Positions 1 through 64,000 of a stretch of 64,000 nt of DNA are shown here, in pieces. Source of the stretch: Oscillospiraceae bacterium (GTDB lineage Bacteria; Bacillota; Clostridia; Oscillospirales; Ruminococcaceae); contig SVMZ01000008.1 in NCBI GenBank assembly GCA_015067185.1, forward strand, positions 28,808-92,807, read 5' to 3'. The first letter of the stretch is position 1. The number at the start of each line of letters is the position of its first letter. The notes under the pieces were generated by a model that searched no databases, was not told where the DNA came from, and saw only the letters and a program-made list of their open reading frames with translations. A program made the translations under genes and the position numbers.

Positions 1-11
1 CAAAAGAGCAT

Positions 12-557
12 ATGCTGGCGGAGTTGGTGGAAATACTCTGCAAGTATCAGTGGAAATTGATAGAGGAAGAAGTTAAAGAGGGTTACAGTTCTATAATGGC
101 AATTTGTCTGGAGTTGCTGACCATTGCATCTGCCTGTGAGCAGGATGAGGTTGCAAAGGATTTCTTCCTTTCTACCTACCGCAGTGAACTGTGTATGGAA
201 CTGATCCGCAGGAATGATAAGGTTCGAGCCAAAGAAGTGTTCAAGGAATATTGCCCAGAATGGCCAGAGGAATATTTCTCGGAAGCAGAAACCTTGGTTT
301 CAGGTATCGAGTATGCCATATTTTTTACCACCTCCGACTCTGCACCATTGGATATTCGTGTGGCAGGTGCACTTAGAACGATTCTTTCCATCTACAATGT
401 TCCCAAAGAGATTCGGGACGAAAAAATCAGGAAGGTGCTTTCGATGAATTATCAAAAGCTTGGGCTTGATACATTGAAGAAGTTCAGAGAGTATGTAGAT
501 CATACTACCGAACAAGCCCTGTTTAATCTGCTGAAGCGAAAACAGACGGCACGATAA
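12..557 (+). CDS. Hypothetical protein, possibly the C-terminal part of a TetR-like regulator (frame open to window edge)
   Basis: 181 aa ORF; all-helical composition resembling a TetR C-terminal domain; the frame continues upstream of ATG12 to the window edge, so the N-terminus may lie outside. Confidence 0.45.
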   Translation: MLAELVEILCKYQWKLIEEEVKEGYSSIMAICLELLTIASACEQDEVAKDFFLSTYRSELCMELIRRNDKVRAKEVFKEYCPEWPEEYFSEAETLVSGIEYAIFFTTSDSAPLDIRVAGALRTILSIYNVPKEIRDEKIRKVLSMNYQKLGLDTLKKFREYVDHTTEQALFNLLKRKQTAR

Positions 558-599
558 TAATCTTATTGAACAAACAACGGCGAGAGCTGGTTTCTATGA

Positions 600-1049
600 T
601 CCCTATGCAGAGGAAAACGATGTGAAAACAAAAAACAATTTGCAAACTGCATACTCAGCATTGCGCTTGCACTTATAATGGTACTGGGTATGATGCCGAT
701 GATGAGCATGACGGTTTATGTGATAACACAGAGCGGGGCAAGGAAAATACCGTTTGGGTTCACCAATCTGACAGAGGATGAAAAGAAGGCTCTGGAAGAG
801 GCAAAGGCAAAAGCCGAGGAGCTGATAGATACTATTGAGGAGATTACCTCTGAGAATGTAACCCCGGAAAACAAGAGCAATTTGGAAAATGCAAAGGCAG
901 ATATTGCAGATCTGAACTGGCCGGTTGACTCTAACTCTCCTGCAACCGGAGATATTTGGTTGTGGGTAGCTCTCTTGTTCGTAAGCGGTGCAGGAATCCT
1001 TGGAATTACACTGTATGACAGCAAAAGAAGAGCAGCAAGCAGGAGATAA
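600..1049 (+). pseudogene. Small sortase-anchored surface protein with no in-frame start; possible pseudogene
   Basis: C-terminus NSPATGD-hydrophobic-KRRAASRR is a sortase-type signal; signal-peptide-like KKQFANCILSIALALIMVLGMM is in frame upstream of ATG678, but ATG620 and GTG622 are both out of frame. Confidence 0.5.
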
Positions 1050-1066
1050 ATAAAATCGCAATAGGG

Positions 1067-1100
1067 AAGGCGGTAGCGTACGAAATCACTACCGCCTTTC
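1067..1100 (+). terminator. Rho-independent terminator
   Basis: aaggcggtag ... ctaccgcctt inverted repeat followed by T-rich sequence. Confidence 0.65.
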
Positions 1101-1194
1101 ATCATTTTTGCAGCATCCATAAGGTAGTATCCTGAAATTACCTGCCTTATGTAGCGTGTGCATTGGGCATATTTTTTTATTTTTTGTATAAAAC

Positions 1195-1220
1195 AGCCCC
1201 GGTACAACTGTACCGGGGCT
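1195..1220 (-). terminator. Terminator downstream of nifJ
   Basis: Perfect 11-bp stem agccccggtac/gtaccggggct with 4-nt loop; T-rich on the minus strand. Confidence 0.75.
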
Positions 1221-1259
1221 TTCTCACCGCTGAATCAGCGGTAAAGTTTGTGAGAGAAA

Positions 1260-4200
1260 TTACTCAGCATCGTAGGGCTTTGCAAGCTTAACAAGCTTAG
1301 CATACTTCTCTTCAGCAACCTTAGCAGCCTTCTCGAACAGAACGTCAGCTCTGTCGGGGAAGGAGCGGGTGAGGGAGCTGTAACGAACTTCATTCTTGAT
1401 GAAGTCTTCGTAAGAAGCGGTGGGAGCCTTGGAATCGAGCTGGAACGGATTCTTGCCTTCAGCAGCGATGCGCGGATCGTAACGGAAGGTGTGCCAGTAA
1501 CCGGAAGCAACAGCGTTCTTGATCTCGGTCTGAGCCTGAGTCATACCGCCCTTGATACCATGGTTGATGCAGGGAGCGTAAGCAATGATGATGGACGGAC
1601 CGTTGTAGCTCTCAGCCTCAGCGAAAGCCTTGACGCACTGGTTGTAATCAGCGCCCATAGCGATCTGTGCAACATAGACATAGCCATAGCTCATTGCGAT
1701 AGCAGCGAGGTCCTTCTTCTTAACTTCCTTACCGGAAGCTGCGAACTGAGCAACAGCACCTGTCGGGGTGGACTTAGAGGACTGACCGCCGGTGTTGGAG
1801 TAAACTTCGGTATCGAATACGAGGATGTTGACATCTTCGCCAGAGGCGAGAACATGGTCAAGACCGCCGAAACCGATATCGTATGCCCAACCGTCACCAC
1901 CGAGGATCCAGATGGACTTCTTGGAGAGGTAATCCTTGTTCTCAACAATGTACTTAGCAACGTCGCAGTCGCAGTTTTCAACAGCGGCAACAACAGCGTC
2001 AGCAGCAGCCTTGTTGGCAGCGCCATCATCAACAGTGTCGAGATATGCCTTGTAAATAGCCTTCTTAGCTTCGTCGTCGGTGTTGTCATAGAGACCCTGA
2101 ACCTTGGCAATCAGGCTGTCACGCATAGCCTTCTGGCCGAGGAACATACCATAACCATACTCTGCGTTATCCTCGAAGAGGGAGTTAGCCCAGGCAGGAC
2201 CATAGCCCTTGGAGTTAACGGTGTACGGAGTGGAGGGAGCGGAGCCGCCCCAGATGGAGGAGCATCCGGTAGCATTGGCGATATACATTCTGTCGCCGAA
2301 GAGCTGGGTGATGAGTTTTGCATACGGAGTTTCGCCGCAGCCTGCGCATGCGCCGGAGAACTCGAGGAGGGGCTGCTTGAACTGGCTGCCCTTAACGGTG
2401 TTCTCTTTGAACTTAGCAATAACATCAGCCTTGGGCTCAAGGGTCTGGCCGTAAGCGTAAACAGCCTGCTGATCACGCTGAGAATCCAGTTTCTCCATGG
2501 TGAGAGCCTTGTTGCCCTTCTTACCGGGACATACGTTTACGCAGGAACCGCAGCCGGTGCAGTCCAGAACGGAAACGGTCATAACGAACTTGTAGCCGGG
2601 CATACCGGTCATAGCAAGGGACTTGGTGTTTGCGGGAGCGTTAGCAAGCTCTTCTTCTGTCATAGCGATGGGACGGATAACAGCATGCGGGCAGACATAA
2701 GAGCAGAAGTTACACTGGATGCAGTTTTCGGTGTTCCAGGTGGGTACGTCAACTGCTACGCCGCGCTTCTCGAATGCAGCAGAGCCCTGGGGCATGGAGC
2801 CATCTTCACGACCAACGAAGGTGGAAACGGGAAGAGCATCGCCGCGCTGTGCGTTTGCGGGGATAAGAATATCGTTAACGAAATCAACAAGATCCTTGCG
2901 GTCGCCGGTAGCGGTGACAACAGGCATTTCGCCCTCTGCCTCAGCCCAGCTGGCAGGATAGTCAACCTTAACAACGCCTTCGATACCGCGATCGATAGCA
3001 TTGTGGTTCATAGCAACAACTTTTTCACCCTTCTTGCCGTAGGAAGCGGTAGCAGCATCCTTCATGTACTTAACAGCAAGATCAACGGGGATGATCTCAG
3101 CGAGCTTGAAGAAAGCAGCCTGGAGAATGGTATTAACACGTCCGCCAAGACCGAGCTCACGAGCAATAGCAACACCGTCGATGGTGTAGAACTGGATGTT
3201 GTTCTGAGCGATGAAGCGTTTTACGTTGCCGGGTACACGTTTTTCAAGCTCTGCCAGATCCCAACCGCAGTTGAGCAGGAAGATACCGTTCGGCTTAATA
3301 TCCTGAACCATATCGTACTTGTCGATATAGGAGGGGTTGTGGCAAGCTACGAAGTCAGCCTTGTTGATGAGGTAGGTGGACTTGATGGGCTGCTTACCAA
3401 AGCGGAGGTGAGAAACGGTTACGCCGCCGGACTTCTTGGAGTCGTAGGAGAAGTAAGCCTGAGCGTACATGTCGGTGTGGTCACCGATGATCTTGATGGA
3501 GTTCTTGTTAGCACCAACAGTACCATCAGCGCCGAGACCCCAGAACTTACAGCTGGTGGTCCCTTCCGGAGTGGTGTCAACGTTCTCACCGATGGTGAGG
3601 GAGAGGTTGGTAACGTCATCGTTGATACCGATGGTGAATACCTTCTTAGCGGTGCACTCGCAAGCGGTCATGTTGTCATAGACAGCAATGATCTGTGCAG
3701 GAGTGGTATCCTTGGAACCAAGGCCGTAACGTCCGCCGTAAACGGGGAGAGAATCGAACTTGGAGTTCTTGAGAGCAGCAACAACGTCAAGCCAGAGAGG
3801 CTCACCCATAGCGCCGGGCTCCTTGGTACGGTCAAGAACAGTGATCTTCTTGGCGGTATCGGGGATAGCAGCGATGAGGTGCTGTGCGCTGAATGGACGA
3901 TAGAGGCGAACCTTTACGAGGCCAACCTTGCGTCCGAGAGAGTTGAGGTAATCAACAGTTTCTTCGATGGTATCGCAGGCAGAACCCATAGCAATGATGA
4001 TTTCTTCTGCGTCAGCAGCGCCGTAGTAGTTGAAGAGCTGATAGTTGGTGCCGAGCTTGTCATTGACTTTGCCCATGTATTCTTCAACAATAGCGGGAAC
4101 AGCGTTATAGAAGTTGTTGCAGGCTTCTCTTGCCTGGAAGAAGATGTCGGGGTTCTGAGCGGAACCGCGGAGCTTCGGATGTTCAGGATTGAGAGCATCG

Positions 4201-4823
4201 CGGCGGAACTGATCGATAGCTTCGAAATCGGTCATGTCGCGGAGATCTTCATAATCCCAGATGTTGATCTTCTGAACTTCGTGGGAAGTACGGAAACCGT
4301 CAAAGAAGTGAAGGAAGGGAACGCGACCCTTGATTGCTGCGAGGTGAGCAACAGGAGCGAGGTCCATAACTTCCTGAACGCTCTGGGAGCAGAGCATTGC
4401 AAAACCGGTCTGACGGCATGCATATACGTCAGAGTGGTCACCGAAGATGGAAAGAGCGTGGGAAGCAAGTGCACGGGCGGAGACGTTGATAACTCCGGGG
4501 AGCAGCTCGCCGGCGATCTTGTACATGTTCGGGATCATGAGAAGAAGACCCTGAGAAGCGGTGAAGGTTGTTGTGAGAGCACCTGCTGCAAGGGAGCCGT
4601 GTACGGTACCGGAAGCACCGGCCTCGGACTGGAGCTCAGCAACTTTAACTCTCTGACCAAACAGATTCAGACGTCCTTCGGCAGACCATTTGTCAACGGA
4701 TTCAGCCATAGGAGACGAAGGAGTGATCGGGTAGATGGCGGCGACGTCGGTAAACGCATAGGATACATGCGCGGCGGCAGTGTTACCATCCATGGTTTTC
4801 ATTTTGCGTGTGATTTTAGCCAT
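1260..4823 (-). CDS. nifJ: Pyruvate:ferredoxin (flavodoxin) oxidoreductase
   Basis: 1187 aa; YPITPSSPMAE, two 4Fe-4S motifs (CIQCNFCSYVCP, CTGCGSCVNVCP), TPP domain GDGWAYDIGFGG. Confidence 0.97.
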   Translation of the reverse strand: MAKITRKMKTMDGNTAAAHVSYAFTDVAAIYPITPSSPMAESVDKWSAEGRLNLFGQRVKVAELQSEAGASGTVHGSLAAGALTTTFTASQGLLLMIPNMYKIAGELLPGVINVSARALASHALSIFGDHSDVYACRQTGFAMLCSQSVQEVMDLAPVAHLAAIKGRVPFLHFFDGFRTSHEVQKINIWDYEDLRDMTDFEAIDQFRRDALNPEHPKLRGSAQNPDIFFQAREACNNFYNAVPAIVEEYMGKVNDKLGTNYQLFNYYGAADAEEIIIAMGSACDTIEETVDYLNSLGRKVGLVKVRLYRPFSAQHLIAAIPDTAKKITVLDRTKEPGAMGEPLWLDVVAALKNSKFDSLPVYGGRYGLGSKDTTPAQIIAVYDNMTACECTAKKVFTIGINDDVTNLSLTIGENVDTTPEGTTSCKFWGLGADGTVGANKNSIKIIGDHTDMYAQAYFSYDSKKSGGVTVSHLRFGKQPIKSTYLINKADFVACHNPSYIDKYDMVQDIKPNGIFLLNCGWDLAELEKRVPGNVKRFIAQNNIQFYTIDGVAIARELGLGGRVNTILQAAFFKLAEIIPVDLAVKYMKDAATASYGKKGEKVVAMNHNAIDRGIEGVVKVDYPASWAEAEGEMPVVTATGDRKDLVDFVNDILIPANAQRGDALPVSTFVGREDGSMPQGSAAFEKRGVAVDVPTWNTENCIQCNFCSYVCPHAVIRPIAMTEEELANAPANTKSLAMTGMPGYKFVMTVSVLDCTGCGSCVNVCPGKKGNKALTMEKLDSQRDQQAVYAYGQTLEPKADVIAKFKENTVKGSQFKQPLLEFSGACAGCGETPYAKLITQLFGDRMYIANATGCSSIWGGSAPSTPYTVNSKGYGPAWANSLFEDNAEYGYGMFLGQKAMRDSLIAKVQGLYDNTDDEAKKAIYKAYLDTVDDGAANKAAADAVVAAVENCDCDVAKYIVENKDYLSKKSIWILGGDGWAYDIGFGGLDHVLASGEDVNILVFDTEVYSNTGGQSSKSTPTGAVAQFAASGKEVKKKDLAAIAMSYGYVYVAQIAMGADYNQCVKAFAEAESYNGPSIIIAYAPCINHGIKGGMTQAQTEIKNAVASGYWHTFRYDPRIAAEGKNPFQLDSKAPTASYEDFIKNEVRYSSLTRSFPDRADVLFEKAAKVAEEKYAKLVKLAKPYDAE

Positions 4824-4919
4824 GGTTTATTTCCTCCTCGTTAGAATGCTCTCCCTTTTCAGGGAGAATCTTATAATAAATAGAGTGATGAGAATGATGG
4901 TTTTAACCATTCAAAGTCT

Positions 4920-4948
4920 ATTTTAACACAGAAAAATTCAATTGTAAA
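4920..4948 (-). promoter_or_regulatory. Putative sigma-70 promoter of nifJ (TTTACA-17-TAAAAT)
   Basis: Minus strand tttaca-attgaatttttctgtgt-taaaat upstream of nifJ. Confidence 0.5.
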
Positions 4949-5068
4949 GGCTTATGAGGACAAGGAAACAAATAATTTACAGCTTATTCGACCTTAAATT
5001 TTATTATTGGATAAAAAATCCAAAAAAATAGAATAGACATATGTTTTTGAGTGGATTTATAAAAGAAA

Positions 5069-5095
5069 ACCGCTTCGGCAGAAATCCGAAGCGGT
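5069..5095 (-). terminator. Terminator downstream of GH38 gene
   Basis: accgcttcgg/ccgaagcggt stem, T-rich on the minus strand. Confidence 0.7.
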
Positions 5096-5106
5096 CTGAA
5101 AAAGGA

Positions 5107-7533
5107 TCATCCAAGTTCGGTGAGGAGAATCTCACAGATATCGCCGTTATCTGCAAAGAGAACGGTTTTGATTTCCTGGGGAGCAAAGGTAAGGGTAGTC
5201 TTTTTACCAAGAACGGTAACTTCTGCAGTGGTGGTGATGCCGTCTGTTTCGTAGAAGCGGGCAACAAAACCGCTGTCATTTTCAGAATGTTTGAGAGCTT
5301 CAAGAAGAACATTGTCGGTGGAAACAGAGATACCGGTACCGCAATTGGGAAGTTTTCCTTTGTGGTGGGTTTCGGGAATCACATCGAGAGGCTGGTTGAT
5401 AAGCGCAGCTTCTTTGACAATTTCATGTACGCTGATTTCTTCATAGGGACAGATGGCATAGCGGAAGAGTTGTTCTCCCTGATCCTGATATTCCACCATA
5501 TCGTCACGGACACCGTAATGGTCGGCATAGATGCAGCCGCGGGCAATGTTCATGCGCAGTTCACCGCCTTTGACACTGAAGCTGTGCTTGCAGTCACTGG
5601 CGACAGCAACACCCTTGTCCGAGGTGCTGACGGCAGCCCAGCGCTGGGCGGGTTCCTCTTCACCGTTGGTAACTTTCTCAATGAAACCATAAGGCATGGA
5701 ATAGATTGCCTTAGTATCGGTGTTGTCTTCGGCAGCCACGGGGAAAGCAAGCTTGATAAGTTTGAGCTGCTCATTGAAGTTGAGCAGGCACTCGACTTCA
5801 ATGGCCTTGGAATCAGCACAGAGGGAGAAGTCCTGACGGAGTACAGAATTGCCATAACGGCTGGTAACACGGATAGTGGCGCGAAGCGGTCCGTTTTCGG
5901 TGACGACGATGTCGGCACTGCCGAATTCACCGACGATCTGATCAAAGGTGAAAAGATTATGAGCCCAGGTATCGGGTTTGGTATCATCGATAACCAACGG
6001 GCGGGCAAGCGGTGCGCTGTTGATGACCTTACCGGAAGCCTTATCCATCAGAGAAACAATGGTTCCGGTTGCGGAATCGAATTCGGCGCGGAGGAAGCGG
6101 TTTTCAAGAACATATCCTTCTGCTTTTGGAGAATCCTCGACAGCAGCCTCAAAGACTTCGTCCTTATAGATATAGTATGTACTGTAGCCAAGAGGAGCGA
6201 TTTCAGCCACAAAGGCAACGTTTTCACGGCTAAGACCATTGGTCTGGGGACCACGGACATTCTGGAAGGGGAGGGGCTTGCCGTTGGCATCGCAGATGCT
6301 GGATACTTGGGAAGTATTGATTTTAACGAGACGTTTTACCGGGAAACTGTGGGGATTGAAGACAACAAAGGGGGCTCCTTCACCGTTTTTCTCCCAAAGT
6401 CTCCAGCCATTCTTCTGGGGAGGTGCATTGGAGATACCGCGGCCGGTATCAATATTCCAGGAGATTGCCTGAAGAGAGCGGGCACGGACATTAAAGGCTG
6501 TATCAATGGCAGAACTGAACGCGGCTTCGGCGTCGTCATACGCTTCACGGATGGAGCAGCCGGCAAGAATATCATGGAACTGGTTGAAAAGGACAGTTTC
6601 CCATGCAGTTTGCAGTTTGCCCTGCAGAGAGGGGCAGCCAGCGAGAGCACCACTGAGCAGGTTATAGCGCTCGGCAGTGACAAGGGCATTTTCTGCGCGC
6701 TGATTGAGTTTTTTGATGTTGGCGTTGGCAGCATAGCAGCCGCTGGCATGGTGCTGGAGATCCTCGCGTACAATGGGAAGATCCAGGTTAAGGGTACGGA
6801 CATAGTCGAAATAGCGGTCGGGAGAGGCGTAGCGAATTTCATCGCAGATCAGGGTTTCAGCAGTTTTAAGGGCACGGATGCTGGGACCGCCGCCGTGGTT
6901 GCCGACACCGTAGAAAATCATCAGCGGATGCTTCTGTTCTTCCATCAACTCATTATATCTGGTGAGATCCGGGAAATTGCTGCCGCCATCACCATAGCTG
7001 TAGGGGATGCGGTAAACAGTAACACGGCTGCCATCGGGAGACTCCCAAAGAAAGAGAGATTCAGTGAGGTTGGGTTTTTCATCTCTGCTGGGACGCATCA
7101 TAACATATTCGTGGATATCTGCTTTGTTGAACAACTGGGGCAGCATACCGTTATGCCCAAAGGAGTCGACATTATAGCCGAAAGAGGCGATACGGCCGAA
7201 TTTTTCCTTGAAATAGCGCTGAGAATAGAGCAGATGGCGGGCGAAAGCCTCTCCGGAGGGCAGATTGCAGTCCGGCTGAACCCACATGCCGCCGGCGATG
7301 ACCCAGCGTCCTTCGTTAATGCGGGTACGAATCTCTTCAAACATGGCGGGATCGGTTTCTTCCACCCATTTGTAATAACTGGCACAGGCACTGGTAAAGA
7401 TATAGCCGTCAAACTCGTTCATGCGATCAAGTGCAGAGCGGAAAGTAGCCAGAATCTCGGAGAGGCCTTCCGGAAGTTTCCAAAGCCATACCGGGTCGAT
7501 GTGGGCATTGCCTACGAGGAATTTTTTATTCAT
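5107..7533 (-). CDS. Glycoside hydrolase family 38 alpha-mannosidase
   Basis: 808 aa; N-terminal NAHIDPVWLWKLPEG, GGMWVQPDCNLPSGEA and SFGHNGMLPQL motifs of GH38. Confidence 0.93.
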   Translation of the reverse strand: MNKKFLVGNAHIDPVWLWKLPEGLSEILATFRSALDRMNEFDGYIFTSACASYYKWVEETDPAMFEEIRTRINEGRWVIAGGMWVQPDCNLPSGEAFARHLLYSQRYFKEKFGRIASFGYNVDSFGHNGMLPQLFNKADIHEYVMMRPSRDEKPNLTESLFLWESPDGSRVTVYRIPYSYGDGGSNFPDLTRYNELMEEQKHPLMIFYGVGNHGGGPSIRALKTAETLICDEIRYASPDRYFDYVRTLNLDLPIVREDLQHHASGCYAANANIKKLNQRAENALVTAERYNLLSGALAGCPSLQGKLQTAWETVLFNQFHDILAGCSIREAYDDAEAAFSSAIDTAFNVRARSLQAISWNIDTGRGISNAPPQKNGWRLWEKNGEGAPFVVFNPHSFPVKRLVKINTSQVSSICDANGKPLPFQNVRGPQTNGLSRENVAFVAEIAPLGYSTYYIYKDEVFEAAVEDSPKAEGYVLENRFLRAEFDSATGTIVSLMDKASGKVINSAPLARPLVIDDTKPDTWAHNLFTFDQIVGEFGSADIVVTENGPLRATIRVTSRYGNSVLRQDFSLCADSKAIEVECLLNFNEQLKLIKLAFPVAAEDNTDTKAIYSMPYGFIEKVTNGEEEPAQRWAAVSTSDKGVAVASDCKHSFSVKGGELRMNIARGCIYADHYGVRDDMVEYQDQGEQLFRYAICPYEEISVHEIVKEAALINQPLDVIPETHHKGKLPNCGTGISVSTDNVLLEALKHSENDSGFVARFYETDGITTTAEVTVLGKKTTLTFAPQEIKTVLFADNGDICEILLTELG

Positions 7534-7628
7534 GGTATCACCCTCAAAAAGTATTTTGTTAATTGGTTTTACATTAATGATAATATTATTATATCATGTG
7601 GGAAGAAGAGGTGTCAATAGGAAAGGAA

Positions 7629-7665
7629 AAAATGCTGTCCGAATATGGAAAAAGGACAGCATTTT
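7629..7665 (-). terminator. Terminator downstream of YczE/YitT-like gene
   Basis: aaaatgctgtcc ... ggacagcatttt perfect stem. Confidence 0.65.
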
Positions 7666-7668
7666 GAG

Positions 7669-8361
7669 TTATTCAAAATATTTTCGGAAAGAAAATCTGT
7701 CTGTAAAGGAGAAGCGCTTTTCAAAGAAACGGGTAAAAAGCCCGATAAAGGGGCCATTGAGCAGCGTGCAGAGCAGTGTTCCGATGCTGATTCCTTCAAA
7801 CTGCCACAGTCCGAAAAAGGAGAAGGAGAGGACGACGGAAAGAAGGAGACTCAGACAGTCATAAACAGTTTTGGTTTTGCTGATATCAAAATGAAACTTT
7901 CGGGAAATTTCTTTGACGATCAGTTCATAGGCTTCGGGTGAAATATAGGTGTGGAATAACAGGGAAATGGCAGCAGTGTTGATGATAAAGCCGACAGTGT
8001 AGAAGAGAATACGTACAGAGATCATAGTAGTGATGACTTCCGGAAGCAATGATATCAGAAACAGAGCTCCATCCAGCAAAAAACCGTAGAGGATAGCGGT
8101 GAAGAAGGAAAAGAGGTAGGAGAGCTTGAACTTACGTACGATGAGGATGGTGAGCAGAATGAGTACAGCCTGTAAGGTATATTCCGCCATGCCGAAAGAA
8201 AAGAAAGAAAAGGTTTTGGAGAGTTTTAAATGCAGAAGATAGGCGGGGGCAACGATCATGGAGAGTCCAAGATCGGCGGTAGTCATCAGGGACGTACCGA
8301 ATGCCAATATGACGACTCCGAGCAGATAGGCTGTTTCGGCATAAAAATTTCTTTTTGTCAT
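7669..8361 (-). CDS. YczE/YitT-like integral membrane protein
   Basis: 230 aa, multiple TM segments, GTSLMTTADLGLSMIVAPAYLL N-terminal pattern. Confidence 0.7.
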   Translation of the reverse strand: MTKRNFYAETAYLLGVVILAFGTSLMTTADLGLSMIVAPAYLLHLKLSKTFSFFSFGMAEYTLQAVLILLTILIVRKFKLSYLFSFFTAILYGFLLDGALFLISLLPEVITTMISVRILFYTVGFIINTAAISLLFHTYISPEAYELIVKEISRKFHFDISKTKTVYDCLSLLLSVVLSFSFFGLWQFEGISIGTLLCTLLNGPFIGLFTRFFEKRFSFTDRFSFRKYFE

Positions 8362-8716
8362 AGAAGAACCTCTTTAAAAACAAATAAATCTCTTAGGTAT
8401 TTGAATGCAGAAACATCCGAAAGTTCTTTAAGAGTGTAGCACATCGGAAAGATTTTTCAACAGGAAAATGAATAAAGAGAACCATCCCGCCCCGGAAGAA
8501 AAGCGGAGCGGAATGGGATAATGTAGAAACAGATAGGGCAAGCAGCATTTTACTGTCATTGTTTTTAATATCTGCCGGAAGGATAACGATAGCGATTCCC
8601 TCTGTGCGCATTTCAGGCAGTTAGGCATGGGATTATAATACAAATTCCGGGGAATGGATCGTATACGGATGGGAGCGGTTAAAAGAGGGTGGTATTTATT
8701 GGAATGCAGGCAAGCA

Positions 8717-9196
8717 TTATTCCGCCATTTTTTTCAGAGTATCCCCGGCAAGACGGTAGGTAGTCCAGTCATCCATCTGTCGCGCACCGAGGGAAAGATA
8801 AAAATCAATGCTGGGTTGATTCCAGTCGAGGCAGCACCATTCCAGTCTGCCGCAGCCGCGTTCTATGGCGATGCGGGCTAGATGCTTTAAAGTCGCTTTG
8901 CCATAGCCCTTTCCCCTGTATTGCGGAAGGACGAAAAGATCTTCCAGATAGAGTCCGGCACGGCCGAGAAATGTGGAGAAATTGTGGAAGAAAAGAGCAA
9001 AGCCTACTTCGCTTCCGTTTTCCATAACGAAGATAACTTCCGCTTTTTTTCTATCAAAAATCCATTCTGAGAGAAGTTCTTCGGTAGCTACCACCTCATT
9101 CTCCATGTGCTCATAGGCAGCGAGTTCACGGATAAAAAAGAGTATTTTAGCAGTATCGTCTCTGTTGGCATATCGAAATTCAGGATAAACAGGCAT
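8717..9196 (-). CDS. GNAT family N-acetyltransferase
   Basis: YLEDLFVLPQYRGKGYGKATLKHLARIA acetyl-CoA motif. Confidence 0.9.
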   Translation of the reverse strand: MPVYPEFRYANRDDTAKILFFIRELAAYEHMENEVVATEELLSEWIFDRKKAEVIFVMENGSEVGFALFFHNFSTFLGRAGLYLEDLFVLPQYRGKGYGKATLKHLARIAIERGCGRLEWCCLDWNQPSIDFYLSLGARQMDDWTTYRLAGDTLKKMAE

Positions 9197-9404
9197 GAAG
9201 ATATTCCTTTCGGAAAGTTATTTTTCAAAAAAATTATATCATATGCAAAAGTAAAAGGCAACTGATTGAAGCAGATTGGAGAATGAGATATAATGAAGAT
9301 AAAGAAAAACAGAAAATATCTTGGAGACAGAAAGAAAAACGTGAGATTTTACAATAAAAGTTGTATATAGAGATGAGAGGATAAAAGGAGAAAGGAGGAG
9401 CAAG

Positions 9405-9965
9405 ATGGAGGATACAGAGATTATTGAAATGTACTGGGCGAGAGATGAGCGTGCGATTCCTGTCACTGCAGAGAAATATGGAAGTTATTGTGCGGCCATT
9501 GCCGGTAATATTTTGGGAAGCAGGGAGGATGCGGAGGAGTGTGTCAACGATACATGGCTGCAGGTGTGGAAAGCTATCCCGCCGCACAGACCGGGAGGAT
9601 TTGCCGCCTTTTTGGGGAAAATTACGCGCAATCTTGCCATCAACAGGTATAAACGAGGCAGTGCAGAGAAACGTGGCGGAGGGGAAATATCGGCCGTGCT
9701 GGAAGAACTGTCTGAAATGGTGTCAGGAAAAGAAAATACGGAAGCGGAACTGATGAGAAAAGAATTTGCAGAAGCACTCAATGCTTTTTTAAAGGAACTT
9801 CCGGAGGAAAAACGGAATATCTTTGTCTGCCGTTATTGGTACAGTGACAGTGTAACAGAGATTGCAGAACGATATGGGAGGCGGGAAGGTACGGTGTCCA
9901 TGATATTGAGCCGTCTGAGGATAAAGTTACGCAAATATCTTTTGGAAAGGGGATTTGAGCTATGA
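9405..9965 (+). CDS. ECF-type RNA polymerase sigma factor
   Basis: 186 aa with sigma region 2 (SREDAEECVNDTWLQVWKAIPP) and region 4 (LPEEKRNIFVCRYWYSDSVTEIAERYG). Confidence 0.92.
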   Translation: MEDTEIIEMYWARDERAIPVTAEKYGSYCAAIAGNILGSREDAEECVNDTWLQVWKAIPPHRPGGFAAFLGKITRNLAINRYKRGSAEKRGGGEISAVLEELSEMVSGKENTEAELMRKEFAEALNAFLKELPEEKRNIFVCRYWYSDSVTEIAERYGRREGTVSMILSRLRIKLRKYLLERGFEL

Positions 9966-10816
9966 CAGCAGAGCAACTGTATGATATGCTGGGGGATATT
10001 GAAGAGAATCATATCGCATTGGCGGGAACAACGAACAGAAAGAAAAAAATAGGCACTGCTGCGTGGGTCAGATGGGGGGCAGTTGCTGCTTGCCTGTGTA
10101 TTGTGATTGTGCTGGTTGTTATACTGGTGCCGGAAACAACACCGGATACTGTTCTGCCATCCAATGATACACAAGAGGGGCCTCCTCATATTATTGTGGA
10201 AGGACATACTTTTTATATCTCCCCTCACATGGCAGTGAGCAGAGAGATACCGGAAGGTTTTGTGTTTGCAGGTGAAGCCGAGATGGTAGGGATGGGAGTA
10301 TGCAGTTATTATCGGAATCCGGAAATTCCCGAATGGGTGTATGTTTTGCATGAAGTTGCTACAGATGGTGCAGTGGATACAACGGGAACATTGAACCGTA
10401 CAGAGCCGCAGGATTCCTACGTGCGCTATGTGGATGAGCGGGTTCGTGGAAAATATATGGTTTCCTATAACGGAGAATTGTATATAGAATTGTGGAATGC
10501 CGTGTATTACGGAGAGAATCCGGATGTGAGCCGTGAGTTCTATGACTCGGTAAAGAGGGCATTTGGTGTGAGAATTGAGGGAGCAGCACCGGAGGGGTTT
10601 GTTTCTGTCGGGATGATGGAATTTTCAGGGTATGACAGGATACCGGAAGGTATACTTTCGGGAAACAAAGGAAAGCTGGAGGTGCTGGTTAGCCCGGAAG
10701 ATCCTGATGTGATTCTGGTGGAAACAAGGTGGCATACGGCGACAGCCAACGAAAATGGCGAGACAGAACACCGAGGATATGATGTGTATGTTCGATGCGA
10801 AAACCCATTGAGCTGA
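9962..10816 (+). CDS. Membrane protein, probable anti-sigma factor partner
   Basis: 4-nt overlap with the sigma gene; short cytoplasmic N-terminus, one TM (VAACLCIVIVLVVILV), extracytoplasmic C-terminal domain. Confidence 0.65.
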   Translation: MTAEQLYDMLGDIEENHIALAGTTNRKKKIGTAAWVRWGAVAACLCIVIVLVVILVPETTPDTVLPSNDTQEGPPHIIVEGHTFYISPHMAVSREIPEGFVFAGEAEMVGMGVCSYYRNPEIPEWVYVLHEVATDGAVDTTGTLNRTEPQDSYVRYVDERVRGKYMVSYNGELYIELWNAVYYGENPDVSREFYDSVKRAFGVRIEGAAPEGFVSVGMMEFSGYDRIPEGILSGNKGKLEVLVSPEDPDVILVETRWHTATANENGETEHRGYDVYVRCENPLS

Positions 10817-10829
10817 ATGAAAGAATATG

Positions 10830-10864
10830 AGGCGGGATGTGCGGAAAAAGAGCGTATCCCGCCT
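10830..10864 (+). terminator. Terminator of sigma/anti-sigma operon
   Basis: aggcgggat ... atcccgcct stem. Confidence 0.5.
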
Positions 10865-10975
10865 TCGGTTGATTATGTGCAAAAAACAGGCAGAAGAATT
10901 TTGAAAAAGGATATCAACGCAGAAAGAAATGTGATATAATAAAAATAACTGAAGTAAACAAAAGGAGATATGAAT

Positions 10976-11734
10976 ATGGAAATGGTACTTCTGACAGCGG
11001 TTGGTGTTGGAGGTGCGACGCTGATTGGTGCGCTGATCGGTTTTGCATTTAAAAATATATCCCACCGTTTCAGTGATATTGTGTTGGCTTTTGCTGCGGG
11101 AGTTATGCTTGCTGCGGCAGTGGATGGTTTGGTGCTGCCTTCTTTGGAATATGGTGGAAAGTTTGCCATTGTAATTACGGTTGCCGGCATTTTCTGCGGT
11201 GCGCTGTTCCTCAATGTGCTGGATAAACTGGTACCGCATCTGCATCGTATGAGTGGTGTGGAGGTGGAATCACATCCCGAGAAGAGCGAAAAACTGAGCA
11301 AAGTTTTGCTGTTTGTCATGGCGATTGCCATACATAATCTGCCGGAGGGTATCGCCGCAGGCGTTGGTTTCGGAACCGGAAATACAGCAGAAGCGTTGAC
11401 GATAGCAGGTGGTATTGCGCTGCAGAATATTCCAGAGGGTATGGTGATTATCGCGCCGATGTTGGCAGCCGGAATGAGCAAGACGAGAACGCTGCTGATC
11501 GCTGCTGCCACAGGTGTGGTTGAAGTGGTTGGTACGTTGATCGGCTTTTTTGCCGTCAGTATTTCGGCGGCCATCCTGCCCTTTGCTCTTGCCTTTGCGG
11601 GCGGAACCATGCTGTATGTTATCAACGACGAGATGATCCCCGAGACCCATGCTCACGGCGGAGAGCGCGGTTCCACCTATGCCCTGCTGGTTGGCTTCTG
11701 CCTGATGCTGGTAATGAGCTTTTTCCTCGAGTGA
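10976..11734 (+). CDS. ZIP family metal transporter (ZupT-like)
   Basis: HNLPEGIAAGVGFGTGN and QNIPEGM motifs; ATG at 10976 after aaaggagatatga. Confidence 0.9.
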   Translation: MEMVLLTAVGVGGATLIGALIGFAFKNISHRFSDIVLAFAAGVMLAAAVDGLVLPSLEYGGKFAIVITVAGIFCGALFLNVLDKLVPHLHRMSGVEVESHPEKSEKLSKVLLFVMAIAIHNLPEGIAAGVGFGTGNTAEALTIAGGIALQNIPEGMVIIAPMLAAGMSKTRTLLIAAATGVVEVVGTLIGFFAVSISAAILPFALAFAGGTMLYVINDEMIPETHAHGGERGSTYALLVGFCLMLVMSFFLE

Positions 11735-11766
11735 TATAATCGGGAAGAAAATAAAAAAAGAAAGAC

Positions 11767-11800
11767 AAGGGACCGAAGCTGTTTTTCGGTCCCTTTTTTT
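11767..11800 (+). terminator. Rho-independent terminator
   Basis: aagggaccgaa/ttcggtccctt stem followed by a T tract. Confidence 0.85.
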
Positions 11801-11876
11801 CGAAGAGATTCAATGGAAAATCCGTTTTCTTTCCAAAGTGCGGCAGCAAGGCTCAAAATATTTTTTTGAAAAATAC

Positions 11877-11905
11877 TTGATTATTCGGACGGGATGGTGT
11901 ATAAT
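11877..11905 (+). promoter_or_regulatory. Putative promoter of tRNA-Val (TTGATT-17-TATAAT)
   Basis: ttgatt-attcggacgggatggtg-tataat just upstream of the tRNA. Confidence 0.65.
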
Positions 11906-11921
11906 ATCATGGTAGCAAAAC

Positions 11922-11998
11922 GGAGGCATAGCTCAGCTGGTTAGAGTGCCTGCTTCACACGCAGGAGGTCCACGGTTCGATCCCGTGTGCGTCCACCA
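11922..11998 (+). tRNA. tRNA-Val (anticodon CAC), CCA encoded
   Basis: Cloverleaf folded by eye: GGAGGCA..TGCGTCC acceptor, anticodon loop TTCACAC, TTCGATC T loop, terminal CCA. Confidence 0.93.
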
Positions 11999-12000
11999 AA

Positions 12001-12034
12001 AGCCCCCGAAACCATGTGGTTTCGGGGGCTTTTC
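12001..12034 (+). terminator. Terminator downstream of tRNA-Val
   Basis: agcccccgaaacc-atgt-ggtttcgggggct followed by tttt. Confidence 0.85.
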
Positions 12035-12191
12035 TGTCTTATGAAAGGAAAAAGTACCTCCTGATTTTTGGGGATTTTGAGAAATAAGGAGGTCTGTCTT
12101 GACCTGCGCGGAGAAGGTATCCGCATAAGTATCTGCCAGAAGAGCAGTCAGGAGAAAATCTTATCCTCCTATACAGAAAAAGCACGAGGTT

Positions 12192-13058
12192 TTATGCATG
12201 AGTTCTTTTCTTTTTCCAGAGAATAAACATCACGATCAAAGTGATGAGAAGGATTGCAGGAACGATAAAAAGCCAAGAAGAAACGGGAGAATCACCGGTA
12301 TTGACCGGGATTTTTTCTCCATCCTGTATGGCGGCCCATTTCGCATATAAAGTCATGTTGCCCTGTACGGTATCGGTGGAGAAGTTCCAGGGATCGGTCA
12401 GGTGGATATCGGTATACCAACCGTCGAAGAGGTAGCCGTCTTTGGTAGGCTCACTGGGATAGGAAATCTTATCGCCGTAATTGACGGTGATATCCGGGAT
12501 GGCAGTGCCGCCGTTGGATTCAAAGTGGACAACACACTCGGAGGAGAGAATGACGGTCACATCATTGGCGGTGCAGTCATAGCTGCCGGAACCGTCCTGC
12601 AGAGAGACCAGATAATCCTGAGTGGTGATTTTGGTTACACCGGATTTGCCGATGACACGCAGCTGAAAACTGCCGACCATGGTATCGGCATTCCACTGGG
12701 TGCCGCCGCTCATGGAGAGAAAGTTCATATAGAACTCGCGGTACTCATCAACCATGGCGATATCGGTGGTGGCGATACCGGAACTGAGAAGGGTTCCGCC
12801 ATCCACCAGTTCAAAAAAGGTGCTGTCGTAGCGGATCTCGTTCTGCATAGCATACATGGTATAGGGCTGGTCGGAATCGGTGCGTTTCAGTTTCAGGACA
12901 ACGGTGATAATATCGCCGGTCTCCACTTCTTTGGTATCTTTGCCGTCGATGCTCAGATTAAAGTGAAAGGAGGGATCGCCTTCCGCAGCAAATGCGGTTG
13001 AAGAAAAGGTTAGAAGCAGGAGAAGCGCCAAAAGGACGCTGAATATTTTATGTTTCAT
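12192..13058 (-). CDS. Surface-anchored protein: signal peptide, cohesin-like domain, InlB-type B-repeat, sortase-like/TM C-terminus
   Basis: Signal peptide MKHKIFSVLLALLLLLTFSSTAFA; cohesin-like GDIITVVLKLK...NEIRYDSTFFELVDG...GSFQLRVIGKSG; InlB-like VVHFESNGGTAIPDITVNYGDKI..P..PTKDGYLFDGWYTD...LYAKW; PVNTGD-TM-KKKR tail. Confidence 0.75.
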   Translation of the reverse strand: MKHKIFSVLLALLLLLTFSSTAFAAEGDPSFHFNLSIDGKDTKEVETGDIITVVLKLKRTDSDQPYTMYAMQNEIRYDSTFFELVDGGTLLSSGIATTDIAMVDEYREFYMNFLSMSGGTQWNADTMVGSFQLRVIGKSGVTKITTQDYLVSLQDGSGSYDCTANDVTVILSSECVVHFESNGGTAIPDITVNYGDKISYPSEPTKDGYLFDGWYTDIHLTDPWNFSTDTVQGNMTLYAKWAAIQDGEKIPVNTGDSPVSSWLFIVPAILLITLIVMFILWKKKRTHA

Positions 13059-13109
13059 AGTAAGATCCTTTCCGAAATCGGGGAGAGATCGTGGTAATGG
13101 AAAAAGGGG

Positions 13110-13142
13110 ATTCCCATCCCGTGGAGAACACGGGATGGGAAT
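13110..13142 (-). terminator. Terminator downstream of cohesin/dockerin gene
   Basis: Perfect 14-bp stem attcccatcccgtg/cacgggatgggaat with 5-nt loop. Confidence 0.75.
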
Positions 13143-13154
13143 TTCTTGAATGGA

Positions 13155-15224
13155 TTAGACAGCTGCGGGAGCAAGCAGGGAGTTGATGATGGCAGCAGCA
13201 TCCTCAACGTTTACGATTCCGTCGCCATTGATGTCTGCGCGAAGGAATTTTTCAATGGTGACATCGGAGGTGAAAGCGGAGTAGAGGGCGTTGTAGATGT
13301 TGTAGACCAGCTGTGCATCACTGGCATCAACAACACCGGTAATGTTGACATCCATACCATAGTCAACGGAGACAGCGCTGCCGTTGGCAATGCCGATATT
13401 AGCTTTGACGGTGTCGGTATCCAGCGTATCGGCGATAACAAGGTAGCAATAGGCATTGTATGTATCGGACCAGAACATGGCATTGCCATCATAGGTGTAG
13501 AGTTTGCCATCGGGGAGAGTGGAGGTGTTCTTTACCAGCCAGACGATGGAGCCGTCGATGGTAACATACTGGGAAACGGATACACCGTCAACGATAACGG
13601 TGCGGGTAACGGTAAATACAATCGGACCGGTAACAACTTTGATGGTGTAGGTGTTGTCGCCGTTGTCGATCACTTCAGCTGTTTCGCCGTTCATAACAGC
13701 GGTGACGGTATAGGTATAACCTTCTTCGGGGGTGAGAGTCAGGGTGTAGGATTCACCGACATCGGCAGAGGGGTTATAACCCTGTGCAGCACCGGCTCCG
13801 TTGCCTTCTACAGTGACTTTGGTGGTTACCTGTTCTTTATTGACAGTGATCACGATATTCCCCTTGATATCGGCGCCGGGGATGGTATAGACGGAGTCGG
13901 CAACGGTGTAAGCGGTATAAGCTTCGCCGGCAATGGTGACGGAAGTGAGGGTATAAGCCTGTCCGAGAGCAGTGGGCATGGTAAAGGAATAATCGGTGCC
14001 GTAGGTAGCGGTATCATCGGCGTTTTCGATATCTTCGGCAGCATTGCCCGCAAAGGTGACGCTGTAGCTCTTGGGAGTGCGGTCGGCATCAATTACGAGT
14101 TCACCGGTAACATTTTCAACGGTATAGCTGCCGTCATCATTTTCAATGACTTCAGCGGGTTCACCGTCGATGGTGGCTGTGATGTTGTCGTAGGTGTAGT
14201 TTTCATCGGAAACGGAGAAAGTGTAGTCTTCACCGTCGGTTACGGTGGGTTCGCCGGTAAGTCCTTCCGGCAGGGTAACGTTGTATACCGGCTTTTCTAC
14301 AGTGACAGTAAGAGTATCCGGGGAGAGAACAGCGGGAATCAGGTCGTTCTTGACGGCATTTGTTTTGTCAATGAATGCGGCAGAGGTGAGAGCAACGGTG
14401 GTTTCGCCGTCAGCAATGGCATCGAATACAAGGGTGTAGATACCGGTTCCAAGGTTTTTATCTGCGCCGTAGTCTTCCAGAATGATAACACCGGTGGAAA
14501 GTTTAACAGCAGCAGTGCCAAGGGCGGAAGCAGTCTGGTTGAACGTGAGTTTGGAAGCATCGTAGGAGAGCTTGATTTCACCGGCATTGAAGACGCTGTC
14601 GGATTCGTGAGCAGCATTGATGCCAACGGAAAGCTGCTCGCCTACCGTGACTGTGGAGGCTCCGGTGATGCCGGCGGTGTATCCGCCTTCAGCGGGAGGA
14701 ACATCACTGCCGGTGTTATCGGTAATGGTGAGGGTGGTGCTGCAGGAAGCGGCATTTTCCCAGATGTCGCCGTAATCTTTGGTGAGTTCAAGATTGGTGA
14801 TGCCTACGTTGTAGGTTCCTGCCGGTGTGTTGGCGGGAACGGTGAAGGTGATGACAGCCATGGTGGTGACACCGCTGAGGTTTTCGGCATCATCGGAAGA
14901 CCAAGTTATTATACCGTTATTGAGATTGATGTCAGCACCAGGAAAGGTGATTTTTTCATTGCCGCCATCTATCGAGGTAAAGGTCAGCGGAGAGTCACAG
15001 GTAACGGTAAATCCCATGCCATCCATGGTAATGGCCTGGCTTGCAGCGAGGGTCATGGTGACGGTCTGATCGGAGTTGCTGGTGCTGATGGTGGGTGTGT
15101 TAAGAGTAACACCGAAGGTGACCCCCAGCGTGTTATTTTCATTAACTGCCATGGCGGGAACAGCGAGAGTCAGGCTGAGAACCAGACTCAAAAGGATGCA
15201 GAGGAGTTTTCTTGCAGTTTTCAT
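13155..15224 (-). CDS. Secreted multidomain protein: two cohesin-like domains, repeated beta-rich modules, C-terminal dockerin
   Basis: Signal peptide MKTARKLLCILLSLVLSLTLAVPAMA; cohesin-like segments (VTMTLAASQ..; LSVGINAAHESDSVFNAGEIKLSYDASKLTF..); C-terminal DVNITGVVDASDAQLVYNIYN ... DINGDGIVNVEDAAAIINSLL. Confidence 0.8.
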   Translation of the reverse strand: MKTARKLLCILLSLVLSLTLAVPAMAVNENNTLGVTFGVTLNTPTISTSNSDQTVTMTLAASQAITMDGMGFTVTCDSPLTFTSIDGGNEKITFPGADINLNNGIITWSSDDAENLSGVTTMAVITFTVPANTPAGTYNVGITNLELTKDYGDIWENAASCSTTLTITDNTGSDVPPAEGGYTAGITGASTVTVGEQLSVGINAAHESDSVFNAGEIKLSYDASKLTFNQTASALGTAAVKLSTGVIILEDYGADKNLGTGIYTLVFDAIADGETTVALTSAAFIDKTNAVKNDLIPAVLSPDTLTVTVEKPVYNVTLPEGLTGEPTVTDGEDYTFSVSDENYTYDNITATIDGEPAEVIENDDGSYTVENVTGELVIDADRTPKSYSVTFAGNAAEDIENADDTATYGTDYSFTMPTALGQAYTLTSVTIAGEAYTAYTVADSVYTIPGADIKGNIVITVNKEQVTTKVTVEGNGAGAAQGYNPSADVGESYTLTLTPEEGYTYTVTAVMNGETAEVIDNGDNTYTIKVVTGPIVFTVTRTVIVDGVSVSQYVTIDGSIVWLVKNTSTLPDGKLYTYDGNAMFWSDTYNAYCYLVIADTLDTDTVKANIGIANGSAVSVDYGMDVNITGVVDASDAQLVYNIYNALYSAFTSDVTIEKFLRADINGDGIVNVEDAAAIINSLLAPAAV

Positions 15225-15264
15225 GATTGGAACTTCCTTTCAGAATAATAAAAGATTTATGTTT

Positions 15265-18216
15265 TTACCACGCGAGTGTGGTTTTGCCCAGAACAGCAGC
15301 ACGGAGGCGTGTGGCATCCGCGTTGGTGAGATCACCGGAATTGTTGACATCCACAGCAAGGGACTGCAGCGCATCCAGTGTGATTTTACCCAGCGCAGCG
15401 GCGCGGGTGCGTGTGGAATCCGCATTGGTGATCTGACCGTCGCCATTGGCATCGCCGGACAGCACCACGGCGATGATGGTGTCTGCGGTCATGTTGTCCG
15501 CAGTGAAACGGTAGCCGTCTTCGGTTGCGGTGGCGGTGAGGCGGGTATAGGTTTTGCCGCCGTCATAGCTGACAGCCACGACACAGGCGTTCTCACAGGC
15601 AACGGTAAAGGTGTTGGTGCCTTCCTTCCAGCCGCCTTCCGGTGCGGTAAGGATAATGCCGGCCTTTTCCGCAGCGGGAATGGTGGGGGTGAAATCGATG
15701 GTCGGAATGGTGAAATGGATGGTGGCAGCGGTTAACGGGGTATTGTTGCTGCCGATGGTTATGTTGTTCCATAGTGTTTCTGTTCTGCTGTAATATACAT
15801 CTTTTAGGGTACTGCAGCCATAGAAAGCAGAGTCTCCAATGGAAGTAACACTGTCGGGAATGGAGACGGAAGTCAGGCCGGAGCACCAGGAGAAAGCATA
15901 TTCACCAATGGATGTAACGGTGTTTGGAATAGTGATAGAGGGTAGTTTGTAACATCTGGAAAAAGCTGAATCGCTGATAGCGGTGAGAGAAGGTGGAAGG
16001 GTAACAGAAGTGAGGTTTACACATTCGCAAAAAGCATGGTGGCCAATATAAGTAACACTATTTGGAATATATACAGATGTTAAACCTGATACGCGAAAAG
16101 CTTCGGCACCAATGGATGTAACGGTGTCTGGAATTGAAACAGATGTCAAGGACCCACAGCTATCAAAAGCGTGTTTACCAATCGAGGTGACGCCACGATT
16201 GATTACCACTGTTTTTATAGAGGAGAGATATCGATACCAAGGCATAGTATCAATGTTATAATTACTCATAGCGCCTGTGCCGCTAATTGTCAAAGCACCA
16301 CTAGCCTTATCAAAAGTCCAAGTAAGATTGCCGCCGCAATGTCCGGCAAAATATTGGATAGTAGCAGTAGATAAATAGGTGTTTCCAGTGGAAATGGAAA
16401 TTTTCTCCCACTGTTCTTGGGAATTTCCATAGTATACAGTTTGTAATTGTGAACACCCGTAGAAAGCATTTTGACCAATAGAAGTAACACTGCTGGGGAT
16501 AGAAACGGTGGTCAAATTGGAAAAACCAGAGAATGTAGAATCATAAATAGTATGAATACTACTGTTGATGATGATGTTAGAGATAGATGATTTGTAGTTC
16601 TCCCAAAAAGCATTTTTAGACAATTGGCCGCTTCCGCCGGAAATAATTAATGTGCCTGTAGTTGTGTTAATAGACCAGCGAGCACTGTTCATACACCAAC
16701 CGAGAATGGAATTATCAACGGTGGAGATGATTTGAAATGGATGGTAATGATATGAAGAGGAGGGAGAATAAATATTGTTCCATTGAGCATAGGTACCTGT
16801 ATAATATGCGGATTTTACATTATAACAACCGTCAAAAGCAGAGGTTCCAATGGAAGTGACAGTGTTTGGGATGGTGACGGAAGTCAGGCTGGAACAGTTG
16901 TAGAAAGCATAGATCCCAATGGAAGTGACACTATCGGGAATGGTGACAGAAGTCAGGCCGGAGCAGTTGTAGAAAGCACGGTCTCCAATGGAAGTGACAC
17001 CGTTCGGAAGAATGACCGTTCCGGATATAGCATCGGGACAGAAAATGATTTCTAATTGATCAGAGTTTCCTTTGGTATACAAAAGTCCGTTTATGGATTG
17101 GTAGTTGGGGTTGGTTGCATCAACAGATATTTCTGTCAAGCTTTTACACCAGGAGAAAGCATCTTCTCCAATGGAAGTGACACTGTTTGGGATGGTGACG
17201 GAAGTCAGGCTGGAACAGTTGTTGAAAGCATAGATCCCAATGGAAGTGACAGTGTTGGGAATGGTGATGGAAGTCAGGTTTTCACAGCGGTAGAAAGCAA
17301 AATCTCCAATGGAAGTGACACCACTATTGATGACAACTGTTTTAATGGACGAGCAGTATTGATACCAAGGAGCTTTGGAAGAAGATGTATAGTCTGTCAT
17401 TGCACCTGTCCCGCTGATAGTCAGCGTGCAGGTAGCTGTGTCCAGAGACCATGTTATGTTGTCGCCGCAAGTGCCGGAATAAGTGATATGAATCGTGGCA
17501 GAGGTCAGGGGTTCATTATTGCTGCCAATAGAAATTGCACTCCACTGTGCCTCGGTGCCGTCGTAATATACGTCGTTGAGGGAAGAACAGAAGTAGAAAG
17601 CCCCGCTGCCAATGGAGGTGACTGAATCGGGTATGGAGACGGATGTTAAGCCGGAACAATAGGCAAAAGCTTCATATCCGATGGAAGTAACACTGTTGGG
17701 GAGAGTAACGGAAATCAGGCTTCTGCAGTCGGAGAAAGCTGACTTTCCAATGGAGGTGACATTGTTACCGATAGAAACAGATGCTAAATTGTAACAGTCA
17801 AAGAAAGCATGCTCTCCAATAGAGGTGACACTGTTGGGGATGGAGACAGAGGTCAGACTGGAACAGGCTTGAAAAGTATAGTCTCCAATGGAAGTGATAG
17901 TATCAGGAATGGTGACAGAGTTCAAACTATTACAGCCGCAGAAAGTATAGTCCCCAATGGAAGTGACACCATGATTGATGACGACCGTTTCAATGGAGGA
18001 GTTATACAGAAACCAAGGGACATTGGTAGAGTCTGTATAGTTACTCATGGTCCCGGTACCGCTGATGGTCAGCGTGCAGGTAGTTGTGTCCAGAGACCAT
18101 GTTACATTGTCCCCGCAGTTACCGCTGTAAGTGGCAGCGTCTGCCTCGGTGGGCATCAGCACAAACAGCAGACAGCAAAGAAACATGAGTCCCAAAATTT
18201 TGCTGAGTTTTTTCAT
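15265..18216 (-). CDS. Secreted BspA/LRR_5-type leucine-rich repeat protein with C-terminal type I-like dockerin
   Basis: Signal peptide MKKLSKILGLMFLCCLLFVLMPTEADA; many SVTIPNSVTSIGxxAFxxCSSL repeats; C-terminal DANGDGQITNADSTRTRAAALGK ... DVNNSGDLTNADATRLRAAVLGK. Confidence 0.9.
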   Translation of the reverse strand: MKKLSKILGLMFLCCLLFVLMPTEADAATYSGNCGDNVTWSLDTTTCTLTISGTGTMSNYTDSTNVPWFLYNSSIETVVINHGVTSIGDYTFCGCNSLNSVTIPDTITSIGDYTFQACSSLTSVSIPNSVTSIGEHAFFDCYNLASVSIGNNVTSIGKSAFSDCRSLISVTLPNSVTSIGYEAFAYCSGLTSVSIPDSVTSIGSGAFYFCSSLNDVYYDGTEAQWSAISIGSNNEPLTSATIHITYSGTCGDNITWSLDTATCTLTISGTGAMTDYTSSSKAPWYQYCSSIKTVVINSGVTSIGDFAFYRCENLTSITIPNTVTSIGIYAFNNCSSLTSVTIPNSVTSIGEDAFSWCKSLTEISVDATNPNYQSINGLLYTKGNSDQLEIIFCPDAISGTVILPNGVTSIGDRAFYNCSGLTSVTIPDSVTSIGIYAFYNCSSLTSVTIPNTVTSIGTSAFDGCYNVKSAYYTGTYAQWNNIYSPSSSYHYHPFQIISTVDNSILGWCMNSARWSINTTTGTLIISGGSGQLSKNAFWENYKSSISNIIINSSIHTIYDSTFSGFSNLTTVSIPSSVTSIGQNAFYGCSQLQTVYYGNSQEQWEKISISTGNTYLSTATIQYFAGHCGGNLTWTFDKASGALTISGTGAMSNYNIDTMPWYRYLSSIKTVVINRGVTSIGKHAFDSCGSLTSVSIPDTVTSIGAEAFRVSGLTSVYIPNSVTYIGHHAFCECVNLTSVTLPPSLTAISDSAFSRCYKLPSITIPNTVTSIGEYAFSWCSGLTSVSIPDSVTSIGDSAFYGCSTLKDVYYSRTETLWNNITIGSNNTPLTAATIHFTIPTIDFTPTIPAAEKAGIILTAPEGGWKEGTNTFTVACENACVVAVSYDGGKTYTRLTATATEDGYRFTADNMTADTIIAVVLSGDANGDGQITNADSTRTRAAALGKITLDALQSLAVDVNNSGDLTNADATRLRAAVLGKTTLAW
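15780..18140. repeat. Imperfect coding LRR repeats, about 70 bp periodicity, within larger supermodules
   Basis: Recurrent tccaatggaagtgacactgttggg-like segments and repeated 'CGDNxTWSLDTxTCTLTISGTG' cassettes. Confidence 0.85.
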
Positions 18217-18384
18217 AAAAAACAACCTTCTTTCCGATAGGGGAAAATACTCCACCTTATCATAATCATTTTATCCTTTTAAAAAATAAAAACAATTAAC
18301 TGGCTGCATAGTGTTTAAAATAAAAATTTTGCGCGTACACACACTTGGGATGTATGGGTGCGCACAAAATGACTGCAAAATAAA

Positions 18385-18418
18385 AAATCAGAAGCACTTT
18401 CATGTGTGCTTCTGATTT
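18385..18418 (-). terminator. Terminator downstream of zinc-ribbon paralog operon
   Basis: aaatcagaagcac ... gtgcttctgattt; T tract on the minus strand. Confidence 0.75.
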
Positions 18419-18435
18419 GATGTATTATATTCGGT

Positions 18436-19680
18436 TTAAAAGACGGGCATAGTAACCGGAATATCAATGTCATTTTTAACATTCGTGCCGTTGTCGGTGA
18501 AGGTGCTTTCGGCAAAGACGAGAGGAGACATAAAAGAGGTTGCCTGAATATCCAGAGCAATATCATTGCCGATAAATCGATTATCCGGAAAGTTGACACT
18601 GACATTCTGAGCACTGCCGGCCTTGATAAGCAGTCCGGTTCGGTTGTTCTGAAAGGTGCAGTTATTGAATGTGATCCAACCGCTGTTGTAGCAGGCGGCA
18701 CCGATATCCCAGCCGCTGAAAACACAGTTCAAAAGAGTAGTGTGCGACAGCGCGCAGAGACCGGTTTTTCCGCTGCCGGAAAAATGAAGATCGTAAAGCT
18801 GCGTGTCATGGGGATTATCTGCAGGAACAGTTACGGTATCGTGAAAGGTGGTAGCATCTTCACCGTCAGTGCTTCCGTAAATCCGGAAATTTCCCGACGG
18901 TAAGTGGAGTTCTCCGTGATAGGAAACAGGGGGAAGGTAAAGGATGATGACGGAATTTTCCAGAGTCTCTTTGGTAAAGGAATTGAAAAGCGTTTGAAGA
19001 TCCTCTGTCGTATTCATGGGTGCGGTGGTGTGATCGTAGCGGATAACAGCAAGTGGAAGCACCGTGAAGAGGTGGGTGATCTCAAGAGTATCTCCGTTTT
19101 TCATCTTTACCGTAAAATAAATAGTGTTGCTGAAACACTCAGCGCTGTAATTTATGGTACAGCCGATCAAAGAAAAGGAGGAGGTATAGAGGGAATGCGG
19201 GGCTTCAAATATAGTCAGACTTCTTCCGCCGTTGGCGGGAACAGTAGTGAAAGAGATGTTTTCGATCAGAGGGAGAACTTCAGAAGGAAATAAAAGTTGG
19301 CCATCGCGGTAAACAAACAGATTAATGTGGGAGCTTTCGGTGGAACCGTCTTGCGCGATGAAGTAGGTGGAAGAGGTCACGGGGAAGGGGAGAGAAGAGG
19401 GGGAATCCATATCTTTTCTTAAAACAAAAGTATATTCTTCCCCTTTAAGGGTATAAGTGAGGTTGCCTTCGCCGGAATAACTTCTGGGAATATGGATAAG
19501 AGATGCGACAAAAGTCAAAAGCAGTATAAAAAGCAGCGTGGATATAACAGTGAAGGTTTTACGGCGCCATATCTTAGGCAAAGGGATAGTGTTTTTCTGT
19601 ATCTGTGATGTGGCGCAGTGCAAACAGAAAGAGGCGGAATTATCGAGGGCAGCGCCGCAGGATATGCATTTTTTACTCAT
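18436..19680 (-). CDS. Zinc-ribbon, single-TM, beta-helix-like protein (paralog B)
   Basis: N-terminal CISCGAALDNSASFCLHC zinc ribbon, TM, C-terminal beta-helix-like repeats (NNCTFQNNRTGL, ESTFTDNGTNV). Confidence 0.7.
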   Translation of the reverse strand: MSKKCISCGAALDNSASFCLHCATSQIQKNTIPLPKIWRRKTFTVISTLLFILLLTFVASLIHIPRSYSGEGNLTYTLKGEEYTFVLRKDMDSPSSLPFPVTSSTYFIAQDGSTESSHINLFVYRDGQLLFPSEVLPLIENISFTTVPANGGRSLTIFEAPHSLYTSSFSLIGCTINYSAECFSNTIYFTVKMKNGDTLEITHLFTVLPLAVIRYDHTTAPMNTTEDLQTLFNSFTKETLENSVIILYLPPVSYHGELHLPSGNFRIYGSTDGEDATTFHDTVTVPADNPHDTQLYDLHFSGSGKTGLCALSHTTLLNCVFSGWDIGAACYNSGWITFNNCTFQNNRTGLLIKAGSAQNVSVNFPDNRFIGNDIALDIQATSFMSPLVFAESTFTDNGTNVKNDIDIPVTMPVF

Positions 19681-19718
19681 TAAGGTGATCCCGTCCTTTC
19701 ATTGAGGAGAGATGAATG

Positions 19719-20978
19719 CTATTCGAAGATGGCCTCGGAAACATCCATGGTGCAGTCGGTATAATTGATGATATCGGTGGTGTTATTGATGAATTTTGCA
19801 TTGTAAAAAGTGAAGGTATCGGTAAAGGGAATATGTTTGAGGGAAAGTGCGATATTGTTTTCTTTAAAAATACAATATCCAAACGTGTTGGAAGAGGCAT
19901 TGGCGTCGCCGGGATTGTTGGATTCAAAGCCGATATTGTTTCGTTCAAAGGTGCATTTGTCAACGATAGCCCAGCCACCATCCAGTACATTCAAAGCAAT
20001 GTCGTGGTCTTCAAAAACACAATTGTCAAAGATGGCGGCAGAAGTAAGGGTGAAACCGATACTGTCTGTGCCGTTGCCTTTAAAACAGATGGTATCAAAA
20101 TGTGCCAATGTCGGGCTGCGGGTGGATACCGATACATCGCCGGTAAAGGTGGTTATGGCATCGCCTTCTCTGCTTCCGCATAAATTGTAAACTCTGGTGT
20201 GATAGCTGAACCCGCCTTCATAAGTAACTGGAGGGAGATAGATGGAGATAGACGTGTTGGGGGTGTATTCTTTTTCCAGTTTGTCAAAAAGTGCCTGAAG
20301 TTCTTCAATGGTATTCATCGGTTCATCTTCGGGGTAAATGCGTACAAGTGGAACCTCTTCAATTGTAATCGTATGAGTCAAAATAATCTTGTCACCGTTT
20401 TTCATCGTAATAGTCCAGCGAATATCGTTGGTTTTGTTTTTGGTGGTATAGAAATATTCAGCGGAAATGAGAGCATTGGGAGCAAGAGCGGTATATTCAA
20501 CCATTTGAAAAACCAACGGTTCTGCATCATCGTGAGGAAGAGAATCAACCTGGATGTTTTTTACTTGGGAATAAAATTTCTCGCTGACAGAAAAACTCAT
20601 GTTTTGAGAAACATAAAGACGGGAGTCGGCAGTAGTGATTTCATCGGGGGTCAGAGAGAAATAGTGCTTTTCATCAGGAACAAATTTATCTTTTGGCCCA
20701 TCTCCGAAAAATTTTAAATAAACATTATATATCTCACCGTCATCATCGGTATAGACAACACTGGCGCCGCCCTCATAGGTTTTGGGACCGAATTTTATAT
20801 ACATACCAAAAGCAAGAATAGCAGCGAGCAATATAATAATGAAAACAATAAGCAATTTTTTCTTCCAGGGTCTGACAACAGGAGCGGAATGTTTTACAAC
20901 CTGGCTGTTGGCACAATAAGGACAGAAAGAGGCACCCTCGGGGAGTTCTTTTCCGCATTTTATGCATTTATTATTCAA
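19719..20978 (-). CDS. Zinc-ribbon, single-TM, beta-helix-like protein (paralog A)
   Basis: N-terminal CIKCGKELPEGASFCPYC, TM LLIVFIIILLAAILAFGMYI, beta-helix-like FDNCVFEDHDIAL..VDKCTFERNNIGF. Confidence 0.72.
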   Translation of the reverse strand: MNNKCIKCGKELPEGASFCPYCANSQVVKHSAPVVRPWKKKLLIVFIIILLAAILAFGMYIKFGPKTYEGGASVVYTDDDGEIYNVYLKFFGDGPKDKFVPDEKHYFSLTPDEITTADSRLYVSQNMSFSVSEKFYSQVKNIQVDSLPHDDAEPLVFQMVEYTALAPNALISAEYFYTTKNKTNDIRWTITMKNGDKIILTHTITIEEVPLVRIYPEDEPMNTIEELQALFDKLEKEYTPNTSISIYLPPVTYEGGFSYHTRVYNLCGSREGDAITTFTGDVSVSTRSPTLAHFDTICFKGNGTDSIGFTLTSAAIFDNCVFEDHDIALNVLDGGWAIVDKCTFERNNIGFESNNPGDANASSNTFGYCIFKENNIALSLKHIPFTDTFTFYNAKFINNTTDIINYTDCTMDVSEAIFE

Positions 20979-21105
20979 AAAATCACGTCCTGTTCAATGT
21001 AATGACGGTGTGCTGCGGTTTCTTCTGAGTACCGGGAAAGGCAGTGTTCGTGTGAGAAGGATACGATGGTTTGGGAAGAAATCTTTTTCTGAGAAATAGG
21101 ATTTA

Positions 21106-21810
21106 TCAGAGCATTTCCATAAGATGAAGGACATTTTTAAAGCGCTTTTTCGGGTTAGTCATTGTACAACGCTGTACAATACGCCCCATGCGGCCGGCAG
21201 CTAATTCAATGGAAGGATGTTTTCCGGTCAGCATGATGTTGAGAAGGACACCGAGTGCATATAGATCGGCACGCTCGTCAGATTGGGAAATACCGTACTG
21301 TTCGGGGGCAGCAAAGCCGGTGGTGCCGAGAATTTGTGTGTCGGAGGAGTTCTCTGTTTTGAAAATGCGGGAGGCATCAAAATCAATCAGCACTGCAGTG
21401 TCTCCGCGGATGATGACGTTTTCCGGTTTGATATCCCGATGGACAGCACCCAGAGAGTGAAACACCCAGAGAGCGGAGCAGAGCTGAAGCAGGATCTTTT
21501 TAGCTTGAGAAGGGGGGAGCAGAGTGCCCTCCAGAAGATAGTGCAGGGTATCCCCCTGAATAAATTCTTCCAGAACAATAACTTTTCCGTTCTGTTCCGC
21601 CACCTCCATGATCTGGGGAAGATGCGGGGAGGAAATGGGAAGCAGTTTGCGGTAGACTTCACCATTGCCTTCAAAATGACGGAAAATATATTGTGTTCCG
21701 TTTTTCTTGTGTCGTACAACCGATACACTTCCGCGAGAATTACTTTTGAGTTGTTTTAAAATGTCAAACTCACGGGACAAAGAGTCGAGCAAATTATCGT
21801 AAACAGTCAC
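21106..21810 (-). CDS. Hanks-type serine/threonine protein kinase (DFD variant)
   Basis: GAVHRDIKPENVII, VLIDFDASR, GTTGFAAPEQYG, DLYALGVLLNIMLTGKHPS. Confidence 0.9.
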   Translation of the reverse strand: MTVYDNLLDSLSREFDILKQLKSNSRGSVSVVRHKKNGTQYIFRHFEGNGEVYRKLLPISSPHLPQIMEVAEQNGKVIVLEEFIQGDTLHYLLEGTLLPPSQAKKILLQLCSALWVFHSLGAVHRDIKPENVIIRGDTAVLIDFDASRIFKTENSSDTQILGTTGFAAPEQYGISQSDERADLYALGVLLNIMLTGKHPSIELAAGRMGRIVQRCTMTNPKKRFKNVLHLMEML

Positions 21811-21937
21811 TTTTTTTCCTTTTCCTATGCAGCCAGCATATTGTTTTTATTGTTTTAAAATTGTAAAATATAATTAGTATTATAGAATATTAATAGTATT
21901 ATAGATTAATGTTCTTTTTTTGTAAAGGGGTAATATT

Positions 21938-22363
21938 TTGGAAAAGCGAAATACCGATGATCTGCATCAGGCTCTTATGGCATCACCGGACTTGGATGGA
22001 TTTCTGTCGGATAATCAGGAGAATTTCATTGAAGAAAATATTTCGGATAGTTTGAATAAGCTTTTTAGTAAGAAAAATGTAACAAAAGCAGCACTAGCCA
22101 AACAGTCAGGGATGAGTGAGATATATCTGCATCAGATTTTTGCGGGAAGAAGAACACCGTCACGCAACCGTTTGTTGTGTATCTGTTTTGGAATGCAGGT
22201 ATCGCTGGAAGAGACACAGGAACTGTTGAAAAGCTGTGGACTGGCACAGCTCTATCCCAAATTTAAACGTGATGCAATTATTATTTATGGTTTAGTGCAC
22301 GAAGCTACATTGTTTGAGACAAACGACAAACTGTTTGAGGAAAATGAGGAAACACTTTGCTGA
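21938..22363 (+). CDS. XRE-type helix-turn-helix regulator
   Basis: VTKAALAKQSGMSEIYLHQIFAGRRTPSRNRLLCICFGMQVSLEETQELLKSCG. Confidence 0.85.
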   Translation: MEKRNTDDLHQALMASPDLDGFLSDNQENFIEENISDSLNKLFSKKNVTKAALAKQSGMSEIYLHQIFAGRRTPSRNRLLCICFGMQVSLEETQELLKSCGLAQLYPKFKRDAIIIYGLVHEATLFETNDKLFEENEETLC

Positions 22364-22413
22364 TAGGTTGCAGCAGAAAAATAAGAACAGGGTATAAAAA
22401 GAATATGAAATCG

Positions 22414-22453
22414 AAATAAATCTATACATATTTATATATGTATAGATTTATTT
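22414..22453. terminator. AT-rich perfect inverted repeat, probable bidirectional terminator
   Basis: 17-bp arms aaataaatctatacata/tatgtatagatttattt with 6-nt loop. Confidence 0.5.
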
Positions 22454-22707
22454 GCTACACACAGAAAATGGGTTAAATGAGGAAAAGCTTTGGTAAGAGC
22501 AAAACTCTTTTGTGCTGAAATAGAAAAGGCCTGATAATTACAAAAAAAATAACGCATTTAGAGGAAATCATATTCAAATGGGGAATATAAGATTGATATA
22601 TAGATGTAAAAATGATATAATTTGGTTGTATTAACTGAACTTTTATAAAGAATTTTTGGTCAACAGTAATCGGAAACGTTGAGAAGGTGTGAAAAAGGAG
22701 GCTCTTC

Positions 22708-24477
22708 GTGAAAAGGATAGTGGGAATTATTTTGGTATTATTGATGCTCTGTGCCTGTGGAGAGGCAGAGCAAAGTGGAGAAACATCGTTTGACAGTGTT
22801 GGGGAATCCCTCAGCGAAAGTGCATCGGAGGATATTGAAACAGAAACTTCGGAAGAAATATCCTTGGAAGAAGAGCAGGAACCTCCTTCACAGGAAGAAC
22901 GGATCAAAGAAAATCTTTTGCAAAACATGACCGATTTTACCGATGGCTTCTATCCTATGACAGATACGGGGATAATGATATCGCCGGAAAATATCAGTAT
23001 AACAGAGGAGAATGGGTATTTTTCCTTTGATATGTGTATGGAAAAAGCAGATGGGAAGCAAGCGGTGATTCATCTTGATGGAGTAATGATGGGGGATGAC
23101 AGAGCAGTTTGCGGCGGATTTCTCGATGCAGATGCAGATACCTGGGCTTTCTGCGGGCTCCATTATGCAGCTTTTATCGATAAAGAGACACTGAAAGTGA
23201 CGGAAGTGACACCGGCATTTTCTGATATCGAAGAAGATGTGTGGATTAATGGTGTGATGAAGCTGGATGAAAATGTTGCGGTTGTAGCAACAGAAACAGG
23301 AAGTGACGTTGACGCTGACTTGGAAAAGATTAAAACATGGTTTGCGGTTTATTCCCCGGAGGGGGAAATGACAGAGAAGATTATTCTTGAAGAAAAAGCG
23401 GTTTGGGAAGCTGCAGATTATGTTTGTCCCATTTTTGCACAGAAAATGTTTATTCTGAATACTGAAGAGGGCCGGATTCTTGATTGTGGAATAACAACAG
23501 TCAATCTGGATACAGGAAAAAATTATTATACTTATGTACAAGCTGCCTTTGAGGCCGATGGAAAAAAGGTGGTAATCTATTGTTATCGTGACGAGGAAAG
23601 CTATGAACTGGAGAACTACATTGCCATACTTTGGGAAGCGGGAAACCCGGTTGGAAATATCATGATGGGCAAACCGAATATCAGTACAGGAAGAGAAAAT
23701 GAGCCGCTTGATGGAGAGTTTCTCACAGACAGGAAAGTTGTCTGCACGGACGATTATTCCGGCATGGTGATAGAGCTGGATTTTGAAAAAAGGGAAAGCT
23801 GCGTAACCTATGCATTGGAGGAACGACATCTGATAACATTGCTCGAAGATAGTGACGACGGAAAATATTCTCTCTGGACATCAGGTGACATCAATTATGG
23901 CGATGTGTTTGCGCATAATGTTGTTCTTAAAAATAACCGTTCCGGAAAAATCAGTTATATTGGTCCAGGAGGCGGGATGTATGGAGGCTATGGCGGGGCG
24001 GGATTTTTCATGAATAACGATGTTTACAACTTTTCCTCTTCTTTCATGGAGGTTTTTAATCCTGAAAGCGGTGAGAAGATCTTTGATATGGGGAAAAATT
24101 TTTACCTGGGAAGAGATGAAAAGACGAACGTGGAAAGGGTTCTGTTTACATTCCGAAGAGATCCGGCAGAATATACTTATATTGTCGTATATGCAGAGAG
24201 CGATGAGTGGGAAACGCGGCATAATACACCGGAAGGAGTTTTCGAGCACAATTGTAATTACAAACTGGGATTTCTCGATAAGGAAGGAAACCTTGTCGAA
24301 AGCTATGACATGGGGATACCTGTGAGATCAACTCAGTTTGGACTTCATACGGTGAGAATGAGATATTCCGAAAAACAGCTGACATTTATGGTGCGCAACA
24401 CAGGAAAAGGTTATGATGGGTTTGACTATGTCTTCGATATGGTGAATCATACAGTTACAGTATTGGATGCTCAATAA
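22708..24477 (+). CDS. Putative lipoprotein of unknown function
   Basis: GTG start after aaaaaggagg; signal II-like MKRIVGIILVLLMLCAC, acidic Ser/Glu-rich linker, large beta-rich domain. Confidence 0.75.
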   Translation: MKRIVGIILVLLMLCACGEAEQSGETSFDSVGESLSESASEDIETETSEEISLEEEQEPPSQEERIKENLLQNMTDFTDGFYPMTDTGIMISPENISITEENGYFSFDMCMEKADGKQAVIHLDGVMMGDDRAVCGGFLDADADTWAFCGLHYAAFIDKETLKVTEVTPAFSDIEEDVWINGVMKLDENVAVVATETGSDVDADLEKIKTWFAVYSPEGEMTEKIILEEKAVWEAADYVCPIFAQKMFILNTEEGRILDCGITTVNLDTGKNYYTYVQAAFEADGKKVVIYCYRDEESYELENYIAILWEAGNPVGNIMMGKPNISTGRENEPLDGEFLTDRKVVCTDDYSGMVIELDFEKRESCVTYALEERHLITLLEDSDDGKYSLWTSGDINYGDVFAHNVVLKNNRSGKISYIGPGGGMYGGYGGAGFFMNNDVYNFSSSFMEVFNPESGEKIFDMGKNFYLGRDEKTNVERVLFTFRRDPAEYTYIVVYAESDEWETRHNTPEGVFEHNCNYKLGFLDKEGNLVESYDMGIPVRSTQFGLHTVRMRYSEKQLTFMVRNTGKGYDGFDYVFDMVNHTVTVLDAQ

Positions 24478-24490
24478 AAGGAGAACTGAG

Positions 24491-24537
24491 AAAAAGCTGT
24501 AGGATAAAGTGCCTTGGTAATTATCTTACAGCTTTTT
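24491..24537 (+). terminator. Terminator downstream of lipoprotein gene
   Basis: aaaaagctgtaggataa ... ttatcttacagctttttt, one mismatch. Confidence 0.7.
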
Positions 24538-24794
24538 TCGTGAGGAAGAATCAGATGCGCAAAATATAACTGTAAAAAAGAAAAGAAATTTTTTGCGGTC
24601 TCCTGTTGTGTATAGAGCTGCCTCTGTGCGGAGAAAAAATCGAAAAGGGATCCGTAAATAACTCCTTGAAAAAATAAAGAAACGTGGTATACTATTATGA
24701 TATGGTATATGAGTATGCTTTGTCAGAAGAGGATACAGAGTGGCCGTTGTCGGATATTTGCGGAAAAATACTTGGGGAAATCATAAAAAACCTA

Positions 24795-24823
24795 TTGACA
24801 AGCGGGTCGACAGGTGATATAAT
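24795..24823 (+). promoter_or_regulatory. Consensus sigma-70 promoter for infC-rpmI-rplT
   Basis: TTGACA-17 bp-TATAAT exact consensus. Confidence 0.85.
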
Positions 24824-24829
24824 ATCTAA

Positions 24830-24990
24830 GACAATAAAGTGGATCAGTTCCCACCTGCCGTTTTACGGATAACGTGCATGGTCAATATGTTTGCTGCAGT
24901 CGGTTTGTGCTGTGGCGGTATTGATTTGTGCGCGGACGGGAATATCGTTCGCGTATTATTTTTATTCAACTGGCTTTAAGGCTATGGAGG
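24830..24990 (+). promoter_or_regulatory. infC-rpmI-rplT 5' leader, possible ribosomal protein leader/attenuator
   Basis: About 160-nt leader with a terminator-like structure gcgcggacgggaatatcgttcgcg followed by T-rich sequence; operon known to be leader-controlled in Firmicutes. Confidence 0.45.
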
Positions 24991-24999
24991 TGTTGAGCT

Positions 25000-25530
25000 A
25001 TCAGCAACAAGGAACTGCTTATCAACGAGGAGATCAAGGACAAGGAAGTGCGCGTGATTGACGCAGATGGTTCTCAGATGGGAATCATGTCCGCAAAGGA
25101 TGCCCAGCGTCTGGCTGCGGAAAAGAATCTTGACCTGGTCAAAATCGCTCCTCAGGCTGTGCCGCCGGTATGCCGTATTATGGATTACGGTAAGTACCGT
25201 TTCGAGCAGGCAAAACGAGAGAAGGAAGCAAGAAAAAATCAGAAGGTTGTGGAGATCAAAGAGGTCCGTCTTTCCCTCAATATCGATACCAACGATTTCA
25301 ACACAAAAGTAAACCATGCGTTGAGATTTTTGAGTGATGGAAACAAGGTGAAAGTTTCACTGCGTTACAGAGGAAGAGAAATGGCTCATCAGCAGATCGG
25401 TGAGACCCTGATGAAGCGTTTTGCAGACGCTTGTGCAGATTCCGGAAACGTTGACAAACTGCCGAAGCTGGAAGGACGCAGCATGATCATGTTTCTTACA
25501 CCCAAAACCTTGAAGCAGGGACGCGAGTGA
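25000..25530 (+). CDS. infC: Translation initiation factor IF-3 (ATC start)
   Basis: ISNKELLINEEIKDKEVRVIDADGSQMGIM canonical IF3 N-terminus; ggagg upstream of ATC25000; in-frame TGA at 24994. Confidence 0.95.
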   Translation: MSNKELLINEEIKDKEVRVIDADGSQMGIMSAKDAQRLAAEKNLDLVKIAPQAVPPVCRIMDYGKYRFEQAKREKEARKNQKVVEIKEVRLSLNIDTNDFNTKVNHALRFLSDGNKVKVSLRYRGREMAHQQIGETLMKRFADACADSGNVDKLPKLEGRSMIMFLTPKTLKQGRE

Positions 25531-25609
25531 GTTTGCTAATAAATGCAGCGTTTCGGCGCTGATGAAAATTGCCCTTTATTCAGGAATTAATTAACAGGAG
25601 GACTACCAA

Positions 25610-25807
25610 ATGCCTAAGCTTAAGAACCACAGCGGTGCAAAAAAGCGCTTCTCCTTTACCAAAACCGGTAAAGTAAAGCGTGCGCATGCTTACAAATCCC
25701 ACATTCTTACAAAGAAGGATACCAAGCGTAAGCGCGGACTTCGTAAGGTAGTTTATGCCGATAAGACCAACACAATGGCTATAAAGGCTCTGCTTCCCAA
25801 CAAGTAA
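25610..25807 (+). CDS. rpmI: 50S ribosomal protein L35
   Basis: [24 protein letters not shown]. Confidence 0.98.
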
Positions 25808-25864
25808 TAAGGAAAAAGCCACGCATGACGTCGGCGAAAACACCGATAACGGAGGAGAATTGTA

Positions 25865-26218
25865 ATGGCTCGTATTAAGCGCGCAACTATGGCGCATAAA
25901 AGAAGAAAAAAGGTTTTGAAACTTGCCAAAGGTTATTTTGGCAGCAAGAGCAGACTGTTCAGAATGGCTAAACAGGCTGTCATGAAGTCCGGTCAGTATG
26001 CTTACATCGGCAGAAGACTGAAGAAGAGAGATTTCAGACGTCTTTGGATTACCCGTATCTCCGCAGGCTGCCGCGCAAACGGAATGAACTATTCCACATT
26101 TATGAACGGTCTCAAGAAGGCTGGCATCACCCTCAACCGCAAGATGCTCTCCGAGATCGCCATCAATGATCCGGCTGCATTTACCGCACTCGTCGAAAAG
26201 GCTAAGGCTGCTCTCTGA
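25865..26218 (+). CDS. rplT: 50S ribosomal protein L20
   Basis: [29 protein letters not shown]. Confidence 0.99.
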
Positions 26219-26304
26219 TCAAGAATAGTTTCATAATCCGGTTTATAACGGGTTCAGAGACACGCAGGTGCGTTGTCACAGCAGATATATTTTCGTATCA
26301 CTAT

Positions 26305-26340
26305 AAACGACCGGGTATTTTAGGTGCTCGGTCGTTTTTT
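26305..26340 (+). terminator. Rho-independent terminator
   Basis: aaacgaccg ... cggtcgttt followed by T tract. Confidence 0.75.
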
Positions 26341-26377
26341 CTGAATTTTGAACCAAAAAAGGGAAGACGAAAAATAT

Positions 26378-27196
26378 ATGACAGCAGAAATGTTTACCGA
26401 AAAAATTACAAGCCGGGATAATCCGCTTGTAAGACAACTCAGGCTGCTTTGCGACAGCAGAGCTGAAAGATATGAGCAAAAAGCGTTTGTGACAGAGGGA
26501 ATTAAGCTGTGTTCAGAGGCAGCGGCGGCAGGAATTGTCAAAATATTGCTGGCTACGGAGACGGCAGTTGGAAAATATTCCGACGAGATAGCAGCGATTG
26601 CTGCTGTTTGTGACAGGAAAATTATTGTTTCGGAGAGTATCGCGGCGAAAATTTCGGATGTAAAGTCCCCGCAAGGCGTATTTTGTTTGTGTGATATGCT
26701 TGACAATCGTAATTTCGCTGATAAAATAAACTATATAGATCCTAAGGGTAAATATATTCTTTTGTGTTCATTGCAGGATCCTGGTAATATTGGAACTATC
26801 ATACGCTGCTGCGATGCTTTTGGTGTTACGGCCGTGGTGTTGACAAGAGATTGTCCCGATATCTACAGCCCGAAACTGCTTCGTTCCACCATGGGAAGTC
26901 TTTTCCATCTTCCAGTGATTATTGGTGGAGAGAGAGAGAGGGTTATTCAGAATTTTACCGATGCAGGAATAAAGCTCTATGCGGCGGCATTGTCTGAGAA
27001 CAGTATTCCACTTGGAAAAGTTTGTTTTGAAAAAGGAAGTGCTGTCGTGATTGGTAATGAAGGAAAAGGACTTCCTCAGACAATTATCGAAATGTGTGAT
27101 GAAACGGTAAAGATAGAGATGTATGGTCGTGCCGAATCGCTTAATGCGGCTTCGGCGGCATCTATACTTACATACCGATTGATGGAAGAACGATAA
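26378..27196 (+). CDS. TrmH/SpoU family RNA 2'-O-methyltransferase
   Basis: LQDPGNIGTIIRCCDAFG, IGNEGKGLPQ, ESLNAASAASILTY motifs. Confidence 0.92.
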   Translation: MTAEMFTEKITSRDNPLVRQLRLLCDSRAERYEQKAFVTEGIKLCSEAAAAGIVKILLATETAVGKYSDEIAAIAAVCDRKIIVSESIAAKISDVKSPQGVFCLCDMLDNRNFADKINYIDPKGKYILLCSLQDPGNIGTIIRCCDAFGVTAVVLTRDCPDIYSPKLLRSTMGSLFHLPVIIGGERERVIQNFTDAGIKLYAAALSENSIPLGKVCFEKGSAVVIGNEGKGLPQTIIEMCDETVKIEMYGRAESLNAASAASILTYRLMEER

Positions 27197-27235
27197 CAAA
27201 AAAGAAAAATTGAACGGAAACGGAGGTGGCAGTCA

Positions 27236-28813
27236 GTGGTAAGAGATTGGTTGTATTGGATATGGTTTGCGGAGGCATTTGGGCCGGGAGTTGACTGTCG
27301 CGCCGTAATAGAAGAATATGGCGAGCCCCGTGCATTTTATAATGAGGGGGAAAATGTAATTGATGAACTGCGCCGAAGAGGAAGAATCAAGATTTCCACT
27401 GCACGGGCAGATCGGATCCGGGATTCTTTCAACGAGGATTCTCTGGACGATGCAAAGCGTATTTTGGACAAGGTGTATCGGTTAGGTCTGAAGATGACTG
27501 TGCCGGTGGATGGTACCTATCCCAAAGGGCTGAGAAGAATTTCTGCGATGCCAATATTGCTTTATATAAAAGGAGAACTTACAGAGCAGCAAAATGATCT
27601 TATGATTGGCGTTGTCGGCAGCAGAAAATGTTCGGCATATTCTTTGCAAAGGACGAAAAAACTCTGCAGAGAACTGGCTGGGGGCGGAGCAATTGTTGTC
27701 AGCGGTTTGGCAGAGGGGATTGATACTGCAGCAGCGCAGGCGGCATTGCAGGCTGATAAAAAGACGATAGCTGTTGTGGGATGCGGTTTGGACAGAGTAT
27801 ATCCGGCATGCAACCGGGGATTGTTTGAAAAAGTTGCACAGAACGGGGCGGTTATTTCGGAGTATGCTCCCGGTACGCCGCCGAGAGCAATGAATTTTCC
27901 GCAAAGGAATCGAATCATATCCGGTATGTCGTCCGGTGTAGTTGTAGTGGAAGCCGGCAGCAAAAGCGGTGCACTGATTACAGCTAAGGATGCAGAAAAG
28001 CAGAACAGAGACGTGTTTGTATTGGATTGTTTTGAAGACAGTAACAGCGAAGGTGATTTTCAGGGCTGCCGTCTTCTTGCATTGCGTGGAGCAAATAAAA
28101 TTGCAGGAGCAAGCGATATTTTTGAATATTACGGGCAAAAAGCGGGAGAAGCACCTGATGATGAAAGTTTCCTATGGGAAGACAGATACCTTGCAGGGGA
28201 ACAGGACTGTGAACTGTACGATTTTGATGAACCGGAATGGCTGGCAAAGAGATATCATGCCAGCGATATCAATCGGGGGCAAGGAGACAGTGAAACAGGA
28301 GACGGGTGGCATCACCCGAAAGGAGTGCGTATTGTGCTTCCCGAACGAGGTTGGCCCGAGCCTCCCATCTGTGCAGCAGATCCGAAAACCAAAAAATTCA
28401 ACTCTTTTCTGAAAAGTATGTCTTCGGAAAGAGGCATATACGGCGGGACTGTTATTACGTTTGATCGTTACAATGAAGATGAAGTGACGGATAAAAAGTC
28501 GCTGGCAATGAGAAAAGCGGAAAAAATATCCGAACCGGCCAAAAGAAAAAATACGAATATCATGCAGCGAGAAAGCCATATTAAGGCAGAGAGAACGAAG
28601 GAAGAAGCGTTTTTCGATCCGGATCTGCAGGAGCTTTCGGAGTTGGCAAGAACGATTTTGAAAGAGCTGTCCGATATTCCGATTGGTCTGGAGGAGCTTT
28701 CAGGCATGCTGGATGTTCGTGTGGATAAATTGGCAGCGGCCCTTGCAGAACTTGAAATCAGCGGCTTTGTAAAATCTATACCGGGAGCACGGTATATGCT
28801 GATTGAAAAATGA
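27236..28813 (+). CDS. dprA: DNA-processing protein DprA
   Basis: GVVGSRKCSAYS, VSGLAEGIDTAAAQAAL, FPQRNRIISGMSSGVVVVEAGSKSGALITA; C-terminal winged-helix-like segment. Confidence 0.93.
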   Translation: MVRDWLYWIWFAEAFGPGVDCRAVIEEYGEPRAFYNEGENVIDELRRRGRIKISTARADRIRDSFNEDSLDDAKRILDKVYRLGLKMTVPVDGTYPKGLRRISAMPILLYIKGELTEQQNDLMIGVVGSRKCSAYSLQRTKKLCRELAGGGAIVVSGLAEGIDTAAAQAALQADKKTIAVVGCGLDRVYPACNRGLFEKVAQNGAVISEYAPGTPPRAMNFPQRNRIISGMSSGVVVVEAGSKSGALITAKDAEKQNRDVFVLDCFEDSNSEGDFQGCRLLALRGANKIAGASDIFEYYGQKAGEAPDDESFLWEDRYLAGEQDCELYDFDEPEWLAKRYHASDINRGQGDSETGDGWHHPKGVRIVLPERGWPEPPICAADPKTKKFNSFLKSMSSERGIYGGTVITFDRYNEDEVTDKKSLAMRKAEKISEPAKRKNTNIMQRESHIKAERTKEEAFFDPDLQELSELARTILKELSDIPIGLEELSGMLDVRVDKLAAALAELEISGFVKSIPGARYMLIEK

Positions 28814-28897
28814 TGGCAGGATATGCGGTCAGCAGGAATTAAGTACGAAACAGGTTAAACAGAAAATAAAATTTAAGACAAGGTGAAGGTTTAGAGA

Positions 28898-30985
28898 ATG
28901 TCCAAGTTGGTTATTGTGGAATCTCCGGCTAAGGCCAAAACCATAAAAAAATATCTCGGTGAGGGCTACGATGTGGTAGCGTCCATGGGACACGTGATTG
29001 ATTTGCCTAAGAGCAAGCTGGGCGTCGATGTGGATAATGATTTTTCACCGAATTATGTGACAATAGAAGGAAAAGGAGATCTTGTCGAATCTCTTATCAA
29101 GCAGGCAAAAAAAAGTGACGGTGTGTTTCTGGCAACGGACCCTGACCGTGAAGGAGAAGCGATTTCCTGGCATCTTGCTAAGGTTTTCGGGATGGATCTC
29201 AAGGAAAAGAACCGTGTTACCTTCAATGAGATTACCAAAAGCGGCGTGAAAAACGGAATGGATCACCCAAGACAGATTGATGTCTCGCTTGTGGATGCAC
29301 AACAGACACGAAGAATCCTTGACAGGATTGTGGGCTATAAGCTCAGTCCGTTTTTGTGGAAAAAGGTGAGAAGAGGTTTGTCTGCGGGAAGAGTTCAGTC
29401 GGTTGCGGTAAGACTCATCTCCGACCGTGAAGAAGAGATCAAGGTGTTTGTGCCGGTGGAATATTGGTCCATTGATGCAAAGCTGCTCTCTCCTAATGAT
29501 AAACGCGAATTTACAGCTAAATTTTATGGTAAAGACGGAAAACAGCTGGAGCTGCATACCAAGGAAGAGGCGGATGCAATTCTGGCAAAGCTGGACGGCG
29601 CTGACTATGAGGTGGTCGGTGTTAAGAAAGGTCTGCGTAAAAAGGCGCCGGCTCCTCCCTTTATTACATCTACATTGCAGCAGGAAGCTTCCCGTAAACT
29701 GGGCTTCCAGGCACGTAGAACAATGAAAGCGGCTCAGGAGCTCTATGAAGGTATCGACGTGGAAGGTCAAGGTGCTGTGGGTCTGATCACCTATATGCGT
29801 ACCGATTCTCTGCGTATCTCCGATGAGGCTGCTTCTGCGGCAGAAGCCTATATCGATGAAACTTACGGAAAAGCATATCGTACCCCCAAGCGTAGGGTGT
29901 TCAAGAGTAAATCCGGCGCACAGGATGCGCACGAGGCGATCCGCCCCACGATGCCGGAAATGACACCTGCAAAACTGAAAAAGAGTCTCAGCAGCGATCA
30001 GTATAAGCTGTACAAGTTGATTTGGGAGCGCTTTATTGCCAGCCAGATGGCCAATGCTCAGTTGGAAACGGTTTCAGTGGAGATTCTGGCCAACGGATAC
30101 AGCTTTAAAGCTTCCGGATATTCTGTAAAATTTGATGGTTACACCGTTCTTTATGAAGAGGGACGGGATGATGAAGAGGAAAAGAGCACCCGTCTGCCGG
30201 AGATTTCTCAGGGCGATTTCCTCAAACTGCTGTCGATAGACGGTGGTCAGCACTTTACCCAGCCGCCCGCAAGATTCACGGAAGCTTCTCTTATTAAAAC
30301 ACTGGAAGAAAACGGAATTGGACGTCCGAGTACCTATGCGCCGATTATTTCTACCATTCTTTCCCGTGGTTATGTAGAACGGGAAGGAAAATCCCTCCGT
30401 CCCACCATTTTGGGAACGGTTACAACACAGTTGATGTGTGAGCGGTTCCCCAACATTGTTGACGTGGAATTTACAGCCAACATGGAAAAGACACTGGACG
30501 ATGTTGCAGATGGAACAAGCAGTTGGGTGGGAACTCTGAGAGACTTCTACGGTCCGTTTATGTCCACTTTGGAAACAGCGGAAGAGCAGATGAAGGGCAT
30601 TCGTGTAAAAATTCCCGATGAAGAGACAGACGAAGTTTGCCAGGTCTGCGGCAAAAAGATGGTTATAAAGACAGGAAGATTTGGAAAATTTTTGGCATGT
30701 TCCGGATTCCCTGAGTGTACCTATACACAGAAAATCAAAAAGGAGACTGCAGGAAATTGCCCTCTCTGCGGTTCCAGAATGATGTCTATGAAGAGCAAGA
30801 ACGGAAAAGAATTTTACGGCTGTTCCAAGTATCCCGAATGTTCCTTTATGAGCTGGGATGTGCCGTTGGCAGATGAGTGCCCCGATTGCGGTGCCACACT
30901 TTTCCGTAAAAAAGGACGCGGCGGTAAAACCTATTGTGCCAAAGAAGGCTGCGGATATGTCAAGGGTGTAGAGGATGCGGAATAA
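28898..30985 (+). CDS. topA: DNA topoisomerase I
   Basis: MSKLVIVESPAKAKTIKKYLG, TYMRTDSLRIS, C-terminal CxxC zinc repeats. Confidence 0.98.
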   Translation: MSKLVIVESPAKAKTIKKYLGEGYDVVASMGHVIDLPKSKLGVDVDNDFSPNYVTIEGKGDLVESLIKQAKKSDGVFLATDPDREGEAISWHLAKVFGMDLKEKNRVTFNEITKSGVKNGMDHPRQIDVSLVDAQQTRRILDRIVGYKLSPFLWKKVRRGLSAGRVQSVAVRLISDREEEIKVFVPVEYWSIDAKLLSPNDKREFTAKFYGKDGKQLELHTKEEADAILAKLDGADYEVVGVKKGLRKKAPAPPFITSTLQQEASRKLGFQARRTMKAAQELYEGIDVEGQGAVGLITYMRTDSLRISDEAASAAEAYIDETYGKAYRTPKRRVFKSKSGAQDAHEAIRPTMPEMTPAKLKKSLSSDQYKLYKLIWERFIASQMANAQLETVSVEILANGYSFKASGYSVKFDGYTVLYEEGRDDEEEKSTRLPEISQGDFLKLLSIDGGQHFTQPPARFTEASLIKTLEENGIGRPSTYAPIISTILSRGYVEREGKSLRPTILGTVTTQLMCERFPNIVDVEFTANMEKTLDDVADGTSSWVGTLRDFYGPFMSTLETAEEQMKGIRVKIPDEETDEVCQVCGKKMVIKTGRFGKFLACSGFPECTYTQKIKKETAGNCPLCGSRMMSMKSKNGKEFYGCSKYPECSFMSWDVPLADECPDCGATLFRKKGRGGKTYCAKEGCGYVKGVEDAE

Positions 30986-31021
30986 CCGCAGAGACAAACC
31001 AAAAGAAAATGAGGATCTGCT

Positions 31022-32338
31022 ATGAGTAGGATCAATATAATCGGTGCAGGACTTGCTGGCTGTGAAGCGGCATGGAATGCAGCGTCGGCGGGGATTGAGG
31101 TTACACTGATCGAGATGAAGCCGGTCAAGCGGTCTCCCGCGCATACGTCCGATGATTTTGCGGAGTTGGTTTGTTCCAATTCGTTGAAGGCATCGAGAAT
31201 AGAAACTTCCGCAGGGCTGCTCAAAGAGGAGATGCGCAGGTTAGGGTCACTCACTGTTGCCTGCGCAGAGAAAACCGCCGTTGATGCGGGTGGTGCCCTT
31301 GCGGTGGACAGAAAGAAGTTTTCTGCCCTGGTTACACAGAAAATTAAAGAAAACCCGTTGATAACGGTGGAACATCGGGAAGTAACAGAGATTTCACCGA
31401 AAGAGGATGAGATATGGATTGTAGCTACCGGGCCGCTTACATCAGAACCTTTTGCAGAATATCTGAAGGAACGTCTTGGTGGAGGACTCAGCTTTTTTGA
31501 TGCGGCGGCTCCGATTGTGGAGGCAGCCAGCATTGACATGGAAAAAGTGTTTTTTGCTGCACGCTATGGCCGCGGCGGAGACGATTATCTCAATTGCCCC
31601 ATGAATAAAGAGCAATATGAAGAGTTTTGGAATGAACTTGTTCATGCTGAGCGTGCTGAACTGGAAGCGTTTGATAAAGAGAGCTTCCGGGTATATGAGG
31701 GGTGTATGCCGGTAGAGGTTATGGCCTCCCGAGGAATTGATACATTAAGATTTGGACCTCTCAAGCCCAAAGGTCTTACAGATCCACGCACAGGGCACCG
31801 TCCGTGGGCTAATCTGCAGCTTCGCAGAGAAGATGCAGATGCCACCATGTTTAATCTGGTAGGATTTCAGACGAACCTGAAATTTGGAGAACAGAAAAGG
31901 GTATTTGGTATGATTCCTGGATTGGAGAATGCCGAATTTGTGAGATACGGTGTGATGCACCGTAACACGTTTATCAAAAGTCCGGAATTGTTGGATGCAG
32001 ACTTTTCACTGCGTACAGATAAGCGGATTTATTTTGCGGGACAGATGACCGGTGTAGAAGGGTATATGGAATCGGCAGCATCGGGAATCATTGCTGGAAT
32101 CAATGCGGCACGTGCGGTAAAAGGGTTGGAGCCGATGAAGCTTCCTCCAGAGACAATGACAGGTGCATTGTCGGCATACATATCATCGGCAGATACAAAA
32201 GATTTTCAGCCTATGGGTGCAGCAATGGGACTGCTCCCCGAGTTGGGCAGTCGGATCAGAGATAAAAAGGCGCGTTATGCAGCCTATTCGGAGCGAGCCC
32301 TTCAGGCAATGGAGGAGACGCTTGCACAATACAGATAA
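31022..32338 (+). CDS. trmFO: Methylenetetrahydrofolate-tRNA-(uracil-5-)-methyltransferase
   Basis: INIIGAGLAGCEAAWNAA, FVCSNSLK-like ELVCSNSLKAS, GQMTGVEGYMESAASG. Confidence 0.97.
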   Translation: MSRINIIGAGLAGCEAAWNAASAGIEVTLIEMKPVKRSPAHTSDDFAELVCSNSLKASRIETSAGLLKEEMRRLGSLTVACAEKTAVDAGGALAVDRKKFSALVTQKIKENPLITVEHREVTEISPKEDEIWIVATGPLTSEPFAEYLKERLGGGLSFFDAAAPIVEAASIDMEKVFFAARYGRGGDDYLNCPMNKEQYEEFWNELVHAERAELEAFDKESFRVYEGCMPVEVMASRGIDTLRFGPLKPKGLTDPRTGHRPWANLQLRREDADATMFNLVGFQTNLKFGEQKRVFGMIPGLENAEFVRYGVMHRNTFIKSPELLDADFSLRTDKRIYFAGQMTGVEGYMESAASGIIAGINAARAVKGLEPMKLPPETMTGALSAYISSADTKDFQPMGAAMGLLPELGSRIRDKKARYAAYSERALQAMEETLAQYR

Positions 32339-32410
32339 CAAGCGGAATAGTGGTTTGAAGATAGTATTCTAATTGTTACTTGTTGGGATATTCAGAAAGG
32401 ATGGATTCGT

Positions 32411-33412
32411 ATGAGGATTGCAGTTGATATTTTTGGAGGAGACAATGCACCGTTTGCACCGCTTAAGGCATGTGTCTGTGCAAGAAAGGCGGGTATTGCC
32501 GAAGTCATTGCAGTCGGAGACGAAGCCAAAATAAAAGAAGTTGCCGAGAAGGAACAGCTTCCGCTGGACGGAATTCAAATTGTTCATGCTCCGGCAGTGA
32601 TTCCGGTGGAGGCTAACCCCACAGACATAACCAAAAAATATGCCGATAGCTCCATGGCTGTGGCACTTAAGCTGGTTGCTCAGGGAGAAGCGGATGCAGT
32701 GATTTCTGCAGGAAGCACCGGCGCCTTTGTTGTTGGGGCAACGCTGATTGTCAAACGCATCAGAGGTGTCCGCAGGGCGGCGTTTGCACCGGTCATTCCC
32801 GGTTGTGACGGCAAATATATGCTGGTGGATGTAGGCGCCAATGTGGATTGCCGCCCTGAGATGCTGCTCCAGTTTGCGCTGCTTGGTTCCATCTATATGG
32901 AAAAAGTTTTAGGAGTAAAAAATCCGAGAGTTGGTCTCATCAACATTGGCACAGAGGATACCAAAGGTCAGGAGCTGCAGGTGGAGACCTATAAACTGCT
33001 GAAAGAGGCTTCGCTCAACTTTATCGGTAATGTAGAGCCGCGCTATCTCTCCGAAGGCGCCTGTGATGTTGCTGTTGCAGACGGTTTTACTGGAAATGTT
33101 GTACTTAAAACTCTTGAAGGTACGGTGCACTCTCTGTTTTCGGAGCTGAAAAAGGTGTTCTATGCTACCCCTGTGTCAAAGATCGCTGCACTTACATTGA
33201 AAAAGGGACTTAAAAAATTGAAAAATAAAATGGATTATTCTGAGTATGGCGGTTCCGCATTACTGGGTATATCCAAACCTGTTATAAAGGTGCATGGAGA
33301 TTCTCAGGCAAAAACCTTTGTGAAAGCAATGGAACAGGCCATAAAGATGGAGAAGATGAATGTAATCGGTCTTATGGCAGAAGCTGTTTCCGCAGCAAAG
33401 GATAAGGAATAA
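32411..33412 (+). CDS. plsX: Phosphate acyltransferase PlsX
   Basis: MRIAVDIFGGDNAP, DAVISAGSTGAFVVGA, DVGANVDCRPEML. Confidence 0.97.
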   Translation: MRIAVDIFGGDNAPFAPLKACVCARKAGIAEVIAVGDEAKIKEVAEKEQLPLDGIQIVHAPAVIPVEANPTDITKKYADSSMAVALKLVAQGEADAVISAGSTGAFVVGATLIVKRIRGVRRAAFAPVIPGCDGKYMLVDVGANVDCRPEMLLQFALLGSIYMEKVLGVKNPRVGLINIGTEDTKGQELQVETYKLLKEASLNFIGNVEPRYLSEGACDVAVADGFTGNVVLKTLEGTVHSLFSELKKVFYATPVSKIAALTLKKGLKKLKNKMDYSEYGGSALLGISKPVIKVHGDSQAKTFVKAMEQAIKMEKMNVIGLMAEAVSAAKDKE

Positions 33413-33449
33413 CGACCGAGGATGTCGAAATATCTGGGTTTGGTGTATT

Positions 33450-34121
33450 ATGAAAGAGTTACAACAGGTTATTGATTATTATTTTAAGGATGAAAAATAC
33501 CTTGCCATCGCCCTGACACATTCTTCCTATGCCAATGAAGCAAAAAATGCTGTCGAATATAATGAGAGACAGGAGTTTCTGGGGGATGCTGTGCTTTCTA
33601 TTATTGTGTCTGATTACCTGTTTGGGAATTTTATGCAGATGCCGGAAGGTGAGTTGACAAAGAAGCGGGCTGCGCTGGTTTGTGAAAAAACACTGAGCGA
33701 TTTTGCAAGAGCTATTAATCTTGGAAATTATATGTATCTTGGCAGAGGCGAAGAGCAGACCGGCGGTGCCAACCGTTCCTCTATTTTAGCAGACGCATTT
33801 GAGGCATTGATCGCAGCGATCTATCTGGATGGAGGTATGGAGGCTGCGAAAAAATTTGTGCTGAGTTTTGTTATTCCTGCGTTGGAAAAGGCACCGCAGA
33901 AGGCTAAGGATTACAAGACGGAGCTGCAGGAAGTGATCCAACAGAATCCGGAAGAAAAGCTTTCCTATGTAATGGTGGGAGAGAGCGGTCCGGACCATGA
34001 TAAACGCTTCACAGCAGAAGTTCATCTGAACAGCAATGTTATCGGTGTTGGTATTGGACGAAGCAAAAAAGAAGCGGAACAGATGGCGGCGCGCGAAGCT
34101 CTCAGACTGATGGGACTTTGA
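33450..34121 (+). CDS. rnc: Ribonuclease III
   Basis: ERQEFLGDAVLSIIVSDYL, C-terminal dsRBD IGRSKKEAEQMAAREAL. Confidence 0.97.
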   Translation: MKELQQVIDYYFKDEKYLAIALTHSSYANEAKNAVEYNERQEFLGDAVLSIIVSDYLFGNFMQMPEGELTKKRAALVCEKTLSDFARAINLGNYMYLGRGEEQTGGANRSSILADAFEALIAAIYLDGGMEAAKKFVLSFVIPALEKAPQKAKDYKTELQEVIQQNPEEKLSYVMVGESGPDHDKRFTAEVHLNSNVIGVGIGRSKKEAEQMAAREALRLMGL

Positions 34122-34123
34122 AT

Positions 34124-35170
34124 ATGACGGAAAACCGTAAAAAACACGGAAATGTGGCGATCTTTGTGCCGCACAGCGGTTGTCCCAATATGTGCAGCTT
34201 TTGCAACCAGAGAACTATATCGGGGCAAAGTGTACAGCCGGATGCGGATTTTGTGCGGAAAACCTGCGAAGAGGCAATAGAACGCATGACAGTAGAACCC
34301 CAAAATGCACAGATTGCTTTTTTTGGAGGAAGCTTCACCGCAATAGACAGGAATTTGATGATATCGCTGCTACAGGCAGCATCGGAATATGTGGAAACCG
34401 GAAGGTTTGCGGGAATTCGTATTTCAACGCGTCCGGATTGTATTAATGAAGAGATTCTGGAGATTCTGAAGCAATATCATGTCACCGATATCGAGCTTGG
34501 AGCGCAGAGTATGGATGACCGGGTATTGCAGATGAACCGACGGGGACATACTGCGGAAGATGTGGAGAGGGCCTCACTGTTGATCAGACAGCGCGGATTT
34601 TCTCTGGGACTGCAGATGATGGTAGGGCTTTACGGAGAAAACCCAAAGGATATTCCATTGTGGCTGCCGGAGAAATCACTGTCAGAGCGCACGATGAAGA
34701 CTGCGGAGAAGATTGCAGCCCTGCAGCCGTCCTGTGTGAGAATCTATCCGATCGCTGTGCTGAAAGGGACCGAGCTGGAACGGATGCTGGTTAGCGGAAT
34801 GTATTTTCCGCCGGATGTATCAGAGGCGGTTGCCTGCTGTGCGAATCTGATAGAGTTTTTTGAAAAGAAAAAAATAAAGATACTCAGAGTTGGATTACAT
34901 GCATCCGAGACAGTGGAAGAGGATGTAATTGCCGGAGCCTATCATCCGGCATTTCGTGAATTATGCGACAATGAGTTGTATTTTAGGAGAATATTACGAA
35001 TAGTATCGAGCAATGCCGATAGGATAGAGAATATTTATGTGAATCCCGGTTTTCTTTCCAAAGCGGTTGGGCAAAAAAGAGGAAACCTCGCAAAATTGAA
35101 AAAGCTTGGGTATGATGTGAGGATATCCGCAAGAGAAGGGGTTGCACCCGGAGATTTGGAAATTGATTGA
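34124..35170 (+). CDS. Radical SAM protein (Elp3-like)
   Basis: HSGCPNMCSFCNQRTISG CxxxxxCxxC-type cluster motif; FFGGSFTAI; DIELGAQSMDDRVL. Confidence 0.88.
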   Translation: MTENRKKHGNVAIFVPHSGCPNMCSFCNQRTISGQSVQPDADFVRKTCEEAIERMTVEPQNAQIAFFGGSFTAIDRNLMISLLQAASEYVETGRFAGIRISTRPDCINEEILEILKQYHVTDIELGAQSMDDRVLQMNRRGHTAEDVERASLLIRQRGFSLGLQMMVGLYGENPKDIPLWLPEKSLSERTMKTAEKIAALQPSCVRIYPIAVLKGTELERMLVSGMYFPPDVSEAVACCANLIEFFEKKKIKILRVGLHASETVEEDVIAGAYHPAFRELCDNELYFRRILRIVSSNADRIENIYVNPGFLSKAVGQKRGNLAKLKKLGYDVRISAREGVAPGDLEID

Positions 35171-35213
35171 ACAGAATTCCCAAGAAATATATAGAATGCA
35201 GGATGTGTAGCTT

Positions 35214-38200
35214 TTGTATTTAAAAGCACTTGAAATGGTTGGTTTCAAATCCTTCCCGGACAAAATACGGATGGAATTCGGGAAAGGATTGACAGCTGTT
35301 GTAGGTCCAAACGGAAGTGGAAAAAGTAATATCAGTGATGCTATACGCTGGGTACTTGGTGAACAATCCACCAAAACACTGCGTGGCTCCAAGATGGAGG
35401 ACATCATTTTCAATGGAACTGTGAACCGACGCGCTCACGGTTTTGTTGAGGTTCGTCTTATTATTGACAATACAGACAGAGGACTGAATCAGGATACTGA
35501 TGAGGTGGTTATTTCCCGTAAGTATTATCGAAGCGGAGATAGTGAATATCGCATCAACGGCGTAGTCGTCAGGCTGCGTGATATTGCAGAAATGTTGATG
35601 GATACCGGCCTCGGCCGCGACGGGTATTCCGTAGTGGGACAGGGTGGTATTGCTGAAATTGTCAGTGCCAAACCGGTACAGCGCCGTGAGATTTTTGAAG
35701 AAGCGGCAGGAATATCCAAATATCGCTATCGCCGGGAGGAGACAGAAAAGCATCTCAAGCAGACAGAGGATAATCTTCTCCGTCTCAAAGATATTCTGAT
35801 GGTGAAGGAAGCGCGTGTTGAGCCGCTCCGGCAGCAGAGCGAGGCTGCCCATAAGTTTTTGAAGCTTTCCGAAGAAAAGAAGATGCTGGAAATCTCTCTT
35901 TGGATGAATACCATCGGGAAGGTACGGCAGAACCTGCGTGAGCAGGAGGATAAAATTCTTCTCTGTAAAGAGGATTATGCGGAGCTCGAAGCTGAGTGCA
36001 GTGAAATTGAGCAGAAGATCGAGCAGATACACATTGCCATGCAGCAGCTGACGGTGGATATTGAATTACGCCGTGAAGAAATCCGGGAATTTGAAGAGAT
36101 GGATGCCGGTATTGCCGCAGAAAAAGCGGTTCTTTTGAATGATATCCGTCATGATGAAGAATCCATTGAACGTATAACTGCAGAAATTGAGGAGATTCAA
36201 ACCACTGCAGAGCAGACAGAGCAGCAAAAGCTGGACCTTGCTGAACGCATGAAGCAAAAGGTAAAGGAGCAGCAGGAAACCGCAGAAACAATAAAGAATC
36301 AGAGGATAGCTATTGCCGAAATGGTGGAGAAAAGATCTGCTGTGGTCGGAGAGCTTTCCTGTTTTGAACAGGATTCCGCAGAACTTGTGGAAAAATACAA
36401 TGCTGCCAATCTGGAAAAGACAAGGGCGCAGTTGGATATGGAACAGCTGGTGAGCAGAGCAAAGTTTCTGGAGCAGTCTCTGGCAGAAAGAGAAGAGAAA
36501 ACAAGCCAGTTGCTGGGAGAAAAGCGGGAATGCACCGAGCTGCTGGAGGAAATTGAAGACCGTATGACAAGCCTTTCCAATACCGCAAAAGGTATTGAGA
36601 TGAAGTTGGCAGGCAGAAACAAGCAACTGGAAAAATTTAATTCAGAACTGGAATTGCGCAGACGTGAAAAGGAAGATAAACTTGCCAGAGCAAAGCTGTT
36701 GGAGGATATGGAGCGCGCCAAGGAAGGTTTTAACGTAAGCGTCAAGTTTGTTCTGGGACAGGCATCCCGCGGCTATCTCAAAGGTATTCACGGTACTGTG
36801 GCAGAGGTGATAGGTGTCGATGCACAGTATGCTCTTGCGGTGGAGACCGCACTGGGCACAGCCATGCAAAACATTATCACCGACAATGAAGAGGTGGCCA
36901 AGCGGGCTGTTGCGGAACTGAAGCGAAGCAATAGCGGACGTGCTACTTTTATGCAGCTTACATCCGCCAAAGGCAACAGGCTTAATGAACGGGGTCTGGA
37001 TGAATGTGTTGGTTTTGTGGGAATTGCCGCCGATCTTGTCCGATATGATAAAAGGTATGAAGGTGTTATCCTGAATCAGCTCGGAAGAGTAGTTGTGGTG
37101 GAAACACTGGATGATGCCGTGGTTATGGCAAAACGGTTTGGTTATCGGTTCAGAATTGTAACGCTGGATGGTCAGGTGATCAACAGCGGAGGCTCTATCA
37201 CCGGCGGATCGTTGGTTAAAAATGCCGGTATACTCAGCAGAAGAAGTGAAATCGAACGTCTCCGCACAGAAGCTGCAGCCGTGGAACAGAAGATAAACGA
37301 AGCCATGGAACCCTACCGCGCTGCAAAGGAAGAGAGTGTGCGTCTGAATGCGGGACTTGTGGCATCCCAGAGTGAATATAAGACCTGTACGGAGGATAAA
37401 ATCCGGTACGAGGCGGAGCTGAAACGTATCGTACAGATGCTGGAGGATGCGGGACGCAGCGAAGATGAGACAGAAAAGCAGCAACTGGATATTGCAAAGA
37501 AACTGAAAAAAGCAGAAGAGATGCGAGAGGCCTGCGAGAAGGTACTTGCCGAGCTGCAGCAGGATATTGATCGGATTGCTGCAGAGAGAGAGAAACTGCA
37601 TCGGAAGGATGAGAATATCCAGAAAGAACTGGACGGCTTCAGGGACAGTGAATCTGCATTGGCTGTAACAATGGCGGGTATTGAAAAAGATATTGAGATT
37701 CTGAAGCTTTCTGCCGAACAACTGGAAAGACAGGCGGGTGACCGTGAAAACCGCATAGCGGCATTGAACGGACAGATTGAACAACACAAGGCCGATATGG
37801 AAGAGATCAGCCGCAAGATTGAGAAAAATGAAAAACAATCGGCAGAGCTGAGCGAAAAAATCAGCGATAAGCGCAGCATGATCGAAGGCGGAAGCAGCAA
37901 GCGGATGGAAATGGAGGCTTCCTCCTCGCATATGCGGCAGGAGCAGAAGCAGGTGAACGAGCGCCGTGAGCAGAAATCCAGTGAGCTTGTCAGAATGGAA
38001 GAACGCTATAACGCTGCACAAACAGAATATGATTCCCTGATCCGGCGGCTTTGGGAGGAGTATGAGTTGACCAGAACGCAGGCGGAAGAAGTTGCGCAGG
38101 AACTGGAAAGTATTTCTGCGGCCAACAAACGTCTTGTAGAAATACGTGGTGCCATTAAGGCACTGGGTACGGTCAATCTTTCCGCCATAGAGGAATATGA

Positions 38201-38795
38201 GGAGATAAGAAAAGAATACATATTCCTGAAAGCACAGATCGAGGATGTGGAAACATCCAGAGACGGCATGCTTGAAGTGATTAACCAGTTGACTGCGCAG
38301 ATGAGGAGCAGGTTCTCGGAACAGTTTGCGAAAATAGCAGAAAATTTCTCCAGAATATTTGTTGAGTTGTTTGAAGGCGGAAAAGCCAGTCTGCTGCTTA
38401 CAGATGAACAGGATGTACTGGAATCCGGTATTGATATTGCAGTGCAGCCGCCTGGCAAAATTATAAACAACCTTGCGGCTCTTTCCGGCGGAGAACAATC
38501 CATGGTGGCAATTGCAATTTATTTTGCCATTATTATGGCAAGTCCATCACCTTTCTGCATTCTTGACGAGGTAGATGCAGCACTTGACGATGTCAATGTC
38601 AGCCGCTATGCGAGATATCTCAGCAGATTGGGCAGCAAGACACAGTTTATCTCTATCACCCACAGACGCGGTACCATGGAGGCAGCAGACATACTTTACG
38701 GTGTGACAATGCAGGAGGTCGGTGTTTCCAAACTGCTTAAGCTGGAGGTGTCCGAGGTGGAATCCAAGCTCAATATGAGTGCTGAAGCAAAATAA
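35214..38795 (+). CDS. smc: Chromosome segregation protein SMC (TTG start)
   Basis: MYLKALEMVGFKSFPDK, GPNGSGKSNISDAIRWVLGE, coiled coils, C-terminal LSGGEQSMVAIA and FCILDEVDAALDD. Confidence 0.98.
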   Translation: MYLKALEMVGFKSFPDKIRMEFGKGLTAVVGPNGSGKSNISDAIRWVLGEQSTKTLRGSKMEDIIFNGTVNRRAHGFVEVRLIIDNTDRGLNQDTDEVVISRKYYRSGDSEYRINGVVVRLRDIAEMLMDTGLGRDGYSVVGQGGIAEIVSAKPVQRREIFEEAAGISKYRYRREETEKHLKQTEDNLLRLKDILMVKEARVEPLRQQSEAAHKFLKLSEEKKMLEISLWMNTIGKVRQNLREQEDKILLCKEDYAELEAECSEIEQKIEQIHIAMQQLTVDIELRREEIREFEEMDAGIAAEKAVLLNDIRHDEESIERITAEIEEIQTTAEQTEQQKLDLAERMKQKVKEQQETAETIKNQRIAIAEMVEKRSAVVGELSCFEQDSAELVEKYNAANLEKTRAQLDMEQLVSRAKFLEQSLAEREEKTSQLLGEKRECTELLEEIEDRMTSLSNTAKGIEMKLAGRNKQLEKFNSELELRRREKEDKLARAKLLEDMERAKEGFNVSVKFVLGQASRGYLKGIHGTVAEVIGVDAQYALAVETALGTAMQNIITDNEEVAKRAVAELKRSNSGRATFMQLTSAKGNRLNERGLDECVGFVGIAADLVRYDKRYEGVILNQLGRVVVVETLDDAVVMAKRFGYRFRIVTLDGQVINSGGSITGGSLVKNAGILSRRSEIERLRTEAAAVEQKINEAMEPYRAAKEESVRLNAGLVASQSEYKTCTEDKIRYEAELKRIVQMLEDAGRSEDETEKQQLDIAKKLKKAEEMREACEKVLAELQQDIDRIAAEREKLHRKDENIQKELDGFRDSESALAVTMAGIEKDIEILKLSAEQLERQAGDRENRIAALNGQIEQHKADMEEISRKIEKNEKQSAELSEKISDKRSMIEGGSSKRMEMEASSSHMRQEQKQVNERREQKSSELVRMEERYNAAQTEYDSLIRRLWEEYELTRTQAEEVAQELESISAANKRLVEIRGAIKALGTVNLSAIEEYEEIRKEYIFLKAQIEDVETSRDGMLEVINQLTAQMRSRFSEQFAKIAENFSRIFVELFEGGKASLLLTDEQDVLESGIDIAVQPPGKIINNLAALSGGEQSMVAIAIYFAIIMASPSPFCILDEVDAALDDVNVSRYARYLSRLGSKTQFISITHRRGTMEAADILYGVTMQEVGVSKLLKLEVSEVESKLNMSAEAK

Positions 38796-38831
38796 CTGCT
38801 GCAGTATAAATCAATTAAAAGGAGGAGACAA

Positions 38832-39740
38832 ATGGGACTGTTCGGTAAAATAGGAGAAGGATTGAAGAAAACACGCGAATCCATGAAGGAGAAACTGGAT
38901 TCGCTTGTAGGCTCCTTTAAAAAGATAGATGAAAATCTTCTGGATGAACTGGAAGAAACATTGGTGCTTTCGGATGTCGGCGGAGAAACCTCTATGCGCA
39001 TTTGTGATGAACTGCGTAAAAAGGTGAAATCCAGCGGTGTAAATGATGCTTCTCAGGTGAAAGAGATGCTGAAAGAGATTGTCAGCAATATGGTAACCGG
39101 AGATTGTAATCTCAAAATTGATACAAAGCCGTCGGTTATCCTGGTGATTGGTGTCAATGGTGCCGGTAAAACTACTACCATAGGAAAACTTGCCATGCGT
39201 TTGAAAAACGAAGGCAAAAGCGTTCTGCTTGCCGCAGCCGATACCTTCCGTGCAGCTGCTATCGAGCAGCTGGAGGTGTGGGCAGAGCGGGCCGATTGTC
39301 CTATGATCAAGCATGAGCAGGGAAGCGATCCTGCGGCCGTTGTTTTTGATGCCATTGCAGCAGGTAAAGCCAGAGGCAGTGATGTCATCATTTGCGACAC
39401 TGCGGGCAGACTACAGAACAAAAAGAACCTGATGGATGAGCTTGCCAAAATATCCAGAGTTATTGCGCGGGAAGCTCAGGGCAGTGATGTTGAGATTTTG
39501 TTGGTGCTTGATGCCACAACAGGACAGAATGCGCTGAATCAGGCACGTCAGTTCCGCGATGCAGCAGGACTCACCGGTATTGTTCTTACCAAACTGGACG
39601 GAACCGCAAAAGGCGGTGTAATTGTCGGTATTATCGAAGAACTGGATATCCCGGTCAAGTTTGTCGGTGTAGGTGAAAAGATCGAGGATTTGCAGCCGTT
39701 TAATCCGGACGAGTTTGCAGCAGGTCTGTTTGGTGAATGA
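38832..39740 (+). CDS. ftsY: Signal recognition particle receptor FtsY
   Basis: [44 protein letters not shown]. Confidence 0.98.
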
Positions 39741-39751
39741 GGATAAGGACT

Positions 39752-40348
39752 ATGAAACAGATGAAGATGATATTGGCATCCGGCAATAGAAAAAAGCTTG
39801 CGGAGCTTTCCCGTATTCTTGAGCCTATGGGATTTAACGTGATTCCCAAGGATGAGGCGGGGGTGGATTTTGACCCTGAGGAAAACGGGGCCACCTTTGC
39901 GGAGAATGCGAAAATAAAGGCAGAGGCCATATGCAAAGCTGTAGGCGAGGCTGCAGTGGCCGATGACTCCGGTCTCTGTGTGGATGCACTGAACGGTGCA
40001 CCGGGCATTTATTCTGCCAGATATGCAGGAGAAAATGCCAGTGACAGCGATAGAATAGACAAGCTATTGTCTGAGCTGGCAGAGGTTTCCGCAGAGAACC
40101 GCACGGCGAGGTTTGTTTCAGCGGTATGCATCTGTTTCCCGGATGGCAGCATGATTGAGGCAGAAGGTGTCTGTGAAGGGATGATTGCCTTCGAAAGACG
40201 CGGTAACGGTGGGTTTGGATATGATCCGGTATTTCTGGTGGGGGAGAAAAGTTTTGCAGAGCTTTCCGCAGAGGAAAAGGATGCTCTCAGCCACAGAGGA
40301 AAGGCCTTAAGAGCGTTGCAGGAGAAGCTGGAAAAGGCCGGTTTTTGA
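39752..40348 (+). CDS. rdgB: XTP/dITP diphosphatase (RdgB/HAM1)
   Basis: [46 protein letters not shown]. Confidence 0.96.
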
Positions 40349-40388
40349 AAACGGAATGATATAAATAAATCAGTATGGGAGAAAAAGA

Positions 40389-40682
40389 ATGCTTACAAGT
40401 AAACAGCGCGCAAAACTGCGCTCCATGGCAAATAATTTTGAGGTGCTCTATCAGGTTGGCAAAAGCGGTATTGTAGATACGATTGTAAAGCAGACCGAAG
40501 ATGCATTGGAAGCAAGAGAACTTATTAAACTTTCGGTGTTGGAGAATTCTCCCTACACCGCAAGAGAGGCTGCCGATGAGCTGGCTGAGCGTACCGGCGC
40601 AGATGTAGTGCAGGTAATTGGAAAACGCTTTGTACTCTATCGCCGCAGTACCAAAAAGCCTGTGATTGAACTGAACGACTGA
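40389..40682 (+). CDS. yhbY: YhbY family RNA-binding protein (CRM domain)
   Basis: MLTSKQRAKLRSMANNFEVLYQVGKSGI, GKRFVLYR. Confidence 0.93.
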   Translation: MLTSKQRAKLRSMANNFEVLYQVGKSGIVDTIVKQTEDALEARELIKLSVLENSPYTAREAADELAERTGADVVQVIGKRFVLYRRSTKKPVIELND

Positions 40683-40712
40683 CTGTAATGCAGAATAGGA
40701 GATGAATGTTCC

Positions 40713-41312
40713 GTGATTGGAATTCTGGGTGGAACCTTTAACCCGCTCCACAACGGGCATCTGTCATTGGCGAAGGGAGCCGCGGAGGCCTGCGGTTTTG
40801 AAAGAGTCATGCTGATTCCAACCAATGTTCCGCCTCATAAAGCGGCACCGGACCTGGTTTCAGCAGAGCACAGACTGGCGTTTTGTCGGATAGCAGAGGA
40901 GGAAGACAGCCTCTTTTGGCCGCAGGATATTGAAATCAGGCGGCAGGGAAAAAGCTATACGGTGGATACACTGACAGAATTGACAAGGCTGTATCCGGGA
41001 GAGCAGTTTGCTCTGATTATGGGGGCCGATATGTTTCTTACACTGCATCAATGGATGCGCTGGCAGGAAATTCTGGAAAAGGCATATATTTGTGCAGCAG
41101 CGAGGAAGGGTGTATCTTCAGAATTGGAAGAATATGCCGGATGGCTGCGTGCACAGGGAGCAAGAGTACTGCTGCCGGAACTGGATATACAGGAGGTATC
41201 CTCCACACAAATCAGAAGGTTGCTGCAGGAAGGCAAAACAGCAGGTGAATTATTGCCTGCCGGAATTATAGATTATATTGAAAGAAACGGTCTGTATGTC
41301 AAAAACGATTGA
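40713..41312 (+). CDS. nadD: Nicotinate-nucleotide adenylyltransferase (GTG start)
   Basis: IGILGGTFNPLHNGHLSLA, SSTQIRRLL. Confidence 0.97.
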   Translation: MIGILGGTFNPLHNGHLSLAKGAAEACGFERVMLIPTNVPPHKAAPDLVSAEHRLAFCRIAEEEDSLFWPQDIEIRRQGKSYTVDTLTELTRLYPGEQFALIMGADMFLTLHQWMRWQEILEKAYICAAARKGVSSELEEYAGWLRAQGARVLLPELDIQEVSSTQIRRLLQEGKTAGELLPAGIIDYIERNGLYVKND

Positions 41313-41919
41313 AGCTGAGATCCGGGCTTTTGAAGAAATGCCTGAGTTGAAAAAAATCAGAGAGATGGCACGGGAGAGACTGACAGAATACCGATATCTG
41401 CATACGGTAGAGGTGGCAAAAAGAGGGGTTATGCTGGCGCATCTTTATGGCGGCAACAGCTGCAAAGCTTATCGCGCCGGTTTGCTGCATGATTTTTGCA
41501 AGGATATGCCAAAGAATGAGATGCTTGCATTGATCAGACAATATATCCCGGATTTTGAAAAAAGGCAGTGTACATGGTATGTGTCACCCTCTCTTTGGCA
41601 TTCCAAAGCGGCATCAGTTTATCTCAGATATGAATTAAAAGAGACCGATGAAGAAATAATAAATGCAGTAGAATATCATACCAGTGCAAGAGCGGGAATG
41701 TCATTGACGGAGCAGATTGTTTATCTGGCTGATTTGACATCGGACGACAGAAATTACCCTGATATTGCCGAGATGAGGCGGTTATCTGAGAAAAATATAG
41801 ATGAAGCCATGCTGTATGCACTGAAATACATTATAGGAGAGCTTACCTCGAAAACAGCAGTGCTGACGGCAGAAACGGTAGAGGCCTATAATGAATATGC
41901 AGAAAGGGTCGGACGCTGA
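41296..41919 (+). CDS. yqeK: YqeK family HD-domain phosphohydrolase
   Basis: HTVEVAKRGVMLAHLYGG, AGLLHDFCKDM; overlaps nadD end. Confidence 0.93.
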   Translation: MSKTIEAEIRAFEEMPELKKIREMARERLTEYRYLHTVEVAKRGVMLAHLYGGNSCKAYRAGLLHDFCKDMPKNEMLALIRQYIPDFEKRQCTWYVSPSLWHSKAASVYLRYELKETDEEIINAVEYHTSARAGMSLTEQIVYLADLTSDDRNYPDIAEMRRLSEKNIDEAMLYALKYIIGELTSKTAVLTAETVEAYNEYAERVGR

Positions 41920-41961
41920 CAAAGAAAATCTGCTACATAACAATAAGGGAGCGGAATTTGG

Positions 41962-42921
41962 ATGCAGCGTGTGGCGGTAAGGTTGTTGTTTGCTTTGGTT
42001 GCGGTGATTGGTGTGGTATCGGTAATATATGTGATTGCTGCCAATCTGCCGCAGAACAACATTGAAAACAAAACGGAAACGAGTGATGGATATAGCACCG
42101 ATGAGCTTCGGGAGGATTCTTTTGTACAGAAGGAAAACTCGGCACAGGGAAAAATTTCCGAAGAACAAACGGAGCAGAGCAGGCAGACAGAACCGTTTTG
42201 CATCCTTATTTGCGGTACCGATAACAGTCATAAGCTGACCGATGTGATCATTGCAGCAAGAGTGGATCCGGAGGAAAATCGGATTGCGATGCTGCAGATT
42301 CCGCGGGATACCTATGTGGGAGATGCATACCCAACGGGGAAGATCAATGCGGTTTATCAAAAGAAGGGCGCAAAAGGCTTGCAGATATTGTTGCAGGAGC
42401 GTTTTTCTGTTGCAACCGATCACTATGTAATTATTTCAACGGAAGCATTCAGGGATATCGTGGATGCGCTGGGTGGAATCGAAATGGAGGTTCCACGGAG
42501 GATTGTTTTCACCGAGGACAGAATTTTGGAGTCGGGGATTCAAACCTTAAACGGAGAACAAGCAGAATGGTTTGTCAGATATCGTGCCGGATATGTGACC
42601 GGAGATATCGGTCGTATGCAGGCGCAAAGCCTGTTTCTGAGGGCATTGCTGAAAACGGCGTTAGAAAAAACTGCGGCTGAGCTTGCATGGATTGCAGGCA
42701 GCCGGATTGGAGATATCGAAACAGATATCTCCTTAGCGGAAGCGTTGGAAATGATTTCGATGATACAGAAGGATTTACCGGATATATCATCGGAAATTGT
42801 TCCGGGCGAAGGAAGAATGCTGAACGGGTTTGCGGTGTATATACCGGATGAAGAGCGTCTGGCAGAGATTGTTGCAGATATATTTGGAAACAAAGGGAAT
42901 AAACCTGTTTCGGAAGATTGA
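41962..42921 (+). CDS. LytR-CpsA-Psr (LCP) family protein
   Basis: CGTDNSHKLTDVIIAARVDPEENRIAMLQIPRDTYV, GGIEMEVPRRI, LNGEQAEWFVRYR. Confidence 0.92.
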   Translation: MQRVAVRLLFALVAVIGVVSVIYVIAANLPQNNIENKTETSDGYSTDELREDSFVQKENSAQGKISEEQTEQSRQTEPFCILICGTDNSHKLTDVIIAARVDPEENRIAMLQIPRDTYVGDAYPTGKINAVYQKKGAKGLQILLQERFSVATDHYVIISTEAFRDIVDALGGIEMEVPRRIVFTEDRILESGIQTLNGEQAEWFVRYRAGYVTGDIGRMQAQSLFLRALLKTALEKTAAELAWIAGSRIGDIETDISLAEALEMISMIQKDLPDISSEIVPGEGRMLNGFAVYIPDEERLAEIVADIFGNKGNKPVSED

Positions 42922-42985
42922 CAAAACAGAAAAAATAAGGTAAAATATAGTATTGAATCGTATTGTTTATACAGGAGGGAAAAAG

Positions 42986-43324
42986 ATGACATCACTGGAA
43001 CTTGCACGCGAAATTGCAAAGATTCTGGACAGTAAAAAAGCTACAGATATAAAAGTTCTGAACATAGGAGAGTTGAGTTCCCTCGGCGATTATTTTGTGC
43101 TTGCATCCGGAAGCAACACAACACAGACAAAAGCTCTTTGTGATGAGATTGACGAGCAGCTCGGAAAGCTGGGACTGAACCCGCGCAGAATTGAAGGTTA
43201 CCAGTCTGCATCCTGGATTTTGCTTGACTATGTTGATGTAATTGTTCACATTTTTTACAGTGAAACCAGAGAGTTCTATTCTCTGGAAAGATTGTGGGCG
43301 GATGTGAAGCAGGTAGAGTTATAA
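42986..43324 (+). CDS. rsfS: Ribosome silencing factor
   Basis: DYFVLASGSNTTQTKALCDEI, SASWILLDYVDVIVHIF; aggagg before ATG42986. Confidence 0.95.
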   Translation: MTSLELAREIAKILDSKKATDIKVLNIGELSSLGDYFVLASGSNTTQTKALCDEIDEQLGKLGLNPRRIEGYQSASWILLDYVDVIVHIFYSETREFYSLERLWADVKQVEL

Positions 43325-43366
43325 AATAATTGGCACTATTATATATTATAGGAAGGATGTATTGAA

Positions 43367-45778
43367 GTGGGTTACGATTTTGCTTCAATCGAGAAAAAAT
43401 GGCAGGATATATGGGATGAAAAGCAGTCTTTCAGAGCTGAAAATGACTGGACTAAGCCCAAGTTCTATGCACTGATCGAGTTCCCTTATCCCTCTGGACA
43501 GGGACTCCATGTTGGACATCCGCGTCCGTATACTGCGTTGGATATCGTTGCAAGAAAGCGCCGTATGCAAGGTTACAATGTACTTTTCCCTATGGGCTGG
43601 GATGCATTTGGTCTTCCGACCGAGAACTACGCAATCAAAAATAAAGTACATCCCGAAAAGGTTACACACGACAACATAGCACGTTTTAAAAAGCAGATCA
43701 AATCTCTTGGTCTTTCCTTTGACTGGAGCCGTGAGACGAACACCACCGATCCCAACTACTATAAATGGACACAGTGGATCTTTATTCAGTTGTTCAAAAA
43801 AGGATTGGCTTATAAAAAGGAGATGGCCGTAAACTGGTGTACTTCCTGTAAGTGCGTTCTCGCCAACGAAGAAGTTGTAGGCGGCGGATGTGAACGCTGC
43901 GGCGGTGAGATTGTCCGTAAGGTTAAGAGCCAGTGGATGCTCAAGATCACAGAATATGCACAGCGCCTGATTGATGATCTGGATGAAGTGGATTATATCG
44001 AACGCGTAAAGGTATCCCAGAAGAACTGGATCGGTCGTTCCACCGGTGCAGAGGTTGATTTCGGATCCACTGCCGGCGATACCATTACAGTTTACACCAC
44101 TCGTCCCGATACTCTCTTCGGAGCTACCTATATGGTCATTTCCCCAGAGCATCCCTATATTGATAAATGGATCAATGCAGGGCTGCTCACCAACATAGAT
44201 GATATCCGTGCCTATCAGGTAGAGGCATCCAAAAAGTCTGACTTTGAGCGTACCGAAATGGCTGCGGACAAAGAAAAGACCGGTGTTAAGCTGGAAGGCG
44301 TTATGGGTATCAACCCTGTAAACGGTACCCAGATTCCCATCTTTGTCTCCGATTATGTTCTTGTTTCCTACGGAACAGGTGCCATCATGGCTGTTCCGGC
44401 ACACGATACCAGAGACTATGCTTTCGCCAAGAAGTTTGATCTCCCCATCATTGAAGTCGTCAGCGGCGGCAATGTTGAGGAAGAGGCATTTACCGATTGC
44501 GAGACCGGCATTATGGTTAACTCCGGTATGCTGGATGGACTCTCTGTTGAGGATGCAAAGAAGAAGATTACAGAATGGCTCTCCGAAACGGGTAAGGGTC
44601 ACTTTAAAGTGAATTATAAACTGCGTGACTGGGTTTTCTCCCGTCAGCGTTACTGGGGCGAACCGATTCCCATTGTAAAATGTGATAAGTGCGGATATGT
44701 TCCTCTGCCTGAGAGCGAGCTCCCGCTGCTGCTTCCCGAAGTTGAAAGCTATGAGACTACCGAGAACGGCGACAGCCCGTTGGCAACTATGACCGATTGG
44801 CTGGAGACCACCTGCCCCGTCTGCGGCGGACATGCAGTTCGCGAGACAGATACCATGCCTCAGTGGGCCGGTTCTTCCTGGTATTTCCTGCGCTACTGCG
44901 ATCCTGACAATATGGATGCACTGGCTGCTAAGGAAGCTCTCGACTACTGGATGCCGGTTGACTGGTATAACGGCGGTATGGAGCACACCACACTGCATCT
45001 GCTTTATTCCAGATTCTGGCATAAGTTCCTCTATGATATCGGCGTAGTTTCCACCTCTGAGCCGTATGCAAAGCGTACCAGCCATGGTATGATTCTGGGA
45101 GAGAACGGCGAAAAGATGAGTAAATCCCGCGGCAACGTTGTCAATCCGGATGAAGTTGTTGCTGAGTACGGTGCCGATACCATGCGTCTCTATGAGATGT
45201 TTATTGGTGACTTTGAAAAGGCTGCCCCCTGGAGTTCTACCTCCATCAAGGGCTGCAAGCGCTTCCTTGACAGAACATGGGCTCTTCAGGATATGCTGGT
45301 TGATGGCGATGAATATTCCGCAGCTCTTGAAAGTGCTATGCATAAAACAATCAAGAAGGTAACGGAAGATATTGAACAGATGAAGTTCAATACTGCAATT
45401 GCCGCACTGATGTCTTTGATCAATGAGTTCTACTCTGCAGGACGCATCAACCGTGCAGAGCTCAAGACTTTCCTGCTTCTGGTGGATCCCTTTGCTCCGC
45501 ATATTGCTGAGGAGATCTGGCAGCAGAAAGGCTTCGGCGGAATGATAACAGAGCAGACATGGCCTGAATTTGATGAAGCAAAGTGTGTGGATGCCACCAT
45601 TGAAATTGCTGTTCAGCTTTGCGGAAAGATTAAGGCAAGAATCAATATTGCAGCCGATCTTTCTAAGGAAGCTGCTATTGAGGAGGCCAAGAAAGCATTG
45701 GCTGCTGAGCTTGAAGGAAAGACAATTGTAAAAGAAATTTGTGTTCCCGGAAAGCTGGTTAACATCGTTGCGAAATAA
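43367..45778 (+). CDS. leuS: Leucyl-tRNA synthetase
   Basis: [40 protein letters not shown]. Confidence 0.99.
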
Positions 45779-45853
45779 GCAGAACTTTTGTGAAATGAAA
45801 TCATGAATTTTCTGCAAATATTTCAATAAATAATTAAATTTACAGGGTATTGC

Positions 45854-45882
45854 TTGACACATGGGAAGAATTATAGTATAAT
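45854..45882 (+). promoter_or_regulatory. Consensus promoter of rpsU
   Basis: TTGACA-17 bp-TATAAT. Confidence 0.8.
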
Positions 45883-45935
45883 ATTTTTCGTTGTATATTG
45901 CAATAATACTCCTGCGGCGTGGGGAGGGATATAAA

Positions 45936-46112
45936 ATGGCTGAAATACATGTAAAAGAAAACGAGTCTTTGGACAGTGCTCTCAGAAGATTTAAGAGACA
46001 GTGTGCAAAGTCCGGCGTTCTTGCGGAAGTTCGTAAAAGAGAACACTATGAGAAGCCTTCCGTAAAGCGCAAGAAGAAGTCCGAAGCAGCTCGCAAGCGT
46101 AAGTTCAAGTAA
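45936..46112 (+). CDS. rpsU: 30S ribosomal protein S21
   Basis: [42 protein letters not shown]. Confidence 0.98.
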
Positions 46113-46149
46113 GACTTAAGCGGGAAATAAGGACTTAAGTATGGATGAG

Positions 46150-46178
46150 AGCGAGCAAATAATATTTGCTCGCTTTTT
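46150..46178 (+). terminator. Terminator downstream of rpsU
   Basis: agcgagcaaat-aat-atttgctcgct followed by T tract. Confidence 0.85.
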
Positions 46179-46214
46179 CATTATTAAAACAGTAGCTGCA
46201 TAGAAGAGGTTACC

Positions 46215-46688
46215 ATGCGTTTATTAAAGGCACAGCACCGCTTTAAGCGTATATGTGATATTAAGTCAGCATGGCTTGTGGAAAAAAATATTGAAGCCAT
46301 AATTTTAGATGTTGACAATACATTGACAGAACATGGAAGTCAGAAACTGGAGGATAATGTGGCTGCATGGATTGCAGAAATGCAGGCATGTGGAATGAAG
46401 TTAATTATTCTCTCCAACAATCGTGACAGGCGTGTCAAGCCCTTTGCTGAGAAAATTGGTTTGAAATACATAGCAAACGGCATGAAACCATTAAAGATTG
46501 GAATCAGCAAAGCACTCAAGGAACTTGGAACAGATCACAGTAAAGTTGTTATGATAGGTGATCAGGTGTTTACCGATGTTTTGGGTGGAAATATTGCAGG
46601 AATAAGGACGGTCAGGCTTGAACCGATCAGTCGTGAAAAAGGTCGTTTTATGAGGCTGAAACGTAAACTGGAAAAACATGTGGACTGA
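46215..46688 (+). CDS. yqeG: YqeG family HAD IIIA-type phosphatase
   Basis: AIILDVDNTLTEHGS, VMIGDQVFTDVLGGNIAGIRT. Confidence 0.93.
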   Translation: MRLLKAQHRFKRICDIKSAWLVEKNIEAIILDVDNTLTEHGSQKLEDNVAAWIAEMQACGMKLIILSNNRDRRVKPFAEKIGLKYIANGMKPLKIGISKALKELGTDHSKVVMIGDQVFTDVLGGNIAGIRTVRLEPISREKGRFMRLKRKLEKHVD

Positions 46689-46826
46689 GTTTTCGGATAC
46701 AGTGGATCCGGGATATTCAGTCCTTGGTTTTTATGAGTTTTGCTTGCAGTCAAATGAGCGGTCTAATACAGTACAGAAACTTCAATGCTTTTAAATGAAA
46801 TATACCAAGCAAAAGGAGAAGAGAAA

Positions 46827-47675
46827 ATGCCGGAGAATGTAGTAAGATTTGGTCCTGCCGGAAACTCGGAAAGCTTTACCGGGAAAACAGTGGATATACC
46901 GGATTATATTCTTAAAATGGGCTTGAATGCCTATGAATATCAGTGTGGACGTGGAGTAAGGGTTAACACGGCGGCAGTTACAGAGATGGGAAAAAAGGCC
47001 AGAGAAGCCGGTATAGCGCTTTCTCTGCATGCGCCTTATTATATCTCTCTTTCATCGCTGGAGGAAGAAAAGAGAATTGCCAGTGTGGATTATATCCTGC
47101 AAAGTGCCAGAGCAGCCCGTTTGATGGGAGCCACAAGAATTATTGTTCACTCCGGATCCTGTTCCAAAATATCCAGAAGTGATGCACTGGAACTGGCAAA
47201 GGATACACTGAAGAGAGCAGTTGCAGCGTTGGATGAGGAAGGCTTTGATGATATAGCCGTCTGCCCGGAGACGATGGGAAAGGTGAATCAGCTGGGAAAT
47301 CTGGAAGAAGTAATGGAGCTTTGCCTGATTGACGAGAGGATGATCCCATGCATCGATTTTGGACACCTCAATGCCCGTGATATGGGGGCATTTAAGGCAT
47401 TTGAAGATTACGCAAGGGTGTTTGACTATATAGAAAATAAGCTCGGTACAGAGCGGATGAGAGGCTTCCATTCGCATTTCTCTAAAATAGAATATTCCGC
47501 CGGCGGAGAGAAAAAACACCTTACCTTTGAGGATGAGGTGTTCGGTCCGGATTTTGAGCCCGTTGCAGAGCTGACCCTGAAAAAAGGAGCTCACCCGGTC
47601 TTTATCTGTGAATCGGATGGCACACAGGCGGAGGATGCCGCACAGATGAGGCAGATTCTGGAAAGCAAACGATGA
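46827..47675 (+). CDS. Deoxyribonuclease IV-like / AP endonuclease family 2 TIM barrel protein
   Basis: SLHAPYYISLSS, IIVHSGS, CIDFGHLNARDMG, HSHFSKIEYS. Confidence 0.85.
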   Translation: MPENVVRFGPAGNSESFTGKTVDIPDYILKMGLNAYEYQCGRGVRVNTAAVTEMGKKAREAGIALSLHAPYYISLSSLEEEKRIASVDYILQSARAARLMGATRIIVHSGSCSKISRSDALELAKDTLKRAVAALDEEGFDDIAVCPETMGKVNQLGNLEEVMELCLIDERMIPCIDFGHLNARDMGAFKAFEDYARVFDYIENKLGTERMRGFHSHFSKIEYSAGGEKKHLTFEDEVFGPDFEPVAELTLKKGAHPVFICESDGTQAEDAAQMRQILESKR

Positions 47676-47703
47676 AACGATGAATGATGATGGGGGATGC
47701 CGT

Positions 47704-48069
47704 ATGTTAAGGTCAATGATGCAAGTCTATGTCAAAGGGAGCGTAGAGGCAGTTAACCTGTACCAAAAGGCTTTTGATGCTGAAATTCTTGGCCTGTATC
47801 CTGATGATAACGGAGGATATGCACACTCCGAATTGAAGGCGTATGGACAGGTGTTGGCGGTATCGGAATTGAAGGAGTCCCTTGTTATTGGAAACACGAT
47901 GCAATTTTGTTTCCATTTTGGCGAAGGCGGAGAACAGTACGTTAGAAAAGCTTATGAGGTGCTGAGAGACGGGGCAGAAATTCATTTTCCCATAGGGCCA
48001 TGTGACTACAGTTCCTGTATGTTTTCCTTAATTGACAAGTTTGGTGTGTACTGGTGCTTGTTTGTGTAA
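47704..48069 (+). CDS. VOC superfamily (PhnB-like) protein
   Basis: VYVKGSVEAVNLYQKAFDAEILGLYPDDNGGYAHSEL. Confidence 0.8.
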   Translation: MLRSMMQVYVKGSVEAVNLYQKAFDAEILGLYPDDNGGYAHSELKAYGQVLAVSELKESLVIGNTMQFCFHFGEGGEQYVRKAYEVLRDGAEIHFPIGPCDYSSCMFSLIDKFGVYWCLFV

Positions 48070-48095
48070 GACAAGATTTGAGATAAAAAGAATCA

Positions 48096-48127
48096 AAAAG
48101 GACGACTTCTCAAAAAGTCGTCCTTTT
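48096..48127. terminator. Bidirectional terminator between convergent genes
   Basis: aaaaggacgactt ... aagtcgtcctttt perfect 13-bp stem. Confidence 0.85.
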
Positions 48128-48136
48128 GCTGTTTGC

Positions 48137-49366
48137 TTATTTCTCAAGGGAGAACATGCCGGCACTATGTTCCTGTCTGTCGGCATATTTGCCGCGGGTA
48201 AAATCGGGGAACTCCATCTTTTTGTTGCCTTCACGGATAGACTGCTCAGAGAGCGCGGTAACACACATCCATGCAGCAGCATCATAGACATCGATGGGGG
48301 GATAAGTGTTGTTGAAATAGCTGTCAAAGAGTGCGGAGATAACAAGGAAATCCATGCCGCCATGTCCCTGACCGTAAAGCTTTTCGGGATCTCCCCAAAG
48401 CTCATGATGATATTCTTTCTGATATTCCTTGGCATTGTCCCAGAGAGGACGCGCACCGAACTCATATTTCTCATGAACCTTATCGAGGAAGACATAATTG
48501 CCGTCCTCAGCATACATTCCCTTAGTACCGCGTACGGTAAACTGACGGCTGTAGCTGCGGGGAAGAGTGGTGTCAAGGGTGAGAACAATGGTCTCGCCGT
48601 TTTCACAGGTGATAAAAGTCTTAATAATGTCGCCCTGAGAGAATGTAGCGTATTTAAGGTCACTGTCATCTGCCTTACGGTCAAGAATATACTCATGCAG
48701 ACCTTTGGAGCAGGATGCAAAAGAGGTAAGGGAAGTCATACGGTTACCGCGGTTGATATTGAGGAGCTTGGCAATGGGGCCAAGATCATGAGTAGGATAA
48801 TTTTCGCAATTGCGGGCGAGATAGTTGCGAAGGCGATAGTGGCGATTCTCACGTCCAAAAGAAATCTCATGGCGAAGGTCATGGCAATAGCCACCCTCAC
48901 AGTGAACGATATCACCAAACATACCCTGACGTACCATGTTGAGGACGAGAAGTTCATATTCACCATAGCAGCAGTTTTCAAGGAACATAAAGGGGGTACC
49001 GGTTTTTTCCTGGGTATCAACCAGTTTCCAGCAATCCTCAACGCTGTAAGCACCGCCAACTTCAAGACCGGTATATTTTCCAGCCTTCATGGATTCAACA
49101 GCGATTTCAACGTGAGATTCCCAGGCGGTGAAAATAAGAACAACATCAACATCGTCACGTTTGATAGCTTCTTTGTAATCCAGTGTACCAAAAGGAGTAG
49201 TGCCGCGAACTTCGGCAACTGCTTTTTGAGCAGCCTCTACTCTGTCGGTATATTCGTCACAGACAGCTGTAATATTGACATAGTCAAGCTTAAGCAGTTC
49301 GCCTTTAATCCAGCCCAGACCGCGTCCGCCGAGGCCGATGACGGCAACATTGGCTATCTTACTCAT
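48137..49366 (-). CDS. Gfo/Idh/MocA family oxidoreductase
   Basis: MSKIANVAVIGLGGRGLGWIKGEL NAD-binding motif, VLIFTAWESHVEIAVESMKAGKYTGLEV; RBS before the Met at 49366. Confidence 0.92.
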   Translation of the reverse strand: MSKIANVAVIGLGGRGLGWIKGELLKLDYVNITAVCDEYTDRVEAAQKAVAEVRGTTPFGTLDYKEAIKRDDVDVVLIFTAWESHVEIAVESMKAGKYTGLEVGGAYSVEDCWKLVDTQEKTGTPFMFLENCCYGEYELLVLNMVRQGMFGDIVHCEGGYCHDLRHEISFGRENRHYRLRNYLARNCENYPTHDLGPIAKLLNINRGNRMTSLTSFASCSKGLHEYILDRKADDSDLKYATFSQGDIIKTFITCENGETIVLTLDTTLPRSYSRQFTVRGTKGMYAEDGNYVFLDKVHEKYEFGARPLWDNAKEYQKEYHHELWGDPEKLYGQGHGGMDFLVISALFDSYFNNTYPPIDVYDAAAWMCVTALSEQSIREGNKKMEFPDFTRGKYADRQEHSAGMFSLEK

Positions 49367-49500
49367 ATGTTTTTTCTCCTTCGCTTTCGATAGTGATTTT
49401 TCAGCAAAACTGATATTGAAACCATTATAACATAAATAGAAAGGTTTTGAATATACTTTTGAGCATATTTTTTCAGGAAATCGTGAAGAAAATGCAAAAT

Positions 49501-49528
49501 AAAAGCGATGTAAAACTACATCGCTTTT
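49501..49528 (-). terminator. Terminator downstream of Clp ATPase gene
   Basis: aaaagcgatgta/tacatcgctttt. Confidence 0.7.
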
Positions 49529-49538
49529 AAAAATTCTT

Positions 49539-51842
49539 TTATTCCTCGATAGCAGGCGCATTGAGTTTATCAAGCTTTGCTACGCCGCGGACATAAATAT
49601 TGCCTTCTTCAGCAGAAACGGTGATCAGATCGGGATAGTTGGGAGATTCAATGAGCAGATTGCAGATCTCATCCTCCACCTCCTGACGGATAACACGGCG
49701 GATATCGCGGGCACCGCTGGATTTTCCATAGGCACGCTGAGCAATCAGCTTTAACAACTCGTCGTCAAAATCAAGATGAATATGTTTATGGGAGAGATTC
49801 TCACGAAGTTCATTCATGAGCAGACGGGCAATTTCAGAAAAATCATTTTCATCCAGAGAACGGAATACAACAATCTCATCTACACGGCCAAGGAATTCGG
49901 GGCGGAGGAACTCCTGAAGGGCTTTCATGACTTTGTCCCGCGTAGCCTCTCCGGCTTCTTTGGCAAAACCAAGAGCACTTTCACGCAGCTGACTGCCGGC
50001 ATTGGAAGTCATAACAATGACCGTATTTTCGAAAGAAACAGTGCGTCCGTGAGCATCGGTGATTTTGCCCTCATCAAGAATCTGCAGCAGGATATTCATG
50101 ACATCCGGATGAGCCTTTTCAATCTCATCAAAGAGTACCACAGAATAAGGACGGCGACGAACCTTTTCGGTCAGCTGACCTGCTTCATCATATCCGACAT
50201 ATCCGGGAGGGGAGCCGACAATACGGGAAACGGAGTGTTTCTCCATGAACTCCGACATATCAAGACGGATCAGCGGATCAACATCATCAAACAATTCACG
50301 GGAGAGAACTTTAACAAGTTCGGTTTTACCCACACCGGTGGGGCCCACGAAGATAAAGGAAGCAGGACGGTTGACACCGCCAATACGGACGCGGGAGCGT
50401 TTGACAGCCTGTGCCACCAATTTGACGGCCTCATCCTGACCGATAATCTTTTTGCGGAGATTTTCTTCCAGCCCGGCAACCTTGATCAGCTCATTCTGCT
50501 GAATTTTGCTGGCGGGAATTCCGGTCCAGAGTTCGATAACCTTGGCTACATCTTCATCGGTGACAGCGGCGGAGAGAGCTTCGCTTTCCAGTTTGCTCAG
50601 CTGAGCTTCGCTGCGGATAATTTCGGCCTTAATTTTGGCGATGCGTTCATAATCTACATTGTCGGCATCTGCTGTTGCGGCCTGCTCTTCTTCACGCAGC
50701 TTGGCAATATTTTTCTGCGCAATCTGATATTCTTCCAGAGATTTGTTTCTGAGTTCCGCACAGGAACAGGCTTCGTCCAGTAGATCAATTGCCTTATCGG
50801 GAAGATATCTGTCGTTGATATATCGTTCACTCAGGCGGACAATATCCTCTACCATGCTGTCAGATACAGCAACATGGTGGTACTGTTCATAATAGCCCTT
50901 GATGCCGCGAATAACCTCCACAGCGTCGGCAATGGAAGGTTCATTGATGGTGACAGGCTGGAAACGTCTTTCCAAAGCAGAATCTTTTTCAATATACTTG
51001 CGATATTCGTTGAATGTGGTGGCGCCAATAACCTGAATCTCACCGCGGGAGAGAGCGGGCTTGAGAATATTGGCAGCATTCATAGAGCCTTCCGCATCGC
51101 CGGTACCGACAAGATTGTGTACCTCATCGATGAAGAGAATGATGTTTTTCTCAGCCTTAACCTCTTCGATCAGCCCTTTTACCCGGCTTTCAAACTGTCC
51201 TCTGAACTGAGTTCCTGCTACAAGAGCGGTCAGATCTAACAGCATGATCTCTTTGTCAGCCAGTTTGGCGGGTACATTGCCGGAGGCAATTCTGAGAGCG
51301 ATGCCCTCTGCAACGGCAGTTTTGCCGACACCGGGCTCGCCGATAAGGCAGGGGTTGTTTTTGACGCGGCGGTTGAGAATCTGGATCACACGATAGATCT
51401 CTTCATCACGGCCGATGATGCGGTCAAGTTTGCCTTCACGCGCTTTTTTAGAGAGATTCTCACAGTAATTATCAAGAAATTTACGTTTTTGGTCGCCTTT
51501 TCCCTTTTCGGAGGATTTTTTATCCTTCCGGGGAGCAGACTTTTGCTGGTCGTCATCCGAAGCATTGTTTTTACCGAAAAGCTGATTCAGGAAGGGGAAA
51601 GTTTGAGCACCGCCTGCTTCAAAGTCCTCGTCTCCTTCGGGGATCATCATCATATCACTCATGCTTTCGGCTTCTTCATCAGAGATACCCATCTTTTCCA
51701 TCATATCGCTGACAGGTTTAATGCCAAGCTCTTTGGCGCATTTGAGGCACAGTCCTTCATTAACGGGATTGTTGCTTCCATCCATACGGGTTAAAAATAT
51801 TACGGCGATCCGCTTTTTGCAGCGGCTGCATATCATGTTCAT
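49539..51842 (-). CDS. Clp-type AAA+ ATPase with N-terminal zinc-binding motif (ClpE-like)
   Basis: CSRCKKRIAVIFLT..LCLKCAKELG zinc motif; Walker A GEPGVGKTAVAEGIA and GPTGVGKTELVKVL. Confidence 0.92.
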   Translation of the reverse strand: MNMICSRCKKRIAVIFLTRMDGSNNPVNEGLCLKCAKELGIKPVSDMMEKMGISDEEAESMSDMMMIPEGDEDFEAGGAQTFPFLNQLFGKNNASDDDQQKSAPRKDKKSSEKGKGDQKRKFLDNYCENLSKKAREGKLDRIIGRDEEIYRVIQILNRRVKNNPCLIGEPGVGKTAVAEGIALRIASGNVPAKLADKEIMLLDLTALVAGTQFRGQFESRVKGLIEEVKAEKNIILFIDEVHNLVGTGDAEGSMNAANILKPALSRGEIQVIGATTFNEYRKYIEKDSALERRFQPVTINEPSIADAVEVIRGIKGYYEQYHHVAVSDSMVEDIVRLSERYINDRYLPDKAIDLLDEACSCAELRNKSLEEYQIAQKNIAKLREEEQAATADADNVDYERIAKIKAEIIRSEAQLSKLESEALSAAVTDEDVAKVIELWTGIPASKIQQNELIKVAGLEENLRKKIIGQDEAVKLVAQAVKRSRVRIGGVNRPASFIFVGPTGVGKTELVKVLSRELFDDVDPLIRLDMSEFMEKHSVSRIVGSPPGYVGYDEAGQLTEKVRRRPYSVVLFDEIEKAHPDVMNILLQILDEGKITDAHGRTVSFENTVIVMTSNAGSQLRESALGFAKEAGEATRDKVMKALQEFLRPEFLGRVDEIVVFRSLDENDFSEIARLLMNELRENLSHKHIHLDFDDELLKLIAQRAYGKSSGARDIRRVIRQEVEDEICNLLIESPNYPDLITVSAEEGNIYVRGVAKLDKLNAPAIEE

Positions 51843-51968
51843 TACAGATTCTTGCTCCTTTTGGATTGTATGAGGAAAAACTCCTCGTAAAAATGGTTTG
51901 TTCTATTATATATTATTTTTTAAACAGTATGTTGCACAGGGAAAATGAAACAGAGAGAATACAATACA

Positions 51969-52571
51969 TTACATGGGTTTTGGGGGCGTGGATTTTGAGC
52001 ATATTTCTTTTTTGAATTTGAAAAATTCCGGAATATACATGGCGAAAGTAAAAAGCGTAAAAAGGGCCGATATACTCAGCATGCAAACTGCGGCAGTTGG
52101 ATTTAATTCAGGAAAAGCAATGATGCTTAATGTGACAACGTGAAAGAGAAAGGTATTGACTTTTCCAAACCATTTTGCACTGGGAAGAGGTTTATCCTGT
52201 GCTTTTTTAAAGAGAAAAGCACCTGCACACAGCATACACAGTTCTTTGGAGAGAAAAAGGATGAGAAGAAACAGATAGCTGGGAAAACGAATGGTCAAAC
52301 AGATACAAACAGAAGCCTGTGTCAGTTTATCGGCAAGAGGATCCAGAACTTTACCGAGTGGAGTGATCAAGTGATATTTGCGGGCGATAATGCCGTCTGC
52401 AACATCGGTAAGTCCGGAAATCAACAATACAAGAGCAGAAAGACGGTATTGAGCGGGATCCTGTTCATCAGCAGTGAGATACAGTGTTACAAAAACAGGA
52501 ATAAGCAGTAGTCTGATGAGAGAGAGTGCATTGGGAACGTTGAATTGTGAGCGCATTGTTTTTATATTCAT
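51969..52571 (-). CDS. CDP-alcohol phosphatidyltransferase (PgsA-like)
   Basis: SGLTDVADGIIARKYHLITPLGKVLDPLADKL (CDP-OH motif DGxxAR..G..DxxxD). Confidence 0.92.
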   Translation of the reverse strand: MNIKTMRSQFNVPNALSLIRLLLIPVFVTLYLTADEQDPAQYRLSALVLLISGLTDVADGIIARKYHLITPLGKVLDPLADKLTQASVCICLTIRFPSYLFLLILFLSKELCMLCAGAFLFKKAQDKPLPSAKWFGKVNTFLFHVVTLSIIAFPELNPTAAVCMLSISALFTLFTFAMYIPEFFKFKKEICSKSTPPKPM

Positions 52572-52632
52572 GGAAAGTTTGGGTCAGTCATTCCTTTCTG
52601 CTGTAGCATGGAGTGAGATAAAAAGAGTAGTG

Positions 52633-53340
52633 TTAAAAAAGGTGAAAAACAATGAATTTATAGAGATGATGATAGATTAAACTGTTTTGAATGGTTTGTT
52701 CAGAAAAGAAATCAGTGGATAAATCCAAAGAGAATGCCAGATAAAGTGCAGCTGTCAGAAGGATGAGGAGCAGGAAACAGAGTGCGAGACCGAAAATAAT
52801 ACCGAAAAAACGGTTAAACCAGCCAAGAAGAGGAACTTTATTGAGAAGTCCCAACGAACGGGCGAGCAATCTGATGAACAAAAACAGAATAATAAAGAAA
52901 AAAATAAAAGTAATGGATTGCAGCAGACTGACAACTATAGGAGAGATAAAAGAATCGACAAGGGTAACAGCAGTGTTTTCAGCAGCAGAAGAGAGCAGGG
53001 ACTCCAGGCTGGGTATGCGTGTCCTGTAGTTGAGCAGTATAGCAAGCGCTGCAGAAATAGCGGGAACATCCGAAGAGATATTTTCAAACAGTTCCTTCAG
53101 GTTTGCAGAGGAGGGGAGTGCCTGGGCGATGGAGTCCGTGAGATTTGTGCGGAGAAAGGTATCGAAAAGGAAACGAGATGTCAGAGTACTGAGTACAGTT
53201 GCCGCAATGATTGCCAGGGCAGAACCGATAAAAAGCAAGCACATTTTTGCAGCACCGTTTTTTCGGCCAATGCAGAAGAAAATGATGACAGCAGCAACAA
53301 CAACGAGGTCATAGAGATAAGGATAAAAAATAATCGGCAT
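52633..53340 (-). CDS. CvpA family membrane protein
   Basis: Multiple TM; YDLVVVAAVIIFFCIGRKNGAAKMC, RLLARSLGLLNKVPLLGWFNRFFGIIFGLALC. Confidence 0.75.
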   Translation of the reverse strand: MPIIFYPYLYDLVVVAAVIIFFCIGRKNGAAKMCLLFIGSALAIIAATVLSTLTSRFLFDTFLRTNLTDSIAQALPSSANLKELFENISSDVPAISAALAILLNYRTRIPSLESLLSSAAENTAVTLVDSFISPIVVSLLQSITFIFFFIILFLFIRLLARSLGLLNKVPLLGWFNRFFGIIFGLALCFLLLILLTAALYLAFSLDLSTDFFSEQTIQNSLIYHHLYKFIVFHLF

Positions 53341-53378
53341 TGATAACATCTCCGGGGAATAACCGCATATAATGCAGA

Positions 53379-54563
53379 TCAGGACTGCGGAACAGGTTCA
53401 AATTCAAGAGAAATTATGGACGAATCTGTTACGGCATATGCGGCCGTGTTCATAATGGTGAAGTAGAGAATGTCGGAAGTGTAAGAGGCAGTCTTTGTGA
53501 GAAGTCCGTCATTATTATAGAAAGAAATGATGTTATTGTTCAGCAGATAGATTCCTTGGGAAGCTATGTATAGATCTGTAATTTCAGAGATATTTCGCAG
53601 AGTGAAAATTTCAAAACAGTCATTATCAATGAGTGTGACAATATTTTCGTTGTTTGAGTTATCTTCTGGGAAAATCAGAACAAGGGAATCATCCTCTGAG
53701 CGATGATAGCCGATAAGGGAGCGTCCGGTATAGTCGAAGCTTTGTTCAGCAGTGCCGTTGGATGAAATAACAACAGCATTGTTTTCCATGACAGCGGAGA
53801 TTCTGGATTTGGAGATGACCGAAATATCATAAATCAGAGTGTTGTCATAATATTTCCTGAAATTTTCTTCCCCGTTTGAGACGTTGAAACTGATTATAAC
53901 GGAACGGAGCATACCGCCGGAGGTCATAAGTCCGGAAAGAGCCAGTGTTTTGCCGTCGGGAGAGAGGGAACAAGCTGTCAGATAGTTTTCGGTAGAGGAC
54001 CAGGAGAAAATTTCAACATTGTTTTTGTCATAGACAGATACTGTTGCCAAGCTTCTGGCAGACTCTGTGAGAACAGCATAATGTCCGGTATGAGCAAGAT
54101 CAGCACAGATGATTTTTTCCTCGCTGGAAATATCAAGCAAGGTATTCGACATGCTCTCCATGCGGTAGTTGTAGCCGAAACAGTCATAGATGAGGAACTT
54201 GTTTCCGGAAGAAACAAGAATGGGATTGGCATAATTAAAATAGGTATGCAGAAGTTCTTTCGCGTCAGACTTGTAGAGATAAAAACTGGTATCTGTCATG
54301 AGAGCCACAGCATTTTTGGCAGGATATAAACGAAGTGCTGTATTTCCGGCAAAGTCAAGGGGAAAGCCGGGACCGCTTCCCGCACTGTTAATAAAATCAG
54401 TGATAAAGCCGCCAATATCATAGTCGGATGCGTATCTCATTCCGACAAAAAGCGAAAAGATAAGCACAACGATCAGAAGAAAGATAACCAGACGCTTTAA
54501 AAATGCTTTGCGTGAGCGCTTTTTTCTTAACTTGTCAATCTCATCGATTCTTGCGGTTGGCAT
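53379..54563 (-). CDS. Membrane-anchored beta-propeller-like protein (DUF5711-like)
   Basis: Single N-terminal TM then SPDGKTLALSGL and repeat-like beta segments. Confidence 0.65.
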   Translation of the reverse strand: MPTARIDEIDKLRKKRSRKAFLKRLVIFLLIVVLIFSLFVGMRYASDYDIGGFITDFINSAGSGPGFPLDFAGNTALRLYPAKNAVALMTDTSFYLYKSDAKELLHTYFNYANPILVSSGNKFLIYDCFGYNYRMESMSNTLLDISSEEKIICADLAHTGHYAVLTESARSLATVSVYDKNNVEIFSWSSTENYLTACSLSPDGKTLALSGLMTSGGMLRSVIISFNVSNGEENFRKYYDNTLIYDISVISKSRISAVMENNAVVISSNGTAEQSFDYTGRSLIGYHRSEDDSLVLIFPEDNSNNENIVTLIDNDCFEIFTLRNISEITDLYIASQGIYLLNNNIISFYNNDGLLTKTASYTSDILYFTIMNTAAYAVTDSSIISLEFEPVPQS

Positions 54564-54617
54564 AAAAACACTCCAATAAATATGATTGAGTAACTGCTGT
54601 CAGAAAAAGAAAGAAAA

Positions 54618-55376
54618 CTATTTAGAAAATTCTTCTGGCAGCTGATAATAGACTTTGTCAAGATAGAGACCATACGGACGAGCGGTAGGACCGGCCTTGT
54701 TTCTGTCACACGAATCAATAATACCGGGAAGAGAATCAGGAGGGATTTTTCCTTCATTGATATCGAGCAGGGTACCGACAATGATCCGAACCATATTATA
54801 GAGGAAACCGCTGCCGGTTATAGAGATGGTAACGAGATCCTCATTACGGGAGACAGTACAGTCATATATGGTACGCACAGTATCGGTGACGTTGCTGCCG
54901 GTACTGCAGAAGCCGGCGAAATTGTGGGTTCCGACAAAACAAGATGCAGCTTGATTCAACAGCTCCGTATCAAGCCGGCGGGGATAGTGCAGTGCAAGGT
55001 TATGGTAAAAAGGAGATTTGGCAGGAGCATTCCAGATTTTATAGATATAGCGTTTGGCAACACAGCTGTATCGGGCATGGAAATCATCGGGCACCTCTTC
55101 AACGGAGACAGCGGAAATATCTTCCGGCAGCACCGCATCCAGAGCACGCCTCATGCGGTGGCAGGAAAGCGGGGTATCGGTGTGAAAATTAATGCAGAAC
55201 ATGTTGGCATGAACGCCGGAGTCCGTTCTGGAACACCCTTTGATATCGCTGCGGATGCCGGTGATGCGCTCAATGGCATCCTGAACACGCTCGGCGACAG
55301 TGACACCATTTTGCTGAACCTGAAAACCACAATATCCGGAACCGTTATAGCTGATGGTAAGCAACAGATTTCTCAA
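54618..55376 (-). CDS. truA: tRNA pseudouridine(38-40) synthase
   Basis: SYNGSGYCGFQVQ, GCSRTDSGVHA, RIIVGTLLDI. Confidence 0.97.
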   Translation of the reverse strand: MRNLLLTISYNGSGYCGFQVQQNGVTVAERVQDAIERITGIRSDIKGCSRTDSGVHANMFCINFHTDTPLSCHRMRRALDAVLPEDISAVSVEEVPDDFHARYSCVAKRYIYKIWNAPAKSPFYHNLALHYPRRLDTELLNQAASCFVGTHNFAGFCSTGSNVTDTVRTIYDCTVSRNEDLVTISITGSGFLYNMVRIIVGTLLDINEGKIPPDSLPGIIDSCDRNKAGPTARPYGLYLDKVYYQLPEEFSK

Positions 55377-55414
55377 AGCAAACTCCTTTTATGATGATAT
55401 GGAGCAGATGACGA

Positions 55415-56233
55415 TCAGATAGCAACAAGGGGTATGACGAAGATGTTGGCCAGAACAACGGCAGCAATGAAAAGTGCAACAATCATGGCAGCCACAAAAT
55501 CAGAGGAGGAAAGTTTAAGCTGTTTCATTCTGGTACGCCCGGAACCACCGCGGTAACAGCGGCACTCCATGGCAAGAGCAAGCTCATCGGCACGGCGGAA
55601 AGCGGAGACAAACAGCGGAATAAGAATAGGTACCAGCGCTTTGGCACGCTGAATGATGTTGCCGCGCTCCAAATCGGCGCCGCGGGCCTTCTGGGCAGAC
55701 ATAATTTTATCGGTTTCCTCGATGAGGGTAGGGATAAAACGAAGGGCGATTGTCATCATCATGGCCAGTTCATGGACAGGAAGCTTCAGCTTTTTCAACG
55801 GAGACATAAGACGCTCGATGCCATCAGTGAGCATGATAGGAGAGGTGGTATAGGTGAGCAGAGAACTGCCGCCTATGAGGAAGATAATGCGTATCACCAT
55901 GAGTGCGGCAGTATAAACGCCTTCTTTGGCAATAGTCAGCTTCCAGAAAGAGAGGAGAGGTTCTCCCTCAATAAAAAACATATTAAGAACAGCGGTAAAG
56001 ATGACGATGGGAATGACCGGCTTCAGGCTTTTGAGTATCATTTTGATCGGTACACTGGAGATGATGTATGCCGCAATGATAAAGACAACACCAATCATAA
56101 GAGCAGCAATGCTTTTAGCAAGGAAAAGCATGACAATAAAGGCAAGGGTGAGAATGATTTTGATGCGGGGATCCAGTTTGTGTATAACCGATTTGCCAGG
56201 AAAATATTGTCCGATTGTGATATCACTGAGCAT
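55415..56233 (-). CDS. ecfT: ECF transporter transmembrane protein EcfT
   Basis: PGKSVIHKLDPRIKIIL, AQKARGADLERG, RADELALAMECRCYRGG. Confidence 0.95.
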   Translation of the reverse strand: MLSDITIGQYFPGKSVIHKLDPRIKIILTLAFIVMLFLAKSIAALMIGVVFIIAAYIISSVPIKMILKSLKPVIPIVIFTAVLNMFFIEGEPLLSFWKLTIAKEGVYTAALMVIRIIFLIGGSSLLTYTTSPIMLTDGIERLMSPLKKLKLPVHELAMMMTIALRFIPTLIEETDKIMSAQKARGADLERGNIIQRAKALVPILIPLFVSAFRRADELALAMECRCYRGGSGRTRMKQLKLSSSDFVAAMIVALFIAAVVLANIFVIPLVAI

Positions 56234-57095
56234 TGTGATCACCACCTTGTGCGAGAAGATCGAGAATCTCCTGTTTAGCGCGCTCTACGGTGTAAATACC
56301 GGTAGAGACAGGAAGGCCGCGCTTTGCCAGAAGATGAAAAACAGAAGAAATCTGCGGTGCGGAGAGCCCCATGGACCGGAGCTCCTGTGCATGGGCAAAT
56401 ACATTGTCGACGGTATCATACATATAGATTTTGGAATCATTCATGACCAATGCCTTGGTAGCATAACGGGCAATATCTTCCATGGAATGGGAAACAAGCA
56501 GAACCAGACCGCCGGTTTTCTTGTGATATTCTTTGATCTGCCCTAAAATACGTTCTCTGCCTTTGGGGTCAAGACCGGCAGTGGGTTCGTCCAGAATAAG
56601 AATTTCAGGACGCATGGCAAGCACGCCGGCAATTGCTACACGGCGTTTTTGTCCTCCGGAGAGTTCGAAGGGAGATTTTTCAAAATATTCTTCGCGTAAA
56701 CCGACAAAAGCAGCTGCCTCATGGATGCGTTCATCCAACTCTGCTCCGGTGAATCCCATGTTTTTGGGACCAAAGGCAATGTCCTTATATACCGTTTCCT
56801 CGAAAAGCTGATATTCGGGATATTGGAAAACCAAACCTACCTTAAAGCGTAAATCGCGTATTTTGGCATTGTCAGCCCAGATGTCCTGGCCATCCACCAG
56901 CACGCGGCCGGAGGTAGGCTTGAGAAGACCGTTAAACTGCTGAATAAGGGTAGACTTACCGGAGCCTGTATGACCGATAATGCCGACAAGCTCACCTTTC
57001 TCAAATTCAATATTTACATGGTCTACCGCTGTGTGCTCATAAGGAGTGCCCTGCGAATAGATATAGGTCAAATCCTCTGTTTTTAAAATTGCCAA
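56223..57095 (-). CDS. ecfA2: ECF transporter ATPase EcfA2
   Basis: GHTGSGKSTLIQQFNGLLKPTSG, ELSGGQKRRVAIAGVLAMRPEILILDEPTAGLDP. Confidence 0.95.
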   Translation of the reverse strand: MAILKTEDLTYIYSQGTPYEHTAVDHVNIEFEKGELVGIIGHTGSGKSTLIQQFNGLLKPTSGRVLVDGQDIWADNAKIRDLRFKVGLVFQYPEYQLFEETVYKDIAFGPKNMGFTGAELDERIHEAAAFVGLREEYFEKSPFELSGGQKRRVAIAGVLAMRPEILILDEPTAGLDPKGRERILGQIKEYHKKTGGLVLLVSHSMEDIARYATKALVMNDSKIYMYDTVDNVFAHAQELRSMGLSAPQISSVFHLLAKRGLPVSTGIYTVERAKQEILDLLAQGGDHNAQ

Positions 57096-57155
57096 GTGTA
57101 AACCTCCGCATATCTTAAAAGGGTGTTCTATGTGAATAAGGTACTGTTTTCGAAT

Positions 57156-58031
57156 TTACCTGCGAGCGGCGTTTTTGAGCAGCTCTTCCAGTTTGTCGGC
57201 ACATTCTTCAACGGAGATAATGCCATCGGGCAGATCAATACCTGCTTTTTTCAGTTCGTAGGTAAGTTCTGTCACCTGCGGTACATCCAGCCCAACTTCC
57301 TTGAGCAGTTCTACGTGTGAAAAAACCTCTTTCGGGGTGCCGTCCAGAATAATTTTGCCGGAATCGGTGACAACAACGCGGTCGCATTGTGCCGCCTCAT
57401 CCATATAGTGAGTAATAAGAATGACGGTAATACCGTTTTCACGGTTGAGTCTGCGGATGGTGGAAAGAACTTCCGCACGTCCGCGGGGATCCAGCATAGC
57501 AGTAGGCTCATCCAGTACGATGCATTCGGGACGCATGGCGATAATGCCTGCAATTGCTACACGCTGCTTCTGGCCGCCGGAAAGTTGATGAGGGGCACTT
57601 TCGCGATGTTCATACATACCGACAGAGGTGAGAGCGTCATCGACGCGGCGTCGGATCTCATCCGGCTCAATTCCGAGATTTTCCGGTGCAAAGGCAACGT
57701 CTTCTTCCACAATGGTAGCGACGATCTGGTTGTCGGGATTCTGGAAAACCATGCCGACGGTTTGGCGGATATCATAGATGAATTCACCGTCTTTGGTGTT
57801 GATGCCGTCGACCAGAACCGTTCCCTCCGTGGGAAGCAGAATGCAATTGAAATGTTTGGCAAGGGTAGATTTTCCGGAGCCGTTATGTCCCAGTACAGCC
57901 ACAAATTCACCGCGGTGGATATCGAGAGAAACACCGTGAAGAACGGGAATAAGGGATTGATTATCAGGATCGGTCGATTCATAAGAGAATTTTACATTTT
58001 GAACCGAGATGATCTTACTGTCTTTTTCCAT
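57156..58031 (-). CDS. ecfA1: ECF transporter ATPase EcfA1
   Basis: [57 protein letters not shown]. Confidence 0.95.
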
Positions 58032-58585
58032 GTATGACAGACCTCCGTTTAAGGTGAGAGCTATGGTTTTGCAATGTAGTGTCCGGATACCCATATGAGG
58101 GAATCACCGGAGAGAATGAGTTTCGACAGCTCTTTGGTGATTTTAGGGAGCGTTTTGGCAGCAAGAGCCGAAAGACAGAGCTGACCGTAGTGATGGGCAT
58201 CGGTTCCGACAACAGAGAGAAGGTTGTTTGTAGCAGCCTTTTGTGAAGAAAAACCAATGAGGCTGTTGCGGGAGGGATGCATATTAAAGGATTATACCCC
58301 ATCGAGAAAAGCGGGGGAGATATCCGCCATGCTATTCCGGAAAGGATGGGTTTGAAAGAGAATATTATCGGAACGTTTGAAGTGGTGGTGAAATTTTCCG
58401 GTCCATGGCGGAGAGAAGCGTGAATTGCGAGAAAGTTCTTCCGGTTCAAAGTTGTTATTCTCGGAAAAACGCAGTTCAATTTTATAAGGATAATCTCCGG
58501 GAGAAATGGTTGGGAAGGTGCGGTAAACATGAGAAAACCTCCGTGAAAGCGGATATTTCTCTTAAACTATTATTATAGCCCGATA

Positions 58586-59059
58586 TTATTTACAAATTAT
58601 GTCCGCAAACTCAAAATTCACGATTGTTCTGAGGTTTTTCGCGCTGGTTTCAATCTGCCAACCAATCTTTCCGGCGCTGAAAATAATCTTGTCAAAGTCT
58701 TGCGCGGTCAGGTGAATAAAGGTGGAAAACTGTTTTTTCATGCCGATGGGTGAACAGCCGCCGTGAACATAACCTGTGAGAGGGAGCAGTTCTTTGGATT
58801 TGATCATCTCAATGGATTTTTCTTTTGCGGCAACAGCGGCCTTTTTAAGATCAAGCTCCTCGGCAACGGGGATCATGAAGACATAGTTGCGTTTGGATTT
58901 CCCAACAGTGACCAGTGTTTTAAAAACTCTGGCGGGGTCTTCTCCCAGTCGTTCGGCCATTTCGGTACCGCTGACAGCTTCATCGCTGTTAATGGTGCGG
59001 CTGATGTATTCGATTTTTTTCTGATCAAGGATGCGCATGGCATTGGTTTTGAAATCCAT
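58586..59059 (-). CDS. ybaK: YbaK/EbsC family aminoacyl-tRNA (Cys-tRNA(Pro)) deacylase
   Basis: ARVFKTLVTVGKSKRNYVFMIPVAEELDLKKAA, GYVHGGCSPIGMKKQF. Confidence 0.93.
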   Translation of the reverse strand: MDFKTNAMRILDQKKIEYISRTINSDEAVSGTEMAERLGEDPARVFKTLVTVGKSKRNYVFMIPVAEELDLKKAAVAAKEKSIEMIKSKELLPLTGYVHGGCSPIGMKKQFSTFIHLTAQDFDKIIFSAGKIGWQIETSAKNLRTIVNFEFADIICK

Positions 59060-59061
59060 GA

Positions 59062-59982
59062 TTATTTCTCCGTATTTGTCCAGATTGCAGTACCGCCGCA
59101 GGGGAGGGCCATACCTGTGGATCTGACAGGAAGTGCGATCTCAGAAGAAGAGACCTTGCCACTATGTGTGCGTCCGGCTGTGGAGCCAAGCAAATAGGCC
59201 ATGACAGAGGGGGAGAGACCGGTGGTATAGGAGTTGATAAGTACAAACAACGGATCATCCGAAAGTACGCCGCAGGCAAGGGAGAGAAAATCGAAGATGT
59301 TGTCTTCCAGTTTCCATATCTCACCGCCAGGGCCTCTTCCGTAAGAGGGAGGATCCATAATAATGGCATCATAGCGTCTGCCGCGGCGGATTTCACGCTC
59401 AATGAATTTGCCGCAGTCATCTACAATCCAACGGATTGGTTTATCGGAAAGACCGGAAAGAGCGCAGTTTTCACGTGCCCACGCCACCATACCCTTGGCA
59501 GCATCCACATGGCAGACAGAAGCACCTGCAGCAGCGCAGGCAAGGGTGGCGCCGCCGGTATAGGCGAAGAGGTTAAGTACAGATACTTCTTTTCCTTTAG
59601 CCAGACGGGCCTGAATGAGGTCGGTCATCAGATCCCAGTTGACGGCTTGCTCCGGGAAAAGACCGGTATGTTTAAAGCCGGTGGGGCTGATTTTAAAGGT
59701 AAGATTGCGGTATTTGATATTCCAGGCCTGTTTGACGGGGTGAGCAGTTTCCCAATGCCCCCCGCCAGAAGAGGAACGAAGATAACGGGCATCGTAGTTT
59801 TTCCATTCGGGAATGGTTTTGGGAGTATCCCAGAGCACCTGCGGATCGGGGCGTGCCAACAGCACATCTCCCCAACGTTCCAGCCGTTCACCGCCGGAGG
59901 CATCGAGCAGCTCATAGTCCTTCCAACCGGAAGCAATGCGTATGTTTTTATCGTCAAATATCACGGTAATACTCCTTATCAA
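59062..59982 (-). CDS. Class I SAM-dependent methyltransferase (RlmI-like)
   Basis: VLNLFAYTGGATLACAAAGASVCHVDAAKGMV, AIIMDPPSYGRG. Confidence 0.9.
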   Translation of the reverse strand: MIRSITVIFDDKNIRIASGWKDYELLDASGGERLERWGDVLLARPDPQVLWDTPKTIPEWKNYDARYLRSSSGGGHWETAHPVKQAWNIKYRNLTFKISPTGFKHTGLFPEQAVNWDLMTDLIQARLAKGKEVSVLNLFAYTGGATLACAAAGASVCHVDAAKGMVAWARENCALSGLSDKPIRWIVDDCGKFIEREIRRGRRYDAIIMDPPSYGRGPGGEIWKLEDNIFDFLSLACGVLSDDPLFVLINSYTTGLSPSVMAYLLGSTAGRTHSGKVSSSEIALPVRSTGMALPCGGTAIWTNTEK

Positions 59983-60008
59983 GTCAAGTTAAAAGAGAAG
60001 AAAGAATT

Positions 60009-61073
60009 TTATTCCAGGGTCAGCTGTTCAAAAGCCGGTTCGGTGGGTTTCAGTGCATCCGGAGCAGCGATACCAAGGTGCTGACAGGCACTGATGGTCA
60101 CGCAGCGTCCGCGGGGAGTTCTGCTGAGAAAACCAATCTGCATCAGATAAGGCTCATAGACGTCCTCCAGGGTAACAGCCTCTTCACCGATGGCCGCAGC
60201 CAGCGTTTCAAGCCCGACAGGGCCGCCGCCATAGTTAGTGATGATGGCATTGAGCATACGGCGGTCGATGGAGTCAAGGCCGAGAGAATCAATTTCCAAT
60301 CGGGAGAGAGCACGGTCGGTAATATCACGGGTGATGATGCCGTCACCGAGAACCTGGGCAAAATCACGGACACGTTTCAGAAGTCGGTTGGCGATACGGG
60401 GGGTACCACGGCTGCGTCTTGCCAGTTCCATGGCGCCGTCATATTCACAGGGAATACCAAACAGTTCCGCGCTGCGCAGGATAATTGTACAGAGTTCCTC
60501 CGGAGAATAGAGTTCCAAACGAAGCAAGACGCCGAAACGATCGCGAAGTGGAGCGGTAAGCTGTCCGGCTCGGGTGGTGGCGCCGATAAGGGTGAACTTT
60601 GGCAGATCAATGCGGATGGAGCGGGCAGAAGGTCCTTTTCCGATAATAATATCAAGAGAGTAGTCTTCCATGGCAGGGTAGAGTACCTCTTCAACCGCAC
60701 GGGAAAGACGGTGGATCTCATCGATAAACAAGATATCGTTTTCATTTAGATTGGTCAACAATGCGGCGAGATCACCGGGACGTTCAATGGCAGGTCCGCT
60801 GGTAACACGGATGTTGACGTTCATCTCGTTGGCAATAATGCCGGCAAGGGTGGTTTTACCAAGTCCGGGAGGTCCATAGAGAAGCACGTGGTCGAGAGAT
60901 TCTCCTCTTCCCTGGGCGGCCTGAATGTAGATGGAGAGATTTTCCTTTGCCTTGGGCTGACCAATATATTCTTTCAGTGTTTTGGGGCGGAGAGAAAATT
61001 CAATATCGGAATCTCCATTCATGGATTCGGGAGCAACAATGCGGTTTTCAAAATCAAATTCGTTCTGAGGCAT
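60009..61073 (-). CDS. ruvB: Holliday junction DNA helicase RuvB
   Basis: [47 protein letters not shown]; start at the [12 protein letters not shown] Met. Confidence 0.97.
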
Positions 61074-61074
61074 A

Positions 61075-61905
61075 TTATTCCTTGCCTTTCTTGGTGAATT
61101 TGTCGAGAATACGGGAGATGTTGTTGGTGAGTGTGGCAAAGGGATTTTCCAGACCGATCCGCAGTAGCCAATCAACAATGGTGCAGCAGAGATAAGCAAG
61201 TGCGAAGGGAAGCAGAAGCGACACACCCGGAAAAACAAGAGCAGTGAGGACAATGAGGAAAAAGGCGGCAAGAAGAGTGACAAGTGCGGAAGCAATACGG
61301 GAAACCAGAGAAAGTTCCTCGTTTTTAACAAGTTCGATCATGTAATCTTTAAAATGTAGGATCAAACCGCTGATTCCGTCATCAAAACGCAGAAGTTTAA
61401 AATTGGATACCGTTTCAATATAATTCTCATATACGGATATGGCGGCGGGATTATGAGCAAAGGCTGCCATATATTCAGGACGATAGGTTTCCGCACTGAT
61501 CATGTCAAAGGGAAGAGCCCAGAGGGCTATGAGGCCGCAGCTGAGGAAAAAGATAAGAAACAGGGAAAAATAGAAAAATACATAACCTGCGGTGTTGGCA
61601 ACATTCAGCCAGGGGTTGGGATTGCGGTAAAGAACGCGCCTGAGGACAATCAGTCCGAGACCGATAAGAAAGAGAGGAATAATAAGGGGATTAAAAACAT
61701 GATAAAATTTTTCGCTGGCAAGCACAAAACCGCGCAGTCCCAGCAAAAGAAAACCGGAGATCAGGCAAAAGGGAACAATCCAAAACGGTTTGATGGTAAT
61801 AGTTGAGAAAAGGGACAGTTTGGAAAAACGAACCCGGGCAGGATAATAGTTTTTTTCGGTTTCGGAGGATGCCCGGTTTTGAGAAGAGGAAGTATAGTTG
61901 TTCAT
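61075..61905 (-). CDS. Multi-pass membrane protein of unknown function
   Basis: ORF open to 61953; probable start [11 protein letters not shown] at 61905; several TM segments; ends 1 bp before ruvB. Confidence 0.7.
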
Positions 61906-61968
61906 ATATTTAACCATGCCTTTCCGAAGAGATAGCAGCGTTGGGAATATCATTCAGAGGGGGAAACG

Positions 61969-62565
61969 TTACATAACAGAGAGGGCTTTCAACGCACCCT
62001 TGATCATATCGTTTACCGAAAGCGATGGATCCAGCTTGGCAACGGCAGAAGCGGCTTCGGTCTGGGAATAGCCAAGGGCGGCCAGCGCCGCAATCGCTTC
62101 TCCGGTATTTCCTGCCGAAATGGGGACAGCAGAAGCCGTTCCGGAGATGGAAACAGCAACGGAGTCTTTGGAAATTTTATCTTTCAGTTCCAGAATAATG
62201 CGCTGTGCAGTCTTGGCTCCAACACCCTGTGCCTTGGTAAATGCTTTGACATCCCCGGCAGCAACGGCAAGGGAGAATTTATCGGCATTCATATCGGAGA
62301 GTACAGAAATGGCAGACTTGGGACCTACACCGGAGACACTGATCAACAGTTTGAAACACTGCAGCTCACGGGTATCTGCAAAGGCAAATAATTCGACAGA
62401 ATCCTCGCGTACAAGCATATAGGTGTACACGAAGGTTTCTCCGGAAGAGGGAAGTCTGGAAAGGGTATTCAGAGAGGCGGAGCAACGATAGCCGACACCG
62501 GCACATTCGATAACGACCGCATCGGGGCTCTTATCTATGATTTCACCGCGAAGACTGTATATCAT
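61969..62565 (-). CDS. ruvA: Holliday junction DNA helicase RuvA
   Basis: MIYSLRGEI, GVGPKSAISVLS, GVGAKTAQRIILELKDK. Confidence 0.97.
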   Translation of the reverse strand: MIYSLRGEIIDKSPDAVVIECAGVGYRCSASLNTLSRLPSSGETFVYTYMLVREDSVELFAFADTRELQCFKLLISVSGVGPKSAISVLSDMNADKFSLAVAAGDVKAFTKAQGVGAKTAQRIILELKDKISKDSVAVSISGTASAVPISAGNTGEAIAALAALGYSQTEAASAVAKLDPSLSVNDMIKGALKALSVM

Positions 62566-62607
62566 AGCAGCTAATCCTTTCAAAAAGTTAAGTTCGGTAT
62601 GTCTTGT

Positions 62608-63111
62608 TTATCGGACAGACGTTCTGAACCGGGGCATTTTGGAAGAGGCACTGTGCGCATGGCAGATGGCAATAGCAAGTGCATCTGCGGCATCATCCGG
62701 TTTGGGAACGGCTTCGAGATGGAGAAACATTTTAGTCATTTCCATCACCTGTTTTTTCTCTGCCTTGCCATAACCGACAATAGATTGTTTTACCTGCAAA
62801 GGGGTGTATTCGTAAATAGGGATACCGGCTTTAACGGCAGCAAGAAGAATGACGCCGCGTGCCTGGGCTACATCAATACCGGTCTTCTGGTTGTTGGAAA
62901 AGTAGAGACGTTCGATGGAGAGGGCATCCGGTTTAAAACGGGTGATTAATTCGCACATCTGATCGTAGATATCATTGAGACGAAGCTCAAACAGGACACC
63001 TGCCTGCGTGGTGATAGCACCGTATTCAAGCATTTTAAAATGATATCCGTTATATTCCACAGCGCCGAAACCGACAATAGCATATCCGGGGTCGATACCG
63101 AGGATAATCAT
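62608..63111 (-). CDS. ruvC: Crossover junction endodeoxyribonuclease RuvC
   Basis: MIILGIDPGYAIVGFGAVEY, ALSIERLYFSNNQKTGIDVAQARG, DDAADALAIAICHA. Confidence 0.98.
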   Translation of the reverse strand: MIILGIDPGYAIVGFGAVEYNGYHFKMLEYGAITTQAGVLFELRLNDIYDQMCELITRFKPDALSIERLYFSNNQKTGIDVAQARGVILLAAVKAGIPIYEYTPLQVKQSIVGYGKAEKKQVMEMTKMFLHLEAVPKPDDAADALAIAICHAHSASSKMPRFRTSVR

Positions 63112-63405
63112 ATTTGAGATAAACCAACAGCGGAGAAGTTAACAGGGTGAAACAGCATACGCTGTGGCGTCTCCGCAGATCCTTTCAACGAGATTTAAAT
63201 CCAAAAAAGAAAAGGGTATACTATAACTAATATAGTATACCACATTCTGAAAAATATCTCAATATGATTTTGAAAATACATGGGAAAGATCATTGTAGGA
63301 GTACAATACATATTGGACAAGTAAATAAAAAAGTGGAAGGATAAGGTCTTATAGGTTATAGTTTAGTTATTACACAAAACATACCGAGAGGAGACCGTAT
63401 CCTTC

Positions 63406-63816
63406 ATGAGTAACAGTACAACACAGGAGATGGCACATAGGCAATCATTAATGAAGTTAGCAGAGAAATATGGCGTTAGCCGAGCCAGTCGTAAATACAA
63501 CAAAAGCCGATCATATATCTATTTCTGGAAATTACGCTGGGACGGTACAATAGAATCCCTGGCCTGTCAATCACGACGCCCTCATAGCCATCCAAATCAG
63601 CACACCGAAGCGGAACTGAAGCTAATTCAGAATACGCGGCGAAGAAATCCTGACCTCGGCACGGTAGAACTTTGTCATCACCTTAAAGGGCACGGCTATA
63701 CACAAAGACCGGAAACTATGTTTCGTGTTATGCGTAAAATGGGGATATTTCCGCCTCAAAAACCAAAGAAAACATCAGCAAAGAATAAAATTTTTTTCAA
63801 AAAAATTTCGGAATGA
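63406..63816 (+). mobile_element. Truncated transposase-like ORF (HTH region only)
   Basis: HTH-type MKLAEKYGVSRASRKYNKSRSYIYFWKLRWDGTIESL..LGTVELCHHLKGHGY; no DDE/integrase core before the stop. Confidence 0.65.
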
Positions 63817-63818
63817 TA

Positions 63819-63847
63819 TTGACAAATCAAAAACTTAGTGATAAAAT
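63819..63847 (+). promoter_or_regulatory. Putative promoter of tRNA-Leu (TTGACA-17-TAAAAT)
   Basis: ttgaca-aatcaaaaacttagtga-taaaat. Confidence 0.7.
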
Positions 63848-63896
63848 ATATAAGCAGCGTTGAGATTGGGTTGTTTAATCAGGCTGAATTAAATAT

Positions 63897-63983
63897 GCGG
63901 GTATGGCGGAATTGGCAGACGCGCTAGATTCAGGTTCTAGTGGTCGCGAGGCTGTGCAGGTTCAAGTCCTGTTACCCGCACCA
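63897..63983 (+). tRNA. tRNA-Leu (anticodon CAG), CCA encoded
   Basis: GCGGGTA/TACCCGC acceptor, anticodon loop TTCAGGT, long variable arm, terminal CCA. Confidence 0.95.
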
Positions 63984-64000
63984 TTGAAATGGTTTCAAAT

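Follow-up and report, generated by a model that had tools for sequence, protein, structure and literature searches.

A predicted signalling module of a Hanks-type kinase, an XRE-type regulator and zinc-ribbon membrane proteins in an Oscillospiraceae bacterium

Genes and predicted proteins at the locus

The window analysed here is a stretch of 64,000 nucleotides from an Oscillospiraceae bacterium (contig SVMZ01000008.1). A preliminary description, made from the letters of this DNA alone, had placed in it a kinase gene followed by two tandem paralogs, a divergent HTH gene and a terminator behind the last paralog. All four open reading frames were found at the positions given there, the starts of the kinase and HTH genes are separated by 127 bp, and the terminator is a strong hairpin (18418-18385 on the minus strand, -18.7 kcal/mol, z -6.9) with a T-tract. 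The loss of the beta3 Lys in the kinase, an operator palindrome and the promoters are additions to that description. The features are as follows.

18385-18418, minus strand: intrinsic terminator closing the kinase-ZR1-ZR2 unit
18436-19680, minus strand: ZR2, zinc-ribbon/TM protein (ATG start, 414 aa)
19719-20978, minus strand: ZR1, zinc-ribbon/TM protein (TTG start, 419 aa)
21106-21810, minus strand: soluble Hanks-type kinase (GTG start, 234 aa)
21826-21843, no strand assigned: predicted XRE operator, palindrome TATGC-AGCCA-GCATA (21826-21840) plus a conserved TTG
21841-21869, plus strand: predicted weak XRE promoter, TTGTTT (21841-21846), 17 bp, TAAAAT (21864-21869)
21898-21926, minus strand: predicted kinase-operon promoter, TTTACA-17-TATAAT, 11/12
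21938-22363, plus strand: XRE/HTH regulator (TTG start, 141 aa)

The assignment of a DFD-type Hanks kinase upstream of the paralogs was borne out by a Pfam Pkinase match (PF00069, 96.9 bits against a curated cut-off of 31.7; 1.7e-27). No TM segment is predicted in the protein. Its HRDIKPEN motif is intact and DFD stands for DFG, so that the HRD-Asp and DFG-Asp of a canonical active Ser/Thr kinase are present, whereas the beta3 Lys is replaced by R44; the first two glycines of the G-loop are missing. E51 aligns at the position of the alphaC Glu, an assignment from the alignment only and at a position that varies in the other kinases. The PASTA kinase model NF033483 gave 100 bits against a cut-off of 450, with the kinase domain alone matching. 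PASTA/PrkC-type Hanks receptor kinases (StkP, PknB) have the kinase fold in common with this protein and are its closest solved relatives by sequence, but the window kinase has neither a TM segment nor PASTA repeats, its N-lobe is non-canonical and it has a dedicated XRE partner.

The two paralogs likewise proved to be zinc-ribbon/TM proteins with beta-helix-like parts, as had been described. ZR1 matches Zn_Ribbon_1 above the Pfam cut-off (1.8e-6), with the ribbon at its N-terminus (C5, C8, C19 and C22). In its AF2 model (pLDDT 90.5), helix 38-63 forms the TM segment, a beta-sandwich spans about residues 67-215 and the C-terminal part is strand-rich, consistent with a beta-helix. ZR2 shares 29% identity and the same layout with ZR1; its Zn_Ribbon_1 match (0.0035) is below the cut-off, and it matches Pfam Beta_helix at 4e-6. 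Searching Foldseek with the complete ZR1 model gave nothing informative. As a possible marker, the residue following the fourth Cys of the zinc ribbon was considered and dropped because the background was too small.

The regulator belongs to a family of about 140 aa. In the Pfam search its HTH_31 score (24.6 bits) was below the cut-off of 27. The AF2 model (pLDDT 93) has nine helices with the HTH at about residues 35-99, and matches C.Esp1396I, ClgR and DdrO in Foldseek (probability 1.00, target TM up to 0.84, with weak E values of 0.02-0.06); the predicted structure thus matches the HTH fold of XRE type. The restriction-modification controller C.Esp1396I and DdrO also have in common with the XRE protein self-regulation at a palindrome, which is a prediction in the present case. 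Unlike them, the XRE protein has an N-terminal helix with an invariant Thr and is linked to a kinase, and restriction or DNA-damage genes are absent. According to the model and the homologues, this helix begins at the invariant T6: residue 6 is Thr in all of the 108 kinase-linked homologues having a residue there (108/108). T6, Y63, R76, L105 and D112 are near-invariant in the family.

On the minus strand beside the module lie two large surface-type genes (13155-18255), encoding a BspA-LRR protein with dockerin and a cohesin/dockerin protein; a 700-aa ORF on the opposite strand to them (13146-15248) is probably a shadow ORF. The XRE gene is followed by a gene for a 589-aa lipoprotein-like protein (22708-24477, plus strand), which gave no significant Pfam match.

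Conservation of the gene neighbourhood

Related loci were gathered with one XRE protein as query. The host genome contains three Pkinase matches in 2.7 Mb, so by our own estimate an XRE gene would lie beside a kinase gene by chance in about 1% of cases. Among XRE genes from the family and the order to which the host belongs, most have a Hanks kinase gene next to them. In a sample drawn from the whole phylum, a kinase lies beside XRE at 15 of 17 loci, and Listeria shows the same arrangement; the XRE-adjacent kinases of this sample were mostly TM-fused, and no ZR-TM neighbour was seen within the span covered. No kinase was found near any of 10 distant XRE relatives without the N-terminal helix (0/10). 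Distant relatives of 330-490 aa, with neither a kinase neighbour nor the N-terminal Thr helix, were observed (L037-L049). The kinase gene may be divergent from XRE, co-directional with it (often with 4-bp overlaps) or convergent, which indicates that the linkage is more than a shared promoter. XRE proteins of the window and of Blautia are about 70% identical, and this suggests horizontal transfer.

A ZR-TM partner on the same strand was found near 42 of 49 soluble kinases, which are about 235 aa long, versus 2 of 37 TM-fused kinases (Fisher p = 1e-14, a value that ignores kinship and overstates the independent evidence). Since the soluble kinases are essentially one clade, the 42/49 does not represent 49 independent events; the pairing changes four times on the tree, and an independent-pairs test had too few pairs for a result. 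The evidence for the pairing lies in the retention of the trio over deep divergence in several orders (XRE<>KIN-ZR, XRE-ZR-KIN, ZR-XRE-KIN and XRE<>ZR-KIN). The co-occurrence on which the proposal of a module depended was therefore found at two levels, with XRE and kinase adjacent across Bacillota and the ZR/TM partners conserved in the soluble-kinase clade. Exceptions exist: at some loci XRE has no kinase in reach, at some the soluble kinase has no ZR-TM, and in L052, which is nested within the soluble clade, the kinase is TM-fused and a ZR-TM partner is missing.

The soluble clade yielded no fusion of ZR and kinase. Three loci (L147, L149 and L154) carry a further kinase, of about 950 aa and roughly 1-2 kb away from XRE, whose single chain combines a zinc ribbon at the N-terminus with a kinase, a TM and a long ectodomain; this layout also occurs in L032, L117, L129 and L035. 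LRR ectodomains are of BspA type on ZR-TM proteins and of other types on TM-fused kinases, and homology between the ectodomains of the two groups was not found beyond one marginal match. In a genome of the same genus, the kinase is split by a frameshift into two overlapping ORFs of 143 and 112 aa (L051:8530-9242), which reflects either decay or a mistake in the assembly; XRE and the two ZR genes are intact there. XRE, kinase and ZR-TM genes are also present in a sequence filed as a phage from human faeces (L201, MT837913.1), which may be a bacterial contig.

The intergenic palindrome and predicted facing promoters

TATGC-N5-GCATATTG is exact in 25 aligned divergent intergenic regions, the flanks of which have drifted and are poorly conserved. 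The palindrome was first spotted by eye in these same regions, and its exactness among the 25 selected loci is therefore circular. The relaxed pattern TWWGC-N5-GCWWA is present in 36 of the 112 regions upstream of XRE, where mononucleotide shuffles give an expectation of 0.16, and it is about 50-fold richer there than in the remaining sequence of these loci. Upstream of XRE, the palindrome recurs in three gene layouts, including the co-directional one, and a convergent clade has the variant half-site TTAGC-N5-GCTAA in this place. The exact extended site has a single, intergenic copy in the genome sequence searched (about 81% complete). A pattern with a 4-bp spacer gave zero matches; the actual spacer is 5.

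The preliminary description had suggested that the HTH protein controls the kinase or is controlled by it. The conserved palindrome between the two genes gives the first of these proposals a concrete element, and repression in particular is suggested by the promoter geometry. On the XRE strand, the operator is followed by TTGTTT-17-TAAAAT, conserved as TTGTnT-N17-TAnAnT in the footprint. The kinase strand has TTTACA-17-TATAAT, which begins close to the start codon of XRE and is directed towards the XRE promoter; it replaces an earlier reading of a kinase promoter overlapping the operator. Most of the divergent soluble-kinase loci have a near-consensus site in a comparable position. The operator is centred at about -43 from the estimated XRE start, which is the position of a class II activator, as with lambda cI at PRM. 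It lies at about +51 to +65 of the estimated kinase transcript, where bound XRE would act as a roadblock. A near-direct repeat, TAGTATTATAG, with two copies about 20 bp apart (about 21870-21905), lies over the predicted kinase promoter and was not seen in the relatives.

Additional sites were observed in related loci. In L156 an exact 13-base site lies before the gene of a beta-helix-like protein, and L133 has another near a secreted-protein gene; variant sites precede genes for an SLH-domain protein (L103) and a lipoprotein (L080), both types being read from sequence. These sites hint at surface proteins as a possible output of XRE in relatives. A wider regulon within the host genome was considered and rejected, as the other perfect palindromes in the sequence searched are all inside ORFs.

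A candidate split receptor kinase and competing readings

The explanation we favour, and consider rather probable, is that these four genes together make up a conserved module for signalling, in which a split receptor kinase is controlled by a dedicated XRE switch. From sequence comparison the module and its operator are well supported, and the split receptor, the repression and the transfer of a signal to XRE are plausible. ZR1, which we propose as a sensor subunit, and ZR2 would display a variable ectodomain outside the cell, and their architecture suggests that the cytoplasmic zinc ribbons serve to recruit the soluble kinase-like protein or to gate it. The pair of ZR and kinase would then do non-covalently what one TM-fused receptor kinase does in related modules. 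XRE is predicted to bind the conserved palindrome between its own gene and the kinase gene; the geometry of the site suggests that it would thereby stop the kinase-ZR transcript and favour the weak promoter of its own gene, giving a two-state switch. A signal at the ectodomain might alter the occupancy of XRE through the kinase, either by phosphorylation, with T6 as the prime candidate, or by direct binding. As a result, expression would be reset for the module itself and, in some of the relatives, for secreted proteins encoded next to it. In a more specific and doubtful version, exchangeable zinc-ribbon/TM receptors with beta-helix or LRR ectodomains would dock a soluble kinase that works with Arg for the catalytic Lys, balanced by the Asp of DFD, and flip the facing-promoter XRE switch via Thr6 phosphorylation, as a bacterial split-receptor-kinase counterpart.

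It is possible, though we think it somewhat unlikely, that the kinase is catalytically dead and serves as a nucleotide sensor or scaffold that is tethered at the membrane by the ZR-TM proteins and titrates XRE by binding, without phosphorylation. The beta3 Lys position is R or H in 41 of 47 soluble kinases and the G-loop is degraded, while the Lys is kept in 20 of 26 single-TM kinases; DFG is often DFD or DFN in the soluble clade. Because the beta3 Lys is replaced, kinase activity should not be assumed, and the Arg may indicate its absence. However, the HRD-Asp and DFG-Asp are unchanged in all of the kinases compared (90/90) and the catalytic-loop Lys is retained in 81 of 90, which is unusual for dead kinases. 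The closest described group is the DYD family (PMC12599244). This family has the beta3 Lys to Arg change, a second Asp in the DFG motif and an occurrence in Bacillota in common with the window kinase, but the window kinase is soluble and has Phe for Tyr. Of the family's features, beta3 Arg and DxD are present, and the Tyr and membrane association are not; the alphaC Glu, absent from the family, may have a counterpart in the aligned E51 of the window kinase. The DYD motif itself occurs in three of our loci (L074, L091 and L110), as opposed to DFD in the window. DYD kinases with beta3 Arg are mostly classed as pseudokinases in PMC12599244, yet that paper predicts ATP binding for them and a pairing of the Arg with the motif's second Asp; operon partners are not described in the text consulted.

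Less likely is a reading in which XRE only autoregulates, the kinase operon is a passive neighbour and XRE is no target of the kinase. In convergent loci the palindrome stays with XRE and is found on its upstream side alone, so that XRE may there have no target but its own gene, and the palindrome is unique in this genome apart from the copies within ORFs. Against this reading, adjacency in three orientations, including the convergent one, is unexplained by shared promoters, and in L103, where genes separate XRE and kinase, the site remains at the kinase.

We regard it as improbable that ZR1 and ZR2 are surface proteins which share the operon but have unrelated roles, or are substrates instead of sensors. 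The contact of ZR and kinase is itself a prediction, and two soluble-kinase loci related to the window (L133 and L147) carry no ZR-TM proteins; but the 42/49 association was kept through several gene orders. The preliminary description had offered membrane receptors or kinase substrates as alternatives. No invariant or nearly invariant Ser/Thr was found in the cytoplasmic N-termini of the ZR proteins, which favours a role as sensor or anchor over that of substrate, so that the receptor proposal fits better than the substrate proposal. An anti-phage defence system with a PD-T4-6-type kinase and its regulator is very improbable, because the PADLOC PD-T4-6 models that match the kinase (9e-33) cover only the shared kinase domain, no neighbour scanned had a strong PADLOC match (0), and the module is flanked by surface-protein and housekeeping genes, named from general knowledge.

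The split receptor kinase with its XRE switch is apparently a signalling unit undescribed so far, as no description of the module was found in the open-access literature searched. To our knowledge, the targets and ligands of Hanks-type kinases outside the PASTA group are mostly unknown. The module offers a linked regulator, a defined candidate DNA site and candidate sensor subunits, and the path from an outside signal to a promoter is therefore testable with four genes. The natural exchange of Lys for Arg, in an active site that is conserved in other respects, is also relevant to the definition of a pseudokinase. The XRE-kinase pair of Listeria suggests relevance outside gut commensals. L. innocua and L. 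monocytogenes both have a divergent pair of XRE and three-TM kinase (L200 and L202). The L. innocua locus (NZ_CP095725.1) shares with the window the divergent XRE and kinase, the beta3 Arg and DFD, but differs in its three-TM kinase, the lack of a ZR-TM protein and a DUF5067 protein downstream. The L. monocytogenes kinase of the pair is presumably lmo0618. Deletion of lmo0618 reduced intracellular replication (PMC3091722).
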